A stretch of 64,000 bases of DNA from Micromonospora sp. WMMD1120. Lineage in GTDB: Bacteria > Actinomycetota > Actinomycetes > Mycobacteriales > Micromonosporaceae. This document shows, in pieces, positions 1 through 64,000 of the stretch. The stretch covers positions 4,124,501 through 4,188,500 of the forward strand of contig NZ_JARUBO010000005.1 of the NCBI RefSeq assembly GCF_029626235.1, written 5' to 3'. The stretch's first letter is position 1. Each line of letters begins with the position of its first letter. Both the position numbers and the translations under genes were made by a program. Below the pieces are notes generated by a model. It ran no database searches. It was not told the DNA's origin and saw nothing but the letters and a program-made list of their open reading frames with translations.

Positions 1-355
1 GGTGCCCGGCGGAACGTGTGCCGACCTCGGGCGGCAGCGGGAGTTGGGTCGCCGCGTACTGCCCCGGGTGGGCGAGGGCGAACGCGCGCCAGGCGTCGGC
101 GAACGCGTCGAGCGCGTGGCGGCCCGCACGACCGGCCACGGCGATCGCGAGCCGGTCGGCGAACCCGGCCGCGGCCCGCACCGCGACCTGCTCGATCAAC
201 GCGTCACGACTGCGGACGTGCGCGTACAACGCGGCGTCGGACACCCCGAAGTGCCGAGCGACGGCCGCGACGGTCAGTCGTGCCAGGCCGACCGTGTCCG
301 CCAGGTCGACCGCGGCGGCGATGACGCGCTCGCTGGTGAGGCCCTGTCGCGGCAT
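1..355 (-). CDS. TetR-family transcriptional regulator (3' end cut by window edge)
   Basis: The minus strand reads MPRQGLTSERVIAAAVDLAD and continues through VARHFGVSDAALYAHVRSRD, the usual TetR helix-turn-helix with its DNA-contacting helix at about residues 28-50. The start is the ATG at 355. About 118 residues are present and the C-terminal ligand-binding part lies outside the window, so the ligand and target cannot be judged. A perfect palindrome lies 29 bp upstream at 384-398 and could be the site through which it represses itself or a neighbour. The family assignment is firm; the role is not. Confidence 0.85.
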   Translation of the reverse strand, partial: MPRQGLTSERVIAAAVDLADTVGLARLTVAAVARHFGVSDAALYAHVRSRDALIEQVAVRAAAGFADRLAIAVAGRAGRHALDAFADAWRAFALAHPGQYAATQLPLPPEVGTRSAGH

Positions 356-383
356 GGCAATCCTTTGGTAGGCTAGGAAACTA

Positions 384-398
384 CTTAGGTGCCCTAAG
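384..398. promoter_or_regulatory. Palindromic candidate operator upstream of the TetR gene
   Basis: CTTAGG-TGC-CCTAAG is a perfect inverted repeat with 6-bp arms, placed between the TetR start and the gene-free stretch. TetR proteins commonly bind such short palindromes in their own promoter. Binding is inferred from position only. Confidence 0.5.
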
Positions 399-1102
399 AT
401 AGCACGTGCCCTGATCCAGCCGGCCGGCCCGTGACATGAACGGGGCGCTGGGGGAAAGACCGGCCGTCGCCGATCAGGAGGGCCGGGACGAGAGTCGTCG
501 TCTCATCGCGGCACCCTGGCCGACGCACCGGAGTTGTACCGCCGCTTCGACCGCCGGGAGGACGGGGTCATCAAGGCGGTGCTGCGTCCGGGCTGCCGCA
601 CGGACGGCGGCCGGTGTCCGTCGAATCGGCCTTAAGGGGCGTTAGGTCACGATCCCTGCCCTGGTGGCGGGCGCGTCGAGGTGACAGTCGCCGATCCGGC
701 TCTTCGGGAGAGGTGAGGGTCACACCAGCCGCCGCTGGGTTCGCGTGGTGTGCCGGAGGCGCTGCCGACCTCGCGACCCGATCAAGGTCATTCGATGGTG
801 TCGAGCGCGCGGGCGCGTCCACCGTCGTCAGGTCACCGCGGATCATGCCTGGTCGCGGCGCGTGTCAGGGGGGCGCCGGGCCTGGTCGCCGCAGAGCTAT
901 CGTTTGACAACGTTGCCACCGGCGCGCGAAGGTGCCGGGAGGGGCTGCGGATGCGGCTGTGACGGGCGAATACTGCGCTACGTCTATATTGCCGGATTGT
1001 TACATTTTCAACAGGCCCTCGCCTTGCGGATGACCCTCCGGCCGCAATACGTTGCCGTCAACAACAAAACCAAGTGAAGGTTCAACCTTCCGGAGGCAAC
1101 CG
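399..1102. other. Gene-free stretch ahead of the sugar-transport operon
   Basis: About 700 bp with no convincing gene. Short open frames exist on both strands but none has a ribosome-binding site with a recognisable product. At 905-918 the sequence TGACAACGTTGCCA is a 12-of-14 palindrome around a central CG, the form of LacI/ROK-type operators, and overlaps a TTGACA. The stretch becomes AT-richer from about 965 to 1075 and includes TATATT at 985-990, a possible -10 for the transport operon. Confidence 0.5.
1076..1090. promoter_or_regulatory. Inverted repeat just upstream of the sugar ABC operon
   Basis: GAAGGTT-C-AACCTTC is a perfect palindrome with 7-bp arms. It ends one base before the GGAGG ribosome-binding site at 1092-1096. 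It could be a repressor operator, with the downstream ROK protein as candidate, or a hairpin in the mRNA leader. Confidence 0.45.
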
Positions 1103-1132
1103 ATGACGTTGGCGAGGTGGTACGAGCGATGA
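1103..1132 (+). CDS. Nine-codon upstream reading frame (MTLARWYER) coupled to the sugar ATPase gene
   Basis: The best ribosome-binding site of the region, GGAGG at 1092-1096, sits six bases before an ATG at 1103, not before the transporter gene. This ATG opens nine codons, MTLARWYER, and stops with TGA at 1130-1132. That TGA overlaps the ATG at 1129 of the ATPase gene as ATGA, the usual arrangement for translational coupling. It is too short to be a functional enzyme. A leader or coupling peptide is the likely reading. Translation is not proven. Confidence 0.45.
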
Positions 1133-2676
1133 GCGACGTGCCGACCCTCCTTGAGATGCGCTCCATCACCAAGGAGTTCCCCGGAGTCAAGGCCCTCTCC
1201 GACGTCAACCTGGTGGTTCGCGCCGGCGAGATCCATGCCATCTGCGGCGAGAACGGTGCGGGCAAGTCCACGCTGATGAAGGTGCTCAGCGGGGTCTACC
1301 CACACGGCAGCTACGACGGCCAGATCGTCTACCAGGGTGCGGAGGCGCGGTTCTCCGACATCCGGGCGAGCGAGAACGCCGGAATCGTGATCATCCACCA
1401 GGAGCTCGCGCTCATTCCCGGGATGTCGATCGCCGAGAACATCTTCCTCGGCAACGAACCGCGCAAGCGGGGCTCGATCGACTGGAAGGCCGCGAACCGG
1501 ATGGCACTGGACCTGATGGCCCGGGTCGGTCTGGAAGAGGACCCGGACACCCTGGTCAAGGACATCGGTGTCGGCAAGCAGCAGCTCGTGGAGATCGCCA
1601 AGGCGTTCGCCAAGGACGTGAAGCTGCTCATCCTGGACGAGCCCACGGCCGCGCTGAACGAGGCGGACTCCCAGCACCTGCTGGACCTGCTGCGCGGATT
1701 CCGCTCGCGGGGCATCACCTCGATCATGATCTCGCACAAGCTGAACGAGATCGAGGCGATCGCCGACCAGATCACCATCCTGCGCGACGGCCGGACCGTG
1801 GAGACCCTCGACGTCAAGGCCGACGGGGTCGACGAGGACCGGATCGTGCGGGGCATGGTCGGCCGCGAGCTGAGCAGCCGCTTCCCGGACCACACCCCGA
1901 AGATCGGGGAGGTCTTCTTCGAGGTGCGCAACTGGAACGTCCGGCACCCGATCTCCGCGGAGCGGCAGGTCTGCAAGAACGAGAGCTTCGTGGTGCGTCG
2001 CGGCGAGATCGTCGGCTTCGCCGGTCTCATGGGCGCGGGCCGCACCGAACTCGCGATGAGCGTCTTCGGCCGCTCCTACGGGGTGTACGAGTCGGGCACG
2101 ATCATCAAGGACGGCAAGGAGATCGTGCTGAAGTCGGTGGCGGACGCCATCGACAACGGGCTCGCGTACGTCAGCGAGGACCGCAAGGCGATCGGCCTCA
2201 ACCTGCTCGACGACATCAAGACGTCGACGGTGGCCGCCAAGCTGTCCAAGATCTCGCACCGCGGCGTGCTGAGCGAGGTCGAGGAGTACCAGGCGGCCGA
2301 GGCGTACCGCAAGGAGTTGCGGACCAAGGCCCCGACCGTGGACGAGGGCGTCTCCAAGCTCTCCGGCGGCAACCAGCAGAAGGTCGTCCTGGCCAAGTGG
2401 ATGTTCACCGACCCGGACCTGCTGATCCTCGACGAGCCGACCCGCGGTATCGACGTCGGCGCGAAGTACGAGATCTACGGCATCATCCAGCGGCTCGCCG
2501 ACCAGGGGAAGGGCGTCATCGTCATCTCCTCGGAGCTGCCTGAGCTGATCGGGCTCTGCGACCGCATCTACACCGTGTTCGAAGGCGCCATCACGGGCGA
2601 GATCGCTCGGGCGGACGCGGACCCGGAGACCCTCATGAAGCAGATGACCTCGACGAAGAAGTTGGCCACCCGATGA
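1129..2676 (+). CDS. gguA: Multiple-sugar ABC transporter, ATP-binding protein (GguA/MmsA type)
   Basis: A 515-residue double ATPase that energises monosaccharide uptake at the membrane. The N-terminal half has Walker [10 protein letters not shown] at residues 40-48, and DEPTAALNE follows as Walker B. The C-terminal half has the degenerate nucleotide loop GLMGAGRTE typical of RbsA/XylG/GguA, then the signature [14 protein letters not shown] and [13 protein letters not shown] chose ATG 1129 ([10 protein letters not shown]); a GTG at 1117 is in frame but lacks a better ribosome-binding site. It is coupled to the preceding nine-codon frame and overlaps the permease start as ATGA. With the next two genes it matches the GguA-GguB-ChvE trio, whose relatives import xylose, arabinose, glucose or galactose. 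The exact sugar is not visible here. Confidence 0.9.
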
Positions 2677-3974
2677 GCAGCCGTTTGAAGGACCTTCAGA
2701 AGAACCTGTTCGGAGGCACGACCTCCAACGCCCGTCAGTTCGGGATGATCTTCACCCTGGTGGCGATCGTCGTCCTGTTCCAGATCCTGACCGACGGCCT
2801 CACCCTGCGCTCGGACAACCTGATCGCGTTGTTCCAGCAGAACTCGTACATTCTGATCCTGGCCATCGGCATGCTGATGGTGATCGTCGCCGGGCACATC
2901 GACCTGTCGGTCGGCTCGGTCGCCGCGTTCGCCGGCATCCTGGTCGCCAAGTCGATGACCGAGTGGAACCTGCCCTGGCCCGCCGCCATCCTGTTCGGCC
3001 TCGCCATCGGCGCGGTCATCGGCGCCTGGCAGGGCTTCTGGGTGGCGTACATCGGGGTGCCGGCGTTCATCGTCACCCTGGCCGGCATGCTGCTGTTCCG
3101 CGGCGGCAACCAGTACATCGGTAACGCCAACACCATTCCGGTGCCGGAGGGCTTCCGGGAGATCGGTGCCGGCTTCCTGCCCGAGTTCGGGCCGAACACC
3201 GGCTACAACAACGCGACGTTGCTGCTCGGCCTGGCCGCCGCGGTGGCGGTGGTGTGGCGCGAGCTGCAGGCACGCAAGACCCGCAAGGCCATGGACGCCG
3301 ACCCGGCCCCCATGTGGATCTCGATCCTGCGGATGGCCGTCATGGTCGGGGTGATCGCCTTCGCCTCGCTGCGCTTCGCCAGCGGTCGCGTCGGCACCAG
3401 CTTCCCGATCTCCGGCATCATCCTGGTGGCGCTGGTCATCGCGTACTCCTTCTACACCCGCAACACGGCCGGCGGCCGGCACATCTACGCGGTGGGCGGC
3501 AACTCCCGGGCGGCCGAGCTGTCCGGCGTGAAGCTCAAGCGGGTCAACTTCTTCGTCATGATGAACATGTCCGTCCTGGCCGCGCTGGCCGGCATGATCT
3601 TCGTGGCCCGTTCGGCGGCCTCCGGCCCGCAGGACGGCAACGGCTGGGAGCTGGACGCCATCGCCGCGGTCTTCATCGGTGGCGCGGCCGTCTCCGGCGG
3701 CATCGGCACCATCAGCGGTTCGATCGTCGGTGGTCTCGTCATGGCCGTGCTCAACAACGGCCTGCAACTGATGGGCGTCGGCACCGACCGGGTCCAGATC
3801 ATCAAGGGCCTGGTCCTGCTGCTGGCCGTCGCGATCGACGTCTACAACAAGAGCCAGGGGCGCTTCTCCATCATCGGGAGCCTGATGCGGCCGTTCCGCC
3901 GCGAGGACTCCGCCCCACCCGCCTCACCGCCGGACGCGGAGCGCGAGCCCGCCAAGGCAGCGGTGTCCGGCTGA
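2673..3974 (+). CDS. gguB: Multiple-sugar ABC transporter, permease (GguB/MmsB type)
   Basis: A 433-residue polytopic membrane protein of the RbsC/XylH/GguB family. The hydrophobic segment at about 28-45 is followed by [20 protein letters not shown], a conserved early motif of this family, and by [20 protein letters not shown], the cytoplasmic ATPase-contact loop. A charged insert, [19 protein letters not shown], separates two membrane blocks, as in XylH/GguB-type permeases. The tail, from about residue 405, is hydrophilic. The start overlaps the ATPase stop (ATGA), so the two are co-translated. It probably works as a homodimer with the ATPase and the ChvE-like lipoprotein. Confidence 0.9.
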
Positions 3975-4025
3975 CGGCCACCGACCTCTCCACCCGTCTC
4001 ACATCCAGAAAGGCAAGTCCTCACC

Positions 4026-5132
4026 ATGCGTAAATTCTTCGGCACGTCGGTGGTCGCCGTGAGCGCCGCCGCGATGCTGGCCCTCGCGGGCTGCGGCTCC
4101 GGCCGTGACGGCGACTCCGGCAGCTCCGGTGGCGGCGACGCCAAGGGCTTCGCGGCGAACTCGCTGATCGGCGTGGCCCTCCCGGCCAAGACCTCCGAGA
4201 ACTGGGTCCTCGCCGGTGACCTGTTCACCAACGGGCTCAAGGAGGCCGGTTTCCAGGCTGACGTGCAGTACGCCGGCGCGTCGACCACTGTCGCCGACCA
4301 GCAGGCCCAGATCACCGCCATGACCACCAAGGGCGCCAAGGTCATCGTCATCGGCGCGACCGACGCCGCGCAGCTGTCGACCCAGGTCGCCGCGGCGCAC
4401 GCCGCCGGCGCCAAGGTGATCGCGTACGACCGCCTCATCACCAACACGCCGGACCTCGACTACTACGTCGCGTTCGACAACTTCAAGGTCGGCCAGCTCC
4501 AGGGCCAGGCCCTGCTGGACGGCATGAAGGCCAAGAAGCCGAACGGCCCGTACAACATCGAGCTGTTCTCCGGCTCGCCGGACGACAACAACGCCGGTGT
4601 CTTCTTCAACGGCGCGATGGACGTGCTCAAGCCGGAGATCGACAAGGGCAACGTCGTCGTCGCCTCGGGCCAGAAGGACGTCAAGCAGACCGCCATCCAG
4701 GGCTGGAAGGCCGAGGGTGCGCAGGCCCGCATGGACCAGCTGCTCACCTCGACCTACGGCAACAAGGAGCTGGACGGCGTCCTCTCCCCGAACGACACCC
4801 TGGCCCGCGCGATCCTGACCTCGGTCAAGGGCGCCGGCAAGCCGATCCCGGTGGTCACCGGTCAGGACTCCGAGGTGGAGTCGGTCAAGTCGATCGTCAA
4901 GGGCGAGCAGTACATGACGATCAACAAGGACACCCGCAACCTGGTGAAGGAGACCATCAACATGGTCAAGGCTCTCCAGGCCGGTAACACCCCGCAGGTG
5001 AACGACACCAAGTCCTACAACAACGGCAGCAAGGTCGTCGACACGTTCCTGCTCCCGCCGGTGGCCGTCACCAAGGCCAACGTGGTCGAGGCGTACGCCA
5101 ACGACCCGAAGCTCGCGCCGCTCACCAAGTAA
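4026..5132 (+). CDS. chvE: Multiple-sugar-binding lipoprotein (ChvE type)
   Basis: A 368-residue solute-binding protein delivering sugar to the GguA/GguB transporter. It begins MRKFFGTSVVAVSAAAMLAL and has a lipobox LAGC with the lipidated Cys at residue 23, so it is anchored on the outer face of the membrane. After a Gly/Ser linker the mature part starts SLIGVALPAKTSENWVLAGD, followed by a repeated alpha/beta pattern and DDNNAGVFFNGAMDVL, as in ChvE-like periplasmic-binding type I proteins. The start has an AAAGG element 12 bases upstream. It is the last gene of the operon and a perfect hairpin terminator follows 24 bp after the stop. Confidence 0.9.
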   Translation: MRKFFGTSVVAVSAAAMLALAGCGSGRDGDSGSSGGGDAKGFAANSLIGVALPAKTSENWVLAGDLFTNGLKEAGFQADVQYAGASTTVADQQAQITAMTTKGAKVIVIGATDAAQLSTQVAAAHAAGAKVIAYDRLITNTPDLDYYVAFDNFKVGQLQGQALLDGMKAKKPNGPYNIELFSGSPDDNNAGVFFNGAMDVLKPEIDKGNVVVASGQKDVKQTAIQGWKAEGAQARMDQLLTSTYGNKELDGVLSPNDTLARAILTSVKGAGKPIPVVTGQDSEVESVKSIVKGEQYMTINKDTRNLVKETINMVKALQAGNTPQVNDTKSYNNGSKVVDTFLLPPVAVTKANVVEAYANDPKLAPLTK

Positions 5133-5155
5133 TCACCGCACGGTAGGTAGCACCA

Positions 5156-5193
5156 ACGATGGGTCCCGGGTCTCCTCTTCCGGGACCCATCGT
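5156..5193 (+). terminator. Hairpin terminator after the sugar operon
   Basis: A perfect 14-bp stem, ACGATGGGTCCCGG paired with CCGGGACCCATCGT, around a ten-base loop (5170-5179). It ends the gguA-gguB-chvE transcript and separates it from the ROK gene 52 bp downstream. There is no long T-run, as is common in actinobacteria. Confidence 0.8.
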
Positions 5194-5244
5194 CGTCTCC
5201 GCACCCCCGCGCCAACCGGCATCGACCCGGAAGGAGGTCTGACC

Positions 5245-6492
5245 GTGGCGACACCCGTCCGGTCCAGGCCAGCCGGCGTCGGCCGTGCCACCGAAGCCCC
5301 ACTGCCGTCGCTGCCCGGCGCGAGCCAGGAGGAGATCCGACGGCAGAACCTCGGCGCCGTGCTGCGCTACGCGCACCTGCACGGGCCGACGTCCCGGGCC
5401 GAGCTGACCAGCCGCCTCGGTCTCAACCGGAGCACCATCGGCGCCCTCGCCGCCGACCTGGTCGCCAGCGGCCTGGTCACCGAGGAGACGCCGACCACCG
5501 CCCGCCGCGCCGGCAGACCGTCGCTGGTGGTCAGCCCCCGCTCCGACCGGGTGTACGCGCACGCGCTGAGCATCGACGCGGACCGGCTGCGAGCCGCCCG
5601 GGTCGGCCTCGGCGGGCAGATCCTGGATCGGCGGGAGATCCCGCGTCCCAGTGGCATGTCCGCCATCGACGCCGTCGGGCCCCTCGCCGGCCTGGTCCGG
5701 GACATGGAGCGCTTCGTCGCCAGCGACGCGCTGCTGGTCGGCGGGGCCGCCGCTGTCACCGACACCACCCGTGACCCGGACGGGCGGATCCGGATCGCCA
5801 GCCTCGACGAGGCGCTCGGCCCCGCGCTGGAGGCGGAGTTCAGCGCCGGCCCCGGCTTCGTGGTCGGTGACCTGGCCGACATCGCCGGTCTCGCCGAGCA
5901 TGTCCGCGGCGTGGCGGTGGGCGTCGACGACGCCATCTACCTGCACGGCGACCTGGGTATCAGCGCCGGCATCATCGTCGGCGGCCGACTGATGGTCGGT
6001 CACCGCGGACACAGCGGCAAGGTCGGCCACATGGTGGTCAAGCCGAACGGCCTGCCCTGCGGCTGCGGTTCGCGGGGCTGCTGGGAGACCGAGATATCCG
6101 AGGCGGCGCTGCTGCGGCACGCGGGTCGGGACCCGAGCGACCGTGCGGCGGTGGCCGAGGTGCTGCGTGCGGCGGCCGACGGCGACCGGACCGCCCGGGA
6201 GGCAGTCGAACAGGTCGCCGACTGGCTCGGCTTCGGCGTGGCGAACCTGGTCAACGTGGTCAACCCGGATGCCGTGGTCTTCGGTGGCTCACTGCGGGAC
6301 ATCTTCACCGCCGGGGCGGACACCGTCCGCCGCCGGCTGGACTCCATGCCGCTGCCGGGCTCCCGGGAGCACCTGCGGTTGCGCGCCGCCGCGCTCGGCC
6401 GCGACGCCGTCCTGATCGGCGCCGCCGAGCTGGCCTTCGACAAGCTGCTGGCCGACCCGCTCAACGTCGGCGTCGCCGGTCCGGCCGACTGA
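5245..6492 (+). CDS. ROK-family transcriptional regulator, probable controller of the sugar operon
   Basis: A 415-residue protein of the NagC/XylR type. The N-terminal winged helix-turn-helix (about 30-90) contains HGPTSRAELTSRLGLNRSTI. The sugar-kinase-like ROK domain follows, with the zinc motif CGCGSRGCWE at about residue 272 and glycine-rich DLGISAGIIVGG. The GTG start at 5245 has a strong GGAAGGAGG site. It lies directly after the sugar ABC operon behind a terminator, so it can be transcribed separately. ROK regulators usually respond to the sugar imported by a neighbouring transporter. Candidate operators are the palindromes at 905-918 and 1076-1090. Confidence 0.88.
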   Translation: MATPVRSRPAGVGRATEAPLPSLPGASQEEIRRQNLGAVLRYAHLHGPTSRAELTSRLGLNRSTIGALAADLVASGLVTEETPTTARRAGRPSLVVSPRSDRVYAHALSIDADRLRAARVGLGGQILDRREIPRPSGMSAIDAVGPLAGLVRDMERFVASDALLVGGAAAVTDTTRDPDGRIRIASLDEALGPALEAEFSAGPGFVVGDLADIAGLAEHVRGVAVGVDDAIYLHGDLGISAGIIVGGRLMVGHRGHSGKVGHMVVKPNGLPCGCGSRGCWETEISEAALLRHAGRDPSDRAAVAEVLRAAADGDRTAREAVEQVADWLGFGVANLVNVVNPDAVVFGGSLRDIFTAGADTVRRRLDSMPLPGSREHLRLRAAALGRDAVLIGAAELAFDKLLADPLNVGVAGPAD

Positions 6493-6557
6493 CAGGCGTG
6501 TGTCGGCCTGCGATGCGCCGACCGGGCGTCACCTCCGCAGCGGCGGATGCGGTAGCA

Positions 6558-6603
6558 GGCGGTATACCTCACAGGCATGTTTATGACTCACAGGTATACC
6601 GCC
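6558..6603. repeat. 12-bp inverted repeat built on two GGTATACC palindromes
   Basis: GGCGGTATACCT at 6558-6569 is mirrored by AGGTATACCGCC at 6592-6603, with a 22-bp AT-richer middle. Each arm contains the self-complementary octamer GGTATACC, and CTCACAGG occurs twice inside (6568-6575 and 6587-6594). It lies between two convergent genes. It may be a bidirectional terminator, paired operator sites or a small repeat element; the sequence does not decide. Confidence 0.6.
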
Positions 6604-6676
6604 TCTCGGCGTCCCATCCCGCGGGCGAGTGCCCGGTCGGGCCCCCGGTGGCGCGGGCCACCGGGGGCGGGCCACG

Positions 6677-8287
6677 TCAGCCGGCCGGTCGGAGCACCCG
6701 GCCCGGTCCGGCGGCGTTGTCGGCGGCGGCCTGGCTGCGCTGGGTTCCGGTGACGCAGACGTCGTCACCGATGAACGCCTCGCGCCAGACGTAGCCGGAG
6801 ACGCAGGTGTGCGGGCCGTACGGGCCGCTGACCCAGCGGCTCGCGGCGACGGCGTTGTCCGCCAGCACCTGGGAGCGCGTCGTGCCGGTGACGCAGACGT
6901 AGTCTGACTGGTCGGCGTCGCGCCAGACGTACCCGCTGACGCAGGTGTTGGGGCCGGACACCAGTCGGGCCGGGTTGCGCCGGGACGCGGCGGCGGCGTT
7001 GTCGGCGGCGGCCTGGGTGCGCTGCGCCCCGGTGACGCAGACGTCGTCACCGGCGTACGCCTCGCGCCAGACGTAGCCGGACACGCAGGTGTGCGGGCCG
7101 TACGCGCCGTTCACCCAGCGGCTCGGCGCGGCGGCGTTGTCCGCCCACACCTGGCTGCGGGTGGCGCCGGTGACACAGACCAGGTCGCCGGCGCGGGCCT
7201 CCCGCCAGACGTACCCCTGAAGGCAGCGGGTGACCACGTCGGTGGTCACCGTGACCGAGGCGTTGTTGCCGGAGATCCAGTTGACGCTGATCTGCACGCC
7301 GTTGGCGTTCAACGACTGCGCCGGACCGCCGCCGGGGCCGGTTCGCAGCAGGGTCGGAGTGCCGTTGCGGACCTCGTGCAGCAGCACCGTGTCGGCGGGG
7401 ATGCCGGCGCTCCAGCCGGTCTTGCGACGGAATTCGACAGTGTAGTAGTGGAACAGGTCGGCCGGGTCGAACGGGATCCGGACCAGTTGCGGGCCGCTCG
7501 CTGCGGGGACCTCCAGCGGGGCCAGCGTAAGGCTGCGCGAGCCGACCCCGTCGGCGGCCATGGTGAACACGCGGTTCTTCGGCAGCCAACCCAACTCGTC
7601 GCGGTGCGGCCCGTTCAGCCCGACGGCGCTGGTGCCGTAGTTGGCGGTGCCGAAGGCGTAGATGTGCATGGCGCTCATCTCGTCCCACGGGTCGTCGTAC
7701 TCGCCGGGCTGCGACCACGGTGCGTTCTGGTAGGTGGTGTCGTTGGAGAACGAGTGGCCCAGGTTGTAGCCGTGCAGCATCTCGTGGGCGGCGAAGCCGA
7801 CGTTCCAGGCGCCCGGGTCGAGCAGCACCCGACCGCCTGCGGCGCCGCTGTCCACCCAGTCGTTGAGCATGACCGCGATCCGGTTGCCGGCGGGCACCGA
7901 GTAGCCGGCGGCCGACGCGGTGTCCACGCAGCGCTGGATGCGGGCCCACCTGTCGATCGTCTGGAACTGCGCGAGGGTGTACGACATCGTGTACCAGCCC
8001 CGCACCACCGAGCCGGCCAACGACACCCGCCCACCGGACTGGTCGGCGAGGTAGTCCGCCACCCCGCCGGTGCCGACCCCGGCCGAGGTGAGGAAGTTGG
8101 CGAAGTGCGACGGCGGCTGCGGCTCCGCCGGCTTGTCGCTGAACTTGCACAGCAGCACCGACCAGGGGGTCGCGTTGCGGATCGGGCTGGCCGCCGCCGG
8201 GGCGGCCGGCAACGCCACAGCGCCCGCCACGGCGCAGGCCAGGGCCACCGCCGACGCGGTGACCCGATGGAGAATTCTCGACTTCAC
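6677..8287 (-). CDS. Secreted zinc metalloprotease with four C-terminal cysteine repeats
   Basis: A 536-residue exported protein. The GTG start at 8287 follows GGGAG by seven bases. The signal peptide VKSRILHRVTASAVALACAV ends near AAPAAASPIRN. The zinc site HEMLHGYNLGH fits HExxHxxxxxH, as in M6/gametolysin-like metzincins, but with Asn where Gly is usual. A second half of beta-rich sequence leads to four units of about 38 residues, each CVSGYVWREA..GD.VCVTG..RSQ..ADNA, which may bind the cell wall, host surface or polysaccharide. Such units recur at the end of actinobacterial secreted proteins; their ligand is not known to me. It appears monocistronic. Substrate is unknown. Confidence 0.8.
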   Translation of the reverse strand: MKSRILHRVTASAVALACAVAGAVALPAAPAAASPIRNATPWSVLLCKFSDKPAEPQPPSHFANFLTSAGVGTGGVADYLADQSGGRVSLAGSVVRGWYTMSYTLAQFQTIDRWARIQRCVDTASAAGYSVPAGNRIAVMLNDWVDSGAAGGRVLLDPGAWNVGFAAHEMLHGYNLGHSFSNDTTYQNAPWSQPGEYDDPWDEMSAMHIYAFGTANYGTSAVGLNGPHRDELGWLPKNRVFTMAADGVGSRSLTLAPLEVPAASGPQLVRIPFDPADLFHYYTVEFRRKTGWSAGIPADTVLLHEVRNGTPTLLRTGPGGGPAQSLNANGVQISVNWISGNNASVTVTTDVVTRCLQGYVWREARAGDLVCVTGATRSQVWADNAAAPSRWVNGAYGPHTCVSGYVWREAYAGDDVCVTGAQRTQAAADNAAAASRRNPARLVSGPNTCVSGYVWRDADQSDYVCVTGTTRSQVLADNAVAASRWVSGPYGPHTCVSGYVWREAFIGDDVCVTGTQRSQAAADNAAGPGRVLRPAG

Positions 8288-8481
8288 GCGTGCGCTCCCA
8301 TCCCGCGGCCCGTCGGACGCGGGCCCCGCGGTCCACATCGGAGCACCCCGGGTGACCGGGTGGTCGCTTGCAGTCGTGTTGACGACGGGCTGGAATCCGA
8401 CTGCGCCGGTGGACGGGTGATCGCCGAGGCCCCCGCGCCCCGACGAGCACCCGCCCCCGTGAACGGGATTCGCGCTGCTGG

Positions 8482-9471
8482 CTAGGCGATCCGGCGGACC
8501 CGGCGCACCGCCAGGTAGAGCAGGAGCAGGGCGAGAGCGACGAAGATGCCCGTCTCGATGCTCTGGAACAGCCAGAACCGGTCCGCCGGCTGGTAGAGCT
8601 GCCAGTTGTACGCACCCGGTTCGAGACCCAGCTCGGCCCCGCAGGCGCGACCGTCCGGCCCCTTTCCTCCGGGCGGGCACTGGATCCGGGTGTCCTCCGC
8701 GATCATGGTCCCGTCCGGGTTACGGACCCCCTGGGTGAGAATCCAGTCGCCCCGCCCGATGTCCTCGATCCCCTTGCCCTCGATCGGGAAGGTCAGCGTG
8801 CGCGCCGGCTGGTAGTGCGGCCGGAGCAGGAGCTCCACCGCCGCCCGTACGCCGATGAACCCGGCGAGGGTGATGCCCATGGCGGGCAGCATCCGCTTCC
8901 AGATGGTGCCGGCGAAGATGCCCAGCGCCACGGCGAAGAGGGTGTAGCCGATCGGGACGATGCCCTGGAGGTCGAAGACGATCAGACCGAGCCGGCCTTC
9001 CCGGGCGGCGTCGGTCAGCGGTGCGACCCACCACGAGATGCCCAGCCCGTAGACCGCCGCCAGGGCCACGACGGCCGCGCCGACCAGACCGAACTTCACC
9101 AGTGCCCAACGGACCCGGCCGACGCCCTGGGTCCAGACGAACCGGTGGGTGCCCTGCTCCACCTCGCGGGCGACGAGCGGCGCGCCCCAGAACAGGCCGA
9201 CCAGCACCGGCAGTGTGATCAGCAGGACGGCCACCAGGTTCAGGCTGCCGTACTGGCTGCTGAAGCGCTGGAAGCCCGCCTCGCAGTCGCTCCGGACCTC
9301 CTGCGTCACGTTGGTGTCGCTGAGCTGGCGCACACAGGTGGCCAGATCCAGGTCGGCGAAGGTGCTCCGCATCGCCACGCCGATCGGCACCAGCACCGCG
9401 GCCAGCACCGCGAGCGCCAGCACCGTGTAGAACGCCTGCTTGCGGTGTTGCCGCCAGGTCAGCCAGATCAT
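8482..9471 (-). CDS. ABC-2 type transporter permease
   Basis: A 329-residue membrane protein beginning MIWLTWRQHRKQAFYTVLAL, with about six hydrophobic segments: 15-35, two around 105-160, two around 180-230, and one near the C-terminus ending YLAVRRVRRIA. A large extracellular loop of about 70 residues (about 235-300) precedes the last segment and contains two Cys. The ATG start at 9471 overlaps the ATPase stop as ATGA. With the ATPase and the GntR regulator it forms a YtrA-type operon, commonly involved in export or cell-envelope stress. Substrate unknown. Confidence 0.8.
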   Translation of the reverse strand: MIWLTWRQHRKQAFYTVLALAVLAAVLVPIGVAMRSTFADLDLATCVRQLSDTNVTQEVRSDCEAGFQRFSSQYGSLNLVAVLLITLPVLVGLFWGAPLVAREVEQGTHRFVWTQGVGRVRWALVKFGLVGAAVVALAAVYGLGISWWVAPLTDAAREGRLGLIVFDLQGIVPIGYTLFAVALGIFAGTIWKRMLPAMGITLAGFIGVRAAVELLLRPHYQPARTLTFPIEGKGIEDIGRGDWILTQGVRNPDGTMIAEDTRIQCPPGGKGPDGRACGAELGLEPGAYNWQLYQPADRFWLFQSIETGIFVALALLLLYLAVRRVRRIA

Positions 9472-10358
9472 GCCGCCACCCCCCACTCGCTGTGCCGGGC
9501 CTGCGTGTCGCGTTCGGCGAGGTAGGCCAGGACGATGTCCTCCAGGCTGACGTCGCGGATCGTCCAGGCCGGGTCGGTGACCGGGCCGTCGGTACGGACC
9601 AGCAGCGTGGACTGCCGGTCGGTGTGGCTGGCCCGGACCACGGCGGCGACGCCCCCGATGACGCCGCCGTCGTGCCGGGGACCGACGAGTTGGTGATGCG
9701 CGGCCACCAGGTCGTCGACAGCGCCGGTGAGCTGCACCTGGGCGGAGTTGAGCACGATCAGGTAGTCGCAGACCCGTTCCAGGTCGGCCAGCAGGTGCGA
9801 GGAGAGCAGCACCGTCGTTCCCGAGTCGGCCACGCTGCCCATCAGCGACTGGAGGAACTCCCGCCGGGCGAGCGGGTCGAGGCTGGCGACCGGCTCGTCG
9901 AGCAGCAGCAACCGGGGTTGCTTGGCCAGCGCCAGGGCGAGCGCCACCTGGGCGCGTTGCCCGCCGGAGAGCTTGCCCACCGGCCGGTCCGGTGGGATGC
10001 CGAGCTGTGCCAGCCGGGTACGCGCCAGCGTCCCGTCCCACCGCCGGTTCAGCCTGGCGCCGCCGCCGACCAGTTCGGCCGCCGTGAAATCCCGGTACAG
10101 CGGGGTGTCCTGGGCGACGAAGCCGATGTCGGCCAGGCCCTCCGTGTCGCCGTACGGCGATCGGCCGAACACCCGCACCGTGCCCGCGTCGGGCTTGAGC
10201 AGCCCCACCGCCAGGTGCAGCAGCGTGCTCTTGCCCGCGCCGTTGGGGCCGACCAGCGCGGCGATCCGGCCGGCCGGCACGTGCAGCGAGCAGTCCCGTA
10301 GGGCCCACGTGCTGCCGTACCGTTTGCCCAACCGGTCTGCCTCCAAGACCATGTCCAT
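9468..10358 (-). CDS. ABC transporter ATP-binding protein
   Basis: About 296 residues if read from ATG 10358 (MDMVLEADRLGKRYG), which has GAGAGG seven bases upstream. A GTG at 10382 overlapping the GntR stop as GTGA is an alternative without a ribosome-binding site. Walker A is GPNGAGKST, the signature LSGGQRAQVALALALAKQ, and Walker B LLLLDEPVASLDPLARREFL. The C-terminal tail, about 70 residues, resembles BcrA/YtrB-like ATPases. It pairs with the ABC-2 permease whose start overlaps its stop. Likely a drug or lipid-type exporter under GntR control. Confidence 0.87.
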   Translation of the reverse strand: MDMVLEADRLGKRYGSTWALRDCSLHVPAGRIAALVGPNGAGKSTLLHLAVGLLKPDAGTVRVFGRSPYGDTEGLADIGFVAQDTPLYRDFTAAELVGGGARLNRRWDGTLARTRLAQLGIPPDRPVGKLSGGQRAQVALALALAKQPRLLLLDEPVASLDPLARREFLQSLMGSVADSGTTVLLSSHLLADLERVCDYLIVLNSAQVQLTGAVDDLVAAHHQLVGPRHDGGVIGGVAAVVRASHTDRQSTLLVRTDGPVTDPAWTIRDVSLEDIVLAYLAERDTQARHSEWGVAA

Positions 10359-10378
10359 CCGTTGTCCTCTCAGTGTGG

Positions 10379-10786
10379 TCACGCGGGTTCGTTCTGCGGG
10401 GTGTCGGCGGCCAGGGTGGCCCGCAGGGTCGTCTCCACCAGGGCGATGACGTCCTCGGCCGTGAGGCCCGCCGCCTGCGCCCGGTGCAGCCAGGCGACCA
10501 GGTCGTCGCGCAGCTCGGCCTGGTTGGGCAGGGACGCGCCGGCCAGGGTGCGCTGGACGAAGGTGCCCACCCCGGGTCGGCCGCCGACCAGACCCTCGAT
10601 CTCCAACTCCCGGTACGCCTTGAGCACCGTGTTGGGGTTGATCGCCAGGGACTGCGCGACGTCGCGAACCTTCGGCAACTGGTCGCCCGGCGCCAGCAGG
10701 CCGACCCGCAGGGCCTGCTTCACCTGCTGCACGAGCTGCACGTAGGTGTTCACCTTCGACCGGCTGTCCAGTACGAACTCGATCAC
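10379..10786 (-). CDS. YtrA-subfamily GntR transcriptional regulator
   Basis: A 135-residue repressor starting at GTG 10786 (VIEFVLDSRSKVNTYVQLVQ) with GGAAGGA 11 bases upstream. The winged helix includes PGDQLPKVRDVAQSLAINPN and the conserved TVLKAYRELE. The short C-terminal tail without a ligand domain identifies the YtrA subfamily, whose members typically repress their own ABC operon and respond to envelope-active compounds. It is the first gene of the operon with the ATPase and permease. A perfect palindrome 21 bp upstream is the probable operator. Confidence 0.9.
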   Translation of the reverse strand: MIEFVLDSRSKVNTYVQLVQQVKQALRVGLLAPGDQLPKVRDVAQSLAINPNTVLKAYRELEIEGLVGGRPGVGTFVQRTLAGASLPNQAELRDDLVAWLHRAQAAGLTAEDVIALVETTLRATLAADTPQNEPA

Positions 10787-10806
10787 TCGTGATGATCCTT
10801 CCTGTT

Positions 10807-10824
10807 GTCCTACGACAGTAGGAC
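10807..10824. promoter_or_regulatory. Probable YtrA-type operator
   Basis: GTCCTAC-GACA-GTAGGAC is a perfect inverted repeat with 7-bp arms lying between the GntR ribosome-binding site and its upstream region. Position and symmetry fit autoregulation of the GntR-ABC operon. Confidence 0.65.
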
Positions 10825-11010
10825 TAATAGACAGCTTCACGGCTCGGTGGACCGGTGTCAAGCGGGTGACCGGCTTCGGCCGGCCGGGCGACCAGTCTCC
10901 GGCCGGCTCCGCCTGTCGGCGCTGTGGCACCCGGGGGTCAGGGGTTGGCACCGGCGGGTCACCCCCTCGGGAAGGCGTCGGTAGCAATCCACGCAGACGG
11001 GAGGTGTTCC

Positions 11011-12279
11011 ATGGTCACCAACGAAGTGACGACGTCGAGGGCGACGCCGCTACAGGTCGCCCGCGCCCGGGGTCGCGTACGCGGCCGGCTGATCCTGCTC
11101 GGCCCGGCCTTCGTCGCCGCCGTCGCCTACGTCGACCCGGGCAACTTCGCCACCAACTCCGCCGCTGGCGCCCGCTACGGCTATCTGCTGGTCTGGGTCG
11201 TGGTGGTGGCCAACCTGATGGCGATGCTGGTGCAGACACTCACCGCGAAGCTGGGACTGGCCACCGGTCGCAGCCTGCCGGAGCTGTGCCGGGAGCGACT
11301 GCCCCGGCCGGTGAACCGGGTGATGTGGGTGCAGGCCGAACTGGTCGCCATGGCCACCGACCTGGCCGAGGTGATCGGCGGCGCGGTCGCCCTGTACCTG
11401 TTGTTCGGCATCCCCCTGCTGCCCGGCGGGATCATCATCGGCGCCACCGCGTTCGCCGTGCTCGCCCTGCGCTCCCGCGGATTCCGCGCCTTCGAGATCG
11501 CCATCGCCGTGGGGCTCGGCGTCATCGTGCTGGCCTTCGCGGCGAACCTGCTCGCCGCCGGCTCCGACCCCGGCTCCGCGGTGGCCGGCCTGGTGCCCCG
11601 GCTCCAGGGCACCGACAGCGTGCTGCTCGCCGCCGGAATCCTCGGCGCCACCGTCATGCCGCACGTCATCTACGTGCACTCCGCGCTGACCCGCGACCGC
11701 ATTCCCGCCACCACCGACACCGAACGCCGTACGCTCTTTCGCGGTCAGCGGGCCGACGTGCTGCTCGCGCTGAGCGCCGCCGGGGCGGTGAACCTCGCCA
11801 TGCTGCTGATCGCGGCGGCCAGCTTCCGGGGCGGCGGACCGGGCGGCGCGGACAGCCTGGAGGGCGTGCACGCCGGGCTCGGCCAGACCATCGGCACCGC
11901 GGCCGCCTTCGGCTTCGCCGTCGCGCTGCTGGTGTCCGGACTCGCCTCCACCAGCGTCGGCACTTACGCCGGCGAGGTGATCATGCAGGGCTTCCTGCGG
12001 CGGCGGATACCGCTGCTGCTGCGCCGGCTGGTCACAGTGCTTCCCGCGCTGGCGGTGCTCGCCATCGGCCTCGACCCGACGCGGGCGCTGGTGCTGTCCC
12101 AGGTCATCCTCAGCTTCGGCATCCCGTTCGCGCTGATCCCGGTGGTCGCCTTCACCCGCCGGCGGGACCTGATGGGCAACCTGGTCAACCACCCGCTCAC
12201 CACCGCCGCCGCGTCGGCGGTGGCCGTGCTGGTGGTCGCGCTCAACGCCTTCCTGCTCTGGCAGGTCGCCACCGGCTGA
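11011..12279 (+). CDS. mntH: Nramp-family Mn2+/Fe2+ transporter
   Basis: A 422-residue integral membrane protein importing divalent metal with protons. ATG 11011 follows GGGAGGTG; earlier in-frame starts are not needed. The metal-binding motif of helix 1 is present as AAVAYVDPGNFATNSAAGAR, and the second conserved motif as ILGATVMPHVIYVHSALTRD in helix 6 (both Asp/Asn and the Met-Pro-His are intact). About 11 hydrophobic segments follow the family pattern. It is divergent from the GntR operon. No MntR or Fur-type box was recognised upstream. An 18-bp tandem repeat starts one base after the stop codon. Confidence 0.9.
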   Translation: MVTNEVTTSRATPLQVARARGRVRGRLILLGPAFVAAVAYVDPGNFATNSAAGARYGYLLVWVVVVANLMAMLVQTLTAKLGLATGRSLPELCRERLPRPVNRVMWVQAELVAMATDLAEVIGGAVALYLLFGIPLLPGGIIIGATAFAVLALRSRGFRAFEIAIAVGLGVIVLAFAANLLAAGSDPGSAVAGLVPRLQGTDSVLLAAGILGATVMPHVIYVHSALTRDRIPATTDTERRTLFRGQRADVLLALSAAGAVNLAMLLIAAASFRGGGPGGADSLEGVHAGLGQTIGTAAAFGFAVALLVSGLASTSVGTYAGEVIMQGFLRRRIPLLLRRLVTVLPALAVLAIGLDPTRALVLSQVILSFGIPFALIPVVAFTRRRDLMGNLVNHPLTTAAASAVAVLVVALNAFLLWQVATG

Positions 12280-12280
12280 G

Positions 12281-12359
12281 CCAGCTCAGCCGGCCGGACC
12301 AGCTCAGCCGGCCGGACCAGCTCAGCCGGCCGGACCAGCTCAGCCGGCCGGGCCAGCTC
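12281..12359. repeat. 18-bp tandem repeat after mntH
   Basis: Four units of CCAGCTCAGCCGGCCGGA start at 12281, 12299, 12317 and 12335, followed by a partial fifth. The fourth ends in G instead of A; otherwise copies are identical. Each unit contains the palindrome CCGGCCGG, so the transcript can fold. The array starts one base past the mntH stop. Confidence 0.9.
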
Positions 12360-12385
12360 GCGCCGCCGGCTCACCCGGCGGCGCG
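12359..12385. terminator. Bidirectional hairpin between mntH and the small minus-strand gene
   Basis: Perfect 11-bp stem CGCGCCGCCGG / CCGGCGGCGCG with loop CTCAC. It lies between convergent genes and can end both transcripts. Confidence 0.65.
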
Positions 12386-12398
12386 GGCGCGACGGTCG

Positions 12399-12671
12399 TC
12401 AGGTGCGGCGGCCCTCGTCCCGGGTGGGGATCTCCTGACGCTGTTCGAGGGCGTCGGCCGGGTTGGCGTCGGCCGGCAGCGACGTCACGTCCTCGAGCGT
12501 GCCCGCCGGGAAGGCGCCCTGCTCGGCCAGGTCGGCCTCGGCGGCTTCCGGGTCGACGTCACCCGACACCCGGTCCGGTGGCCCGACGTCGAACGCGTCC
12601 TGCCGCTGCTCAAGGGCATCCGCCTCCGGGGGCGGGATCGTGCCACCCTGCTCATCCCGGTTCGTGCTCAT
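12399..12671 (-). CDS. Small acidic protein with duplicated ADALEQRQ motif
   Basis: A 90-residue hydrophilic protein starting MSTNRDEQGGTIPPPEADAL at ATG 12671, with GGGAGG nine bases upstream. The motif ADALEQRQ occurs at about residues 17-24 and again at 72-79, suggesting an internal duplication around a more variable acidic middle (DPEAAEADLAEQGAF). No membrane segment, cysteine or catalytic motif is visible. I do not recognise a function. The strong ribosome-binding site and charge pattern support a real gene. Confidence 0.7.
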   Translation of the reverse strand: MSTNRDEQGGTIPPPEADALEQRQDAFDVGPPDRVSGDVDPEAAEADLAEQGAFPAGTLEDVTSLPADANPADALEQRQEIPTRDEGRRT

Positions 12672-12757
12672 CGGAGCCTCCCACTCGGCGGGTGTCGACA
12701 GGTCGCCGGGCCGCTGCCTACCCGCCATCGCGGCACTCAGGCCGCCATGCCGGTCCT

Positions 12758-12831
12758 GATCTGCGCAGTTTCCGGGAGAGTGCTGCCTTCCCGGCGGGGC
12801 AAGCAGCACTTTCCCGGTAGTTGCGCGGATC
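12758..12831. repeat. Imperfect 29-bp inverted repeat, possible REP/BIME-like element
   Basis: The left arm 12758-12786 reads GATCTGCGCAGTT then CCGGGAGAGTGCTGC. The right arm 12803-12831, reverse-complemented, reads GATCCGCGCAACT then CCGGGAAAGTGCTGC. Twenty-four of 29 positions match around a 16-bp middle. Imperfect, paired arms in an intergenic position between two minus-strand genes are typical of dispersed palindromic elements rather than terminators. No second copy was found in this window. Confidence 0.6.
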
Positions 12832-12847
12832 TGGGGAGGGCCTGCGG

Positions 12848-15163
12848 TCAGGCGGCCGGGTGCGCGCCGGCCCGGCAGGACGCCGCGGTCGCCCCCCGCA
12901 CCGTCAGCGGAGCCCCGAGATCCACCGGAGCCGGGCCACCCGAGCAGCTCAGCGCGCCCGCCTCGCCGCCCGCGACGGTGGGTGCCGACGTGCTGCCGGT
13001 CAGCGCCAGCGCCCCGGACACCCGTGCCCCCACCAGCGTGACGCCGCCGGTGGTGCCGGTCAGCGCCACCGCCCCGCGTACCTCGGTGCGCAGGAGCTGC
13101 ACGTCGGACGCGCCCGACGAGGTCAGGCTGCCGGCGATCGAGGACCCCTCGGCGACCAGAGCCGCGCCGGGCGCGACGGTGACCGGGCCCTGCACGCTGG
13201 CCGCCCGTAGGCAGGTGACGCCGGTGGTGACAGTCAGTGGGCCGGTGTGCCGACCGGTGACCACAGAGGTGCAGGTCGGTGGTGGCGGGAGCACGGTGGC
13301 CACGAACGCGCGGGACGCCCCGATGTTGCCCACCGCGTCGATGCCCCGGTATTCGATGGTGTGCCGGCCGTACCCGGGGGAGCGCTCCGCGAACGGGGAC
13401 ACCGACAGGCCACCCGAGCCGAGGTTGCCGTAGACCAGGCCGTCCACGTCCGTGCCGGTGGCGGTGAACAGGAACGGCGACCGGGCGTCGGTGGGCCAGC
13501 CGTAGTAGTTGTGCCAGCCGTCGCCGTCGAGGCGGAACTCCGAGGTGACCCGACCGGCGGTGTCGTCGGTGCCGGTCAACCCCATGGTGAACGGGCCGTT
13601 GAAGACGTACTCGACGGGACGGCCCGGTCGGGTGACGGTGAGCAGCGGCTCGGAGAGGGAGTAGTCGACGTCGGGTCCGGTGGCGTCGACGGTCCAGGTG
13701 CGGGTCACGACCTCCCGGGTCGCCCGGTCCTCGACCCGGGCGGTCAACCGGTGGGCGCCCCGGGACAGCCGCAGGGCGGCGAGGTCCACGTCCCGGTCGC
13801 TGCCGGTGTCGGCCACCGGGCGGCCGTCGAGTGACCAGCGCACCCGTGGCGCCCGGTCGGTGGGCTGGCTGGTCCGCACGTACACCACGTCCTGCGCGCC
13901 GACCGGCCGGTCGGTCGCGGTGGACCCGGTGATCGCGAGCGGCGTCGCCTCCGGCGGCGTCCGCACCCCGGTGTCCACCGTCCACGTGCGGGTCTGGGTC
14001 AGCGCCGCCGAGCCGCGGACCGCCGGGTCGCGGACGAAGTCGGTCGGGTCGGTGACGGTGGCGGTGACGGTGTGCCGGCCGGGAGTCAGCCGCAGGGTCC
14101 GCAGGTCCAGGTGCCGGGCGTTGCCGGTACGCGGCACCGTCCGGCCGTCCACCGCCCAGGTCACCGTCAGCGCGTGGCTCACCGGGTGCAGGGTGTCCAC
14201 CCAGAGCAGCCGGTCCGCTCCGACCGCCTGGTCAGTGGCCGTGCCGCCGGCCAGGATGGCGACCCGGCCGGCGATGCGCTCGGTCATCCGCTCCCGGCCG
14301 ACCTGGTCGAAGTAGAAGCCGAGGGACTTCATCATCGAGTGCCGGCTCGGCCGCCACACCCCGCGTCGCAGGTAGAGACCACCCTCGTAGCGGCCGATCG
14401 TGCCGCCCGCCTCGCTGGGCTCGCCCAGCCAGCGCCACCACTTGGCCCGCGTGTCGCGCATCTGCCGCTCGGTCAGCACCGTGTGGTGCGCCGAGTCCGG
14501 TTCCGGCCCCTCGTAGGTGTCGCCGGGAATCCCACGGCCGTAGTAGTCGTACTCGTCCTGCAGGCCGCCCAGCGAGTGGCCCAGCTCGTGCGGGCTGATC
14601 AGCGCGGAGAGCGCGTTGCCGCCGGAGGCGGTGGCGTTGCTGCCGCCCGCCCCGCCGTAGGTGCCGCTGTTGGCCAGGGCGATCAGCTGCCGGTTACCCG
14701 GGTTGGTGCCGACGGCCAGGTCGGCGTACGCGTTCGCGGCCACACCGTCGACGGTGAGCAGCCGTTGCACGCTGGCCGGGTTGCACCCGCCCCAGAAGCC
14801 CATGCCCAGCGCGGTGTCCCGGCGCGGCGCGGACAGGTCGGGGTCGCAGTCCACGCCGGACTCCGGGGAGACGATCTCGACGGCGTAGACGTTGAAGTAG
14901 CTGCGGTAGGACTTGAACGGCTCGATCGTCCAGAGGGTGTTCAGGTGCCGGTCCACGTGCGAGCGGAAGGTCGGCAGGTCGGCCTCGGTGTAGCCGTCGC
15001 CGAGCAGGACCAGGTTGAAGCGCTGCGTGGGGTCGCCGGTCACCTGGATCGGCACCACTGTGGCCGGGGCCGCGCTGCTCGCCGGTGCCGCGCCGGCCGG
15101 TGCGCCGACCGTGAGCCCGGCCGCGAGGAGAGCCACGACGCACCATCCCGCTCGTAACCGCAC
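12848..15163 (-). CDS. Secreted M64-type (IgA-peptidase-like) metallopeptidase with repeat domains
   Basis: A 771-residue exported protein. The GTG start at 15163 follows AAGGGGGC. The signal peptide VRLRAGWCVVALLAAGLTVG ends near GAPAGAAPA. The N-terminal third carries FNLVLLGDGYTEADLPTFRS and the zinc site ISPHELGHSLGGLQDEYDYY, both typical of peptidase family M64. After about residue 300 come Ig-like units with recurring TWTVD.TG and LDLRTLRL/VDLAALRL motifs, then a segment with repeated valine/glycine turns (about 640-771) that resembles a right-handed beta-helix or filamin-like tail. It may act on extracellular proteins. The frame stays open further upstream, but that stretch has no signal peptide. 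Confidence 0.82.
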   Translation of the reverse strand: MRLRAGWCVVALLAAGLTVGAPAGAAPASSAAPATVVPIQVTGDPTQRFNLVLLGDGYTEADLPTFRSHVDRHLNTLWTIEPFKSYRSYFNVYAVEIVSPESGVDCDPDLSAPRRDTALGMGFWGGCNPASVQRLLTVDGVAANAYADLAVGTNPGNRQLIALANSGTYGGAGGSNATASGGNALSALISPHELGHSLGGLQDEYDYYGRGIPGDTYEGPEPDSAHHTVLTERQMRDTRAKWWRWLGEPSEAGGTIGRYEGGLYLRRGVWRPSRHSMMKSLGFYFDQVGRERMTERIAGRVAILAGGTATDQAVGADRLLWVDTLHPVSHALTVTWAVDGRTVPRTGNARHLDLRTLRLTPGRHTVTATVTDPTDFVRDPAVRGSAALTQTRTWTVDTGVRTPPEATPLAITGSTATDRPVGAQDVVYVRTSQPTDRAPRVRWSLDGRPVADTGSDRDVDLAALRLSRGAHRLTARVEDRATREVVTRTWTVDATGPDVDYSLSEPLLTVTRPGRPVEYVFNGPFTMGLTGTDDTAGRVTSEFRLDGDGWHNYYGWPTDARSPFLFTATGTDVDGLVYGNLGSGGLSVSPFAERSPGYGRHTIEYRGIDAVGNIGASRAFVATVLPPPPTCTSVVTGRHTGPLTVTTGVTCLRAASVQGPVTVAPGAALVAEGSSIAGSLTSSGASDVQLLRTEVRGAVALTGTTGGVTLVGARVSGALALTGSTSAPTVAGGEAGALSCSGGPAPVDLGAPLTVRGATAASCRAGAHPAA

Positions 15164-15276
15164 AGCGCCCCCTTCGACGTGCCGAGGGTCGGGCGTGCCG
15201 CACGCCGGGCGGGTGGCGCCGGCGGGCGGGCTCGCCGTGACCGCGATCACCCGACCGTACCGGGCGGCGCGGAAAT

Positions 15277-16257
15277 CTATAACCCTCCGGGGTCCGCAGT
15301 GGAGGGCGCGGCGGCCCGGCGGGCGGCGGCGGCCAACGCCGTCGCCAGCAGCGCGCACACCGCGCCGACCAGGAACAGCAGCGAGGCGGCCGGTTGGCCC
15401 AGCCACTCCCAGTACGGGTGCCAGACCGGGTGCGGCTCGCCGCGGTGGTGAGTCAGCAGGGACGGGGCAGCCAGCAGCACCGGCAGCCACCACAGCACCA
15501 CCGCCACACCGAGCAGGCCGTGCACCAGGCCGCGTCGGCGGCGGCCCTCGGTGCGGCGACTGACCCAGCCGAAGGCCACCCAACCGGCCAACGCTCCCAC
15601 GAGCGTGCCGAGTACCCCGGCGGGAAGCACCGCCGGCGGTGGCGCACGGTTGAGATCGACCGACAGGTACGAGGCGTCGGGCGCGGTCTGCGAGGAGATC
15701 CAGGCGTTCAGCACGGTGTCGCCGCGTCGGGCGAGCAGCGTGGTGTTCGTGACCGGCAGCGGGGTGGCGCACGTCTTGTCCGCGCAGCTCATACCGTCGG
15801 TCACCTGCGGGTCGTACACCCGCCAGCCGGTGGCGGTCAGGCGCTCCCGGGCCGTCGAGACGATCTGCTCGGCGGGCACCGGCGGCGCGCCCAGGGCGGC
15901 GGCGGTGGTGGCGCTCTCCTGGTATTCGCCGCCGTCGCCGAAGAGCAGGGTCTTGACGGTGCCCAGGCGCAGCGCGTGCCCGTACACGACGAAGAGCGCG
16001 GGCGGGGTGTCGATGTCGCCGAGATCGTGGCCCGGGAAGACCTCGGTCAGGATGGCCGCGGCCTCGGCCCGGTCGGGCTGTGGCGGAGACGTCTCCCAGG
16101 CGGCCCGGCTGGCCAGCGCGCCGGTGCAGAGGCCACCGATGACCGCGGCGAGCGCCACCCACCCGACGGCGGCGCCACGGACCGGCCGGAGGAGTCGGCC
16201 GAGCGGCGGGTGTCCGGGCCGGTCGGCCCGCGCGGTGTCCGGCACGGCATGGCCCAC
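15277..16257 (-). CDS. Membrane protein of unknown function with extracellular domain
   Basis: Up to 326 residues. One membrane segment lies near 30-50 (VGWVALAAVIGGLCTGALAS), then a soluble region of about 165 residues with a Cys pair in MSCADKTCATPLP, then three more hydrophobic segments at about 210-230, 245-270 and 295-315. The topology suggests one large external domain between membrane spans. Start is uncertain: GTG 16257 has GAAGG directly before it, while a GTG five codons later has GGTGGG at better spacing. Probably transcribed separately from the M64 peptidase 114 bp downstream. I do not recognise a family. Confidence 0.65.
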   Translation of the reverse strand: MGHAVPDTARADRPGHPPLGRLLRPVRGAAVGWVALAAVIGGLCTGALASRAAWETSPPQPDRAEAAAILTEVFPGHDLGDIDTPPALFVVYGHALRLGTVKTLLFGDGGEYQESATTAAALGAPPVPAEQIVSTARERLTATGWRVYDPQVTDGMSCADKTCATPLPVTNTTLLARRGDTVLNAWISSQTAPDASYLSVDLNRAPPPAVLPAGVLGTLVGALAGWVAFGWVSRRTEGRRRRGLVHGLLGVAVVLWWLPVLLAAPSLLTHHRGEPHPVWHPYWEWLGQPAASLLFLVGAVCALLATALAAAARRAAAPSTADPGGL

Positions 16258-16395
16258 CCTTCGACGGCGTGATCAGGTTGGGCGACAGTACATCGACGGG
16301 AGCCCGGCCGGGTCCCCCGATGACCACCGCCGGAGGCCGGGATCGGCCAGGATGGGCGGGTGGCCGGGCCATGGCCGCGACGAGGAGGGTGGGCG

Positions 16396-17499
16396 ATGCG
16401 GGTACGCGGACGGTTGACCGGAGCGCGGCGGGCGGGAGCGGCGTTGGCCGTCCTGCTCGCCGGAGGGCTGCCCCCGGCCGTGGCGCTGGCGCCCGGTGCC
16501 GCCACGGCGGGCGCGGCGGCCTCCGGGACCCCGGTCTGCCAGGTGCGCGACAACCGGCTCCGGGAGATCTCCGGGATGGTCGCCACCGACGAGGGGTACG
16601 TGGTGATCAACGACGGCGCCGACGACGAGGCGCGTCGCCGGATCTTCTTCCTGGACCAGGGCTGCGCGGTGGTCCGGACCGTCTCCTTCCCGTCCCGCCC
16701 GCGCGACACCGAGGACCTGGCCATCGCCCCGGACGGCACGATCTGGGTCGCCGACATCGGCGACAACGACCGCACCCGAACCACGGTCGCCGTGTGGCGG
16801 CTCGCGCCCGGGGCGGAGCAACCGGTGCTGCACCGGATGACGTACCCGGACCGTCCGCACGACGCGGAGGCTCTGCTGCTCGACGCGTCCGGCCGGCCGC
16901 TGATCATCACCAAGGGCGGCAGCGGAACGGTCTTCCTGTACGCGCCGACCAGCGCGTTGCGGCCGGGCGCGACGACGCCGCTCGCCGCGCTCGGCCAGGT
17001 GACCCTGCCGACCACCGGCACCAGCAACCCGTTCTCGTTCCTGGGACGGGGTGTGGTCACCGGCGCGGCGAGCGCACGGGACGGACGCCGGGTGGCGCTG
17101 CGCAGCTACGCCGACGCGTTCGAGTACGACGTGCCCGACGGCGACGTGGTGCGCGCGCTGACCAGCGGCACCCCGCGGACCACCCCGCTGCCGGACGAGC
17201 CGCAGGGCGAATCGATCACCTACAGCCGCGACGGCCGGTCGTTGCTCACCGTCTCCGAAACCGCCGACCAGCCGCCCGGCACCCGCCCGACGATCCTGCG
17301 GTACCCGGCCTCGGCTGCCACCTCCGCGCCCCCGACGGAGTCGACCGACCCGACGGCGTCCGCCGCCGTCCGTCCGGCGGCGAACCAGGCCGACGACGCC
17401 GGGAAGCCGATCTGGCCGCTGGCGGCCGGCGCCGGAGTCCTTGTGGCGCTGCTGGCGCTCGCCGGTGTGCTGCGGCGGAGGCGCACCGCACGTCGGTGA
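16396..17499 (+). CDS. Secreted, C-terminally anchored beta-propeller-like protein
   Basis: A 367-residue protein. ATG 16396 has GGAGGG 12 bases before; an in-frame GTG at 16360 six bases after CAGGAT is the likely transcription start rather than the start codon. The signal peptide runs to about residue 40 (AAASGTPVCQ). The body has repeated ISGM., EDLAIAPDGTIWVADIGDND, HDAEALLLDASGRPLIITKG and GESITYSRDGRSLLTVSE blades, the pattern of an SMP-30/esterase-like propeller. It ends in a Thr/Pro linker, a membrane segment (about 338-357) and RRRRTARR, so it is held on the outer membrane face. Ligand unknown. Confidence 0.75.
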   Translation: MRVRGRLTGARRAGAALAVLLAGGLPPAVALAPGAATAGAAASGTPVCQVRDNRLREISGMVATDEGYVVINDGADDEARRRIFFLDQGCAVVRTVSFPSRPRDTEDLAIAPDGTIWVADIGDNDRTRTTVAVWRLAPGAEQPVLHRMTYPDRPHDAEALLLDASGRPLIITKGGSGTVFLYAPTSALRPGATTPLAALGQVTLPTTGTSNPFSFLGRGVVTGAASARDGRRVALRSYADAFEYDVPDGDVVRALTSGTPRTTPLPDEPQGESITYSRDGRSLLTVSETADQPPGTRPTILRYPASAATSAPPTESTDPTASAAVRPAANQADDAGKPIWPLAAGAGVLVALLALAGVLRRRRTARR

Positions 17500-17529
17500 G
17501 CCACCGATCCGGTGCGGCAGGATGGGGGG

Positions 17530-18579
17530 ATGTCCGTGCTGTCCGCACTGCGCCACCCGATCGTCGCCGCCCCGATGGCCGGCGGCCCGTCCACGCCGGC
17601 GCTCGTCGCCGCGGTCTCCGGGGCCGGCGGGCTGGGCTTCCTGGCCGCCGGGATGATCGACACCGGGCGGCTGGCCGAGGACATCGCCGCGGTACGCGCC
17701 CGTACCGACCGGCCGTTCGGCGTCAACGTCTTCCTGCCCGACCCCGGCGACGTCGACGACGCCGCGATCCGGGCGTACGCCGAGCGGCTCGCCCCGCAGG
17801 CCGCCGAGCGTGGGGTGCGCCTGGGTGACCCGGTGGGCGGCGACGACGCGTACCCGCAGAAGCTGGCCGCGTTGCTCGCGGACCCGGTGCCGGTGGTGTC
17901 CTTCGTGTTCGGGCTGCCCGACCGGGCGGCGGTGGCCGCCCTGCGCGAGCGGGGCACCGAGGTGTGGGCCACGGTGACCCGCCCGGACGCCGCCCCGGCC
18001 GCGGTCGAGCGGGGCGTGGACGCGGTGGTGGTGCAGGGCACCGAGGCCGGCGGCCATCGGGCCGGCCGGCCGGACGACGACGACTACGCGCTGCTGCCGC
18101 TGCTCCGGCTGGTCGCCGCCCGCTGCGACCGGCCGCTGGTGGCCGCCGGTGGCCTCGTCGACGGCCCGGCCGTGGCCGCCGCGCTGACCGCCGGGGCCGC
18201 CGCCGCGCAACTCGGCACCGCCTTCCTGCGCTGCCCGGAGGCGGGCAGCTCCGCGCTGCACCGGGCGGCGGTGGCCAGCGCCGCTCCCACCGCGCTGACC
18301 CGGTCGTTCACCGGCAGGCGGGCCCGTGGCGTGGCGAACGACTTCATCAGGCAGCACGACGCGGTGGCGCCGCGCGGATACCCCCAGGTGCTGCACCTGA
18401 CCCGTCCGCTGCTCGCCGCCGCCCGTCGCGACGGGGACGCGTCGGTCGCCAACCTGTGGGCCGGGCAGGCGCACCCGCTGGCCCGGGAACTGCCGGCGGC
18501 GGAGGTGGTCGCGCAGGTGAGCCTCGGGGCGCGGGCCGCGCTGGCCGCCGTGGCCGAGCGGTCGAGGCGATGGGGCTGA
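17530..18579 (+). CDS. Nitronate monooxygenase (2-nitropropane dioxygenase family)
   Basis: A 349-residue FMN enzyme that oxidises alkyl nitronates. ATG 17530 is preceded by a run of G. The TIM-barrel start LRHPIVAAPMAGGPSTPALV and the FMN-phosphate motif VQGTEAGGHRAG at about residue 163 are diagnostic of class II NMO-like proteins. Then come VAAGGLVDGPAVAAALTAGA and QLGTAFLRCPEAG. An alternative is a related enoyl reductase-like flavoprotein (FabK family), but no other fatty-acid gene is near. It lies alone after the beta-propeller gene. Confidence 0.85.
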   Translation: MSVLSALRHPIVAAPMAGGPSTPALVAAVSGAGGLGFLAAGMIDTGRLAEDIAAVRARTDRPFGVNVFLPDPGDVDDAAIRAYAERLAPQAAERGVRLGDPVGGDDAYPQKLAALLADPVPVVSFVFGLPDRAAVAALRERGTEVWATVTRPDAAPAAVERGVDAVVVQGTEAGGHRAGRPDDDDYALLPLLRLVAARCDRPLVAAGGLVDGPAVAAALTAGAAAAQLGTAFLRCPEAGSSALHRAAVASAAPTALTRSFTGRRARGVANDFIRQHDAVAPRGYPQVLHLTRPLLAAARRDGDASVANLWAGQAHPLARELPAAEVVAQVSLGARAALAAVAERSRRWG

Positions 18580-18613
18580 CCAGGACGCGGGCGACCGGCT
18601 CGGGCGCACCCGT

Positions 18614-18619
18614 TAGAGT
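18614..18619 (+). promoter_or_regulatory. -10 box TAGAGT of a probable leaderless promoter
   Basis: TAGAGT is followed by six bases and the GTG at 18626, which has no ribosome-binding site. The spacing puts the transcription start on the start codon. Confidence 0.6.
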
Positions 18620-18625
18620 CTCGCC

Positions 18626-19726
18626 GTGATCGAGATCGGTGCGCAGGTCGACCTGTCCCACCCTTCCGACCGGGTCTGGCGCGCACTGACCGATCGGAAG
18701 TTGCTCAGCCGGTGGTTCGCCGAGGCCGAGACGGTCGAGGGAGTACCCGACCGGCTGCTGCTGCGCACGGCCGAGCTGCCCGGCTTCGAGGCCGACGTCG
18801 AGGTCGAGGTGACCGAGCGGCTGGAGCTGGAACTCCTCGTGCTGGCCTGCGACGAGGCCGGCCGGCTCAGCGAGCTGACCTGCGCGCTGACGCCCACGAC
18901 GCAGGGCTGCCGGCTGGAGGTCCGGGAGGTCGGCACGCACGGCGGGTGGTCCACCGAGCAGCACGAGCCCCGCGAGCAGCAGCTCCGGCAGGCGCTGACG
19001 GTACGGCTGCCGGCGATCCTCGACTGGCACGCCTTCGGGCAGGTGGACCTGCGGCGGGAGGATTCCGGACTGACCGCCGAACTGCCGCTGGTCGGCGCGG
19101 GCGGTGGGTCGGGAGGCGCCCGCCGGCGACGTCGTGTCCTGGTCGCCGCCGTGGGTGGAGCCGTGCTGCTGGCGGGTTCGGCGGCCTGGATCACGGTGCC
19201 GGCACTGTCGAACACCGCCGCCACCGTGCCGGCGCCGACCGGCACCCCGTCGCCGAGCGTGCCGCCGAGCGCCGCTCCCGTCGCGTCGTCCGTGTCGCCG
19301 ACGGCGCGACCGCCCCGGCCCACCAGCACCGCGTCGGCGAGCGCCCGGCCGAGCCGTACCCCGTCGGCGAAGCCCTCGCGTACGCCGTCGGCCGCCCCGC
19401 CACCAGCGCCGCCGGCCCCCATGGCCGCCCGGTACGAGACCGACTCCAGCCGCCTGTTCGGTTACACCGGGGAGATCGTCGTGGACAACCCGCGCGCCGT
19501 GCCGGTCACGGACTGGGCGGTGGTGATCACCCTCGCCGAGGGCACCACTGTCGACGACGTCGACGGCGCCACCTGGCGGCAGGACGGGCGGACGATCACC
19601 TTCACCGGGGGCGCGGTGGCGGCGGGAGCGTCCCAGACGATCAGCTTCGACGTCCGGGACAGCCGGCCGAAGGCCCGGGAACCGGAGAGCTGCACGATCG
19701 GCGGGAACCCCTGCGCGGGCCTCTGA
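18626..19726 (+). CDS. Fusion protein: AHSA1/SRPBCC domain, membrane anchor, CBM2-like domain
   Basis: A 366-residue protein with an unusual order of parts. Residues 1 to about 155 form an AHSA1/START-like lipid- or hydrophobic-ligand-binding fold (MIEIGAQVDLSHPSDRVWRA, then RWFAEAETVEG). A basic GGARRRRRV and a membrane segment at about 172-195 follow, then a Pro/Ser/Thr linker. The last 100 residues, with GYTGEIVVDNPRAVPVTDW and a terminal CTIGGNPC pair (Cys356, Cys363), resemble family 2 carbohydrate-binding modules. If the membrane segment is used once, the AHSA1 domain is inside and the CBM2-like domain outside. No ribosome-binding site; probably leaderless. Function unknown. Confidence 0.75.
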   Translation: MIEIGAQVDLSHPSDRVWRALTDRKLLSRWFAEAETVEGVPDRLLLRTAELPGFEADVEVEVTERLELELLVLACDEAGRLSELTCALTPTTQGCRLEVREVGTHGGWSTEQHEPREQQLRQALTVRLPAILDWHAFGQVDLRREDSGLTAELPLVGAGGGSGGARRRRRVLVAAVGGAVLLAGSAAWITVPALSNTAATVPAPTGTPSPSVPPSAAPVASSVSPTARPPRPTSTASASARPSRTPSAKPSRTPSAAPPPAPPAPMAARYETDSSRLFGYTGEIVVDNPRAVPVTDWAVVITLAEGTTVDDVDGATWRQDGRTITFTGGAVAAGASQTISFDVRDSRPKAREPESCTIGGNPCAGL

Positions 19727-19727
19727 C

Positions 19728-19733
19728 TAGGCT
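19728..19733 (+). promoter_or_regulatory. -10 box TAGGCT of a probable leaderless promoter
   Basis: TAGGCT lies six bases before the ATG at 19740 and two bases after the previous stop codon, so the downstream gene may have its own promoter. Confidence 0.6.
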
Positions 19734-19739
19734 GCCGCC

Positions 19740-20375
19740 ATGGCACTGCTGCATCGGGCGACCCTGCGCCCCACGAAGCTCGACCTGCTGACCGACTGGT
19801 TGCCCGGCCGGTCCTGGTTCGCCGGGTCCGCCGGCGTCGAGGTGGTGAGCCGGGGCGGTTACCGCTTCGACGACCCGGCCGGCGAGGTCGGCATCGAGAC
19901 GATGCTCGTCGGTGGCGCCGACGGGCCGGTCCACCAGGTTCCGCTCACCTACCGCGCCGCGCCGCTCGACGGCGCGGACGCCGGGCTGGTCGGCACCACC
20001 GAGCATTCGGTGCTCGGCCGCCGCTGGGTGTACGACGGATGCGCCGACCCGGTGTACGCCACCGCCCTCGCCCACGCCATCCTCACCGGCAGCGGGCAGG
20101 CGGAGGAGTACTTCGAGGTCGACGGGCGGCGGGAGGTGCGCGAGTCGGCGGTGACTGTCGTCGTCGACGGCGTCCCCGACGCCCCGGCCCCGGAGGTCGG
20201 CGCGGTCCGGCGGGTGGTCGACGGGGAGCACACCGTCATCGACACCGACGGCGTCGAGCTGGTCGTCGTCCGGCGGCCGGCCGTCGAGGCCGACCGGCTC
20301 GCCGGGGTCGTGCTGAGCGGCGGGTGGAAGGGGCAGCCGACGACGGTCCCGCTGGCGTACGCCCGGCCGCGCTGA
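19740..20375 (+). CDS. Maltokinase N-terminal cap-domain protein
   Basis: A 211-residue protein starting MALLHRATLRPTKLDLLTDW. The opening, with TKLDLLTDWLPGRSWFAG and VYDGCADPVYATALAHAILTG, matches the N-terminal cap of actinobacterial maltokinases (Mak), which phosphorylate maltose for the GlgE route. The kinase catalytic lobe (HGDLH-type motif) is absent, so this is a stand-alone cap and not an active kinase. Such free-standing versions are common in actinobacteria, and their role is not settled. The next gene is convergent and a strong terminator separates them. Confidence 0.75.
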   Translation: MALLHRATLRPTKLDLLTDWLPGRSWFAGSAGVEVVSRGGYRFDDPAGEVGIETMLVGGADGPVHQVPLTYRAAPLDGADAGLVGTTEHSVLGRRWVYDGCADPVYATALAHAILTGSGQAEEYFEVDGRREVRESAVTVVVDGVPDAPAPEVGAVRRVVDGEHTVIDTDGVELVVVRRPAVEADRLAGVVLSGGWKGQPTTVPLAYARPR

Positions 20376-20385
20376 GCTGCCGCGA

Positions 20386-20421
20386 GCGGTGGGCGGCCCG
20401 TCGGTCCGGGCCGCCCACCGC
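20386..20421. terminator. Bidirectional 15-bp hairpin terminator
   Basis: GCGGTGGGCGGCCCG pairs perfectly with CGGGCCGCCCACCGC around the loop TCGGTC. It lies between the convergent cap-domain and glucanase genes. Confidence 0.85.
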
Positions 20422-20424
20422 GTC

Positions 20425-22446
20425 TCACCACCGCGCCGGGGGCGGGGGCGGCGACACGGGCGGCCGGTCGTCGCAGGTGATGGTGTTGGGCAGCAGCCAC
20501 GGGGCGAGCCAGCCGCCGTCGTTGCCGCCGAGGTCGGTGAGGGTGAACTCCGAACCGGCCGGGGTGAAGTGGAACGATCCGCAGTTGTTGACGCCGACCG
20601 CGCCCACGTTGCGGGCGTCCACGTTGGCGAACGAGGCGGACCCGGCGGCGCGGGCGCTGACCACCGACGTGCCGGTGCCGTCCACCCGGACGTCGCGGAA
20701 CCGCACGTCCGAGATGGAGTAGAGGTCCTTCACCGGCCAGTCGCTGACCAGCATGATGGCGTTGTACGTGTTGTCCAGGTAGGCGTCGCCGGTCACCTCG
20801 ATGCCCGCGTCGATGCTGCGGTCCAACGCGAAGACCCAGATCGCGCCCAGCCCGATGTTCCAGTTCAGCTCGTAGGTGCCGGCGCGGGCGGTGGTGTTGT
20901 CGGTGAACCGCAGGTGCCCGGTGAACGGTTCCGCGCCGAAGCGGGAGCCGGCGTGCAGGGCGCTGCCCTCGCGGACCGGATCGGCGACGAGGTTGTGCGA
21001 CACGGTGGTGTCCGTGCCGCCGTAGATGGCGATGCCGTTGGCCAGCGTCGGTGACTGCACGGTGTTGTGGTCGAACGTGTTGCGCGCGTTGGCCGACGCC
21101 TCCGACCACATCGCCAGGCCGTCGTCGCCGGTGTTGCGGACGAAGGTGTGCGCGACGAGCGAGTCGGTCACGCCGGTGTGGAAGTTGAGCGCGTCGGCGA
21201 TCTGGTCGACGATGATGGTGTTGGTGACCCGGACGTTGCGCATGGGCCCGTCGAACCACAGACCCGCCTTGGTGTGGCGCAGGTGCAGCCCGTCGATGGT
21301 GGAGTCGCTCATCGCCCCGCCGATGGCGTTGACCTGGTCGGTGTCGATGCGCTCCCGGACGTCGCCCTCGATGGCGAAGCCGGAGAGGTGCACGTTGCGG
21401 CTGCCGCCGTCGGCGGCGTCCCGACCGTAGAACCCGACGCCGGTGTGCACCGAGCCGTCCGGTGCGGGGGTCGGCAGGGCGACCTCGCGCCCCTTGATGA
21501 CGGTGTGCCAGTTGCCGGCGCCCTCGATCGTCACGTCGTCGACGATGATGTGCCTGTTGACCTGGTAGGTGCCCGGCGGGATGTAGACGGTGAGGTGGGC
21601 GCGCCGGGCGAAGGCGATGGCCCGGTCGAGCGCATCGGCGGAGTCCCGGCGACCGGTCGGGTCCGCCCCGAAGGCGAGGACGTTCGCCGCGCGCAGCCGT
21701 ACCCGCGGCGGTGCGACGAGCTCCGAGTCGAGCAGGTCGATGACGGTCCAGGCGGCGGCGCTGCCGGGCGGCGCGGTGAGCCGGACCCGGTCGCCGGCCC
21801 GGTAGGTGCGGCTGAGCAGGAGCCGCTGCTCGTCGTAGAAGTGGCTGGGCCGGAACGGCGTGCTGATGCTCGGGTACGGCGTGGTGGCCGCCGGCACGCA
21901 CTGGCACTCGGTGATCCACCAGTCCGGGTGCAGCAGCCCGGCCTCGGGGTCGTTGCTGAACGGGTACTGGTTGTAGAGCCACGAGTACTGCGAGGTGAGC
22001 GTCATGGTGCGGACGTGCGTGCCGTTGACGGCGACCCGCAGCGGCGCGGTGATCCCACCACCGCGTGGCGCGTCCGGGATGCTGTACCGGACGGTGATCC
22101 CGTTCGCCGCGCTGGGCAGGACGAACTCCACGTACTCGCCGGGGGTGAGCCGGACCGCGCGGCGGCCGGACGCCTCGGCGGGCAGGGTGTAGGCGGACCG
22201 GTCGGGGCCGATGACCTCGCCGGTGGTGCGGGCGTTCTCGGCCTCCTGCTCGACGAAGTTGACGTCCGCGCCGCGACCGGCGACCAGCGCCGGGTCGAGG
22301 GCGGCCCGGGTGACCACCGGTGTGGCGGCGGTGGACGCCGGCGGACCGGCGACCGCCACGGCGGGGCTGACGACCAGCACGGTGAGGCCGGCCGCGAACG
22401 CGGTGGCGACGGGACGTCCCCGTGCCGGCATGAGGTTGCGAAACAT
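20425..22446 (-). CDS. Secreted GH87-like alpha-1,3-glucanase (mycodextranase type)
   Basis: A 673-residue exported protein starting MFRNLMPARGRPVATAFAAG at ATG 22446 with GGAGGG upstream. The mature N-terminus, VNFVEQEAENARTTGEVIGP to about residue 230, is a CBM6/35-like beta-sandwich that in GH87 enzymes precedes the catalytic domain. From about 255 the chain is a parallel beta-helix: VLAFGADPTGRRDSADALDR, IIVDDVTIEGAGNWHTVIKG, and NTGDDGLAMWSEA, whose paired Asp fit the acidic catalytic residues of this clan. GH87 enzymes cut alpha-1,3-glucan of fungal walls and dental polysaccharide. A related pectate-lyase-like enzyme cannot be excluded. An inverted repeat lies at 22520-22543. Confidence 0.82.
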   Translation of the reverse strand: MFRNLMPARGRPVATAFAAGLTVLVVSPAVAVAGPPASTAATPVVTRAALDPALVAGRGADVNFVEQEAENARTTGEVIGPDRSAYTLPAEASGRRAVRLTPGEYVEFVLPSAANGITVRYSIPDAPRGGGITAPLRVAVNGTHVRTMTLTSQYSWLYNQYPFSNDPEAGLLHPDWWITECQCVPAATTPYPSISTPFRPSHFYDEQRLLLSRTYRAGDRVRLTAPPGSAAAWTVIDLLDSELVAPPRVRLRAANVLAFGADPTGRRDSADALDRAIAFARRAHLTVYIPPGTYQVNRHIIVDDVTIEGAGNWHTVIKGREVALPTPAPDGSVHTGVGFYGRDAADGGSRNVHLSGFAIEGDVRERIDTDQVNAIGGAMSDSTIDGLHLRHTKAGLWFDGPMRNVRVTNTIIVDQIADALNFHTGVTDSLVAHTFVRNTGDDGLAMWSEASANARNTFDHNTVQSPTLANGIAIYGGTDTTVSHNLVADPVREGSALHAGSRFGAEPFTGHLRFTDNTTARAGTYELNWNIGLGAIWVFALDRSIDAGIEVTGDAYLDNTYNAIMLVSDWPVKDLYSISDVRFRDVRVDGTGTSVVSARAAGSASFANVDARNVGAVGVNNCGSFHFTPAGSEFTLTDLGGNDGGWLAPWLLPNTITCDDRPPVSPPPPPARW

Positions 22447-22519
22447 CGGTGACCCTCCAGGGTGGGTGGTGGGGAGGTCCGCCCGGCGCCCCCGAAACGC
22501 CCGACATTGAGCGTCATGA

Positions 22520-22543
22520 TGCAGCACCGGACACCGTGCTGCA
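22520..22543. promoter_or_regulatory. Inverted repeat in the glucanase promoter region
   Basis: TGCAGCAC and GTGCTGCA form 8-bp arms around eight bases, 74 bp upstream of the glucanase start. Candidate operator for the glucanase or the divergent NYN gene; no regulator is adjacent. The surrounding 22545-22610 is AT-rich, as expected for a promoter. Confidence 0.45.
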
Positions 22544-22651
22544 ATACGACGATCGAGAAGCGAAAATAAATGACATGATGACCGAAAGAATTGGACGATA
22601 CGCGTGTTGAGGTGCTGCGCGTCGCCGCGCTCGACCAGCTCCGCGGCGGCG

Positions 22652-22657
22652 TAGGCT
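22652..22657 (+). promoter_or_regulatory. -10 box TAGGCT of a probable leaderless promoter
   Basis: TAGGCT lies seven bases before the GTG at 22665, which lacks a ribosome-binding site. Confidence 0.6.
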
Positions 22658-22664
22658 GACCGGC

Positions 22665-23735
22665 GTGGAGCACGAAGATCGGATCGCCCTGTTCCTCGAC
22701 TACGAGAACCTCGCGCTGGGGGCGCGGGATCATCGCGGCGGCGCGGACTTCGACTTCCGGCCCATCGCCGACGCGCTCGCCGAGCGGGGGCGGGTGGTGG
22801 TGCGCCGGGCGTACGCCGACTGGTCCTACTTCGACGAGGACCGCCGGATGCTCACCCGCTCGCACGTCGAGCTGATCGAGATACCGCAGCGGATGGGCGC
22901 CTCCCGCAAGAACGCGGCGGACATCAAGATGGCGGTCGACGCCATCGAGCTGGCGTTCGAGCGCGACTACATCTCGACCTTCGTCATCTGTAGCGGCGAC
23001 AGCGACTTCACGCCGCTGGTGCACAAGCTGCGTGAGCTGAACAAGCGGGTGATCGGGGTCGGCGTCGAGGGGTCCACGTCGGCGCTGCTCCCGCCGGCCT
23101 GCGACGAGTTCCTCTACTACGACCGGTTGGAGGGTGTGGACATCCCGCCGGCCCGCGCGCAGCGCCGTCCGGCGCGTCCGACCGGACCGGACCAGCGCCC
23201 GGCGGAGCCGGAGGCGGACCGCCTGCCCGAGCACGAGGAGCCCGGCCGGGACGTGGACAGCATCGCCGTCCAGGTCGCCCAGACCGTCGCCGGTCTGCAG
23301 GGCAGCGCCAACGGCGAGGTCACCGCCTCCCGGCTCAAGCGCACCCTGCTGCGGAAGGACCCGACGTTCAGTGAGTCCGACTACGGTTTCCGCACCTTCG
23401 GCGAACTGCTGCGCCACCTCGCCGAGCGCAGTGTGATCGAGCTGGCCGAGGGGCCGGCGAAGGGCGACCCCGAGGTCTCGTTGCCCGAGCACGGCGACCG
23501 GGAGATGGCGTTCGGTCTGCTCCGGGGCGTGGTGGCCGACCTGGGCAGCGGCGGCAACCCGGTGGCGTTGTCCGGTCTGAAGAACCAGGTGCGCCGGGCC
23601 CGCCCGGACTTCAGCGAGAAGAAGCTCGGTTACCGCAGCTTCCTCCAGTTCTGCAAGGCCGCCGCCACCGCCGGAGTGCTCGACCTGCGGTGGAGCCCGG
23701 AAGCCGACGACTACCTCCTCACCACCAGCGGCTAG
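22665..23735 (+). CDS. NYN-domain protein with two OST-HTH/LOTUS domains
   Basis: A 356-residue protein. Residues 1 to about 155 form a LabA-like NYN (PIN-like) nuclease fold: IALFLDYENLALGARD with its catalytic Asp, then NAADIKMAVDAIEL and TFVICSGDSDFTPLVHKLRE, which carry the remaining acidic residues. An acidic/Pro linker (about 160-200) leads to two OST-HTH/LOTUS modules, at about 205-275 (LKRTLLRKDPTFSESDYGFR) and 285-355 (LKNQVRRARPDFSEKKLGYR). LOTUS modules bind RNA, often G-rich or structured, so the likely role is RNA processing or decay. Unlinked to other RNA genes here. Probably leaderless. Confidence 0.88.
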   Translation: MEHEDRIALFLDYENLALGARDHRGGADFDFRPIADALAERGRVVVRRAYADWSYFDEDRRMLTRSHVELIEIPQRMGASRKNAADIKMAVDAIELAFERDYISTFVICSGDSDFTPLVHKLRELNKRVIGVGVEGSTSALLPPACDEFLYYDRLEGVDIPPARAQRRPARPTGPDQRPAEPEADRLPEHEEPGRDVDSIAVQVAQTVAGLQGSANGEVTASRLKRTLLRKDPTFSESDYGFRTFGELLRHLAERSVIELAEGPAKGDPEVSLPEHGDREMAFGLLRGVVADLGSGGNPVALSGLKNQVRRARPDFSEKKLGYRSFLQFCKAAATAGVLDLRWSPEADDYLLTTSG

Positions 23736-23826
23736 CCCGCCGGCATCGAGCGCTGTCGAGCGGAAGTGTCGGAGCTGCCCATAGGGTGGACGACAGGGCT
23801 GTCCCGAGGGCGAGGTGACTGTCGGC

Positions 23827-26496
23827 ATGTCGGGACGTGGCGAATGGACACTCGTCGGCCGCGACGACGAGCTGAAGACCATCGAGGCCGTGGTGGCCGC
23901 GCGACTACCCGGCCTGGTGCTGGTCGGCGACGCCGGGGTCGGCAAGACGCGGCTGCTGCGCGAGTCGCTGGCCCGCGCCGCCGAGGACGGTGTGGAGTGT
24001 CACTGGGTCTCGGCGACCGGCGCCGCGCGGTCCATCCCGTTCGGCGCCGTGTCCCACCTCATCCCCGTGCCGACCCGGTCGGACCCGGTGGGGCTGCTGG
24101 TCAGCGTCGAGCGCGAGTTCGCCCGCCGGGGCGGTGACCGACCGGTGGTCGTCGGTATCGACGACGCGCACCTGCTGGACGAGCCCTCGGCCGGGCTGCT
24201 GCACCAGCTCGCCGTGCACGGTCTGGCGGTCGCGGTGGCGACGGTCCGTGCCGGCGAACCGCTCTCGGACGCCCTGACCTCGCTGTGGGTCGGATCGGGG
24301 CGGCGGCTGGACGTCCGTCCGTTGCCGGTCGGCGCGGTGGACGACCTGCTCGACCAGGCCGCACCCGGGCCGCTCGACGCGATCAGCCGACGCCGGCTGA
24401 CGCAGCTCGCCGACGGCAACCCGCTGCTGCTGCGGGAACTGCTCGCCGACGCGATGGACACCGGAGCGCTCCGCGAGACGCGCGGGGTCTGGCGCTGGAG
24501 TGGCACCGCCTCGGGTAGCCCGCGACTGGCCGAGCTGGTCAGCGCCCGGCTGCGCGCCCTGGAACCCGCCGCCCGCCAGGTGCTCGAGGTGGTGGCCTGC
24601 GGCGAGCCACTGCCCCTGGCCCTGCTGGAGCGCTGTAGCGACCCGGCCGCCATCGAGGCCGCCGAGCGCAGCGGCATGGCGGTCGCGGAGCGCTCCGGCG
24701 CCCGGACGGCGCTGCGGATGGCCCATCCACTGTACGGCGAGGCGCTGCGGGCCAGCATGCCGGCCAGCCGCTCCCGGACGGTCTTCGGGCAGCTCGCCGA
24801 CGTGCTCGCCAGCATGCCGCTGCGCCGTCGCGACGACGCCCTGGTCGCCGGGGTGTGGCAGCTGCGCTCGGGCAGCGTCCGCCATCCGGGCATCGCGCTC
24901 GCCGCCGCCCGGCAGGCGATCGACCGCTTCGACATCGACCTCGCCGAGCGACTGGCCCGCACCGCGTACGACGCGGAGCAGGGCTGGGAGGCGCAGTGGC
25001 TGTTGGCGCGTGTGCTGCAGTACCAGGCGCGCAGCCAGGAGGCGTTCGACATGCTTCCGCCGCCCCCGCCGCCGGGCAGCAAGCGCCTCGCGATCTGGGC
25101 GATCACACGGGCCGGGCTGCTCTACTGGGGTCTGGACCGGATCGACGAGGCACACGGGACGCTGGGGATGGTGCCGGCGGGCGCGCCGGGCCACGACCTG
25201 ACCGAGGCGACCCGGTCGTGGGTGCTGTTCTACGACGGCCGGTGCGAGGCGGCCCTGGCGGTCGGCCAGGCGGTGTTGGCGCGGCCCAACATCAGCGTCC
25301 GGGCCGCCAGTTGGGCGACGATGGGCGCCGCCTCGGCGGCCGGCATGCTCGGTCGGCTCGGCCTGGCAGCCGAACTTGCCGAGCGGGGTCGGGCCGTGCT
25401 CGCCGCCGTACCCGAGCGGTTGCCGTGGAACGAGGCGCAGGTCGGGCTGGGCCTCTGCTACGCCCGCTACGCGGCCGGCGAGCTGACCGGGGCGGCCGAC
25501 CTCGCCGACCAGGGCTACCGCGACGCGGTGGCCAGCGACGCACGGGGCATGGTCTCCGTGTGGGCGGGCTTCCGGGGCATCATCAACAGGGCCCGGGGCC
25601 GGCTCGCCGCCGCCGAGGCCGACCTGCGGGAGGCCATCGCGCTCGTCGAGGAGAACGACCAGTACCACCTGGTACGGACGTACTGGGCGGGGCTGGCGGC
25701 CGTCCGCGCCCTCGCCGGGGACCCGGCCGGCGCCCGCCACTGGCTCGCCGCCGCGGACGCCCGGGAGCGCACCGCCAACCGGCTCTTCCACCCGTGGGTG
25801 GAGCTGGACCGAGCCTGGGTGCACGTGGCCGAGGGGGACCTCACCGCCGCGATGCGTACCGCCCGGCACGCCGCCGACCTGGCGCGGGCCAGTGAGCAGC
25901 CCACCATCGAGGCGGTGGCGCTCTACGAGTGCGCGCGGCTGGGCGCGCCGGAGTCGGTGCTGAGTCGGTTGACCGGTCTCGCCGAGTCGCTCGGCGGGCT
26001 GTCGTCGACGCTGACCCACGCCGCCGAGGGTCTGGCCCGCGACGACGCCGCGACACTGGAGACGGCAGTGGACGACCTGGTCGCCCGGGGGCACACGGTC
26101 CTCGCGGCCGAGGTGCTCGGTGCCGCCGCCCGCGCGTACGCCCGGCGCGGCCGACCCCGGACGGCGGTGGCACAGCGCGCCGCGACACTGGCCCGGGAGT
26201 GTCAATCCGTGCACACGCCCCTGCTCGCCGCCACCGCTCCCGGCGCCGAGCAGGCGACGCTGACCCGCCGGGAGCGGGACGTGGCGATGCTCGCGGTGAC
26301 GCTGCCGAGCCGCAGCATCGCCGACCGGTTGGGGTTGTCGGTCAACACCGTCAACAACAACCTGGCGCGGGTCTTCACCAAGCTCGGTGTTCGCAACCGG
26401 CAGGAACTGGCCGTGGTGCTCGGCCACGACCAGCCGCGGGCGCGGCACGGGTCAGCCGGGGCCGGGTCACCCTCCACAGTAGGTAAGGACGACTGA
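23827..26496 (+). CDS. Large LuxR-type (LAL/MalT-like) ATPase regulator
   Basis: An 889-residue regulator. ATG 23827 has GCGAGGTGA upstream, with an in-frame GTG at 23815 as alternative. An AAA/STAND ATPase opens it: VGRDDELKTIEA, Walker A GDAGVGKT (residues 34-41) and VVVGIDDAHLLD as Walker B. TPR-like helices fill about 300-800. The C-terminal LuxR helix-turn-helix is LTRRERDVAMLAVTLPSRSI with SVNTVNNNLARVFTKLGVRN. A TAGGGT -10 box at about 23783 suggests its own promoter. LAL regulators are activated by a small ligand; the adjacent SGNH gene, 74 bp downstream, may be a target. Confidence 0.9.
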   Translation: MSGRGEWTLVGRDDELKTIEAVVAARLPGLVLVGDAGVGKTRLLRESLARAAEDGVECHWVSATGAARSIPFGAVSHLIPVPTRSDPVGLLVSVEREFARRGGDRPVVVGIDDAHLLDEPSAGLLHQLAVHGLAVAVATVRAGEPLSDALTSLWVGSGRRLDVRPLPVGAVDDLLDQAAPGPLDAISRRRLTQLADGNPLLLRELLADAMDTGALRETRGVWRWSGTASGSPRLAELVSARLRALEPAARQVLEVVACGEPLPLALLERCSDPAAIEAAERSGMAVAERSGARTALRMAHPLYGEALRASMPASRSRTVFGQLADVLASMPLRRRDDALVAGVWQLRSGSVRHPGIALAAARQAIDRFDIDLAERLARTAYDAEQGWEAQWLLARVLQYQARSQEAFDMLPPPPPPGSKRLAIWAITRAGLLYWGLDRIDEAHGTLGMVPAGAPGHDLTEATRSWVLFYDGRCEAALAVGQAVLARPNISVRAASWATMGAASAAGMLGRLGLAAELAERGRAVLAAVPERLPWNEAQVGLGLCYARYAAGELTGAADLADQGYRDAVASDARGMVSVWAGFRGIINRARGRLAAAEADLREAIALVEENDQYHLVRTYWAGLAAVRALAGDPAGARHWLAAADARERTANRLFHPWVELDRAWVHVAEGDLTAAMRTARHAADLARASEQPTIEAVALYECARLGAPESVLSRLTGLAESLGGLSSTLTHAAEGLARDDAATLETAVDDLVARGHTVLAAEVLGAAARAYARRGRPRTAVAQRAATLARECQSVHTPLLAATAPGAEQATLTRRERDVAMLAVTLPSRSIADRLGLSVNTVNNNLARVFTKLGVRNRQELAVVLGHDQPRARHGSAGAGSPSTVGKDD

Positions 26497-26570
26497 TCTA
26501 CCGGGTCACGGGGCCGATGCCTACCGTTCGGTAACACCTACCGGTGCATCTCAGTCCCCTGGAGGACGGC

Positions 26571-28592
26571 ATGAGCCAACTCGACCCGAGCGGACCACCA
26601 GGACCACGGTTCACCAGGTCGCATCACGTCCAGAACGCTGTCTTCGCCGCCGGGGTGGCGCTGGTGGTGGCAGTGGTCACCACCGGGCTGGCCCCCACCG
26701 CCGACGGTGCCCCACCCGCAGCCGTCGCCGCCACACCCGATCGGGTGTCGTACGAGGCGGCGCCGTGCACCCGGGAGTTGGAGGGCACGACCTGGTTGCT
26801 CGACCCGTGCGTCGAGCCGGGCGGGAAACTCCCGGCCGCAGTCGAGGCGCGACTCGCGCGGATCCGTACCGAGAAGGCCGCGGCTACCGCCGACTGCCCG
26901 GACCCGACGGAGTCACCCTCGCCCTCGACCTCGCCGACCCGGGAGACCCGTCCGCCGGTGACCGTCGAGCCGGTGTCGCAGCGAGCCGCCGCCGCGACCG
27001 CGACCGCCCCCACGTCGACGGCGACCGCTCCCACGTCGACGGCGTCGCCATCGTCGACCGCCGAGCCCACCGACACGCCCTGCCCCTCCGGCAGCGCGTC
27101 CCCATCGGGCAGCGCCTCACCATCGACAAGCGCGTCGCCGTCGGAGAGTGCGTCACCGTCGGAGAGTGCGTCACCCTCGGAGAGCGCGTCGCCGTCGGAG
27201 AGTGCGTCGCCGTCGGAGAGCGCGTCGCCGTCGGAGAGCGCGTCACCCTCGGAGAGCGCGTCACCCTCGGAGAGCGCGTCGCCGTCGGAGAGTGCTTCTC
27301 CCTCGGAGAGCGCGTCGCCGTCCGGGACCGCCTCTCCGTCGGAGAGCACGTCGCCGTCGGGCAGCGCCTCACCGTCCGAGTCGGCCTCCCCGAGCGAGTC
27401 GTCCTCACCGAGCGACGATCCGGACCCGACCGACCCACCGACCGGCCCCACCGGCGGGCCGCCTCCGCCGCCCCCACCGCCGCCGCCGACCGGCTGCCCG
27501 AACGTGAGCGGCAACCCCACGCTGGTGGACGCCAACAAGGACCGGATCCGCTGCCGGGAGGTGCAGACCGTCTCGGACGACACGGTCCTGACCCTCACCG
27601 GTGACTCGATCAGCTCGTCGCACCACCAGTGGGGCTTCGGCGTGGGCCCCGGTTGCCCGATGACCTCGTTCGACGACCGTGGTATGCCCGGCAACAACGG
27701 GGTCTTCAGCTACGGGCGGCGCTACTTCGACATGGACGGCAGCATCGTCGACTACGACAACTACGCCCGCACCGGTTACGGGACCGGCGACATCATCGCC
27801 GGTCGCGCCGGCCCCGACGCCTGTGGCAACGCCTGGGCACGGGTGGCCAGCCCACTCGGCCTCGCCACCGCACGGATCGCCAAGGCGAAGGCGGACGGAC
27901 ACCAGGCGTACCACGCCACCACCGGTGGCGTGAACAACACCAACTGGACCACCGTGCTGACCCGCCTGGCGATGTGTCGCGCTCTCGAGTTCGCGGGCGA
28001 GACGCTGAACCCGTACGGCGTCTTCCGCTTCGAATGGGCGGCGGTGGGCGGCAAGGCCGGCATCGTCACCAACGGCGGTGGCTGCAACTTCTGGCTGGAC
28101 CTCCCGGTGGGCGAGGACTACTACATCAACATCGGTGTGCCCCGCTACGACGGCCCGGCCCAGTACTCCACGATCACCGCACACGCGACCAGGATCGTCA
28201 ACGCGCTGCTCACCGCCGGTGCGGACAAGGTGGTGTGGATGCTCTACTACGACATCACGCCGGCGAACGTCGACGTCGGACAGTACGCCTGGGCCAAGCT
28301 CAAGTCGCTCCTGCCGCCCTCGACACACTCGTACCTGCCGGCGGCCCCGGTGTCGACGCTGCAACCGCTCATCGACCCGCTCTGGGTGGGTACCGTACGG
28401 GGTGTGATCGGCGACCTCAACCGGGCGATCCAGCTCGGCGTCCCGTTCCACGAGTCCGTCCGGGTGGCGCTACCGCCGCCGTTCACCCCCGGTGACATCC
28501 AGATAACCGCTGAGGGTGGCTCGCCGCACCCCAGCCCGTCCGGGCAGGACGCGTTGGCCAACACCCTGGCCGGGGCGCTCAACGACATCTGA
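26571..28592 (+). CDS. Membrane-anchored SGNH/GDSL-type hydrolase with Ser-rich stalk
   Basis: A 673-residue surface protein. ATG 26571 follows GGAGG. The chain runs: cytoplasmic tail, one membrane segment (about 23-41), a region with PCTRELEGTTWLLDP, Thr/Ala linkers, ten perfect SPSESA-type units (residues 188-247) and a proline run. The C-terminal domain from about residue 309 has block I LTLTGDSISSSHHQWG with Ser346 and a His at 653 in GGSPHPSPSGQDALA, as in SGNH hydrolases. The usual block V Asp three before this His is absent, so catalysis needs confirmation. The stalk would hold the enzyme away from the wall. The promoter region contains TACCG-TT-CGGTA at 26522-26533. Confidence 0.75.
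   Translation: MSQLDPSGPPGPRFTRSHHVQNAVFAAGVALVVAVVTTGLAPTADGAPPAAVAATPDRVSYEAAPCTRELEGTTWLLDPCVEPGGKLPAAVEARLARIRTEKAAATADCPDPTESPSPSTSPTRETRPPVTVEPVSQRAAAATATAPTSTATAPTSTASPSSTAEPTDTPCPSGSASPSGSASPSTSASPSESASPSESASPSESASPSESASPSESASPSESASPSESASPSESASPSESASPSESASPSGTASPSESTSPSGSASPSESASPSESSSPSDDPDPTDPPTGPTGGPPPPPPPPPPTGCPNVSGNPTLVDANKDRIRCREVQTVSDDTVLTLTGDSISSSHHQWGFGVGPGCPMTSFDDRGMPGNNGVFSYGRRYFDMDGSIVDYDNYARTGYGTGDIIAGRAGPDACGNAWARVASPLGLATARIAKAKADGHQAYHATTGGVNNTNWTTVLTRLAMCRALEFAGETLNPYGVFRFEWAAVGGKAGIVTNGGGCNFWLDLPVGEDYYINIGVPRYDGPAQYSTITAHATRIVNALLTAGADKVVWMLYYDITPANVDVGQYAWAKLKSLLPPSTHSYLPAAPVSTLQPLIDPLWVGTVRGVIGDLNRAIQLGVPFHESVRVALPPPFTPGDIQITAEGGSPHPSPSGQDALANTLAGALNDI
27132..27311 (+). 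repeat. Ten 18-bp units encoding the SPSESA stalk
   Basis: Ten in-frame 18-bp units, of the form GCGTCGCCGTCGGAGAGY, encode ASPSES. They vary at wobble positions (GCC/ACC, GTC/CTC, AGT/AGC) while the amino acids stay the same. Less regular units flank both sides. The pattern points to selection on the protein and repeat-length variation. Confidence 0.9.
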
Positions 28593-28617
28593 CGCGCACC
28601 TGACCCACCCGTGGAAT

Positions 28618-28647
28618 GGGGAGGAGCTGCCGACGCGGCTCCTCCCC
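28618..28647 (+). terminator. Hairpin terminator after the SGNH gene
   Basis: GGGGAGGAGC pairs with GCTCCTCCCC around a ten-base loop (28628-28637), 26 bp after the stop. Confidence 0.75.
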
Positions 28648-28736
28648 GTCACCGGACGAATGGAAGTCTGCCTGAATTGCGCGTATCGCCCCGGTACCTG
28701 TCCTGCTGCGCCGTACCCTCGGGACAAAAATTGCTA

Positions 28737-28742
28737 TACGGT
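28737..28742 (+). promoter_or_regulatory. -10 box TACGGT of a probable leaderless promoter
   Basis: TACGGT lies six bases before the ATG at 28749, which lacks a ribosome-binding site. The upstream GGGACAAAAATTGCTA is unusually AT-rich for this window. Confidence 0.6.
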
Positions 28743-28748
28743 CGGCGA

Positions 28749-28970
28749 ATGAAGGTCGAGGAGCACTGGTGGAACGGAGACACGACCCCGCGCGGACGCC
28801 GGGACGTGTATATCCGTACTGACGGGCAGGGTTGGGAGGTCCGCGCCCAGATCGGTGGGGCGTCGGGTCGTGAGCGGGTGCAGCAGTGCCCCAGCAGGGC
28901 CTCGGCGGCCATCCTCGCCGACGCCTGGCGCGGCACCCACCCTTCCTGGCGCGAGCTGAAGCAGCGCTGA
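28749..28970 (+). CDS. Small basic protein of unknown function
   Basis: A 73-residue protein starting MKVEEHWWNGDTTPRGRRDV and ending SWRELKQR. It has four Trp and a pattern of short beta-strands (VYIRTDGQGWEVRAQIGGAS) followed by a helix (ASAAILADAWRG). This resembles small actinobacterial proteins with a WYL-like or AP2-like single-sheet fold, but no family is certain. The ATG is placed six bases after a -10 box, so it is probably translated leaderless. It stands alone between terminator 28618-28647 and a 240-bp gap. Confidence 0.65.
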   Translation: MKVEEHWWNGDTTPRGRRDVYIRTDGQGWEVRAQIGGASGRERVQQCPSRASAAILADAWRGTHPSWRELKQR

Positions 28971-29107
28971 TCCGGCGCCGGGCCGGGTCGGCGACCCCCT
29001 CCGGGCTTGCGCCCGGTACACCCGTCGACCGGGCCCGGCGCACGGAATCCTAGTGATCATCTGATGACAGGTAGTTCCAGTCAGGCGGATTCAGCTACTT
29101 TCCATCA

Positions 29108-29176
29108 CTTGATCAAGCGTGACACGTGATCAATGGCGACGGGAGACCGTGTCTCCGCCCTCAGGTCGGGTATACG
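29108..29176 (+). promoter_or_regulatory. Candidate regulatory region of the small acidic gene
   Basis: This part of the 240-bp gap 28971-29210 holds the perfect palindrome CTTGATCAAG (29108-29117), an inverted repeat GGAGAC-CGT-GTCTCC (29142-29156) and TATACG (29171-29176), a possible -10. The rest of the gap shows only GC-rich hairpin potential near 28975-29035. Confidence 0.4.
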
Positions 29177-29210
29177 GGGGTCCGCCGGTCGCGCCCGATG
29201 GAGGTCGCCC

Positions 29211-29372
29211 ATGCCGCAGGGTCCCGAGAAGGGGAACTCGACGCTCGACGAGGAGATCCTGGAGGCCGAGCGGCAGCTCGCCAACCTCAGCGACACCTCC
29301 GACGACGACGCGCTGACCGACGACGACGCCCGCGCGCCGGACGACGCTCCCTCCGAGCAGAACGCCGACTAG
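29211..29372 (+). CDS. Small acidic protein of unknown function
   Basis: A 53-residue protein starting MPQGPEKGNSTLDEEILEAE at ATG 29211, seven bases after GGAGG. It is strongly acidic (TSDDDALTDDDARAPDD) and has one predicted helix, EEILEAERQLANL. Two in-frame starts lie upstream but only this one has a good ribosome-binding site. It is followed immediately by a 19-bp hairpin. Disordered acidic proteins like this can be DNA mimics or charge-buffering partners; nothing here decides. Confidence 0.65.
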   Translation: MPQGPEKGNSTLDEEILEAERQLANLSDTSDDDALTDDDARAPDDAPSEQNAD

Positions 29373-29375
29373 GGC

Positions 29376-29438
29376 GTGTGTCCCGGACGTGCCGCCCTGC
29401 CTGAACCGGCAGACCGGCCCGGCACGTCCGGGACACAC
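29376..29438. terminator. Very long 19-bp hairpin terminator between convergent genes
   Basis: GTGTGTCCCGGACGTGCCG (29376-29394) pairs without mismatch with 29420-29438. The 25-base loop can form a small inner hairpin. It begins three bases after the acidic gene and ends seven bases before the DUF1062 gene. Confidence 0.85.
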
Positions 29439-29445
29439 AGTGGAC

Positions 29446-29994
29446 TCAGCGTTTGAGGGTGAACGTGAAGTCGCCGGAGAGCCGACCGCCCAACCGGACC
29501 GCCGACACGAGCCTCCCTTCCGTGATCAGTCGACCGACCTCGCCCCGCGACAGACCGCAGCCGTCGGCGATCAGGCGTACCGGCCGGACCGGGATCCGCG
29601 CCGCGAAGCGGACGGCGACGTCGAGCACGTCGTGATCCAGGTCGACCGGTCCGCCGGTGTCCAGCCGCCAGGCGTCGGTCCAGTCCAGGTCGAATCGGTT
29701 ACGGCGCTGCACGGCCGGGTCCTGGAGCAGCTCGGCGATCAGCCCGCTGTCGTTGTCGTGCAGCCGGTCGAGCAGTTCGGAGCGGATGGCGCCCACCGTC
29801 ACCCGCTCCAGGACGGTGAGCTTCGCCGTGACCCCGCAGGCGGCGCAGAGCGCGAGGAGCCAGACGTCGATGAGTTTGTGGTTGGCGTTGACGCGGAACC
29901 GGCCGCTGGGCCGCAGTCGCTGCGACGCGCAGACGTGACAGCGACGGCGGACGAGGGGCAGGCAGGTGGGCACGACGGCCCAGGTGATGAGCAC
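29446..29994 (-). CDS. DUF1062 family protein
   Basis: A 182-residue protein starting at GTG 29994 (VLITWAVVPTCLPLVRRRCH). Two CxxC pairs, RRCHVCASQRLRPSGRFRVN and LCAACGVTAKLTV, probably bind zinc, and FRVNANHKLIDVWLLALC is the conserved DUF1062 core. The C-terminal part has VGRLITEGRLVSAVRLGGRL, a helix-turn-helix or S4-like segment that may bind RNA. No Shine-Dalgarno sequence is visible before the GTG. DUF1062 has no established function. Confidence 0.8.
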   Translation of the reverse strand: MLITWAVVPTCLPLVRRRCHVCASQRLRPSGRFRVNANHKLIDVWLLALCAACGVTAKLTVLERVTVGAIRSELLDRLHDNDSGLIAELLQDPAVQRRNRFDLDWTDAWRLDTGGPVDLDHDVLDVAVRFAARIPVRPVRLIADGCGLSRGEVGRLITEGRLVSAVRLGGRLSGDFTFTLKR

Positions 29995-30196
29995 GGGGGT
30001 ACACCGGTTTCCGTGAGAGATCCGCAGCAGGAAGGAGCGCGGCGCGAGGGCGCGACGCGCGACAGATCAGTGCTCGGGAAAACTCACAGGGTGTACAACG
30101 GCACGTCCTTGCCTAGACGACCCGGATGCGCAGCACGGTAACGGCGGACAGGGGTCCGCTCCACCGCTTTTCGGCGCGGGTAGGTCGTCGGCGACG

Positions 30197-31258
30197 TCAG
30201 TCGGTCGGGACCGGCAGCACCACGCCCTCGGCGGCCGACCGGTGCGCCAGCTCGATCAGCTCGACGGTGGCGACCGAGTCCCGGGGGTCCACCGGCAGCG
30301 GCGTGCCGTCCCGCAGCGCCGCCGCCACCCGCGCGTAGAAGGTCTGGTACGCGCCCGGCTCGGTCGGCACCGGTCGCAGGTCACCGTCGACGCCGAGCAG
30401 GCCGTAGCGCTCCGGCGGGACCTCGCCCCAGCCCGGCTGGCCCGGACGACCGCCGTCGTGCAGCGCCGCCTCCTGCACGTCCAGCCCGTACGTCGTGTAA
30501 CCGGCCCGGTCGCCCAGCACCCGCAGCCGGGGCCCGAGTTGGGCGGTCACCGCACCCATCCACAGGTGCGAGTGGACCCCGTTCGCGTGTGTCAACGCCA
30601 CGAAGGCGTCGTCGTCCACGGCCGCGCCCGCGCGGCGACGGTCCACCTCGGCGTAGACCCGCTCGACCGGGCCGAAGAGCTGCACCGCCTGGTCGACGAG
30701 GTGGGCGCCGAGGTCGAACAGGGCGCCACCGGCCTCCTCCGGGCCGGCCAGCTCCCGCCAGCCCGGCTTGATCGCCGGGCGGAACCGCTCGAACCGCGAC
30801 TCGAAGCGCAGCACCCGGCCCAGCTCACCCTGCTCCACCAGGCTGCGGGCGGTCAGGAAGTCGCCGTCCCAGCGCCGGTTCTGGAACACCGTCAGCGGCA
30901 CCCGACGCTCGGTCGCCTCGTCCACCAGCTCGCGACCCTCCGCCGCCGTGGCCGCCAGTGGCTTGTCGACGACGACCGGCAGACCGGCGGCGAGCGCCGC
31001 CCGCGCCAACGGCACGTGGTGCCGGTTCGGCGTCGCGACCACCACCAGGTCCAGAGACTCCGGGGTACGCCAGAGTTCGTCGGCGTCGTCGACCAGCCGG
31101 GCGTCCGGGAAGTGCTGCCGGGCCTGCTCGCGCCGCTGCGGATCGCGGGTCACGACGGCGTCCAGCCGCAGCCCCGGAGTGGCGGCGATCAACGGGGCGT
31201 GGAACACCCGGCCCGCCAGTCCGTACCCCAGCAGCCCAACCCGCAGTGCCTCCGCCAT
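30197..31258 (-). CDS. Gfo/Idh/MocA-family oxidoreductase
   Basis: A 353-residue NAD(P)-dependent dehydrogenase. ATG 31258 (MAEALRVGLLGYGLAGRVFH) follows GGGGGC. The Rossmann motif GLLGYGLAGRVFHAP and the catalytic-lysine motif VVVDKPLAATAAEG, in place of the usual EKP, identify the YdgJ/Gfo branch. The C-terminal sheet has GGALFDLGAHLVDQAV. Such enzymes oxidise or epimerise sugars, inositols or related alcohols. No sugar operon is adjacent, so the substrate is open. It stands alone on the minus strand. Confidence 0.87.
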   Translation of the reverse strand: MAEALRVGLLGYGLAGRVFHAPLIAATPGLRLDAVVTRDPQRREQARQHFPDARLVDDADELWRTPESLDLVVVATPNRHHVPLARAALAAGLPVVVDKPLAATAAEGRELVDEATERRVPLTVFQNRRWDGDFLTARSLVEQGELGRVLRFESRFERFRPAIKPGWRELAGPEEAGGALFDLGAHLVDQAVQLFGPVERVYAEVDRRRAGAAVDDDAFVALTHANGVHSHLWMGAVTAQLGPRLRVLGDRAGYTTYGLDVQEAALHDGGRPGQPGWGEVPPERYGLLGVDGDLRPVPTEPGAYQTFYARVAAALRDGTPLPVDPRDSVATVELIELAHRSAAEGVVLPVPTD

Positions 31259-31358
31259 GCCGTGCCCCCATTCCAGTGGTCCGCGCCCGGTCCGGCGGCG
31301 GTTCCGCAGACCGAATCTACGCCCCGGGCGGCCCGGCCCGACCACGGCCCGGCGCTGG

Positions 31359-32024
31359 TCAGCCCCCCGGCTCGGCGCGCAGGTAGGTCAGCACCGCGAG
31401 CACCCGGCGGTTGGTGTCGTCACTGGGCGGCAGGTCGAGCTTCAGCAGGATGCTGCCGACGTGCTTGCCGACCGCCGCCTCGCTGACGTGCAACCGGCCG
31501 GCGATCGAGGCGTTGGACCGGCCCTCGGCGAGCAGCGCCAGCACCTCACGTTCCCGCGCGGAGAGCGCGGCGAGCGGGTCGCGTGGGCGGTGCAGCAGTT
31601 GCCGCACCACGTCCGGGTCGATGGCGGTGCCGCCGGCGGTGACCCGGCGCAGGGTGTCGACGAACTCGGCGACCTCGGCGACCCGGTCCTTCAGCAGGTA
31701 GCCCACCCGCTGGCCGTCGCCGCTGTCCAGCAGCGCGGCCGCGTACCCGGTCTGCACGTACTGGCTGAGCACCACGACCGGCAGGTGCTGTCGCTCGGCG
31801 CGCAGCGTGACGGCCGCGCGCAGCCCGTCGTCGTGCCGCCCCGGCGGCATCCGGATGTCGGTCAGCACCAGGTCCGGCTGGTGCGCACGGGCCGCCTCCA
31901 GCAACTCCGGCGCGGAGCCGACGGCCGCGCACACTGTGAAGTCGAAGCGGGTCAGCAGCGCGACCAGGCCCTCCCGCAACAGCACCTCGTCCTCCGCGAG
32001 CACCACCCGGGTCAGCGACGGCAT
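31359..32024 (-). CDS. NarL/FixJ-family response regulator
   Basis: A 221-residue two-component regulator starting MPSLTRVVLAEDEVLLREGL at ATG 32024. Acidic residues at 11-13 and Asp56 in DLVLTDIRMPP form the phosphorylation site, and Lys in YLLKDRV completes the receiver. The LuxR-type DNA-binding domain is LSAREREVLALLAEGRSNAS with SEAAVGKHVGSILLKLDLPP. Its start lies within the 3' end of the histidine kinase gene (13-bp overlap), so the two are co-translated. Target genes are not visible here. Confidence 0.93.
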   Translation of the reverse strand: MPSLTRVVLAEDEVLLREGLVALLTRFDFTVCAAVGSAPELLEAARAHQPDLVLTDIRMPPGRHDDGLRAAVTLRAERQHLPVVVLSQYVQTGYAAALLDSGDGQRVGYLLKDRVAEVAEFVDTLRRVTAGGTAIDPDVVRQLLHRPRDPLAALSAREREVLALLAEGRSNASIAGRLHVSEAAVGKHVGSILLKLDLPPSDDTNRRVLAVLTYLRAEPGG

Positions 32025-33301
32025 GGCAGCTCCACCCGGAGCACCGTAGGCCCGCCGGGCGGGCTGGACAGCAGCAGCCGCCCGTCCACCGCGGCCACCC
32101 GGTCGGCCAGCCCGGTCAGGCCGGTGCCCGCCGCCGGGTCGGCGCCGCCCCGACCGTCGTCGGCGACCTCGACGACGAGATTTCCGGCGGGCTGGGTGAG
32201 GCGTACGTCGGCGCGCGTCGCCCGGGCGTGCCGGGCGACGTTGCCCAGCGCCTCGGACACCACGAAGTACGCGGTCGTCTCCACGATCTCCGGCAGCGGC
32301 GCGGGCAACTCGGTGTGCACGGTGACCGGGATGGTGGCGGCGTCGGCGAGTTCGCGTACCGCGCCGGCCAGGCCGAGATCGGTGAGGCTCTGCGGGCGGA
32401 TGCCCTGCACCAACTGCCGCAGCATCACCATCAGGCCTCGGGCCTGCTCGTGCGCCACGGCCAGAGGGCGGGCCGCGGGCGAGTCCTCGGGCACGTCGAG
32501 CCGGGCCAGGCCCAACTGGAGGGTGAGGCTGGTCAGCCGGGGCTGCGCGCCGTCGTGCAGGTCCCGCTCGATGCGGCGGCGCTCCGCCTCGTACGCGCCG
32601 ACCAGCCGGGTACGGGATCGGGTGACCTCGCGCAGCGCCGCCGCGTCGATCGGCGAGGCCAGTGCCCACCGGGCCACCGCGGCCTGCGCGGCGGCGAGCA
32701 GGCCGATGGCGTAGCAGAGCACCGGCAGCAGCAGCACGCCCAGGATCGCGTACGGAACGGCCTCGCCGGTGCTCTCGATCGGCCGCCAGATCACCACCGG
32801 GTCGCCGTCGCCGGCCAGCCAGGGACTGGTGATCATGCCAAGGTCGAGCAACGCGAGGACCAGGACCATCCAGTACGCGACCGGCACGGCCCCGCCCAAC
32901 CAGAACAGGTACGCCACGGCGCGCCAGCCGGCGGCGCTGCGGTAGCGGGCGGCGAGGCCCGGCCAGGGCGACGCGGGCAGCGGGCGGTCGTCGACCAGCC
33001 TGGTCCGCCACCGCTCGATGACAGCCACCGGGTGACTGACGAGCGGCGCCAGCGCCACCAGCAGGAGGCTGCCGGTGGCCAGGAACAGCATCAGCGCGAT
33101 GCTCGGTGGCCGGCCGTGCTGCCGCACGGCGTTGACGGCGGCCAGCAGGGGGGCGCCGATGACGAGCAGGCCGACGCCGAGCACGCTGGCGATCGGCACC
33201 GTGGTGACCAGGTAGGCGAGCGCCCGCCAGGGCCAGGCGGAGAGCAGCCAGCGGCGGCGGCGCAGCGCCTCGGCCAGGTGCGATGGGTGTTCCGGGGTCA
33301 T
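32012..33301 (-). CDS. Sensor histidine kinase (DesK/NarX type)
   Basis: A 429-residue kinase starting MTPEHPSHLAEALRRRRWLL. At least four membrane segments fill about 28-230, with a small outer loop around ITSPWLAGDGDPVVIWRPIE. The HisKA_3 box EAERRRIERDLHDGAQPRLT carries the phosphorylated His, and VSEALGNVARHARATRADVR and EVADDGRGGADPAAGTGLTG form the ATP-binding N and G boxes. The ATG has no ribosome-binding site but a TAGCGT -10 box seven bases upstream, so it is probably leaderless. It overlaps and pairs with the response regulator. Confidence 0.92.
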   Translation of the reverse strand: MTPEHPSHLAEALRRRRWLLSAWPWRALAYLVTTVPIASVLGVGLLVIGAPLLAAVNAVRQHGRPPSIALMLFLATGSLLLVALAPLVSHPVAVIERWRTRLVDDRPLPASPWPGLAARYRSAAGWRAVAYLFWLGGAVPVAYWMVLVLALLDLGMITSPWLAGDGDPVVIWRPIESTGEAVPYAILGVLLLPVLCYAIGLLAAAQAAVARWALASPIDAAALREVTRSRTRLVGAYEAERRRIERDLHDGAQPRLTSLTLQLGLARLDVPEDSPAARPLAVAHEQARGLMVMLRQLVQGIRPQSLTDLGLAGAVRELADAATIPVTVHTELPAPLPEIVETTAYFVVSEALGNVARHARATRADVRLTQPAGNLVVEVADDGRGGADPAAGTGLTGLADRVAAVDGRLLLSSPPGGPTVLRVELPCRR

Positions 33302-33308
33302 GCCGCAG

Positions 33309-33314
33309 ACGCTA
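33309..33314 (-). promoter_or_regulatory. -10 box TAGCGT of a probable leaderless promoter for the kinase
   Basis: On the minus strand TAGCGT is followed by seven bases and the ATG at 33301. Confidence 0.6.
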
Positions 33315-33393
33315 ATCGCGGGCCACCGGCCGCCCCAGCCGTCCAGATCCACTTTCCGGGGTATGCCCAGCACTACCACCGCCACCGCACTCG

Positions 33394-33414
33394 CCGACGT
33401 ACGACGTACGCCGG
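33394..33414. promoter_or_regulatory. Near-perfect palindrome, candidate TetR operator
   Basis: CCGACGTACG-A-CGTACGCCGG has 10-bp arms with one mismatch. It lies 21 bp before the TetR start, overlapping the region upstream of its -10 box TAGGAT (33421-33426), and between the two divergent genes. Confidence 0.55.
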
Positions 33415-33420
33415 CGTTGC

Positions 33421-33426
33421 TAGGAT
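33421..33426 (+). promoter_or_regulatory. -10 box TAGGAT of the TetR gene
   Basis: TAGGAT is followed by nine bases and the ATG at 33436. The transcript would start at or a few bases before the start codon. Confidence 0.5.
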
Positions 33427-33435
33427 GGCGGCACC

Positions 33436-34203
33436 ATGGCGAGTGAGCGCAAGGCGATCGCGGACCCGGCCCGCAGCCTGGCCATCCTCTGGCGCACCCG
33501 GGAGCCGACCAGCCGCAGCGCCGGGCCGGGGCTCAGCGTCGACCGGATCGTCCACGCCGCCATCGAGATCGCCGACGCCGAGGGTCTGGACGCGCTGACC
33601 ATGCGCCGGGTCGCCGAGGCGCTGGGCGTGGGCACCATGTCGGTCTACACGTACGTGCCCGGCAAGGCCGAACTCGTCGCGGTCATGATCGACACCGTGT
33701 ACGGGGAGATGCCGCGTCCGGCCGCCGAGGGCGACTGGCGGGCCCGGTTGGAGCGGATCGCCCGTGACAATCTGGCGCTCTACCAACGGCACCCCTGGAT
33801 GCTGCGGGCCGAGACGACCCGGCCGGTGCTCGGGCCGCACCTGCTGGCCAAGTACGACAGCGAACTCGCCGCGGTCGCCGACATCGGGCTCACCGACGTC
33901 GAGATGGACGCCGTGCTCACCCTCGTGCTGGGGCACGTGAAGAGCTCCGCGCGCGCCGCCTCCGAGGTGGTGGACCTGGAGCGCGCGACCGGCATGACCG
34001 ACGGTCAGTGGTGGCAGTCGCACGCGCCCTGGCTGGAGACCTTCCTCGAACCGGGCGCCTACCCGACGGCGTCCCGGGTCGGCACGGCCGCCGGGCAGCG
34101 GCACGGCGCCGCGTACGGCCCGGAGTACGCGTTCGAGTTCGGTCTGCAACGCGTCCTCGACGGCATCTCGGTGGTGGTCGCCGAGCGGGCGGCCGCCAGC
34201 TAG
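33436..34203 (+). CDS. TetR-family regulator (TetR class C-terminal domain)
   Basis: A 255-residue repressor starting MASERKAIADPARSLAILWR. The helix-turn-helix lies at about 38-80 (LTMRRVAEALGVGTMSVYTY with VPGKAEL). The extended N-terminus and the C-terminal domain, with YQRHPWMLRAETTRPVLGPH, fit the TetR_C_1-type regulators often found beside antibiotic efflux genes. No efflux pump is adjacent; LtrA-type and large membrane proteins follow on the same strand. A candidate operator lies at 33394-33414. Confidence 0.87.
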   Translation: MASERKAIADPARSLAILWRTREPTSRSAGPGLSVDRIVHAAIEIADAEGLDALTMRRVAEALGVGTMSVYTYVPGKAELVAVMIDTVYGEMPRPAAEGDWRARLERIARDNLALYQRHPWMLRAETTRPVLGPHLLAKYDSELAAVADIGLTDVEMDAVLTLVLGHVKSSARAASEVVDLERATGMTDGQWWQSHAPWLETFLEPGAYPTASRVGTAAGQRHGAAYGPEYAFEFGLQRVLDGISVVVAERAAAS

Positions 34204-34291
34204 CTCGTTCCGGCTCGGCGGAACCCGCCCGAGCCCGCTCGTCCGGGTGGTACGACTGGGGCGGCGGTGGTGCGGGCCGGGAAGGATCGCG

Positions 34292-35491
34292 ATGACGGGC
34301 GGGCTTGCCGGGCGGCTGCTGCAACGACGGGAGAGCCCGCGCCGGGCCTCGTTCCTGGAGCTCTTCTTCGACCTGGCGTTCATCTTCGCGCTGACCCGGC
34401 TGTCCCGGGCGCTGCTCGACGACCCCAGCCTCAACGGCGGCATCCAGGTGCTGCTGATGCTGGCGGCGCTCTGGTGGGTGTGGTTCGTGACCGCCTGGTC
34501 GGCGGACTGGTTCGACCCGCGCGCGCCGCTGATCGTCGCCCTGCTGCTCTGGGTGATGTTCGGCGGTCTGCTGATGGCCGCCGCGGTGCCCACCGTCTTC
34601 GACGGGCACGCGCTGGTGTTCGCCATCGCCTACGTTGCCATCCACCTGGGCCGGGCGGGGATGCTGCTGCCCGCCCTGCGCGGGCACCCGCTGCAACTGC
34701 GCAGTCTGCGGGTGGCCATCTGGTTCGCGATCTCCGGCGTGCTCTGGGTGGTCGGGGCGGCCGTCGACCCGGCCCGGGAGGCGCTCTGGGCGACCGCGCT
34801 CCTGCTGGAGTACTCGCTGGCCCGGCTGCGCTGGCCGTTTCCCGGGCTCGGGCGTAGCTCCTGGATCGACCTCCAGGTGAACGGCATGCACCTCTCCGAG
34901 CGCTACCAGCAGATCTTCATCATCGCCCTGGGTGAGCTGATCCTGATCTCCGGCATCACCTACAGCCAGTCCGGCCTGGACCGCGACAGCACGGTCGCCT
35001 TCGCACTGGCGTTCGTGACAGCGGTGGCCCTCGCCCGGCTGTACCTGGTGCCCGCCGGCGGGCGGCTGGGCACGCGGATCGAGGCGGCCGGCCCGCCCGG
35101 GAGCAGGCTGACGCTCAAGGCGGGCTACCTGCACCTCGTCATGATCGCCGGGGTGCTGGCCACCTCCGTCGCCATGGAGATGACGATCGACGATCCGATG
35201 GAGCACGACACCGGCCAGTTGGCGCTGGGCGTCGTCGGCCCCGCGCTGTTCCTGACCGGCCGGATCCACCTCGCGGTGGTGGTCGACGGTGGCCGGCCCT
35301 GGGCGCGCCTGGTCGGGGTGCCGGTCATCATCGCGGCGGGCCTGGCGACAGCGCGGCTACCGCAACTCGTCAACAGCGCCGTCGTGGCCGGGGTGCTACT
35401 GCTGATCGTCCTGGTCGACGCGATGCCCGGCCTGCGGCGGTTCCTCCGGCGGGGCGCGGGGAGTGCCGCGCCCGACCGGCGGCACGGGTAG
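34292..35491 (+). CDS. Low-temperature-requirement A (LtrA) family membrane protein
   Basis: A 399-residue integral membrane protein starting MTGGLAGRLLQRRESPRRAS at ATG 34292, after GGGAAGG. The family signature RRASFLELFFDLAFIFALTR begins at about residue 18, and HLSERYQQIFIIALGELILI at about 205 is the second conserved block. About 11 hydrophobic segments are present. LtrA was named for growth of Listeria at low temperature; a molecular function is not established. It is followed after seven bp by the membrane-hydrolase gene, so the two are likely co-transcribed. Confidence 0.88.
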   Translation: MTGGLAGRLLQRRESPRRASFLELFFDLAFIFALTRLSRALLDDPSLNGGIQVLLMLAALWWVWFVTAWSADWFDPRAPLIVALLLWVMFGGLLMAAAVPTVFDGHALVFAIAYVAIHLGRAGMLLPALRGHPLQLRSLRVAIWFAISGVLWVVGAAVDPAREALWATALLLEYSLARLRWPFPGLGRSSWIDLQVNGMHLSERYQQIFIIALGELILISGITYSQSGLDRDSTVAFALAFVTAVALARLYLVPAGGRLGTRIEAAGPPGSRLTLKAGYLHLVMIAGVLATSVAMEMTIDDPMEHDTGQLALGVVGPALFLTGRIHLAVVVDGGRPWARLVGVPVIIAAGLATARLPQLVNSAVVAGVLLLIVLVDAMPGLRRFLRRGAGSAAPDRRHG

Positions 35492-35498
35492 CAGCCCG

Positions 35499-37655
35499 AT
35501 GCCTGAGGGGCGAGCCGGCGACCAGCCGCCACCGGACGACGTGGTGGAGCTGCGGGTGCACGGCGTGTCCGGGGCGGAGCCGACAGCCGTTCTCGCCCGG
35601 ACGCGGGTGCGGCAGGTGGCCGGGGACGACAGCGGGGGCTTCTACCGTGCCGCCGGCCGGGACCCGGACGGGCTGACGCTGGAGGCGTACCGCTGGGGTG
35701 ACCTGCCCACCGGCACCGTGGGTCGCACCCTCGCCATGGTCTTCCTGCTGCCGTTCATGCTCAGCAACGTGGCGGTGTGGATGCGCCCCGCCGGCCGCCG
35801 CGGCGCGGCGGGGGTCACCCTGCTGTGCCGGCTCCTCGCGCTCAACCTCACGGTGCTGTACGTGGTGTCCATCGCCGGGGTCGCCCTCGACCTGCTCGCC
35901 TGGCAGTGTCTCGGCGCGGCCCGCTGCCGGGCCCCCTTCGACAGCATGGGCGGGCTCGACGGCCGGCACGTCGGGCAGCGGCTGGCCGTGCTCGCGCTGC
36001 TGCCGGTCGCCGCCCTGGTGGCGCTGCGGCTGCTCGGCAGCCGGCGGTCCCGTCCGGCGGACAAGCCGCTCTGGCCCGTCGAACCACTGGTGCAACGGCT
36101 GCGCGCGATCCACGTCGCCGCCGCGCTCGCCGTACTCGATGTGGTGTTGCTCGTGGCGCGTCACGCCGGCGGCGCCACGGCCGCGACGACGCCGCTGCTG
36201 GCACTCGGCGCGGCGGTGTTGCTGGTCTGCGTCGGCCTGCTCGCGGCACCGGGGTTGATCGACCGGGCCGCGACCGCGCGCGCTGCCACCCGGACCGCCC
36301 GCGCGACCAACGTGGTGGCGGTCGGACTGACCGTGGCGACCCTCGTCGTCGTCGCGCGCGACGAGCGTGGCTGGCCGTCGGCGACCGGACTGCCCGGCTA
36401 CGACGGGACCGCCGGCGCGGCGCTGTTCGGCCAGATGATCCTGCTGGTGCTGCTCAGCGGCCTGGTGCTCTGGCACCGAGGTCCCGCGCGCGGCCGGTCC
36501 GCGCTGCGGCGCGGGCTCGGCGCGGCGGCTCTCGCCGCCATCGCCGTCGGCATGGCGGGCGCGCTCTCCGCCGGCCTCGTCTACCAGGCGGGGCAACTGC
36601 TCGGCGGTTACCGCGACGAGGGCGGACCGCCGCTGCCGTACCGGTGGACGCTGTTGGCCTTCTTCCTGCACGTGACCGCGGCGGCGCTGGTGTGCGGCGC
36701 GCTGACACTCGTGTCGCGGCGGCGGCGTCGTCGTGCGGCGGCGGCGATCACCGCCCGGGACTTCCCGGTCGTGCCGCCGCCGCCGGCGGCCGGTCGGCTG
36801 CGGCTGGCGACGGATGCGGTCGCCCGCGCGCGGTTCACCGAGTGGTTCGGTCTGCTCGCGGTGATCTACGCGGTGCTCGCCGTCATCGGGCTGGTCACGA
36901 GTCTGCTGGGGCGCTCCGGGCGGCAGCCGGAGACCCTCGCGCGCGAGCTGCTCGGGTTGCCGGCCGAAGCGGTCGGGATGGGCCTCGCGGGGGCCACCTA
37001 TCTCCTCGCCGCGCTGGTCGTCCTGCTGGTGTCCGGTGGTGTGTTCGCCTACCGGACGGCGTGGTTCCGCCGGCACGTCGGCATCCTGTGGGACCTGGGC
37101 ACCTTCTGGCCCCGGGCCGCGCACCCGTTCGCGCCGGCGAGCTACGCCGATCGCGCGGTGCCGGAGTTGGCCGACCGGATCAGCCGGCTGGCCGAGCGGC
37201 ACAGCGGGGTGCTGCTCTGCGGGCACAGCCACGGGTCGGCGCTGCTCGCGCTCGCGATCCTGCGACTGCCTCCGCGCGTCCGTCAGCGGGTCGCGCTGCT
37301 CACCCACGGATCGCCGCTGGACCGCCTCTACGCCCGGCTCTTTCCGGCCTACCTCAACGAGCAGGTCCTGCGGGAGGTGGGGAGGCGGGTCGGGTGGCGC
37401 TGGCTCAACCTGTGGCGGGACACCGACCCCGTCGGTGGGTGGATCTTCGCCGCGCACCGACCGGGCGATCCGCCCCAGGACCCCGTCGACCCGGCCGGCC
37501 GGGTCGACCGGCGGCTGCGGGACCCGCGGGACCTGCTGCCCGGGCCGGGGGAACGGTCCGCGCCGCCGCTGCGGGGGCACCATCCCGGCGAACTCGACAC
37601 GGACTTCCGGGCGGCGGTGGCCGAACTCGTCGAACGTCTGCGCGGCGCGGGTTAG
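35499..37655 (+). CDS. Large membrane protein with N-terminal and C-terminal lipase-like segments
   Basis: A 718-residue protein starting MPEGRAGDQPPPDDVVELRV. The beginning VELRVHGVSGAEPTAVLART looks like the first strand of an alpha/beta hydrolase, and the end has the nucleophile-elbow GHSHGSALLALAI, with LLTHGSPLDRLYARLFPAYL close after it. Between them lie about eight to ten membrane segments (about 80-560). An apparent split hydrolase fold around a membrane block is unusual. The catalytic Ser is visible, but I cannot place the acid and His with confidence. It may act on membrane lipids. Likely in an operon with the LtrA gene. Confidence 0.72.
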   Translation: MPEGRAGDQPPPDDVVELRVHGVSGAEPTAVLARTRVRQVAGDDSGGFYRAAGRDPDGLTLEAYRWGDLPTGTVGRTLAMVFLLPFMLSNVAVWMRPAGRRGAAGVTLLCRLLALNLTVLYVVSIAGVALDLLAWQCLGAARCRAPFDSMGGLDGRHVGQRLAVLALLPVAALVALRLLGSRRSRPADKPLWPVEPLVQRLRAIHVAAALAVLDVVLLVARHAGGATAATTPLLALGAAVLLVCVGLLAAPGLIDRAATARAATRTARATNVVAVGLTVATLVVVARDERGWPSATGLPGYDGTAGAALFGQMILLVLLSGLVLWHRGPARGRSALRRGLGAAALAAIAVGMAGALSAGLVYQAGQLLGGYRDEGGPPLPYRWTLLAFFLHVTAAALVCGALTLVSRRRRRRAAAAITARDFPVVPPPPAAGRLRLATDAVARARFTEWFGLLAVIYAVLAVIGLVTSLLGRSGRQPETLARELLGLPAEAVGMGLAGATYLLAALVVLLVSGGVFAYRTAWFRRHVGILWDLGTFWPRAAHPFAPASYADRAVPELADRISRLAERHSGVLLCGHSHGSALLALAILRLPPRVRQRVALLTHGSPLDRLYARLFPAYLNEQVLREVGRRVGWRWLNLWRDTDPVGGWIFAAHRPGDPPQDPVDPAGRVDRRLRDPRDLLPGPGERSAPPLRGHHPGELDTDFRAAVAELVERLRGAG

Positions 37656-37682
37656 CGGAACCGGGCCGGGGACGCGACGCGG

Positions 37683-38078
37683 TCACCGGTCCATCTCGGG
37701 AATCCGGTCGGTCTCCGCCACCGTCGCGCGGACCTTGCGCAGCGTGGCGTCCGGGGCGCGGATCGCGGCGCGCCAGCGGTCTAAGGTCCGGGTGAGCACC
37801 CGGACCACGAACTGCAACTGGTTCACCTGCTCGCGCAGCACACCCAGCTCCGACCGCGCGCTCAGCGCCTCGTCCTCCAACTGCGTGATCCGCGTCTGCA
37901 ACGGCTGCACGAGGGTGAGGGCCGCCTCGGTGAGGGTGTCGGCGGCGTCGGCCTTGAACTTGCCCCGCTGCACCACCACCGCTGCCATCGCGGCCAGGCC
38001 GGTGCCTCCGCCGAGGATGCCGAGCACGCTGAGCGTCACCTGGACCCAGTGCGGCGCGGAGGGTGCCGGTTGGGTCAT
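37683..38078 (-). CDS. Small membrane-anchored coiled-coil protein
   Basis: About 131 residues from ATG 38078 (MTQPAPSAPHWVQVTLSVLG), with AGGTG 11 bases upstream. A GTG one codon earlier is an alternative. One membrane segment (about 12-35) is followed by a helix with heptads in LTLVQPLQTRITQLEDEALS and LGVLREQVNQLQFVVRVLTR. The start overlaps the stop of the upstream membrane gene, so the pair is co-translated. Layout resembles phage-type holin accessory proteins, but no other phage gene is near. Function unknown. Confidence 0.7.
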   Translation of the reverse strand: MTQPAPSAPHWVQVTLSVLGILGGGTGLAAMAAVVVQRGKFKADAADTLTEAALTLVQPLQTRITQLEDEALSARSELGVLREQVNQLQFVVRVLTRTLDRWRAAIRAPDATLRKVRATVAETDRIPEMDR

Positions 38079-38527
38079 CACGTGACACCTGCCCGCAACT
38101 CCTCGTAGGTCACGAATTCGCAGGCCCGGGCCAGGCGGCGCAGGTCGACGGCGATCTGGGCCGCCCGCCCGAGCGACCCGACAGTCACCGCCAGCACGAA
38201 CGACGTCGCGACGATGGAATTTCGGCCGGACATGACCAGCAGGGCCACCGCGTACATGCCGGTGAGCGTGCCGAGCACCAGCACCGACGCGAGTTCGAGA
38301 CCGAGCCCGGTGGAGAGCCGGCCGGGCCAGGAGACGCCCAGCAACCCGCCCAGCCCCACCGCGACCAGGCCCAGCTCCCAGGCGACCTGGATGGGCGCCG
38401 GCATGGACGTCTGCACCGAGGTCGGCCGCACGTTGAGGGTCATCATCAACACTCCGCAGACCGGTGCCGCGATCAGGACGGCGATCTCGTACGGCTGGTG
38501 GCGGGATCGGATACGTAGGTGCCCCAC
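38078..38527 (-). CDS. Small four-helix membrane protein
   Basis: A 149-residue protein starting at GTG 38527 (VGHLRIRSRHQPYEIAVLIA) with AGGAG seven bases upstream. Four hydrophobic segments lie at about 14-30, 47-66, 75-98 and 103-125. The C-terminal tail is charged (DLRRLARACEFVTYEELRAG). It is the first gene of a two-gene unit with the coiled-coil protein. I do not recognise the family. Confidence 0.7.
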   Translation of the reverse strand: MGHLRIRSRHQPYEIAVLIAAPVCGVLMMTLNVRPTSVQTSMPAPIQVAWELGLVAVGLGGLLGVSWPGRLSTGLGLELASVLVLGTLTGMYAVALLVMSGRNSIVATSFVLAVTVGSLGRAAQIAVDLRRLARACEFVTYEELRAGVT

Positions 38528-38894
38528 GGCGACTCCTTGGTCGAGGACCGTCAGCCGGCGGCGGCCGTGGGTCGCTGCCGTCGATGGGTCGCTTCCGTGG
38601 TGCGGCGGTCCTGACGACGAAGCCCGTTGGCGCGAGTGCGGCGGGACGGTGGTTGGGCGAGGATAGGAAGCGACTCGCCGCCGTTGGCTGCCGGTTACTG
38701 CCTGTGTATCACCGATGACCGGTTGCCGTCCACTCCGTGTAACGTCTCATTTGCGCAGCTCAGAGCCGCTTTGGCGAGGGTCTGGCGAGGGGTGGCCGGC
38801 CGGAGCGCGGCACCCGGCCGCAGGGCCGGTTTCGTGACCATGAGTGTCGGATATATTTCTCTGGGTCACGACCTGCGGCCGGTGCGCCGGCCGG
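38528..38894. other. Gene-free stretch
   Basis: About 370 bp without a supported gene. It must hold the promoter of the minus-strand membrane pair. AT-richer patches occur near 38735-38755 (CTCATTTGCGC) and 38850-38865 (ATATATTTCTC). No convincing hairpin, operator or RNA was seen. Confidence 0.5.
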
Positions 38895-39773
38895 TCAGCG
38901 GGCGAGCAGGGCACGCACCTCCCGCAGGACGTCCGCCGGCGCCTCCTCCGCCATGAAGTGCCCGCAGGTGACAGTCCGGTGGTCCAGGTCCGGCGCCCAG
39001 GCCCGCCACACCGCGGCCGCGTCGTAGCCGAGCGCCGCGCCCCAGTCCTGCTGGAGCACCGTCACCGGCATCCGCAGCCGGTTGCCGGCGGCGCGATCGG
39101 CGGCGTCATGGGTCACGTCGATACCGGCCGACGCCCGGTAGTCGGCGACGATCGAGGGCACCGCGTTCCGCGACGCCCGCAGGTACGCCGCCCGCACGTC
39201 CGCCGGCAGGGCCTCCGGAGTACCGGTCCAGACGTCCAGGAAGTGACCGAAGAAGGCGTCCGGACTGCCGGCGATGAGCGTCTCCGGCAGGCCGGGCGGC
39301 TGCGCCATGAGATACAGGTGGAACGCGACGGCGGCGCTGTTGCCGTGCAGCACGTCCCACATGTCGAGGGTGGGCAGCACGTCGAGCACCGCCAGGTGGC
39401 TGACCGCCGTCGGATGGTCGAGACCGGCGCGGAACGCCACCAGGGCGCCCCGGTCGTGCCCGACGAGCGCGAACCGTTCGTGGCCGAGCGCGGCGGCCAG
39501 CGCCACAACGTCGGCGGCCATGGTGCGCTTGGCGTACCCGGTGCCGTCGGTGTCGAGGGGCTTGTCGCTGTCGCCGTAGCCGCGCAGGTCGGGGCAGATG
39601 ACAGTGTGGTCGGCGGCCAGGTCGGCCGCCACGTGCCGCCACATGAGGTGGGTCTGCGGGAAGCCGTGCAGCAGCACGACGGCCGGCCCGGAACCGCCCA
39701 CCGCGGCGTTGAGCGTCACGCCGTCGGCGACGCTGACCCGGCGGTAGTCGAATCCGTTGATCCTGGGGTCCAT
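38895..39773 (-). CDS. Alpha/beta hydrolase of the haloacetate-dehalogenase type
   Basis: A 292-residue cytoplasmic hydrolase starting MDPRINGFDYRRVSVADGVT at ATG 39773, with AGGAAGG seven bases upstream. The oxyanion motif is VVLLHGFPQTHLMWRHVA, the nucleophile Asp107 lies in LVGHDRGALVAF, and the catalytic His is in TVTCGHFMAEEAP near the C-terminus. An Asp nucleophile in GHDRG with HGFPQT and CGHF is typical of fluoroacetate/haloacetate dehalogenases and epoxide hydrolases. Which of these it does cannot be decided from sequence. It is divergent from the SARP gene. Confidence 0.82.
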   Translation of the reverse strand: MDPRINGFDYRRVSVADGVTLNAAVGGSGPAVVLLHGFPQTHLMWRHVAADLAADHTVICPDLRGYGDSDKPLDTDGTGYAKRTMAADVVALAAALGHERFALVGHDRGALVAFRAGLDHPTAVSHLAVLDVLPTLDMWDVLHGNSAAVAFHLYLMAQPPGLPETLIAGSPDAFFGHFLDVWTGTPEALPADVRAAYLRASRNAVPSIVADYRASAGIDVTHDAADRAAGNRLRMPVTVLQQDWGAALGYDAAAVWRAWAPDLDHRTVTCGHFMAEEAPADVLREVRALLAR

Positions 39774-39849
39774 GGGGAACCTTCCTGGTGAGCAGTGCCG
39801 GCTCGGGCGTGGCCCGTCGCCGTCGGACGTCGTCAAGCCTCGCCAGCGG

Positions 39850-39904
39850 TGATCAGCAGACGGTCAGCGGCGGATCAGTGCCGGTCCGCCGAGCCGCCTA
39901 GATT
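39850..39904 (+). promoter_or_regulatory. Three direct heptamers at 11-bp spacing plus -10 box: candidate SARP operator
   Basis: TGATCAG (39850), CGGTCAG (39861) and GGATCAG (39872) repeat every 11 bp, one helical turn. This is the layout of SARP-binding direct repeats. A fourth, degenerate unit could lie at 39883. The -10 box TAGATT (39899-39904) is six bases before the ATG. The site precedes a SARP gene, so autoregulation is the simplest reading. Confidence 0.55.
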
Positions 39905-39910
39905 GGTGCC

Positions 39911-42900
39911 ATGACCAGGCCGGAGAGGACGCCCGGCGCGGTGACCTTCGGCGTGCTCGGGCCGCTGACCGCCGCGATCGGCGGCGACCCGGTGCCCCTG
40001 CGCGGGCACCGGCAGCGTCTCGTGCTGGCCCGGCTGCTGCTCGCGCACGGGCGTGTGGTGCCGGTGGACCGTCTCGTCGACGACCTCTGGGAGGTCGCGC
40101 CGGACGGCGCGGTGGGCGCGATCCGGACCTTCGTCGCCGACCTGCGGCGGGCGCTGGAGCCCGACCGGCCACCCCGGCAGCCGCCCCGGGTCCTGGTCAC
40201 CGAACCACCCGGGTACGTGGTGCGGGCCGACCCGGACGCGGTGGACGCCGACCGGTTCGAGGCGGCCGTCGCTGAGGCTGCCCATCTGCTGGAGGCAGGA
40301 CGTCCCGGGCCGGCCCTGACCGGTCTGGACACGGCGCTCGGGCTCTGGCGCGGGCCCGCGTACGCCGACGCCGCGACGGAGACCTGGGCGGTCGCGGAGG
40401 TCAACCGGCTGAACGAGCTACGGTCGCTCGCCGTCGAGCGGCGGGCCGAGGCGCTGTTGGCAATGGGCCGGCCGGAGGAGGTCGCCGCCGACCTGCCGGC
40501 CCACCTGGCGAGCTTCCCGCTGCGGGAGGACGCCTGGCGGCTGCTGGCGGTCGCCCGGTACCGGGCCGGTCGGCAGGGTGACGCGCTGGCCGCGCTGCGG
40601 GAGGCCCGGGACGTCCTGGTCACCGAGTTGGGCGTGGACCCCGGCCCCGAACTGCGGCAACTCGAAGCCGACATCCTGGCGCAGGCGCCGCACCTCACCC
40701 CGCCTCTCGGCCGGGCGGTCGCCCCCGGCCCCGACGGGACCGTCCGACCCGTGCAGCCCGCTCCGCCACGGCGTCCGTTCGTGGGCCGCGACCCGGAGCT
40801 GGCGCGGCTCGCCGGGGCGGCCGAGACCGCCGTCCGCCGACGCCGCCCCACCCTCGCCCTGCTCAGCGGCGACCCGGGCGCCGGCAAGACCGCGCTGGCC
40901 GAGGCCCTGACCGCCCGGCTCGCCGCCGAGGGCTGGACCACCGCGTGGGGGCGCATTCCGGAGTACGAGGGCGCCCCGCCGGCCTGGCCGTGGACCCAGG
41001 TCACCGACGCGCTCGCGGGGACCGTGGACGCCACGGCGGCCGGCGGGCCGAACGACGGACCGGCCGACCCCGCCGCGGCGCGGTTCCGCCGGCACCGCCG
41101 GGTCGCCGCGCTGATCTCGGCGGTCGCCGCACGAGGGCCGGTGCTGCTGGTCCTCGACGACCTGCACCGCGCCGACGGGGACACGCTCGATCTGCTGAGC
41201 GCGCTGCTCGCCGGCCCGCAGCCGGTCAGCGGGCCGGTGCTGGTCGTCGGCACCTACCGGGCCACCGAGATCAGCCCGGAGCTGACCGCGGCCCTGGCCC
41301 GCTCCGCCGGACTCGAACCGGTCCGTGAATATCTCGGCGGTCTGTCCGCGCCGGCGACCGGCGAGCTGACCGGCGCGATCGTCGGCACGGCACCCGATCC
41401 GGCCACCACCCGGTTGATCCACCAGCGCAGCGGGGGCAACCCGTTCTTCGTCCGCGAGCTGGCCCAGCTGTACGCGACGGAGGGGGAGGCGGCACTCGTC
41501 GCCGTGCCGCCCGGGGTGCGGGACGTGATCCGGCACCGGCTGGCACAGGTGCCCGCGTCGACCCGTACCGTGCTGCGGCAGGCGGCAGTGCTCGGCCGCG
41601 ATGTCGACCCGGCCCTGCTGAGCGCGTTGGTCGGGGACCCCTCGGTCGCGCTGGACGCCGTCGACAGCGCCCTCCAGGCCGGGTTCCTCACCGAGCGGGA
41701 GTCCGACGGCCAGCTGCGTTTCACCCACATCCTGGTCCGCGACACGCTCTACGCCGACCTGTCCGCGCCCCGCCGTGCCGCCTGGCACGCGGCCGCCGCC
41801 GAGGTGCTGCGCCAACGGGACCCGGTCGAGCCCGCCGCCCTCGCGTACCACCTGCTGCGCGCGGGCGGGCCGGCTGCGGCCGCGCGCGCCTCCGGGTATG
41901 CCCGGCTGGCAGCCGAGCGGGCCGAGCAGCACGGCAACCCGCACGAGGCGGCCCGGATGTGGGGACAGACGATCGAGGCGTACGACCGGGCCGGCGGTAT
42001 CGAGCGGCGCGAGCGTCTCACAGCGGTGCTCGGTCTGGGACGGGCGCTGGCCGTGACGGGCCGGCTGGCCGAGGCGCGGCGCTGGCGCGCCGAGGCGATC
42101 ACGGCGGCCGAGGCGGTCGGCGACCCCCGACTGCTCGGGGAGGTGCTGGCGGGCTTCGACGTGCCGGCCATCTGGACGCGTAACGACGACGAGTCGCTGT
42201 CCGCACGCATCGTCCGGGCCGCCGAGCACGCCCTGACGACTCTCGACCCGAGCGACGGGACGCGGCGTAGCCGCCTGTTGAGCACTCTCGCGGTCGAGCT
42301 GCGCGGCAGCACGACCGACCGGGGCCGGCGGGCGGCGGACGAGGCCGAGACGATCGCCCGCAGCCTCGACGACCCCACCCTGCTGGCGTTCGCGCTCAAC
42401 GCCCGCTTCCTGCACACCTTCGCGCGTCCCGGGCTGGCCGGCGACCGGGCCCGGATCGGCGGCGAGCTGGTCGACCTGGCCGCCCGACACCACCTGGCCA
42501 CCGTCGAGGTGCTCGGTCACCTCGTGCTGGTCCAGGCCGCCTGCGCCCTTGCCGACCGGGCCCGCGCCGACGCGCACGCCGACGCCGCCGACCGTCTGGC
42601 CCGACGGTACGAGCTGCCGCTGGTCGGCGTCTTCACCGGGTGGTACGCCGCGCTCCGCCGGGCGCTCGACGGCGAGTCGGTCGGGGCGGCGGACGCGTAC
42701 CGGGCGGCGGCCGGCCACCCGGGCGCCGACGGCATGCCGGGGTTGACCGAGGGTCTGCTTCCGCTCGCCCTGCTCGGCCTCTGGCTGGCCGACACGATCG
42801 GCGGCGACCGGCCGGTCCCGCCGGCCGGCGCCAAGGAGTGGGCGACTCTGGACTGGGGCGGGCACGAGCCGTGGGTCCGCCCGTTGCTCCTGCTCTCCGA

Positions 42901-43216
42901 CGGCGACCGGGAAGCGGCCGCGGTCGCCCTGCGCGCCGTCCCCGCTTTGCCGCACGACCTGCTGCGCGAGGTCCGGCTCTGCCTCCTCGGCCGTGCCGCG
43001 TGGGCTCTCGACGACCGGGTCACGATGACTTGGGTCCACGCCGAGCTGCTGCCGGCCGTCGGCGAGATGGCGGCGGGAAGCGGGGTGCTCACCGCCGGCC
43101 CGGTGGCGGGGCACCTCGCCGACCTGGCCGGCGCACTCGGTCGGGCCGAGGAGGCGGCCCGGCACCGGCGCACCGCCCGGGCGGTCACAAACCGGGCCCG
43201 CGCCGTCGCCCGCTGA
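39911..43216 (+). CDS. SARP/AfsR-type regulator with ATPase and TPR-like region
   Basis: A 1101-residue regulator starting MTRPERTPGAVTFGVLGPLT. Residues 10 to about 95 form the OmpR-type winged helix (VLARLLLAHGRVVPVDRLVD, TFVADLRRALEP), and the BTAD domain follows to about 250 with LNELRSLAVERRAEALLAMG and AVARYRAGRQGDALAALREA. Then VGRDPELARLAGAAE and Walker A GDPGAGKT at about 320-327 open a STAND-type ATPase, followed by helical repeats to the end. Large SARPs commonly switch on secondary metabolism, but no biosynthetic cluster is adjacent. The ATG has no ribosome-binding site. The next gene may be co-transcribed. Confidence 0.92.
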   Translation: MTRPERTPGAVTFGVLGPLTAAIGGDPVPLRGHRQRLVLARLLLAHGRVVPVDRLVDDLWEVAPDGAVGAIRTFVADLRRALEPDRPPRQPPRVLVTEPPGYVVRADPDAVDADRFEAAVAEAAHLLEAGRPGPALTGLDTALGLWRGPAYADAATETWAVAEVNRLNELRSLAVERRAEALLAMGRPEEVAADLPAHLASFPLREDAWRLLAVARYRAGRQGDALAALREARDVLVTELGVDPGPELRQLEADILAQAPHLTPPLGRAVAPGPDGTVRPVQPAPPRRPFVGRDPELARLAGAAETAVRRRRPTLALLSGDPGAGKTALAEALTARLAAEGWTTAWGRIPEYEGAPPAWPWTQVTDALAGTVDATAAGGPNDGPADPAAARFRRHRRVAALISAVAARGPVLLVLDDLHRADGDTLDLLSALLAGPQPVSGPVLVVGTYRATEISPELTAALARSAGLEPVREYLGGLSAPATGELTGAIVGTAPDPATTRLIHQRSGGNPFFVRELAQLYATEGEAALVAVPPGVRDVIRHRLAQVPASTRTVLRQAAVLGRDVDPALLSALVGDPSVALDAVDSALQAGFLTERESDGQLRFTHILVRDTLYADLSAPRRAAWHAAAAEVLRQRDPVEPAALAYHLLRAGGPAAAARASGYARLAAERAEQHGNPHEAARMWGQTIEAYDRAGGIERRERLTAVLGLGRALAVTGRLAEARRWRAEAITAAEAVGDPRLLGEVLAGFDVPAIWTRNDDESLSARIVRAAEHALTTLDPSDGTRRSRLLSTLAVELRGSTTDRGRRAADEAETIARSLDDPTLLAFALNARFLHTFARPGLAGDRARIGGELVDLAARHHLATVEVLGHLVLVQAACALADRARADAHADAADRLARRYELPLVGVFTGWYAALRRALDGESVGAADAYRAAAGHPGADGMPGLTEGLLPLALLGLWLADTIGGDRPVPPAGAKEWATLDWGGHEPWVRPLLLLSDGDREAAAVALRAVPALPHDLLREVRLCLLGRAAWALDDRVTMTWVHAELLPAVGEMAAGSGVLTAGPVAGHLADLAGALGRAEEAARHRRTARAVTNRARAVAR

Positions 43217-43317
43217 CCTCCCACGACTTGGCCAATCGCGCCGGAACCACCGTCTGGGTGCGGTCAGATGGAACCACCGGCGGGCGCGCCGCCGGCCACG
43301 GTTCGAGGAGGGTACGC

Positions 43318-44892
43318 GTGGAGGCGCTCGTCCTGATCGTGGTGCTGGGCGTCACCGTCCTGGTCGGCACCACGCTCGGCGGTCGGTACCGGGTCGCCCC
43401 GCCGGTCCTGCTCATCGGCCTCGGGGTGCTGCTCGGCTTCACCCCGCCGCTGTCCGAGCTGGCCCTGGAGCCGGACCTGGTCCTGCTGATCTTCCTGCCG
43501 GCGATCCTGTACCGGGAGAGCCTCACCCTCAGCCTGCGCGAGATCCGGGCCAACCTTCCGGTGATCGGGCTGCTCGCCGTGGTGCTGGTGGTGCTCACCC
43601 TGGTCACGGTCTCGTACACCGCCCAGGCCCTCGGGGTGAACCCGGCGGCGGCCTGGGTGCTCGGCGCGGTGCTCGCGCCGACCGATGCCGCGGCGGTCAC
43701 CGGCCTCGCCAAGCGGCTGCCCCGCAAACTCCTCACCACCCTGCACGCCGAGAGCCTGATCAACGACGGCACCGCCCTGGTGATCTTCGCGGTGACCGTG
43801 GGCCTGCTCACCCACAGCGCGGACCCCGGCGCGCTGCGCATCGGTGAGGAGTTCGTCGGGGCCAGCGCGGGTGGCGTGCTCGCCGGGCTGCTGGTCGGCT
43901 ACGCCGTCGTGCTGATCCGCAAGCGGCTCGACGATCCGCTGCGCGAGGGCGCGCTGAGCGTGCTCACCCCGTTCGCCGCGTTCCTGCTCGCCGACGCGGT
44001 GCACGCCAGCGGCGTGCTGGCGGTGGTGGTCGCCGGCCTGATGCTCTCCTACGCCGGCCCACGGGTGATCCGCGCCCGGTCCCGGGTGCTGGCCTACGCG
44101 TTCTGGGACCTGTCCACGTTCCTGATCAACGGTGGCCTGTTCGTCCTGCTCGGCACGCAGATACCCCGGGCGGTGCGGAACATCACCAGTACCTCGCCAC
44201 AGCGGGCCCTGCTGATCGTCCTGGTGGTCACGCTCGTCGTCATCGGCACCCGCCTGCTCTTCGTCTACCTGACCTCGCAGGTGGCGAGGCTGCGACGACG
44301 CCGGATCATGGACCCGAGTCAGGGACCCTCGGGCTGGCGGGTGGGCACCGTGGCCGGCTGGTCCGGCTTCCGGGGCGCGGTCTCGCTCGCCGCGGCACTG
44401 GCCGTGCCGACCATCGAGGTGGACGGTCGGCCGGTGGTCGAGCGCGACCTGATCATCTTCGTCACCGCGCTGGTGATCGTGCTCATCATGTTGCTCCAGG
44501 GGACCACCCTGCCGCTCGTCGTGCGCTGGGCACGGCTGAGCGGCGACCCGCAGCGCGTCGACGAGGCCCGGCACGCCCGTCGGCGGGCCGCCGAGGCGGG
44601 GCTGGCCGCGCTGCCCCAGGTCGCCAACGAGGTCGGCGCGGGGGAGGACACCGTCGATCGACTCCGGGCCGAGTACCAGCGACACCTGGAGGACCTCGAC
44701 GAGAGCGGCGAAAGCACCGGCGAGGAGCGCCGCCTGGAACGGCAGTTGCGCCTGCGCGTCCTCGCCCACAAGCGCCGGGAGGTCACCCGCCTGCGGGACG
44801 ACCGGGAGATCGACGACCTGGTGCTCCAGGAGCTCCAGGCCGCGCTGGACAACGAGGAGATCCGCCTGCTGGGACGCGGCCCCACCGACTGA
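43318..44892 (+). CDS. CPA1-family Na+/H+ antiporter
   Basis: A 524-residue exchanger starting at GTG 43318 (VEALVLIVVLGVTVLVGTTL) after GAGGAGGG. About 12 membrane segments fill residues 1-400. The ion-site motifs are AVLAPTDAAAVTGLAKRLPR and AESLINDGTALVIFAVTVGL, whose PTD and ND residues carry exchange in CPA1 proteins. The cytoplasmic tail, about 110 residues, is highly charged and helical (LRAEYQRHLEDLDESGESTG). It regulates cytoplasmic pH and sodium. It begins 101 bp after the SARP gene and may be read from the same transcript. Confidence 0.9.
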   Translation: MEALVLIVVLGVTVLVGTTLGGRYRVAPPVLLIGLGVLLGFTPPLSELALEPDLVLLIFLPAILYRESLTLSLREIRANLPVIGLLAVVLVVLTLVTVSYTAQALGVNPAAAWVLGAVLAPTDAAAVTGLAKRLPRKLLTTLHAESLINDGTALVIFAVTVGLLTHSADPGALRIGEEFVGASAGGVLAGLLVGYAVVLIRKRLDDPLREGALSVLTPFAAFLLADAVHASGVLAVVVAGLMLSYAGPRVIRARSRVLAYAFWDLSTFLINGGLFVLLGTQIPRAVRNITSTSPQRALLIVLVVTLVVIGTRLLFVYLTSQVARLRRRRIMDPSQGPSGWRVGTVAGWSGFRGAVSLAAALAVPTIEVDGRPVVERDLIIFVTALVIVLIMLLQGTTLPLVVRWARLSGDPQRVDEARHARRRAAEAGLAALPQVANEVGAGEDTVDRLRAEYQRHLEDLDESGESTGEERRLERQLRLRVLAHKRREVTRLRDDREIDDLVLQELQAALDNEEIRLLGRGPTD

Positions 44893-44924
44893 CCGGGCGG
44901 GTCGGGCAACCGTGCAGCGGGCGA

Positions 44925-44942
44925 GACGCGGTCTGCCGCGTC
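44925..44942. terminator. Hairpin between convergent antiporter and ABC genes
   Basis: GACGCGG-TCTG-CCGCGTC, a perfect 7-bp stem with a four-base loop, in the 116-bp gap between the convergent genes. Confidence 0.6.
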
Positions 44943-45008
44943 CGGGATCTTCGGTCACCGCTCTCGAGTAGCACCGTCCTGCCGGGTCAGGGGCCCAACT
45001 CGCCCCGC

Positions 45009-45752
45009 TCAGAGCACCTGGTCGAGGAAGCGGCGCAGCCGGGGGTGCGTGGCCCGCTCGAAGATCGCCTCGGGTGGACCGGCCTCCAGCACCACCCCCC
45101 GGTCCATGAAGGCGACGGTGTCGGCGACCCGCTGGGCGAAGCCCATCTCATGGGTGACCACCACCATTGTCATGCCCGCCGCGGACAGCTCGGCCATCAC
45201 CGCGAGGACGCCCTTGACCAGCTCCGGGTCGAGCGCCGAGGTGGCCTCGTCGAAGAGCATCACCTCGGGCCGCAGCGCGAGCGCCCGAGCGATGGCCACC
45301 CGTTGCTGCTGACCGCCGGAGAGTTTCGCCGGCCGGAAGTCCGCCTTGTGGGCGAGGCCGACCAGCTCCAGGTGGGCGTGTGCGACGGCATCCGCCTCGT
45401 CCTCGCCGAGCTTGCGCAGCCGGCGCAGCGCGAGGGTGATGTTGCGCCGGACGGTCAGGTGCGGAAAGAGGTTGAACTGCTGGAAGACCATCCCCACCCG
45501 CTGCCGCAGGGCGTCCGGGTCGTCGCCGAGCACGCTGCGCCCGTCCAGCAGCACGTCGCCCCGGTCCGGCTCGATCAGCCGGTTGATGGTGCGCAGCAGT
45601 GTGGACTTGCCCGACCCGGACGGGCCGATGACGCAGGCCGTCGCGCCGCGCGGCACGGTGAGGTCGACGCCGCGCAGCACCCGGTTCGGTCCGAAGGCGA
45701 GGTGCACGTCGCGGACGTCGAGGCTGACCGAGGTGCTGGGGTCGGTGCTCAT
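45009..45752 (-). CDS. Amino-acid-type ABC importer, ATP-binding protein (GlnQ-like)
   Basis: A 247-residue ATPase starting [20 protein letters not shown] at ATG 45752. Walker A is GPSGSGKST, the signature [20 protein letters not shown], and Walker [16 protein letters not shown]; the usual DEPTSALDP reads DEATSALDP here. The [19 protein letters not shown] segment is typical of polar-amino-acid importers. Its start overlaps the permease stop as ATGA. It works with the next two minus-strand genes; the leader peptide upstream suggests cystine or another sulfur compound as substrate. Confidence 0.92.
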
Positions 45753-46528
45753 CGTCGCTGTCCCTCCGTCGCCATCTCCTCGTTCTCCTCGTTCTCCTCG
45801 TCCTCCTCGGTCGGCGCGGTCGCCGGCCGACCGTCGCGCAGTCGACTGTCGATCCGGTTGACGACGTGCGTCAGCGGTACGGTCAGCGCCAGGTAGCAGA
45901 GCCCGGCCAGCAGCAGCGCGGACTCGTTGCCGGTGGTGGCCGCGTAGTCCTGCCCGATCCGGAACAGCTCCCGCTGGCTGGCCACCAGACCGAGGAAGTA
46001 GACCAGGCTGGAGTCCTTGATCAGCGCGATGAGCTGGTTCACCCAGGCGGGCAGCACCCGCCGCAGGCCCTGCGGGATGATCACCAACCGCATCGCGTCC
46101 ACCCAGGAGAAGCCGAGCGCGCGGGCGCCCTCCAGTTGGGTGGCCTCCACCGACTGGATGCCGGAGCGGAAGATCTCACCGAGGTACGCGGCGGCGATCA
46201 GCGACAGCGCCAGGATGCCCAGCGGGTAGGGGTCCGGTCCCCACACCCGCATGCCCAGGGGTGCCAGCCCCACGCCGATCAGCAGGATCGTCGCGGCGGC
46301 CGGCAGCCCCCGGAACACGTCGGTGTAGACCCGCGCCGGCCAGCGCAACCACCGGCTACGGGAGATCCCGGCGACGGCCAGCAGCAGGCCCAGCACCGAG
46401 CCGAGCAGGGCGGCGGAGACCGCCAGGATCAGCGTGTTGGGCAGCCCGACGGTGAGCATCTCGGGCAGCGCCTCGCGCATCGCGTCGACGTCGAAGAACG
46501 TCTCCCACAGCGTGCTCAACGGATCCAT
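45749..46528 (-). CDS. Amino-acid-type ABC importer, permease (HisM/GlnP-like)
   Basis: A 259-residue membrane protein starting [20 protein letters not shown] at ATG 46528, six bases after GGGAGAGG. Five membrane segments are present; the ATPase-contact motif [20 protein letters not shown] lies at about 140. The C-terminal tail ([20 protein letters not shown]) is unusually acidic and is encoded by near-identical CTCCTCGTT-type repeats at 45775-45810. It overlaps the ATPase gene by ATGA and lies 40 bp after the binding-protein gene. Confidence 0.9.
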
Positions 46529-46567
46529 GTGTCGCCTCTCCCACCGCTCCGCTCGCTCGGCACCCGG

Positions 46568-47449
46568 TCAGGACGCGCTCGACGCGGACGCCGACGGCAC
46601 TGCCGACGCCGACGGCACGGCCGCCGTCCCGCTGCCCGGGGTGAAGTCCGCCGGGATCGGCCGGCCCGGGTAGTACTGCGCCTGCAGGCGGCTCCAGGTG
46701 CCGTCCGCGATGACCTCGTCGAGGCCCTCGTTCAGCGCCTCACGCAACCTGTCGCTGCCCTTGGCCACCGCGTACGCGGTCGGCGCCGGGCTGAGCTGCT
46801 TGGCCGCCACGGTGATCTTGCCGTTGCTGTCGGCGGCCGACTTCTCGCCGATCTCGGCGGGCGCGATCCACGCGTCGGCGGTGCCCGCCTTGAGCTGGTT
46901 GATCGCGCCGTTGTAGTCCGGCACGCGCACCGGGTTGAGCTGCTTGCCGGTGGCGTAGTCGTCCTGGACGGTGCCCTGCACCACCACGACCCGCCTGCCG
47001 GCGAGCTGGTCGAAGCTGGTGATCGGCGAGCCGGCCGGCACGTCCAGGCCGAAGTAGCCGAAGTCGTAGCCGTTGCCGAAGTCGACAGTCTTCTTGCGCG
47101 CCTCGGTGATGGTGATCGAGGAGCTACCGACGTCGAACTTGTGGTTGTTGACCTGGGAGAGCAACGCGGAGAAGTCGGTGCCCACGAACTCCACCCGCAG
47201 GCCGAGCCTGCCGGCCACGGCGGTCAGCAGGTCGTTGTCGAAGCCGGTGAACTTCCCGTCCTTGAGGTACACGTTCGGCGGGGCGTCGGTGAGCGTGCCG
47301 GCGCGCAGCACGCCCGGCTGCGCCAGCCCGTACGGGTTGGCGGTGGAGTCGGTGGAGTCGTCGGCGCCGCAGCCGGTGAGCGCGGCGGCGGCCAGCAGCA
47401 TGGCCGCGGCGAGGGCGACGGTGCGGGTCAGGGCAGGAAGGGATCGCAC
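46568..47449 (-). CDS. Amino-acid-type ABC importer, substrate-binding lipoprotein
   Basis: A 293-residue lipoprotein starting at GTG 47449 with GGAG nine bases upstream. The lipobox LTGC puts the lipidated Cys at residue 27. The mature part has VLRAGTLTDAPPNVYLKDGK, FTGFDNDLLTAVAGRLGLRV and DVGSSSITITEARKKTVDFG, the SBP_bac_3 pattern of polar amino-acid and cystine binders. The C-terminus is a short Ala/Ser tail (PSASAVPSASASSAS) beyond the domain. It is the first full-length gene of the operon and follows the short leader gene by 99 bp. The substrate is probably a sulfur-containing amino acid. Confidence 0.9.
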   Translation of the reverse strand: MRSLPALTRTVALAAAMLLAAAALTGCGADDSTDSTANPYGLAQPGVLRAGTLTDAPPNVYLKDGKFTGFDNDLLTAVAGRLGLRVEFVGTDFSALLSQVNNHKFDVGSSSITITEARKKTVDFGNGYDFGYFGLDVPAGSPITSFDQLAGRRVVVVQGTVQDDYATGKQLNPVRVPDYNGAINQLKAGTADAWIAPAEIGEKSAADSNGKITVAAKQLSPAPTAYAVAKGSDRLREALNEGLDEVIADGTWSRLQAQYYPGRPIPADFTPGSGTAAVPSASAVPSASASSAS

Positions 47450-47502
47450 AGGTGTCTCCGAAGGGTGGTGTCCCGGCAGCGCGGACGTGCGCCGCCGACG
47501 GC

Positions 47503-47517
47503 ACGCCCGCTGGGCGT
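47503..47517. promoter_or_regulatory. Hairpin between leader peptide and binding-protein gene
   Basis: ACGCCC-GCT-GGGCGT forms a perfect 6-bp stem 31 bp downstream of the leader stop codon in the direction of transcription. It could act as an attenuator linked to leader translation. The stem is short and this is an inference. Confidence 0.35.
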
Positions 47518-47548
47518 ACCGCTGGAAGGGGTTCGAGAAGGGGATGCG

Positions 47549-47689
47549 CTAGGGCGCGGTGCCGCGACGACAGGCGGCGCTGCACATTCGCATCATGTCC
47601 ACGTGCCGTCGCCGGATCAGTGCCGGCGACCGTCGACCGGCGCGGACGTCCGCGACATCGGTCGGTGGGGCGGTGCTGAGCATGCGCAT
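47549..47689 (-). CDS. HVD-type leader peptide of the ABC operon
   Basis: A 46-residue peptide starting MRMLSTAPPTDVADVRAGRR at ATG 47689, with GGGAG four bases upstream. Its end RRRHVDMMRMCSAACRRG matches the actinobacterial leader-peptide pattern RRHVDL.R..SA.CR found directly upstream of sulfate, cystine, methionine and related sulfur genes. Two Cys codons lie within its last nine residues, so ribosome stalling when cysteine is scarce could control the downstream genes. It lies 99 bp before the binding-protein gene on the same strand. Named a leader by motif and place; translation is not shown. Confidence 0.75.
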   Translation of the reverse strand: MRMLSTAPPTDVADVRAGRRSPALIRRRHVDMMRMCSAACRRGTAP

Positions 47690-48034
47690 GGTTCTCCCGG
47701 GTCTGTGCTGACCTGGGTGCCAGGCCACGCTTGCGCCGGCGTCCTGCCGGTGCCTGGTCCTCACCCGGGGCACCCCACCGCGGAGGAGGGTTGCCGGCCA
47801 GCAAGCCGGGGCTTCGCGCTGGCACTCATGACCTGCGCCGATGCTAGCAGCGGGCGTGGGTGGACCGTCCAGTCGTTATGACCACCCTCACCGTCGGCTC
47901 GCCGGTCACCCGGGCCGGTGCGCGGAACCCACCCGGTCGCGCGGCGGGTTTCGTACTCCGGACAGCGGGAACGCAGCGCCCCCGGGTTGGCGGGCCCGCG
48001 CCGGGCCGGACAGCGCCGGGGGAGGGGGCAGGGC
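47690..48034. other. Divergent promoter region between the leader peptide and CorA gene
   Basis: About 345 bp that must hold the promoters of the sulfur-type ABC operon (minus) and corA (plus). Two related GTGCCAGG/GGTGCCTGG-type elements lie at about 47716-47757. No open frame here has a ribosome-binding site. I see no SAM-riboswitch-like fold. Confidence 0.45.
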
Positions 48035-49165
48035 ATGGTCGGTGGCCGTCGCTTCCGCCCGGGTGGTGGCTTCGGTCGCCAACTCGACGAGTACGAGACC
48101 CCGGTCGGCGTCGCGCCGTCCACGCAGTCGTCCACCGCCCCCGCCGGCGGCCTGGTGGACAGCGCGATCTACCGCCACGGACACCGCTTCGCCTCGCCGT
48201 CCGGCCTCGCCGAGACGTACCGCTGCCTCCAGGAGCAGGATGACGCGATGGCCTGGATCGGGTTGTACCGGCCCGACATCGGCCAGATCACCTCGTTGGC
48301 CCGGGAGTTCCGGCTGCACGACCTGGCGGTCGAGGACGCGATCAACGCCCACCAGCGGCCCAAGCTGGAACGGTACGGGCACACCCTGTTCGTGGTGCTC
48401 CGCGCCGCCCGCTACGACGACTCCCGGGAGGAGGTCGAGTTCTCCGAGCTGCACCTGTTCATCGGGCCGGGTTTCGTGGTCACCGTGCGGCACGGTGAGG
48501 CCCCGGACCTGGCCGCCGTGCGACGTCGGATGGAGACCGAGGCGCAGATGCTCGCCCGGGGCCCGGAGGCGGTCCTGTACGCGATCCTCGACCAGGTCGT
48601 CGACGGGTACGCGCCGGTGGTCGCCGGGCTGGAGAACGACATCGACGAGATCGAGACCCAGGTGTTCGGCGGTGACCCGAACGCGAGCCGGCGCATCTAC
48701 GGCCTGAGCCGCGAGGTCATCCAGTTCCAGCGGGCCGCCCGGCCCCTGCTGAGCGTGCTCGACGCGCTGGCCGGCGGCGCGGGCAGCCCCGGCGCGGACG
48801 AGGAGCTGCGCCGCTACCTGCGGGACGTGACCGACCACCTGACCCAGGTGGTCGAGCGGGTGGACGGGTTCCGGCACCTGCTACAGAACATCCTCACCGT
48901 CAACGCCACCCTCGTCTCGCAGCAGCAGAACGAGGAGATGCGCAGCCTGACCGCGGCCAGCTACGCGCAGAACGAGGAACTGAAGAAGGTCTCGTCCTGG
49001 GCGGCGATCCTCTTCGCGCCCACCCTCATCGGCACCGTGTACGGGATGAACTTCGTCCACATGCCGGAGCTGCGCTGGCGGTTCGGCTACCTGTTCGCCC
49101 TGCTGTTGATGTTGCTGGTCTGCGGCACCCTCTATGTGATCTTCAAGCGGCGCGGATGGCTCTGA
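48035..49165 (+). CDS. corA: CorA-family Mg2+/Co2+ channel
   Basis: A 376-residue transporter starting MVGGRRFRPGGGFGRQLDEY at ATG 48035, after GGAGGGGG. The N-terminal cytoplasmic domain includes FVVVLRAARYDDSREEVEFS and a long helical stalk with FRHLLQNILTVNATLVSQQQ. Two membrane helices at the C-terminus flank the filter motif YGMNF (in TVYGMNFVHMPELRWRFGYL). It forms a pentameric, magnesium-gated channel. No M-box riboswitch was recognised upstream. Confidence 0.92.
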   Translation: MVGGRRFRPGGGFGRQLDEYETPVGVAPSTQSSTAPAGGLVDSAIYRHGHRFASPSGLAETYRCLQEQDDAMAWIGLYRPDIGQITSLAREFRLHDLAVEDAINAHQRPKLERYGHTLFVVLRAARYDDSREEVEFSELHLFIGPGFVVTVRHGEAPDLAAVRRRMETEAQMLARGPEAVLYAILDQVVDGYAPVVAGLENDIDEIETQVFGGDPNASRRIYGLSREVIQFQRAARPLLSVLDALAGGAGSPGADEELRRYLRDVTDHLTQVVERVDGFRHLLQNILTVNATLVSQQQNEEMRSLTAASYAQNEELKKVSSWAAILFAPTLIGTVYGMNFVHMPELRWRFGYLFALLLMLLVCGTLYVIFKRRGWL

Positions 49166-49181
49166 ACCGCCCCGCCGGGTG

Positions 49182-49367
49182 TCACTCGATGCCGCGCAGG
49201 ATGTGCCGCTCGTCCTCGACGTCGTCGTCGCCGGCGCTGATCCGGCCGAGCAGCACCGCGGCCGCCCAGATCGTCAACGGGGTGGCTGCCCCGGTCATAC
49301 CCCCGCCGGTCCGGTCGTCCCGGGTCTGGCGCCGCTCGGTGCGCGGCGGCCTGCGCTGAGCCTGCAT
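49182..49367 (-). CDS. Small protein with one hydrophobic segment, function unknown
   Basis: A 61-residue protein starting MQAQRRPPRTERRQTRDDRT at ATG 49367. The upstream GGAGGAGAGGCAGGG is a strong ribosome-binding site. A basic N-terminus is followed by a hydrophobic stretch, MTGAATPLTIWAAAVLLGRI, and an acidic tail ISAGDDDVEDERHILRGIE. It may be a single-span membrane peptide. It is convergent with corA and ends 17 bp from it. Confidence 0.6.
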   Translation of the reverse strand: MQAQRRPPRTERRQTRDDRTGGGMTGAATPLTIWAAAVLLGRISAGDDDVEDERHILRGIE

Positions 49368-49586
49368 GGGCCCTGCCTCTCCTCCTCGACGCCGCCGCGC
49401 GGGCGCGGCGTGAGCACGCGCCACCGGCCGGGCGAACCGCGGACGGGCGACTCGCCACTGGTACGGCGGCCACTCGAACCATCCCACGCCTGGGCGGATT
49501 CGCACCCCTGGTTTTCAAGTTTCCGACTCCCGCCCGCCAAACCGGACATTTTGCAGTGAGGTGGGCGGGTCGGTGAGCTGTCGGCT

Positions 49587-50102
49587 TCAGGGCAGCGGGT
49601 GGGCGATGCCGCGTGCGTGGTCGGTGAGGGCCGCCCCGACCACCGTCGCGGCCAGCGGCAACACCTCCAGGCACCGGCGTACGGCAGCGGCCATCAGCGC
49701 GTTCGGCACCCGCATGGACAGCGTGCAGTGCGGCACCCACCGGCCCGGCCGGTAGTGCTCGGTGAGCCCGACACCGGCGGCGGCGAGCCGGTCGTGCACC
49801 AACCGGTGGTGCGCCAGCAGCTCCGGTGTGGGCGCCGGGCCGAGCCAGAGCACCCGACCGACGAACTGACCGGCGTGCTGGAAGTCGAGCCGCAGGGGAG
49901 CGGCCACCACGGTGCCGCGCAGGGCCGCGGCGACCTGTTCCGGATCGAGGCGGGGCGCCACCGCGAGCGAGACGTGCGGGCGGTGCCGCTGCTCCAGCAG
50001 CGACCGCATGCTCTGCACGCCCTCGGCCTCCAGCGCGTCCCAGAGCACCCGGATGCGACGGGTCGCGTCCGGGTCCAGGTACAACTCCACCGCCGCGACC
50101 AC
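49587..50102 (-). CDS. 2H phosphoesterase / 2'-5' RNA ligase-like protein
   Basis: A 171-residue protein starting MVAAVELYLDPDATRRIRVL. The two catalytic HxS/T motifs are HVS at 43-45 (RPHVSLAVAPRLD) and HCT at 125-127 (WVPHCTLSM), about 80 residues apart as in LigT-type 2H enzymes, which hydrolyse 2',3'-cyclic phosphates on RNA or nucleotides. The GTG at 50102 lies six bases after TACGGT on the minus strand and has no ribosome-binding site, so it is probably leaderless. Substrate open. Confidence 0.85.
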   Translation of the reverse strand: MVAAVELYLDPDATRRIRVLWDALEAEGVQSMRSLLEQRHRPHVSLAVAPRLDPEQVAAALRGTVVAAPLRLDFQHAGQFVGRVLWLGPAPTPELLAHHRLVHDRLAAAGVGLTEHYRPGRWVPHCTLSMRVPNALMAAAVRRCLEVLPLAATVVGAALTDHARGIAHPLP

Positions 50103-50108
50103 TTGATC

Positions 50109-50114
50109 ACCGTA
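50109..50114 (-). promoter_or_regulatory. -10 box TACGGT of a probable leaderless promoter
   Basis: On the minus strand TACGGT is followed by six bases and the GTG at 50102 of the 2H phosphoesterase. Confidence 0.6.
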
Positions 50115-50147
50115 GCGGTCGAGGTTTGACCGTCGGCGCCAGCGGTA

Positions 50148-50168
50148 CCTGATCGGAACCCGATCAGG
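50148..50168 (+). promoter_or_regulatory. Palindrome overlapping the ribosome-binding site of the DinB gene
   Basis: CCTGATCGG-AAC-CCGATCAGG is a perfect inverted repeat with 9-bp arms. Its right end merges with AGGAGG (50166-50171), the ribosome-binding site of the next gene. It could be a repressor operator or an mRNA hairpin that partly covers that site. Confidence 0.5.
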
Positions 50169-50179
50169 AGGCGTACCCA

Positions 50180-50689
50180 GTGGACGTGAACGAGCTGTTG
50201 ACCGAGACGTACGACCGGCTGCCCGACCTCGTCCGCTCGGCGGTGGACGGCCTGAGTCCGGAGCAGCTGCGCTGGACGCCGGGACCGGGCAGCAACTCGG
50301 TCGGTTGGCTCGTCTGGCACCTCACCCGCGTCCAGGATCACCACGTCGCCGACCTGCTCGCCGCCGAACAGGTCTGGACGGGCGGCGACTGGGCGGGTCG
50401 TTTCGCGCTCGCCGCCGACCCGGACAACACCGGATACGGGCACTCACCCGACCAGGTCGCCGCCGTACGGCCGGAGAGCGCGCAGGCGCTCGTCGACTAC
50501 TACCGGGCGGTCGCGGATCGGACCGGGGCGTTCCTCACCGGCCTGCGCCCGGCCGACCTGGACCGGGTGGTCGACGAGTCGTGGGACCCGCCGGTGACCC
50601 TCGGCGTCCGGTTGGTCAGCGTCGCCGAGGACGACCTGCAACACGTGGGCCAGGCCGCCTTCGTGCGCGGGCTGCTGGAAGCCCGCTGA
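50180..50689 (+). CDS. DinB/DUF664 family, probable mycothiol-dependent transferase fold
   Basis: A 169-residue four-helix-bundle protein starting at GTG 50180 (VDVNELLTETYDRLPDLVRS) with AGGAGG eight bases upstream. Its metal ligands fit the DinB pattern: VGWLVWHLTRVQDHHVADLL supplies His in helix 2 and VSVAEDDLQHVGQAAFVRGL supplies His in the last helix. DUF664 members of actinobacteria include mycothiol S-transferases and maleylpyruvate isomerase-like enzymes. Substrate unknown. It lies apart from the second DinB protein at 53390-53893. Confidence 0.8.
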   Translation: MDVNELLTETYDRLPDLVRSAVDGLSPEQLRWTPGPGSNSVGWLVWHLTRVQDHHVADLLAAEQVWTGGDWAGRFALAADPDNTGYGHSPDQVAAVRPESAQALVDYYRAVADRTGAFLTGLRPADLDRVVDESWDPPVTLGVRLVSVAEDDLQHVGQAAFVRGLLEAR

Positions 50690-50735
50690 TCACCGGCCCG
50701 CCGATCATCGGCGGGCGTCCCGGCGCGCCCTGTCG

Positions 50736-50754
50736 CTCACCCGTTCCGGGTGAG
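50736..50754 (+). terminator. Hairpin terminator after the DinB gene
   Basis: CTCACCCG-TTC-CGGGTGAG, a perfect 8-bp stem, 47 bp after the DinB stop and before the next operon. Confidence 0.6.
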
Positions 50755-50810
50755 GCGCGCTCACCCCACCAAGGGTGAACCTGCGGGGACACCGTGGGGA
50801 AGGGGATCCG

Positions 50811-51287
50811 ATGGGCGTGACGGCGGAGGAGTACCTGGGACAGTGGGACGCCGATCGGCGCTTCAACCTGCCGGAGACCACCGCCGGCACCGTGCGGTTG
50901 GACGTCGCCGCCCACGACTGCACCGACCACTGGTACCTCACTGTCGCCGACCAGCACGTCCAGGTGTCGCGGTCGGCCGACGACGCCGACCTGGTGATCC
51001 GCGCGGACCGGCAGGTGTTCGACCAGATGGTCAGCGGCGAGCTGCATCCGGGTGCCGCGCTGCTGCGCCACGAGTTGACCGTGCAGGGCGACATGCGACT
51101 GCTGATGGTGCTGCGGCGCATCTTCGCCGGACCCAGCGGGGCCCGGCATCCACGGGAGTTGGGCCGAGCCGCGGTCGCTTCCCGCGCCTCCGGCGGCAGG
51201 GCCGACGCCGACGACCCGCGGCGCGGCGTGGCGGACGCCAGCGCCTCGGGGCGCGGCACGGCGGACGCTCGGGAGGGACGGCCGTGA
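50811..51287 (+). CDS. SCP2-like sterol-carrier-fold protein
   Basis: A 158-residue protein starting MGVTAEEYLGQWDADRRFNL at ATG 50811, after GGGGAAGGGG. Residues to about 105 have the SCP2 core: TVRLDVAAHDCTDHWYLTVA, then DLVIRADRQVFDQMVSGELH and LTVQGDMRLLMVLRRIF. This fold binds lipids or acts as the C-terminal part of larger enzymes. The last 45 residues are low in complexity (SGGRADADDPRRGVADASAS). The TGA overlaps the GTG of the glucosidase as GTGA, so the two are translated together. The functional link between them is unclear. Confidence 0.82.
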   Translation: MGVTAEEYLGQWDADRRFNLPETTAGTVRLDVAAHDCTDHWYLTVADQHVQVSRSADDADLVIRADRQVFDQMVSGELHPGAALLRHELTVQGDMRLLMVLRRIFAGPSGARHPRELGRAAVASRASGGRADADDPRRGVADASASGRGTADAREGRP

Positions 51288-53347
51288 AGCAGGAGCTGCT
51301 GCACGTGATCGCCGGCAACGTGTTCGCGATGAGCGACGCCCAGGGCGACATCGAGGCCGACGCGCGCTCGCCGGTCGGTCTCTTCGCGTACGACACGCGG
51401 TTCCTGTCGCACTGGGTGCTCAGGATCGACGGCGAACGGATCAACGCGCTCTCCCGCGACGACATGACGTACTTCGAGACCCGGTTCTTCCTGGTCCCCG
51501 GCGCGGCCAGCCACTACGTCGACGCCGACGTGTCGATCATCCGGTACCGCTCGATCCACGACTGCCTGCACGAGAACATCACGGTGCTGAACCACTCGTC
51601 GCGGCCCGCCGAGTTCACAGTGCGGGTGGAGATGGGCAGCGACTTCAGCGACATCGCGGAGATCGGGCACCTCCGGCAGCGGGCCGTCGAGGTCACCGCG
51701 GACTCGTCCCACCAGCAGCTCGTGCTGCGCTACCAACGGCAGCGGTTCGTCCGGCAGACCACGGTGCGCAGCACCGCTCCCGTCGACGTCGACGAGGGCG
51801 GGATGACGTTCCGGATCCGGGTGGACGCCGGGGGCAAGTGGGAGACCGACCTGCACGTCGCCATGACCATGGGCGGCGCGGACGGGGAGGACGTACGCGC
51901 CTCGCTGGAGTCACACCAGCGGGCCGTGCGCACGGGGATGCGCGAGGACCTGGCGGCCTGGATGGACGGGGCGCCGCAGCTGGTCGCCGAACGCGACGGG
52001 CTGGTGGAGTTGTACCTGGGCAGCCTGGCCGACCTGGCGGCGCTGCGGTACCGGCCGTTGTCGTACGACGACCGGGTGCCGATCGCCGGCCTGCCGTGGA
52101 CCATGTGGTTGTGTGGGCGGCACAGCATCATCACGTGCCTCCAGACCCTGGCGTTCACCCCCCAACTGACCCCCGCGACGCTGCGGATGCTGGCTTTCAT
52201 GCAGGGCAGCCAGCTCGACGACGGCCTGGACGAGGAGCCGGGAAAGATCCTGGCCCACCTGCGCTACGGCGAGTCCGGCGCGTTCGGCGACCGGGCGCAC
52301 GCGCTCTACTACGGCTCGGCCGACACCAGCGCTCTCTTCGTCATCCTGCTCGACGAGTACGAGCGCTGGTCCGGCGACGCGGACCTGGTGCGCGAGCTGC
52401 GGCACCCGGCCCGGATGGCGTTGGACTGGATCGACGAGTACGGCGACCTGACCGGGGACGGTTACGTGCGCTACCAGCGCCGCAACGAGCGCGACGGCCC
52501 GCTCAACCAGTGTTGGAAGGACTCCCCGGACGCGATCACCAGCGCCGACGGCCGGCAGCCGGCCCTGCCCCGCGCCACCTGCGAGTTGCAGGGCTACGCG
52601 TACGACGCGAAGAGGCGCGCGGCCCGGCTGGCCCGGGAGTTCTGGGACGACAACGCGTACGCCGACCGGCTGGAACGCGAGGCCGAGGCGCTGAGGGACC
52701 GTTTCAACAGGGACTTCTGGCTGCCGCACCGGGAGTACTACGCGCTGGCGCTCGACCCGTACGGCGAGCCGGTCGACGCGCTGGCGTCCAACATGGGGCA
52801 TCTGCTGTGGAGCGGCATCGTCCCGGAGGAGCGCGCCGAGGTGGTCGCCGGGCACCTGGTCGGGCCACGCCTGTTCAGCGGTTGGGGGGTGCGCACCTTC
52901 GCCGCCGGGCAGCGCCCGTACAACCCGTTGGGCGCGCACCTGGGCGCGGTGTGGCCGGCGGACAACGCGCTGATCGCCGCCGGCCTCCGCCGTTACCGCC
53001 GTGACCGGGAGGCAGCCACCATCGCGGCCGGCATCTTCGACCTGGCGCAGACGCTCGGCGGAGCAGTGCCGGAGGCGATCGCCGGCCACGAGCGCAGGCT
53101 GACGACGTATCCGGTGCAGTTGCCGGAGGCCGGTCGCCCGCAGGCATGGTCGTCCGGGGCGCTGCTGATGCTGCTGAGCGTCACGTTGGGGTTGCGACCC
53201 GTCGGCGACAACCTGCTGGTCAACCCGGCCGTGCCGGAGGGGTTCGGTCGGCTGGAGCTGCTGGACGTCCCGGGCCGCTGGGGCCACTCCGACGCGTACG
53301 CAAGGGACCGGACCACCGAGGGCCGGCACCGCCCGCGAGTGCGCTGA
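51284..53347 (+). CDS. Glycogen-debranching-type amylo-alpha-1,6-glucosidase
   Basis: A 687-residue enzyme starting at GTG 51284 (VKQELLHVIAGNVFAMSDAQ) after GGGAGGGA. The N-terminal domain to about 220 is the GDE_N_bis beta-sandwich (GLFAYDTRFLSHWVLRIDGE). The (alpha/alpha)6 barrel follows: VPIAGLPWTMWLCGRHSIIT, SGAFGDRAHALYYGSADTSA, WIDEYGDLTGDGYVRY, CELQGYAYDAKRRAARLARE and WPADNALIAAGLRRYRRDRE. This matches the MGH/GDE family of actinobacterial trehalose/glycogen-related glucosidases. It probably acts on intracellular alpha-glucan. Co-translated with the SCP2-like protein. Confidence 0.85.
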   Translation: MKQELLHVIAGNVFAMSDAQGDIEADARSPVGLFAYDTRFLSHWVLRIDGERINALSRDDMTYFETRFFLVPGAASHYVDADVSIIRYRSIHDCLHENITVLNHSSRPAEFTVRVEMGSDFSDIAEIGHLRQRAVEVTADSSHQQLVLRYQRQRFVRQTTVRSTAPVDVDEGGMTFRIRVDAGGKWETDLHVAMTMGGADGEDVRASLESHQRAVRTGMREDLAAWMDGAPQLVAERDGLVELYLGSLADLAALRYRPLSYDDRVPIAGLPWTMWLCGRHSIITCLQTLAFTPQLTPATLRMLAFMQGSQLDDGLDEEPGKILAHLRYGESGAFGDRAHALYYGSADTSALFVILLDEYERWSGDADLVRELRHPARMALDWIDEYGDLTGDGYVRYQRRNERDGPLNQCWKDSPDAITSADGRQPALPRATCELQGYAYDAKRRAARLAREFWDDNAYADRLEREAEALRDRFNRDFWLPHREYYALALDPYGEPVDALASNMGHLLWSGIVPEERAEVVAGHLVGPRLFSGWGVRTFAAGQRPYNPLGAHLGAVWPADNALIAAGLRRYRRDREAATIAAGIFDLAQTLGGAVPEAIAGHERRLTTYPVQLPEAGRPQAWSSGALLMLLSVTLGLRPVGDNLLVNPAVPEGFGRLELLDVPGRWGHSDAYARDRTTEGRHRPRVR

Positions 53348-53359
53348 CGCCCGCGGCGG

Positions 53360-53389
53360 CCGGCGCGTGGCCCCGGTCGCCCGCGCCGG
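53360..53389. terminator. Possible hairpin between convergent genes
   Basis: CCGGCGCG and CGCGCCGG pair across a 14-base loop and end just before the DinB stop codon. Weak but well placed. Confidence 0.4.
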
Positions 53390-53893
53390 TCAGCCCATGG
53401 TCCTGGCGCCGTCGATCGACTCGCGCAGGATGTCGGCGTGCCCGGCGTGCTGGGACACCTCGGCGATCACGTGCAGCATCACCCGGCGGACCGTCCAGCT
53501 CGCCCCCGGCTCGAACCAGGGCGCCTGCGGCAACGGGTGTGCCGTGTCCAGGTCGAGGGTGGCGACCAGCTCGTCGGTGTGGGCGGCCACCTGGTGGAAG
53601 CGCTCGACGAGCCCGGCCAGCGTGTCGCCCGGGGACATCCGGAACTGGCCGACCCAGTCGATCGGCTCCCGTTCCATCGCGTCGGCGCCACCGGTGGCGA
53701 AGAGCATCCAGCGGTGCTCCACGGTGGCCACGTGCTTGATGAGGCCGCCGAGGCACAGCTCACTGACGGTCGAGCGGGTGGCCGCCTGCTCGTCGGTGAG
53801 CCCGTCGACCGTGTGCAGGAGGAAACCCCGCTGCCGGCGCAGGCTCTCGAGCAGATCGGCCCGCTCGCCGGTGAGCTGCTGTGTGTTGGTCAT
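53390..53893 (-). CDS. DinB/DUF664 family protein (second copy in window)
   Basis: A 167-residue four-helix-bundle protein starting MTNTQQLTGERADLLESLRR at ATG 53893, six bases after AAGGGTGG. The metal-binding His residues sit in GGLIKHVATVEHRWM and LHVIAEVSQHAGHADILRES, the last being the clear DUF664 motif with its neighbouring RESIDG. It differs in sequence from the protein at 50180, so it is a different subgroup, not a recent duplicate. Probable mycothiol-dependent transferase; substrate unknown. Confidence 0.82.
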   Translation of the reverse strand: MTNTQQLTGERADLLESLRRQRGFLLHTVDGLTDEQAATRSTVSELCLGGLIKHVATVEHRWMLFATGGADAMEREPIDWVGQFRMSPGDTLAGLVERFHQVAAHTDELVATLDLDTAHPLPQAPWFEPGASWTVRRVMLHVIAEVSQHAGHADILRESIDGARTMG

Positions 53894-54023
53894 GAGCCAC
53901 CCTTCGTCGACGTCCATCCACCGACACCGTAGGACCGGCCACCGACACTGTCCGGTATCCACACCGGGCGACGGCGGCCCGCAGCGGTTGCCGATCGGCG
54001 CGCGCGGCGGTCCACTGAATACC

Positions 54024-54941
54024 ATGGGTGTGATTAGGGTGGGCACGTCGTCCTGGGCGGACCAGTCGCTGCTGCGCTCCGGGTGGTACCCGCGCTCGGC
54101 CAGCACGCCGGCCCGCCGGCTGGGCTTCTACGCCAGCCGGTTCCCGCTTGTCGAAGTGGACACGTCCTACTACGCGGTGCCGGTCCCGGAGACCACGCAG
54201 GGCTGGGTGGACGCCACGCCGGACGACTTCACCTTCGACGTCAAGGCGTTCCGCCTCTTCACCGGCCATCCGACGCCGGTCGCCGCGCTGCCGAGGGACC
54301 TGCGCCCGGCCGCCGGACCGAGCCGCGTCCGCCGCCGCGACCTGCCGGAGGGGGCGTACGACGAGCTGTGGGCCCGGTTCCGGACGGCCCTCGAGCCGAT
54401 CGCGGCGGCCGGCAAGCTGGGTGTGGTGCTGTTGCAGTTCCCGCCGTGGCTGGTGCGCAGCCCCGCCGCCGAGCGACGGATCGTCGAGCTGGCGCAGCGC
54501 TGCCGGCCGTGGCGGGTCGGCGTGGAGGTGCGGCACGGCTCCTGGTTCACCGACGACGCCGAGGCGGACACGCTGGACCTGCTGCGCGCCAACGACCTCT
54601 CGCTGGTCTGCGTCGACATGCCGCAGGGCCACCCGTCGTCGGTGCCGCCGATCCTGGCCCGGACGGCCGAGCCGGCGATCGTCAGGTTCCACGGGCACAG
54701 CGACGCCTGGGGCGGCGGCGACAAGGAGGACAAGTTCCGCTACGAGTACGCCGAGGACGAGCTTCGGCACTGGGCCAAGCTACTGGCCGAGTTCGCCGGT
54801 CAACCCGACGACCTGCACGTCCTGTTCAACAACTGCTGCGCCGGGCAGGCCCAACGCGACGCCACCCGGCTGGCGCAACTGCTCGCCGAGCGGATGGCCG
54901 ACGACCGGGCGGTTCCGGCGCGGGCCGCGCCCGCTGGCTGA
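54024..54941 (+). CDS. DUF72 family protein
   Basis: A 305-residue TIM-barrel protein starting MGVIRVGTSSWADQSLLRSG at ATG 54024. The family motifs are IRVGTSSW, VEVDTSYYAVPVPETTQGWV and PAIVRFHGHSDAWGGGDKED, and the C-terminal HVLFNNCCAGQAQRDATRLA is the usual end block. DUF72 proteins (YecE type) have no proven enzymatic role; a nuclease or sugar-related function has been proposed. No ribosome-binding site is obvious before the ATG. It stands alone. Confidence 0.87.
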   Translation: MGVIRVGTSSWADQSLLRSGWYPRSASTPARRLGFYASRFPLVEVDTSYYAVPVPETTQGWVDATPDDFTFDVKAFRLFTGHPTPVAALPRDLRPAAGPSRVRRRDLPEGAYDELWARFRTALEPIAAAGKLGVVLLQFPPWLVRSPAAERRIVELAQRCRPWRVGVEVRHGSWFTDDAEADTLDLLRANDLSLVCVDMPQGHPSSVPPILARTAEPAIVRFHGHSDAWGGGDKEDKFRYEYAEDELRHWAKLLAEFAGQPDDLHVLFNNCCAGQAQRDATRLAQLLAERMADDRAVPARAAPAG

Positions 54942-54968
54942 GGCGCGGCAGCCGGGCACCGGGGCGGC

Positions 54969-55340
54969 TCAGGAGCGACGTCCCCTGCTGCGCAGCGCGT
55001 CCTGGGTGGACTCGCCGACGTCCGCGTCGTCGGGGAACGTCCGGCCGCTGGGCGCCGGGTCGGGCGGAGCGCCCGGTCCGGCCATCGTCATCCGTGTGGG
55101 TTCGACCGAGCCGAAGCCGTGCCGGCCCGCCGGCTCCGACGAGCCCGACGGCGCGCCCGCGCGCCGCTCGCCGCGCCGCCCCTCGGGCACCGCCGTCTCC
55201 TCGCTGCCCTCGTCCAGCGGCGAATCCGTGTCCGTCCCCCAGGGCGCGTCGGCGTCGAATCCGTCACCGGTGCCCCACGGTTCGACCGCCTCCGGCTCCA
55301 GCCGGTCGTTGTCCCCGCCGCGTCCATCGCGTGCCGTCAT
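54969..55340 (-). CDS. Hydrophilic disordered protein of unknown function
   Basis: About 123 residues from ATG 55340 (MTARDGRGGDNDRLEPEAVE), with GGGGTGG upstream; a GTG two codons earlier is possible. The sequence is rich in Gly, Pro, Asp, Glu and Arg with repeated PWGT (VEPWGTGDGF and APWGTDTDS) and no hydrophobic core. It ends TQDALRSRGRRS. The composition suggests an intrinsically disordered protein. No family is recognised. Confidence 0.55.
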   Translation of the reverse strand: MTARDGRGGDNDRLEPEAVEPWGTGDGFDADAPWGTDTDSPLDEGSEETAVPEGRRGERRAGAPSGSSEPAGRHGFGSVEPTRMTMAGPGAPPDPAPSGRTFPDDADVGESTQDALRSRGRRS

Positions 55341-55476
55341 GGCCACCCCACTCGTCGGTCCGCCACCGGCGGACGTGCCTGCCCTGCTCCGCCGCCACCG
55401 CGTACGGCCGGGCCGCGCAGGGCCGACCAGCGCCCCGCCGTCGAGGTGGCGGCGGGACGCCGGTCGGCCCGGCGTC

Positions 55477-56106
55477 TCAGCGTCCGGCCATCGCCATGTG
55501 GCGCTTGCCGTTGCTCATCCCCGCCATCTTGATCATGGTTTTCGAGGCGCCCTTCATCCCGCCGGCGCGACCGAGCATTCCGCGGAACACCTGTCCGGGC
55601 TTCTGCTGCTCGCCCATGTACGCGGTGACCACCACGAGGGTTCCGGTCAGCGCCGGAATGGCCCACTGGAGCAGTTTCATCTGCCGTTGCGAGGCCGCCA
55701 CGCTGGCCGGGGTCTGGTGGTTGGGCTCGGTGGCGCCGCTCACCGACGGACCGCCGGCCTTCTCCAGCCGCATGCCGACCAGCCGGCTGTAGCCGGTCAC
55801 CGCCAGCGCGCCGATCGTCAACACGGTCTTGATCGCGCTGGCCCGGCCGACGCCGGACTGGGCCGCCACCCGTGGGCTCTCGGTCACCAACTCGCCGACT
55901 GCGCCGGCCAGGTGGGCGCCGATCGCCGCCGCGTTGACCGGGGTCCACTTGGACCAGCCGGCCGAGGCCACCGGGAGCCGTTGGGTCGAATCGCTGATTT
56001 TCGCCGCTGCGCCGTTGACACCGAAGGCACCCATGAGGGAGCCCCCAAACCAGGCCGCCAGGCCCAGATCGTGCATGGAGCGCAGTGCGGTGTGCCGTTC
56101 GGACAT
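55477..56106 (-). CDS. Actinobacterial membrane protein of unknown function
   Basis: A 209-residue protein starting MSERHTALRSMHDLGLAAWF at ATG 56106, with GGAAGGGG seven bases upstream. Four hydrophobic segments lie at about 14-34, 60-75, 93-108 and 147-163. The motif HDLGLAAWFGGSLMGAFGVN at the start recurs in uncharacterised actinobacterial membrane proteins. The C-terminus is Gly/Met/Lys rich (GMLGRAGGMKGASKTMIKMA). It lies 129 bp upstream of, and may be read with, the disordered protein. Function unknown. Confidence 0.72.
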   Translation of the reverse strand: MSERHTALRSMHDLGLAAWFGGSLMGAFGVNGAAAKISDSTQRLPVASAGWSKWTPVNAAAIGAHLAGAVGELVTESPRVAAQSGVGRASAIKTVLTIGALAVTGYSRLVGMRLEKAGGPSVSGATEPNHQTPASVAASQRQMKLLQWAIPALTGTLVVVTAYMGEQQKPGQVFRGMLGRAGGMKGASKTMIKMAGMSNGKRHMAMAGR

Positions 56107-56293
56107 GTGATCCCCTTCCGCCGTGTCGGGCGCTGCGGCTTACCCGCCGCTCGCGCGGCTAACCCCGCCCCGAGCGGGTCGATCCGTGCCGTACGGGCAG
56201 GTCAGGGACACCTCCCGTGGTCGCCACGGCGGAGCCAGGAGTCGTCCGCCCGGTGGCGGGTAGACCCAGCGCGGCCGACGAGAGGGGAACGTG

Positions 56294-56470
56294 ATGTCAC
56301 AGCCGGACGAGAGCCGGGAGAAGACCCCCAAGACGGACGCGGTGCTGATGCACCCGGACAACGACCCGCACCGCACGACGGCGGAGGTCGCGCCCCGCCG
56401 GGAGCACGCGGAGATCCAGGTGGAGCGCGACGGCGACCTGGTGCCGCTGGACCAGGACGAGACCGGCTGA
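56294..56470 (+). CDS. Small charged protein of unknown function
   Basis: A 58-residue protein starting MSQPDESREKTPKTDAVLMH at ATG 56294 (a GTG lies one codon earlier) with GAGGGGA six bases upstream. It is hydrophilic, with PDNDPHRTTAEVAPRREHAE and ends LVPLDQDETG. No membrane segment or known motif is present. It is followed after 13 bp by the 44-bp tandem array. The good ribosome-binding site and non-random charge pattern support a gene. Confidence 0.55.
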   Translation: MSQPDESREKTPKTDAVLMHPDNDPHRTTAEVAPRREHAEIQVERDGDLVPLDQDETG

Positions 56471-56483
56471 CCGCCGGTCCGGC

Positions 56484-56835
56484 TCAGCGCGGCGGCAGGT
56501 CGCCGGCGAGGGTGGTGATGCGCCGTGTCAGCGCGGCGGCAGGTCGCCGGCGAGGGTGGTGATGCGCCGTGTCAGCGCGGCGGCAGGTCGCCGGCGAGGG
56601 TGGTGATGCGCCGTGTCAGCGCGGCGGCAGGTCGCCGGCGAGGGTGGTGATGCGCCGTGTCAGCGCGGCGGCAGGTCGCCGGCGAGGGTGGTGATGCGCC
56701 GTGTCAGCGCGGCGGCAGGTCGCCGGCGAGGGTGGTGATGCGCCGTGTCAGCGCGGCGGCAGGTCGCCGGCGAGGGTGGTGATGCGCCGTGTCAGCGCGG
56801 CGGCAGGTCGCCGGCGAGGGTGGCGATGCGCCGCG
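56484..56835. repeat. 44-bp tandem array derived from the 3' end of the neighbouring hydrolase gene
   Basis: Eight units start every 44 bp at 56484, 56528, 56572, 56616, 56660, 56704, 56748 and 56792. Each contains TCAGCGCGGCGGCAGGTCGC and GCGAGGGTGGTGATGCGCC. The last unit is the true 3' end of the hydrolase gene; it reads GTGGCGATGCGCCGCGCC, while the other seven appear identical and read GTGGTGATGCGCCGTGTC. Read on the minus strand, each copy carries the last codons and stop of the gene (R-R-I-T-T-L-A-G-D-L-P-P-R-stop). Confidence 0.95.
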
Positions 56836-57655
56836 CCAGTGGGGCGCTCGCCCGAACCCAGGTGAAGTGGTCCAGCGGTGCGCCGGCCTCGGCCACCGTG
56901 TAGCGCTCCCGGGTCACCGGGGCGCCGCCGAGCTTGGCGCAGAGGTGGTCCATGGTGTCGTGCGGGGTGTACTGGTCGTCGTCCACGCTCACGGCCAGCA
57001 CGGGCGTGCGCACCGCGCGGAGGGCCGCCTCGGTGTCCGACCCGTCCAGCCGGGGGAACCGGCCGGTCCGCGCGGTGTACGCCCAGTCGCGGATCACGCC
57101 ACGCGCCTGCCGACCGCCGAAGCCCCAGCCGGGCCAGACGCCGAGCAGCGCCGCGGTGGCGGCGATCCCCTGCGTGTACGGCAGCACCCCGACGCCGCGC
57201 GGACCGGGGTAGCTGCGCCAGTACGGGACGCCGACCGCCACCAGCGCGAGCCCGTCCACCTCGGCGTCGCCGTGCCGGGCGAGGTGCAGCAGGGCGGCCT
57301 GCCCGCCGAGCGAGTGGCCGAGCAGCAACCGGGCGCGACCGTCCAGTCGTGGCTTGAGCGCGGCCAGGACGGCCCCGACGTCGTCGGCCAGCTCGGCGTA
57401 GCCGTACCGGTCGGCCCGGCTCGGCGCGGGGGTGCTGGTCCCGGTGCCGCGCAGGTCGGCCACGATCACGGCCAGCCCGGCGGCGCGCAGCTCGGCGGCG
57501 AACGGCCGGTAGTAGCGGGCGCGGACCCCCATCGCGGGCCAGATCACCACAACCGGCGCGCCGGTGGTGCCGGTCGGCTCCGGATAGACCTGGACACCCA
57601 ACCGACCGCCGTCGACGTCGACGAACTCCTGCGCGTACTCCGGTTCCCCGCTCAC
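56792..57655 (-). CDS. Alpha/beta hydrolase
   Basis: A 287-residue hydrolase. I prefer the GTG at 57655 (VSGEPEYAQEFVDVDGGRLG), six bases after the minus-strand -10 box TAGGCT; a GTG two codons upstream also fits. The fold motifs are VVVIWPAMGVRARYYRPFAA, then VIVADLRGTGTST, the nucleophile elbow LLLGHSLGGQAALL with Ser, the acid in AVSVDDDQYTPHDT and a His near AGAPLDHFTWVRA. It is a serine hydrolase of unknown substrate, similar to predicted esterases. Seven extra copies of its last 44 bp lie downstream; the stop used is the first one met, at 56792. Confidence 0.82.
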   Translation of the reverse strand: MSGEPEYAQEFVDVDGGRLGVQVYPEPTGTTGAPVVVIWPAMGVRARYYRPFAAELRAAGLAVIVADLRGTGTSTPAPSRADRYGYAELADDVGAVLAALKPRLDGRARLLLGHSLGGQAALLHLARHGDAEVDGLALVAVGVPYWRSYPGPRGVGVLPYTQGIAATAALLGVWPGWGFGGRQARGVIRDWAYTARTGRFPRLDGSDTEAALRAVRTPVLAVSVDDDQYTPHDTMDHLCAKLGGAPVTRERYTVAEAGAPLDHFTWVRASAPLARRIATLAGDLPPR

Positions 57656-57661
57656 CGGCAC

Positions 57662-57667
57662 AGCCTA
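57662..57667 (-). promoter_or_regulatory. -10 box TAGGCT of a probable leaderless promoter
   Basis: On the minus strand TAGGCT is followed by six bases and the GTG at 57655. Confidence 0.55.
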
Positions 57668-57710
57668 CGACCCGACGTTACCGACGGGTAGCCGCAGGGT
57701 CCGGACACGA

Positions 57711-57740
57711 CGGAGGGCTCCGCGGTGGCGGAGCCCTCCG
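57711..57740 (-). terminator. Hairpin terminator after the secreted SGNH gene
   Basis: CGGAGGGCTCCGC pairs perfectly with GCGGAGCCCTCCG around GGTG: a 13-bp stem 33 bp after the stop of the SGNH gene. Confidence 0.8.
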
Positions 57741-57773
57741 GGTGGCGGCGCGCCGGGGCGCCGGGTGGCCGGG

Positions 57774-59030
57774 TCAGGAGACGGAGATCGTCCCGTTGCC
57801 GGCCCGGACGCAGGTCACGGCCCGGGCACTGGTGGCCGCCGCCCCGCTGAGGCACTGGCCGAGCACCTGGTGTCCGGTCGCGTTCGGGTGCCAGGACTCC
57901 TGGCAGGTCTGGAAGTAGCTGACGCAGGTGTTGGCGATCCGCTGGATCGCGATCTTGTCCTTGCCGGAGAGGCTGGTGACGAAGGTGCCGTTCGCGCCGT
58001 CCTGGAGCCGGATCGGCGTGGCCAGGGCCCCTGTCGGGCTGGTCGTCTGCTCACACAGCCGGGCGCCGTTGAACGCCTGCTGCACGTTCAGGTAGACCAG
58101 GTCGTCGCCCGGGAACTCGGCGGCCAGCGTGTCCCGGGCGGACCTGACGAGCGTGCCCAGACCCTGCGAGAAGCGGTGGCCCGGGGCCAGGCTGGCCCGG
58201 TGGATCGGGCATCCGGCCGCGTACCGCTCGGCGCCCAGGTCACGGAACTTGTCCCGGGTGTCGTCCCGACCGTCCTCCTCGTGGAACTGCGGGTTCAGGT
58301 CCAGCGGCAACGGGTTCGTGTAGTCCTGGAACACCACCCGGTGCTGCCCGTCCGCGTCCACCTGGTCCAGAGTGGTCAGCAGTTGGCGTACGGCATTGGT
58401 GGTCTCCGCCGTCGCGGCGCTGAGCTGCGCGGCGGTGGCCAGGTCGGCGTCACCGCACGGCTTCTGCTCCACCGGCCCGTTCAGGTACGCCCAGAACTCC
58501 CACCAGCCCGTCCAGGCGTCGGCGATGAACCGGTTGGCGCAGGTCTCCGCCACGTTGCCGAAGGTGAACGAGCTGTTGTTCGAGCCCAGGCCGATCAGCA
58601 CCAGATCGATGTCCTGGGTCTGCGCGACGGCGCGGAGCTGGTCGAGCTGCGACGCCACGCCGCGGCCCTTGGCGCGCGACTGCGAGGCGTTGGCGATGTC
58701 GTAGGGCTGGCCGCCCGAGCACGCCAGGTTGAACCGGTTCTGGATGCCGGGCAGGTTGGCCTGGTGGAGGGAGGCGTTCGCCGAGCGGTGGCAGAAGTAG
58801 GCGTTGTTGTTCGGCGCCGTCCAGCCGGGGAAGCCCTGGCTCACCCCGCTGGCGTCGACCACCGGGGTGTACGCCCCGGCGCCCTCGCCGCTGATGAAGC
58901 TGTCCCCGAGCGCCACCGCGGCGGTGGGCAGCGCGGCGGACGCGGGTGTGGGCAGCGCGACGGCGGTCGACAGCGCGGCCATGGCGATCGTCAGTCCCGC
59001 GGCGAGCGCGGTACGCCGGAACCTGGGCAT
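57774..59030 (-). CDS. Secreted SGNH/GDSL hydrolase
   Basis: A 418-residue exported esterase-type protein. ATG 59030 (MPRFRRTALAAGLTIAMAAL) follows GGGGGC; an ATG five codons upstream is an alternative. The signal peptide ends near TPASA/ALPT. Block I is VALGDSFISGEGAGAY with Ser44, block III GLGSNNSSF and block V CQESWHPNATGHQ with the catalytic His; Glu replaces Asp three before it. Six or more Cys suggest disulfides. Probable lipase or deacetylase acting on external esters. It ends in a hairpin terminator. Confidence 0.85.
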   Translation of the reverse strand: MPRFRRTALAAGLTIAMAALSTAVALPTPASAALPTAAVALGDSFISGEGAGAYTPVVDASGVSQGFPGWTAPNNNAYFCHRSANASLHQANLPGIQNRFNLACSGGQPYDIANASQSRAKGRGVASQLDQLRAVAQTQDIDLVLIGLGSNNSSFTFGNVAETCANRFIADAWTGWWEFWAYLNGPVEQKPCGDADLATAAQLSAATAETTNAVRQLLTTLDQVDADGQHRVVFQDYTNPLPLDLNPQFHEEDGRDDTRDKFRDLGAERYAAGCPIHRASLAPGHRFSQGLGTLVRSARDTLAAEFPGDDLVYLNVQQAFNGARLCEQTTSPTGALATPIRLQDGANGTFVTSLSGKDKIAIQRIANTCVSYFQTCQESWHPNATGHQVLGQCLSGAAATSARAVTCVRAGNGTISVS

Positions 59031-59303
59031 GGGGCCCCCATCCATCGAAAGATGAAAGATTCTCTGAGAGCGCGATCAGATCACCCGCGTGCGACGGGCG
59101 TCAATGGCCCGTAACAGATTCGTTCGACGAAGGACACGCGGGCGTACTGTTTGCTGGCTCACGTCCGGGGGGCCCCGCGCGGCGGTTCGCGCGGGCCCTC
59201 CGGGACTTGTCCCAGGCTCGGGCTAGGCTCGCTGCGGCGCGCCACGCCGGCTGATCTCGCCGGTGACCGGCTGCACACCGCCGAGACCGGGGAGTACGAC
59301 CAG

Positions 59304-62300
59304 TTGACCGCAGAGCCTGACACCCTGTACGGGGCCGATGACCTCACCCACCTCGAGGGGCTGGACGCCGTCCGCAAGCGTCCCGGCATGTACATCGGCT
59401 CCACCGACAGCCGTGGCGTGGGTCACCTCGTCAACGAGATCCTCGACAACTCCACCGACGAGGGTGTCGCCGGCCACGCCAGCCACGTCGAGGTGATCCT
59501 GCACCCGGACGGCTCGGTCCAGGTCGACGACGACGGCCGGGGCATTCCCACCGACGTGCACGCCAAGTCCGGCATCTCCGGCGTCGAGCTGGTGCTGACC
59601 CGCCTGCACGCGGGCGGCAAGTTCGGCGGCTCCGGCTACAAGACGTCCGGCGGTCTGCACGGCGTCGGCGCGTCGGCCGTCAACGCGCTGTCGCGCCGCT
59701 TCGACGTGACAGTCCGCCGTGGCGGCAAGGTCCACGCGATGTCGTTCCGGCACGGCGTTCCCGGGATCTTCGACGGTGCCGGGCCGGACGCGCCCTTCAC
59801 CGCCGGCCCCGGCCTGCAGGTGACCGGCGCGATGAAGCGCGGCCAACGCACCGGCACCTCGATCCGCTGGTGGCACGACGCCCGCTACTTCGAGACCGGC
59901 GCGGCGCTCGACGTCGACGCGGTCCGGATGAAGCTGCGCAACACCGCCTTCCTGGTCCCCGGCGTGACCTACCTGCTGCGTGACCTGACCGGCGAGACGC
60001 CGGTCGAGGAGCGGTTCCACTACCCCAACGGCCTCAGCGACATGGTGGAGTTCCTCGCCCCGGCCGGCGACCGGCCGGTCTCCGGCATCCTGCTGGTCAA
60101 CGGCGAGGGCACCTACCGGGAGAACGCCGCCGACGCCAACGGTGTGATGCAGTCCAACGTGCAGCGTCGTGCCGAGGTCGAGGTGGCCTTCCGCTGGGGC
60201 ACCGGTTACGAGCGCACCGTCGAGTGCTTCACCAACACCATCCGCAACGCCCACGGCGGCACCCACCGCAAGGGCTTCGAGCGGGCCCTGGTGCGCACCC
60301 TCGCCGACGCGGTCCGCAACACCCGCGGCCTGCTCAAGGCCAAGGAGGAGCCGCCCACCCTGGACGACGTCCTGGAGGGCATGACGGCGGTGGTGCACGT
60401 GCGCATCCCGGAGCCGCAGTTCACCTCGCAGACCAAGGACGAGCTGTCCACCACCGGCATCACCAAGGTGATCCAGGGCCTGGTCGACGCGCACGTCAAG
60501 GCCTGGCTGGAGGACCGGCGCACCAAGGCCGAGGCGCGGACCGTCCTACAGAAGATCGTCGACGCGGCCCGGGTGCGGCTCACGCAGAAGCAGCAGAAGG
60601 ACGCCGCCCGGCGTAAGACCGCCCTGGAGGGCGCGTCGATGCCGCCGAAGCTCGTCGACTGCCGGGCAACAGGGGTGGAACGGAGCGAGCTGTTCATCGT
60701 CGAGGGAGACAGCGCCCTCGGTTGCTTCACCGGTGACACGAAAGTCGCACTGGCCTCGGGGCAGAGTCGGTCCTTCGCTGAATTGGCTGCAGACTGGCAG
60801 CGAGGCATCAGCCACTTTGGTTACACGACCAACAAGGCCGGTCGGGTCGTCGTCGCCCCCCTGGTGGAACCCCGGCTCACCAAGTCTGACGCGCCGTTGG
60901 TGCGGGTCACGCTCGACAACGGCGAGTCGGTGCGTTGCACACCTGATCATCGGTTCCGGCTGCGCGACGGCTCCTACCGTCGGGCTGACTCGCTTGTCGA
61001 GGGCGACTCCCTGATGCCCCTGTATCGCCGCCTCTCCAGTAAGGCGGAAGGGCATAACCTCCAGGGCTACGAGCGAGTCTGGATGAACGACCGGGACGAA
61101 TGGGTCTACACCCACTACCTGGCTGACGCGTGGAATCTGCGCCATGGCAAGGACAGCGCAACCAACGGGAATGTCCGTCACCACATCGACATCAACAAGC
61201 GCAACAACGACCCCCGCAACCTGCGGCGGATGACCTGGCCGGATCACACCGCACTGCACGCCGCAATGATGGGCGACCACGTCCACGCCGGTTGGCGGGA
61301 GTGGTTCGCCAACGGCGGCCGGGAGTTCCGGTCAGCCATGCTGACAAGTCAGTGGCGAGATCCTGATTTCCGTGAGGCGTGTCTCGCTCGCCTGTTCGCG
61401 CTCAACGAGTCGCCAGCGTTTCGCGCTAGATTTGAGAAGGGCTTCCAGGAGTGGTACAACGCGCTCGGCACCGAGGAGCAAGGCGCTTACGCCGAGCGGA
61501 TGCGTGAGCGGCAGGCCACCTACTGGGCGCACCCCGAACATCGGGCAGCGGCAGCCGAACGGGTTCGCCAATACTTTGCTGACCCGTCTCGTCGCCAGCA
61601 GTGGCGCGAGCGGTCAGTACAGCAGTGGCAGGACCACGACTTGCGTACCTGGCGCTCTCGGAAGACCGTAGAGCAGTTTGCGGACCCCGCCGAGCGAGAC
61701 CGCCAGCGCAATGCGGTGTTGGCCTGGCATCGGGACAATCCAGAATTCGGTGATCAACATTCCCGTCGCCAGCAGAACGAAGGTCGCCGTCTAGCAGCGC
61801 TCCGTCGGCTGGCACCGTTGCTGGCGCATCCCGACGAGGAATTGTCAGCCACTTACGAAGCCGAGCGGGTGCGTACCGCTCGCACCGGCCTCCGCTTCGC
61901 ACGGCTTCTAGCCCTGTACGACGGAGATTACGGCCGACTTCGTGACGCCGCCTCGCTTGTCAATCACCAAGTGGTGTCGGTGGAGGTGCTCGACGAGACA
62001 GCCGACGTCTACGACCTGACGGTTGACGGGTACCACAACTTCGCCCTCGAAGCTGGCGTGTTCGTCCACAACAGCGCCCGGGTAGCGCGGACCTCCGAAT
62101 ACCAGGCGTTGCTGCCGATCCGCGGCAAGATCCTCAACGTGCAGAAGGCCAACCTCCAGCAGGTTCTGGACAATGCCGAGTGCGCCGCCATCGTCCAGGT
62201 CCTCGGCGCGGGCTCGGGGCGCACGTTCGACCTCGCCGCGCTGCGGTACGGCCGCGTGCTGATCATGGCCGACGCCGACGTGGACGGCGCGCACATCCGT

Positions 62301-62711
62301 ACGCTGCTGATCACTCTCTTCGCGCGGTACATGCGTCCGCTGATCGAGGCCGGTCGGCTCTACGCCGCGATGCCGCCCCTGCACAAGATCACGACGAAGG
62401 GGCGTAACCCGCAGACCGTCTACACCTACACCCAGGTCGAGATGGAGTCGACGGTCCGCAGTCTGGAGAAGGCCGGCAAGCAGATCGTCACCCCGATCCC
62501 GCGCTTCAAGGGTCTGGGTGAGATGGACGCCGACGAGCTGTGGGAGACCACGATGAACCCGGCCACCCGGGCCGTCCGGCGGATCACCCTCGACGACGTG
62601 GAGGCCGCCGAACGGATCCTCGAACTCCTGATGGGCGAGAAGGTCGAGCCGCGCCGCAACTGGCTCATCGACTCCGCCGACCGGGTCGACCGGGACGCGA
62701 TCGACGCATGA
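59304..62711 (+). CDS. parE: DNA topoisomerase IV/gyrase subunit B (ParE type), interrupted by an intein
   Basis: An 1135-residue precursor. The best start is TTG 59304 (MTAEPDTLYGADDLTHLEGL), ten bases after GGGGAG; the frame is open further upstream but without homology. The ATPase has NEILDNSTDEGVAGHASHVE, VDDDGRGIPTDVH and SGGLHGVGASAVNALS. The TOPRIM motif EGDSALG is split by the intein (residues 474-923) before SARVARTSEYQALLPIRGKI, and ADADVDGAHIRTLLITLF follows. Without the intein the protein is 685 residues, normal for ParE/GyrB. Together with the next gene it forms a topoisomerase IV-type pair that decatenates chromosomes. The 273-bp upstream gap holds strong GC hairpins near 59165-59205. 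Confidence 0.93.
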   Translation: MTAEPDTLYGADDLTHLEGLDAVRKRPGMYIGSTDSRGVGHLVNEILDNSTDEGVAGHASHVEVILHPDGSVQVDDDGRGIPTDVHAKSGISGVELVLTRLHAGGKFGGSGYKTSGGLHGVGASAVNALSRRFDVTVRRGGKVHAMSFRHGVPGIFDGAGPDAPFTAGPGLQVTGAMKRGQRTGTSIRWWHDARYFETGAALDVDAVRMKLRNTAFLVPGVTYLLRDLTGETPVEERFHYPNGLSDMVEFLAPAGDRPVSGILLVNGEGTYRENAADANGVMQSNVQRRAEVEVAFRWGTGYERTVECFTNTIRNAHGGTHRKGFERALVRTLADAVRNTRGLLKAKEEPPTLDDVLEGMTAVVHVRIPEPQFTSQTKDELSTTGITKVIQGLVDAHVKAWLEDRRTKAEARTVLQKIVDAARVRLTQKQQKDAARRKTALEGASMPPKLVDCRATGVERSELFIVEGDSALGCFTGDTKVALASGQSRSFAELAADWQRGISHFGYTTNKAGRVVVAPLVEPRLTKSDAPLVRVTLDNGESVRCTPDHRFRLRDGSYRRADSLVEGDSLMPLYRRLSSKAEGHNLQGYERVWMNDRDEWVYTHYLADAWNLRHGKDSATNGNVRHHIDINKRNNDPRNLRRMTWPDHTALHAAMMGDHVHAGWREWFANGGREFRSAMLTSQWRDPDFREACLARLFALNESPAFRARFEKGFQEWYNALGTEEQGAYAERMRERQATYWAHPEHRAAAAERVRQYFADPSRRQQWRERSVQQWQDHDLRTWRSRKTVEQFADPAERDRQRNAVLAWHRDNPEFGDQHSRRQQNEGRRLAALRRLAPLLAHPDEELSATYEAERVRTARTGLRFARLLALYDGDYGRLRDAASLVNHQVVSVEVLDETADVYDLTVDGYHNFALEAGVFVHNSARVARTSEYQALLPIRGKILNVQKANLQQVLDNAECAAIVQVLGAGSGRTFDLAALRYGRVLIMADADVDGAHIRTLLITLFARYMRPLIEAGRLYAAMPPLHKITTKGRNPQTVYTYTQVEMESTVRSLEKAGKQIVTPIPRFKGLGEMDADELWETTMNPATRAVRRITLDDVEAAERILELLMGEKVEPRRNWLIDSADRVDRDAIDA
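60723..62072 (+). mobile_element. Intein with HNH homing-endonuclease domain inside ParE
   Basis: A 450-residue in-frame insertion. It begins with Cys1 (CFTGDTKVALASG, block A), has block B RCTPDHRFRLRDG with Thr73 and His76, and ends VYDLTVDGYHNFALEAG and VFVHN (blocks F and G) with the terminal His449-Asn450. The first extein residue after it is Ser, so all splicing residues are present. The middle carries an HNH-type motif with His153-His154 in VRHHIDINKRNNDPRNLRRM, then repeated helical segments that may bind DNA. Base use is visibly less GC-rich than in the flanking parE, which supports horizontal arrival. Insertion lies exactly between G and S of the EGDSALG-SAR TOPRIM motif. Confidence 0.9.
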
Positions 62712-62743
62712 CCACCTGCTGTGTTCTGGGGGAAAGCTGAGCC

Positions 62744-64000
62744 ATGGCACGCCGTAAGGAAGACAAGGTCGATCTCTCCTCGTTCGACCAGGCCGGCGCG
62801 CGGGTCTTCGACAATCCGCTGGTCACCGAGGTCTCCGACTCCTACCTGGAGTACGCGTTCTCGGTCATCCACTCCCGTGCCCTGCCGGATGCCCGCGACG
62901 GCCTCAAGCCCGTGCATCGGCGCATCCTCTGGTCGATGTACGAGCAGGGCTACCGCCCCGACCGAGGGCACGTGAAGTCTGCCCGAATTGTCGGGGATAC
63001 GATGGGAAAGTACCATCCGCACGGCGACACGGCGATCTACGACGCGATGGTCCGCCTCGCGCAGGACTTCTCGCTCAACGTGCCCCTCATCGACGGGCAC
63101 GGAAACTTCGGGTCCCCCGACGACGGTCCAGCCGCGTCCCGCTACACCGAAGCCCGGATGTCCCGGGAGGCGATGCTGCTCGTCGGCGAGCTGGGCGAGG
63201 ACACCGTCGACGTCGAGCCCAACTACGACGGCTCGCTGACCCAGCCGACGGTGCTGCCGGCGGCCTTCCCCAACCTGCTGGTCAACGGCGCGTCCGGGAT
63301 CGCTGTCGGGATGGCCACCAACATGATCCCGCACAACCTCGGCGAGGTGGTCCAGGCGGCCCGCTGGTTGATCAAGCACCCGGACGCCACACTGGACAAA
63401 CTCATGGAGTTCGTCCCCGGCCCCGACCTGCCCACCGGTGGCGTGCTGCTCGGCCTGGACGAGGTGCGCCGCGCGTACGAGACCGGACGTGGCGTGGTGC
63501 GGATGCGCGGCAAGGTCGAGATCGGCCCGATCGAGGGCAGCCGGGGCCGACAGGCGATCACCGTCGTCGAGCTGCCCTACGGCGTGGGCGCCGAGAAGGT
63601 CATCGCGGCGATCACGAACGAGGTCACCAAGACCAAGCGGCTGACCGGCATCGCCGACGTCAAGGACCTCACCGACCGGGAGAGCGGCACCCGGCTCGTC
63701 GTGGAGTGCAAGGTCGGCGTCAACCCGCAGGCGCTGCTCGCCGACCTCTACCGGTTGACCCCCCTGGAGCAGTCGTTCGGCGTCAACAACCTGGTCCTGG
63801 TCGACGGCCAGCCCCGTACCCTGGGATTGAAGGCGCTGTTGGAGGTCTTCCTGGCCCACCGGTACGAGGTGGTCACCCGGCGCACCACGTACCGGCGGCG
63901 CAAGCGCCAGGAACGGCTGCACCTGGTCGACGGCCTGCTGATCGCCCTGCTGGACATCGACGAGGTGGTCCGGCTGATCCGGGGCAGCGACGACGCGCAG
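62744..64000 (+). CDS. parC: DNA topoisomerase IV/gyrase subunit A (ParC type), 3' end beyond window
   Basis: 419 residues of the N-terminal part are present, starting MARRKEDKVDLSSFDQAGAR at ATG 62744, 11 bases after GGGGGAAAG. The DNA-cleavage tyrosine is Tyr134 in AASRYTEARM. The quinolone-resistance region reads GDTMGKYHPHGDTAIYDAMV, with Thr96 at the position of GyrA Ser83 and Asp100 at that of Asp87. The gene starts 32 bp after parE and forms an operon with it. The frame is open to the last base. The partner ParE provides the ATPase and TOPRIM domains. Confidence 0.95.
   Translation, partial: MARRKEDKVDLSSFDQAGARVFDNPLVTEVSDSYLEYAFSVIHSRALPDARDGLKPVHRRILWSMYEQGYRPDRGHVKSARIVGDTMGKYHPHGDTAIYDAMVRLAQDFSLNVPLIDGHGNFGSPDDGPAASRYTEARMSREAMLLVGELGEDTVDVEPNYDGSLTQPTVLPAAFPNLLVNGASGIAVGMATNMIPHNLGEVVQAARWLIKHPDATLDKLMEFVPGPDLPTGGVLLGLDEVRRAYETGRGVVRMRGKVEIGPIEGSRGRQAITVVELPYGVGAEKVIAAITNEVTKTKRLTGIADVKDLTDRESGTRLVVECKVGVNPQALLADLYRLTPLEQSFGVNNLVLVDGQPRTLGLKALLEVFLAHRYEVVTRRTTYRRRKRQERLHLVDGLLIALLDIDEVVRLIRGSDDAQ

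Follow-up and report, generated by a model that had tools for sequence, protein, structure and literature searches.

An HNH-bearing intein in the Toprim motif of a Micromonospora parE-type gene and the probable co-conversion scar in its flanks

The parE-type gene of Micromonospora sp. WMMD1120 is interrupted within its Toprim motif by a class 1 intein carrying an HNH nuclease region and an array of 17-residue repeats, and this element has most probably been moved by repeated homing that co-converted short flanks along with it (probability about 0.83). The stretch of DNA analysed, referred to below as the window, comprises 64,000 nucleotides of one contig of this strain. An earlier note, made from the letters of the window, had placed a 450-residue intein at 60723-62072 in the Toprim motif of ParE, and both the coordinates and all of the splicing residues that it named proved correct. 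The host gene, its partner and the splicing parts of the intein are located as follows.

59304..62711, + strand: parE-type gene, an intein-interrupted topoisomerase subunit B precursor (HATPase, DNA_gyraseB, Toprim and gyraseB_C domains)
60723..62072, + strand: intein of 450 residues, Cys1 to His449-Asn450, followed by Ser+1 (splicing models, junctions, invariant residues)
60723..61037, + strand: N-terminal Hint splicing part, residues 1-105, block B Thr73-Pro-Asp-His76 (intein_Nterm; median dN/dS 0.085)
61947..62072, + strand: C-terminal Hint splicing part, residues 409-450 (intein_Cterm; median dN/dS 0.081 for residues 443-484 of the full-length form)
62744..64000, + strand, running past the window end: parC-type partner gene (PF00521, 443 bits; NF004044, 829 bits, cut-off 654)

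The insertion splits EGDSALG/SAR, with junctions EGDSALG/CFTGDT and GVFVHN/SARVART, and the wider reading is ELFIVEGDSALG / CFTGDT...GVFVHN / SARVARTSEYQALLPI. Pfam Intein_splicing (PF14890) matches the insert with 71 bits (cut-off 35.8), and the NCBIfam models intein_Nterm (TIGR01445) and intein_Cterm (TIGR01443) with 41 bits (cut-off 24.5) and 25 bits (cut-off 15.6), respectively. None of the 39 aligned sequences departs from Cys1, Thr73, His76, His449 or Asn450, and Cys1, TxxH and the terminal HN are kept in 24 of 24 copies checked (22 from the genus and two from other genera), minis of 165 and 230 residues included; the splicing residues have thus survived throughout the 22 genus inteins. 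Judged by these residues and models, the element is a class 1 (Cys1, Ser+1) intein. The intact residues and their conservation argue for splicing, in which the precursor would be translated whole and the Hint parts would fold together, excise the intein and ligate EGDSALG to SAR, restoring the Toprim motif. Chance or misassembly was rejected as the origin of the insert, with 21 other genomes of the genus carrying homologues in parE at the identical site.

The open frame at 59151-62711 (1186 aa from the first TTG) codes for the B subunit of a type IIA topoisomerase, and translation of the parE-type gene probably starts from the TTG at 59304, given an upstream TAG in the relative G027. The parC-type gene begins 32 nt past the stop codon, and no GyrA box was found in this topoisomerase A subunit partner. 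A canonical gyrB (963 bits, over the cut-off) lies elsewhere in the same genome with a GyrA-box ORF just downstream, and gyrB was rejected as the intein host since this copy is empty, with an uninterrupted Toprim site, EGDSAGG/SAKQGRD. The same uninterrupted motif was found in all 30 genus gyrB loci read (L296-L325; 61 matched). The interrupted gene is thus a second gyrB-like gene whose GyrA-like partner shows no GyrA box, in agreement with the ParE-type host of the earlier note, and a ParE-type assignment by gene content is reasonable. The label rests on gene content because both curated ParE models stay under their cut-offs, even on an intein-free relative (TIGR01058, 584 versus 899.95 bits; TIGR01055, 514 versus 723.35 bits); on the same relative, gyrB models score above the ParE models, still under their cut-off. 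The claim that splicing would gate an essential topoisomerase is unproven in its premise, as Streptomyces coelicolor tolerates deletion of parE, though with defects, and requires the gene for circular replicons, according to the available part of the source (PMC3905888). The nearest named relatives of the window genome are Micromonospora inaquosa and M. tarensis. Within 60600-62200 no promoter-like sites were found, and the one terminator-like match is within shuffle expectation. As a separate observation, the strain's own canonical gyrB (L295) presents the Ser-type motif EGDSAGG/SAKQGRD yet contains no intein.

A scan of genome contigs for related inteins returned 42 loci, from Micromonosporaceae, Pseudonocardiaceae, Chloroflexota and Halobacteria. 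The insert follows EGDSA[LG]G at 40 of these, the host being ParE-type in Actinobacteria and GyrB-type (EGDSAGG/S) elsewhere; the remaining two belong to Herpetosiphon and interrupt a different gene. Identity to same-site relatives is 36-41% for the haloarchaeal inteins (L068-L070), 48% for Chloroflexi and 31% for an intein at the same site in a plasmid gyrB of Bacteroidota (Bernardetia). A gyrB intein allele was listed by Soucy et al. in 2014; its members are bacterial in 19 cases, halobacterial in 6 and from another euryarchaeon in 1, and they include Saccharothrix espanaensis, Synechocystis 6803 and Halarchaeum acidiphilum (PMC4071816, available part). The element studied here shares the site EGDSA[LG]G/S and the end motifs of that allele (PMC4071816), as seen in relatives from Halarchaeum acidiphilum, other Halobacteria, Chloroflexi, Bernardetia and Pseudonocardiaceae. 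An allele at the gyrB site is defined by the same site and homologous sequence, and both are found here through the haloarchaeal, Chloroflexi and Bernardetia relatives rather than through the 2014 records themselves. On this comparison the element is a member of a known intein allele at the GyrB-type Toprim site, here residing in parE. Unlike the hosts in the available part of the 2014 listing, the host here is a second, ParE-type gene of a Micromonospora whose gyrB is intein-free. The combination of a ParE host with an HNH element, singled out earlier as deserving attention, is therefore of a kind already known, a gyrB allele with an actinobacterial member having been listed in 2014 (PMC4071816, available part). 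Among the titles and abstract openings listed for open-licence PMC papers, none concerned an intein in parE or in the genus Micromonospora, although one may still have been published. A phage carrier was sought and none was found: a scan of viral contigs, which reaches close relatives only, confirmed no relative of the intein, and the 21 matches among phage records had at most 48% coverage and 37% identity.

The nuclease-bearing part of the intein lies between the two splicing parts.

61056..61280, + strand: HNH nuclease region, residues 112-186, core RHHIDINKRNNDPRNLRR at residues 152-169 (HNH_3, 0.0038; phrog_7545, 1.2e-7; median dN/dS 0.067)
61281..61946, + strand: 17-residue repeat region and linker, residues 187-408 (lag-17 periodicity; median dN/dS 0.139)
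61770..61772, + strand: point of a 34-codon in-frame deletion, located to about one codon (comparison with full-length genus inteins)

The HNH core includes His153-His154, and H153, H154, D156, N161, N162 and P164 stand in nearly invariant columns among the 39 aligned sequences. Pfam HNH_3 scores the window copy at 17.3 bits, under its cut-off of 24.8; it matches 26 of the 39 family members at E 0.1 or better, and HNH families of PHROGs match the window copy (phrog_7545 best). The HNH motif that had been read at His153-His154 is borne out in this way, and the region is a putative homing-type nuclease. The core is kept in 20 of the 22 genus copies, the 316-residue form without repeats among them, and is lost in two. 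Median dN/dS among the 19 genus inteins of at least 1300 nt (171 pairs, of which 0-7 per region were dropped for undefined or tiny dS) is as low in the HNH region as in the C-extein (0.067 and 0.069), is 0.081-0.085 in the splicing parts and is highest within the intein in the repeats (0.139); the value for the N-extein, 0.247, is odd and may reflect ragged alignment near the N-terminus. The apparent purifying selection on the nuclease fits its continuing use. In the same 19 strains synonymous divergence is greater among inteins (0.8-1.1) than in distal parE (0.27-0.30), an excess that may be exaggerated by the intein's lower GC at third positions.

The 17-residue period is real (lag-17 z = 4.6, in a sample of 47 rows of which several are one strain from two collections, with both copies of the repeated L- and G-numbered strains counted), and four of the 39 members match HMG_box_2 weakly, at best with 0.012. 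The repeats are probably a DNA-binding array. They are common to full-length members in Actinobacteria, haloarchaea and Chloroflexi, so that the idea of a peculiarity of the window copy was rejected; called unusual for a compact intein in the earlier note, they turn out to be the family norm, of which the window copy has fewer than usual. Full-length genus copies measure 484 aa, and the 450 aa of the window copy, 34 fewer with the HNH core retained, reflect an in-frame deletion of 34 codons in the repeat region that is absent from the other 21 genus inteins. The relative L002 carries MRRRMTDPSTGHLAKVQAGRTRYVDNVPREERVG at this point, and a short CGTCG direct repeat marks both ends.

For the window copy itself, a reading compatible with homing in the genus is that splicing works while the nuclease is dead following the loss of these 34 codons of repeats. 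This is a live possibility, if a somewhat improbable one: the deletion is in frame, has short repeats at its ends and is unique among the 22 genus copies, and the short forms of relatives have decayed by the same route, against which stand the intact HNH core and the low dN/dS between the window copy and L002 in the HNH region (0.006/0.091).

The distribution of the intein bears directly on its mobility. The parE site could be read in 160 genus genomes, that of the window included, of which 22 are occupied and 138 empty, so that the intein-free alleles of close relatives, proposed earlier as a check, exist in abundance. Eighteen of the occupied alleles hold an intein of 484 aa, the window one of 450 aa, and three hold forms of 316, 230 and 165 aa. 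These genus counts exclude L021 and L022, which belong to other genera; the site was not read in L024-L032 (weak hits at other loci), L033-L035, L078-L081, L089 and L224-L253 are places already counted, and L036-L044, L062, L063 and L072 repeat strains of the G-numbered genomes, for which they stand in within the 39-sequence alignment and the intein tree. In that tree the 11 genus inteins sampled, half of the 22, group as a single clade (100%) that falls among those of Pseudonocardiaceae, with 80-97% support, mostly unstarred, on the branches joining it to them. The lower GC of the insert was confirmed by computation over 60723-62072 (63.9%, versus 70.7% in the N-extein and 67.9% in the C-extein), and third-position GC is 75% versus 93-95% in the flanks. 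The recent arrival that had been proposed from this composition holds in part: the intein would be old in the genus, since its sampled members form one clade, whereas it does appear to have entered separate lineages separately.

On trees of distal parE, from which positions -180 to +90 around the site were left out, the occupied alleles are scattered. With 162 rows, two of them alleles of other genera, the FastTree phylogeny requires 18 changes of intein state, 17 forced by starred branches; with 50 rows (22 occupied and 28 of the 138 empty alleles), the IQ-TREE phylogeny requires 16, of which 12 are forced, and a single occupied clade is rejected (p-AU 7.65e-6). Such counts of changes are blind to the direction of gain or loss. 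By contrast, in the 105 nt at the site (-60 to +45) the same 50 rows place the occupied alleles on one side of a branch with 98% support, and over -120 to +60, with the same 162 rows, the intein state takes 1 change. The linked sequence forms a narrow block on either side of the insertion.

60678..60722, + strand: N-side of the putative co-converted flank block, about 45 nt, with a soft boundary that may extend to about 60 nt (divergence profile)
62073..62102, + strand: C-side of the putative co-converted flank block, about 30 nt and at most about 45, including the Ser+1 codon AGC (divergence profile)

In all 22 occupied strains, divergence from the three nearest empty alleles is 0.17-0.28 within -45 to +30 versus 0.03-0.08 distally, and on both sides of the block it lies at 0-8%. 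At four-fold sites an Fst-like index is 0.076 in the block (26 such sites) versus a maximum of 0.022 over 68 control windows. Mobility is also favoured by the window intein itself, which is 97% identical to that of L036 (the L002 strain) and 93% to that of L037 (the L003 strain), although its distal N-extein is closer to L003 (0.043) than to L002 (0.056). The residue at +1 is Ser in 22 of 22 occupied alleles, whereas among the 138 empty ones it is Thr in 133 (TSR 71, TGR 54, TAR 8) and Ser in 5. An order-level survey matched 107 genomes, 44 of them of the genus; of the 63 outside it, 40 were read at the site. Ser+1 is universal in the 35 Pseudonocardiaceae loci among these (family f15; 7 occupied, 28 empty), and the remaining empty alleles have Thr in two Micromonosporaceae outside the genus and two members of family f10, and Ser in one member of family f5.

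We read the flank block as the co-conversion scar of repeated homing into some 12-17 separated lineages. In this process the nuclease would cut or nick an empty parE near the site, the repeats would probably contact the DNA and lend specificity, and repair from an occupied allele would copy the intein together with about 45 nt of N-flank and about 30 nt of C-flank, the linked pattern of which is the observed part of the scheme. The short tract would carry the intein's own Ser+1, replacing the Thr of most empty alleles, and nuclease and repeat parts would later be lost in some strains while the splicing residues stay. The simplest account would be a single entry into the genus, or into a near relative, from a Ser+1 lineage, with repeated homing within the genus thereafter.

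The main rival is repeated loss from an occupied ancestor, in which the intein was ancestral to the genus and was lost many times through replacement by empty alleles, the flank block being the trace of those losses. The single clade formed by the 11 genus inteins in the tree would suit such a history, as would the decay of the short forms, the raised divergence at the site among empty alleles, the lack of direction in parsimony changes and the correlation of intein with distal parE distances (r 0.64). This correlation suggests that spread has been partly vertical or between neighbours. Replacement by empty alleles should leave tracts of varied length, yet each of the 22 strains shows normal divergence again past about 60 nt. 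Moreover, the TSR and TGR types of empty alleles track the distal tree (13 changes versus a mean of 40.7 in 50 shuffles), whereas intein state is weakly clustered on it (18 changes versus a shuffled mean of 22.6, with 1-2 of 500 shuffles as low), and the nuclease has been retained under purifying selection. Ancestral occupancy with multiple losses is accordingly held to be unlikely.

Far less probable still is a domesticated intein kept for regulation, whose conditional splicing would gate topoisomerase IV activity: its position inside the Toprim motif and the strong conservation of the splicing residues, short forms included, would suit such a role, and the 138 of 160 genus genomes that manage without it, along with its scattered and little-clustered presence, speak against it.

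Under repeated homing with co-conversion, some features of the flanks qualify the picture. Joint movement of intein and flank predicts a tighter correlation between the two, and none is seen, intein distances correlating with the proximal flank at r 0.63 and with the distal extein at 0.64. Third-position diversity of the proximal flank is equally high in occupied and empty alleles (0.314 and 0.321), which suggests that the block is old and has undergone no recent sweep. The weak clustering of intein state on the distal tree, the undirected change counts and the HNH_3 score under its cut-off in the window copy weigh on the same side.

It is proposed, quite tentatively, that the mobile unit is a near-constant cassette of the intein with about 45 nt upstream and about 30 nt downstream, which would convert the Toprim flank and change Thr+1 to Ser+1 in some 12-17 lineages, and that the block is exchanged among empty alleles as a result of nuclease cutting or of escape from it. 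Whether the intein needs Ser+1 may be framed as a hypothesis, and such a requirement need not hold, since Thr is also usable as a +1 nucleophile (PMC10643990, available part).

The nearest precedent for the flank scar is the MCM-d intein of Haloferacales, whose occupied alleles always have Ser+1 and whose empty alleles mostly have Pro, with a few invasions by co-conversion that are reported as rare in the available part of the paper (PMC10643990). The parE alleles resemble this system in that occupied ones always have Ser+1 and empty ones mostly another residue; they differ from the archaeal case, as described there, in the change from Thr to Ser, the bacterial parE host, the HNH nuclease and the 12-17 or so separated lineages (PMC10643990). 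The three states found in one genus (138 empty alleles, 19 inteins of 450-484 aa and 3 shorter forms) likewise resemble a homing cycle with mini-inteins, seen here, unlike in the available part of that description, in a bacterial topoisomerase gene (PMC4071816). The genus offers a natural experiment in which one target gene is represented by 160 readable alleles in occupied, empty and decayed states, with a sharp boundary to the exchanged DNA, and it opens two questions to direct testing in a bacterial chromosome: what length of flank a homing intein drags along, and whether alleles without the intein's +1 nucleophile can be invaded only if the intein supplies that residue itself.

Empty alleles show a related pattern of their own, which counts against the reading of the block as a homing scar. 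Their nearest-neighbour divergence peaks at -45 to +30 as well (rank 2 of 76 windows over 1.2 kb), variability in the block being 0.104 among them versus 0.048 distally, and 17 of the 138 reach the lowest occupied value. A gyrB control (30 of 61 matched genomes) has a mild rise in divergence at this motif, 1.54-fold versus 2.25-fold in parE and sixth in rank among 76 windows, and there is no such rise in parE of Pseudonocardiaceae (ratio 0.94). At four-fold sites the raised synonymous diversity of empty alleles at the site is not significant (p 0.079). The raised block in empty alleles is regarded as a lead; earlier occupancy, evasion of the nuclease or codon composition might each account for it.

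Several minor observations were also made. Weak matches to splicing parts at other loci (E 6e-4 to 4e-7; L024-L032, G043:C24, G027, G129 and G147) possibly represent other inteins. The intein-free parE of G013 (L222) contains an in-frame, low-complexity insert in its N-extein that is rich in ADG, TDG and TGDG. In Herpetosiphon (L076 and L077, match at 4001-4693), a related intein C-terminus, VVHN / SVDGDAAAAYRYT, occurs in a host gene that is not a topoisomerase B gene.
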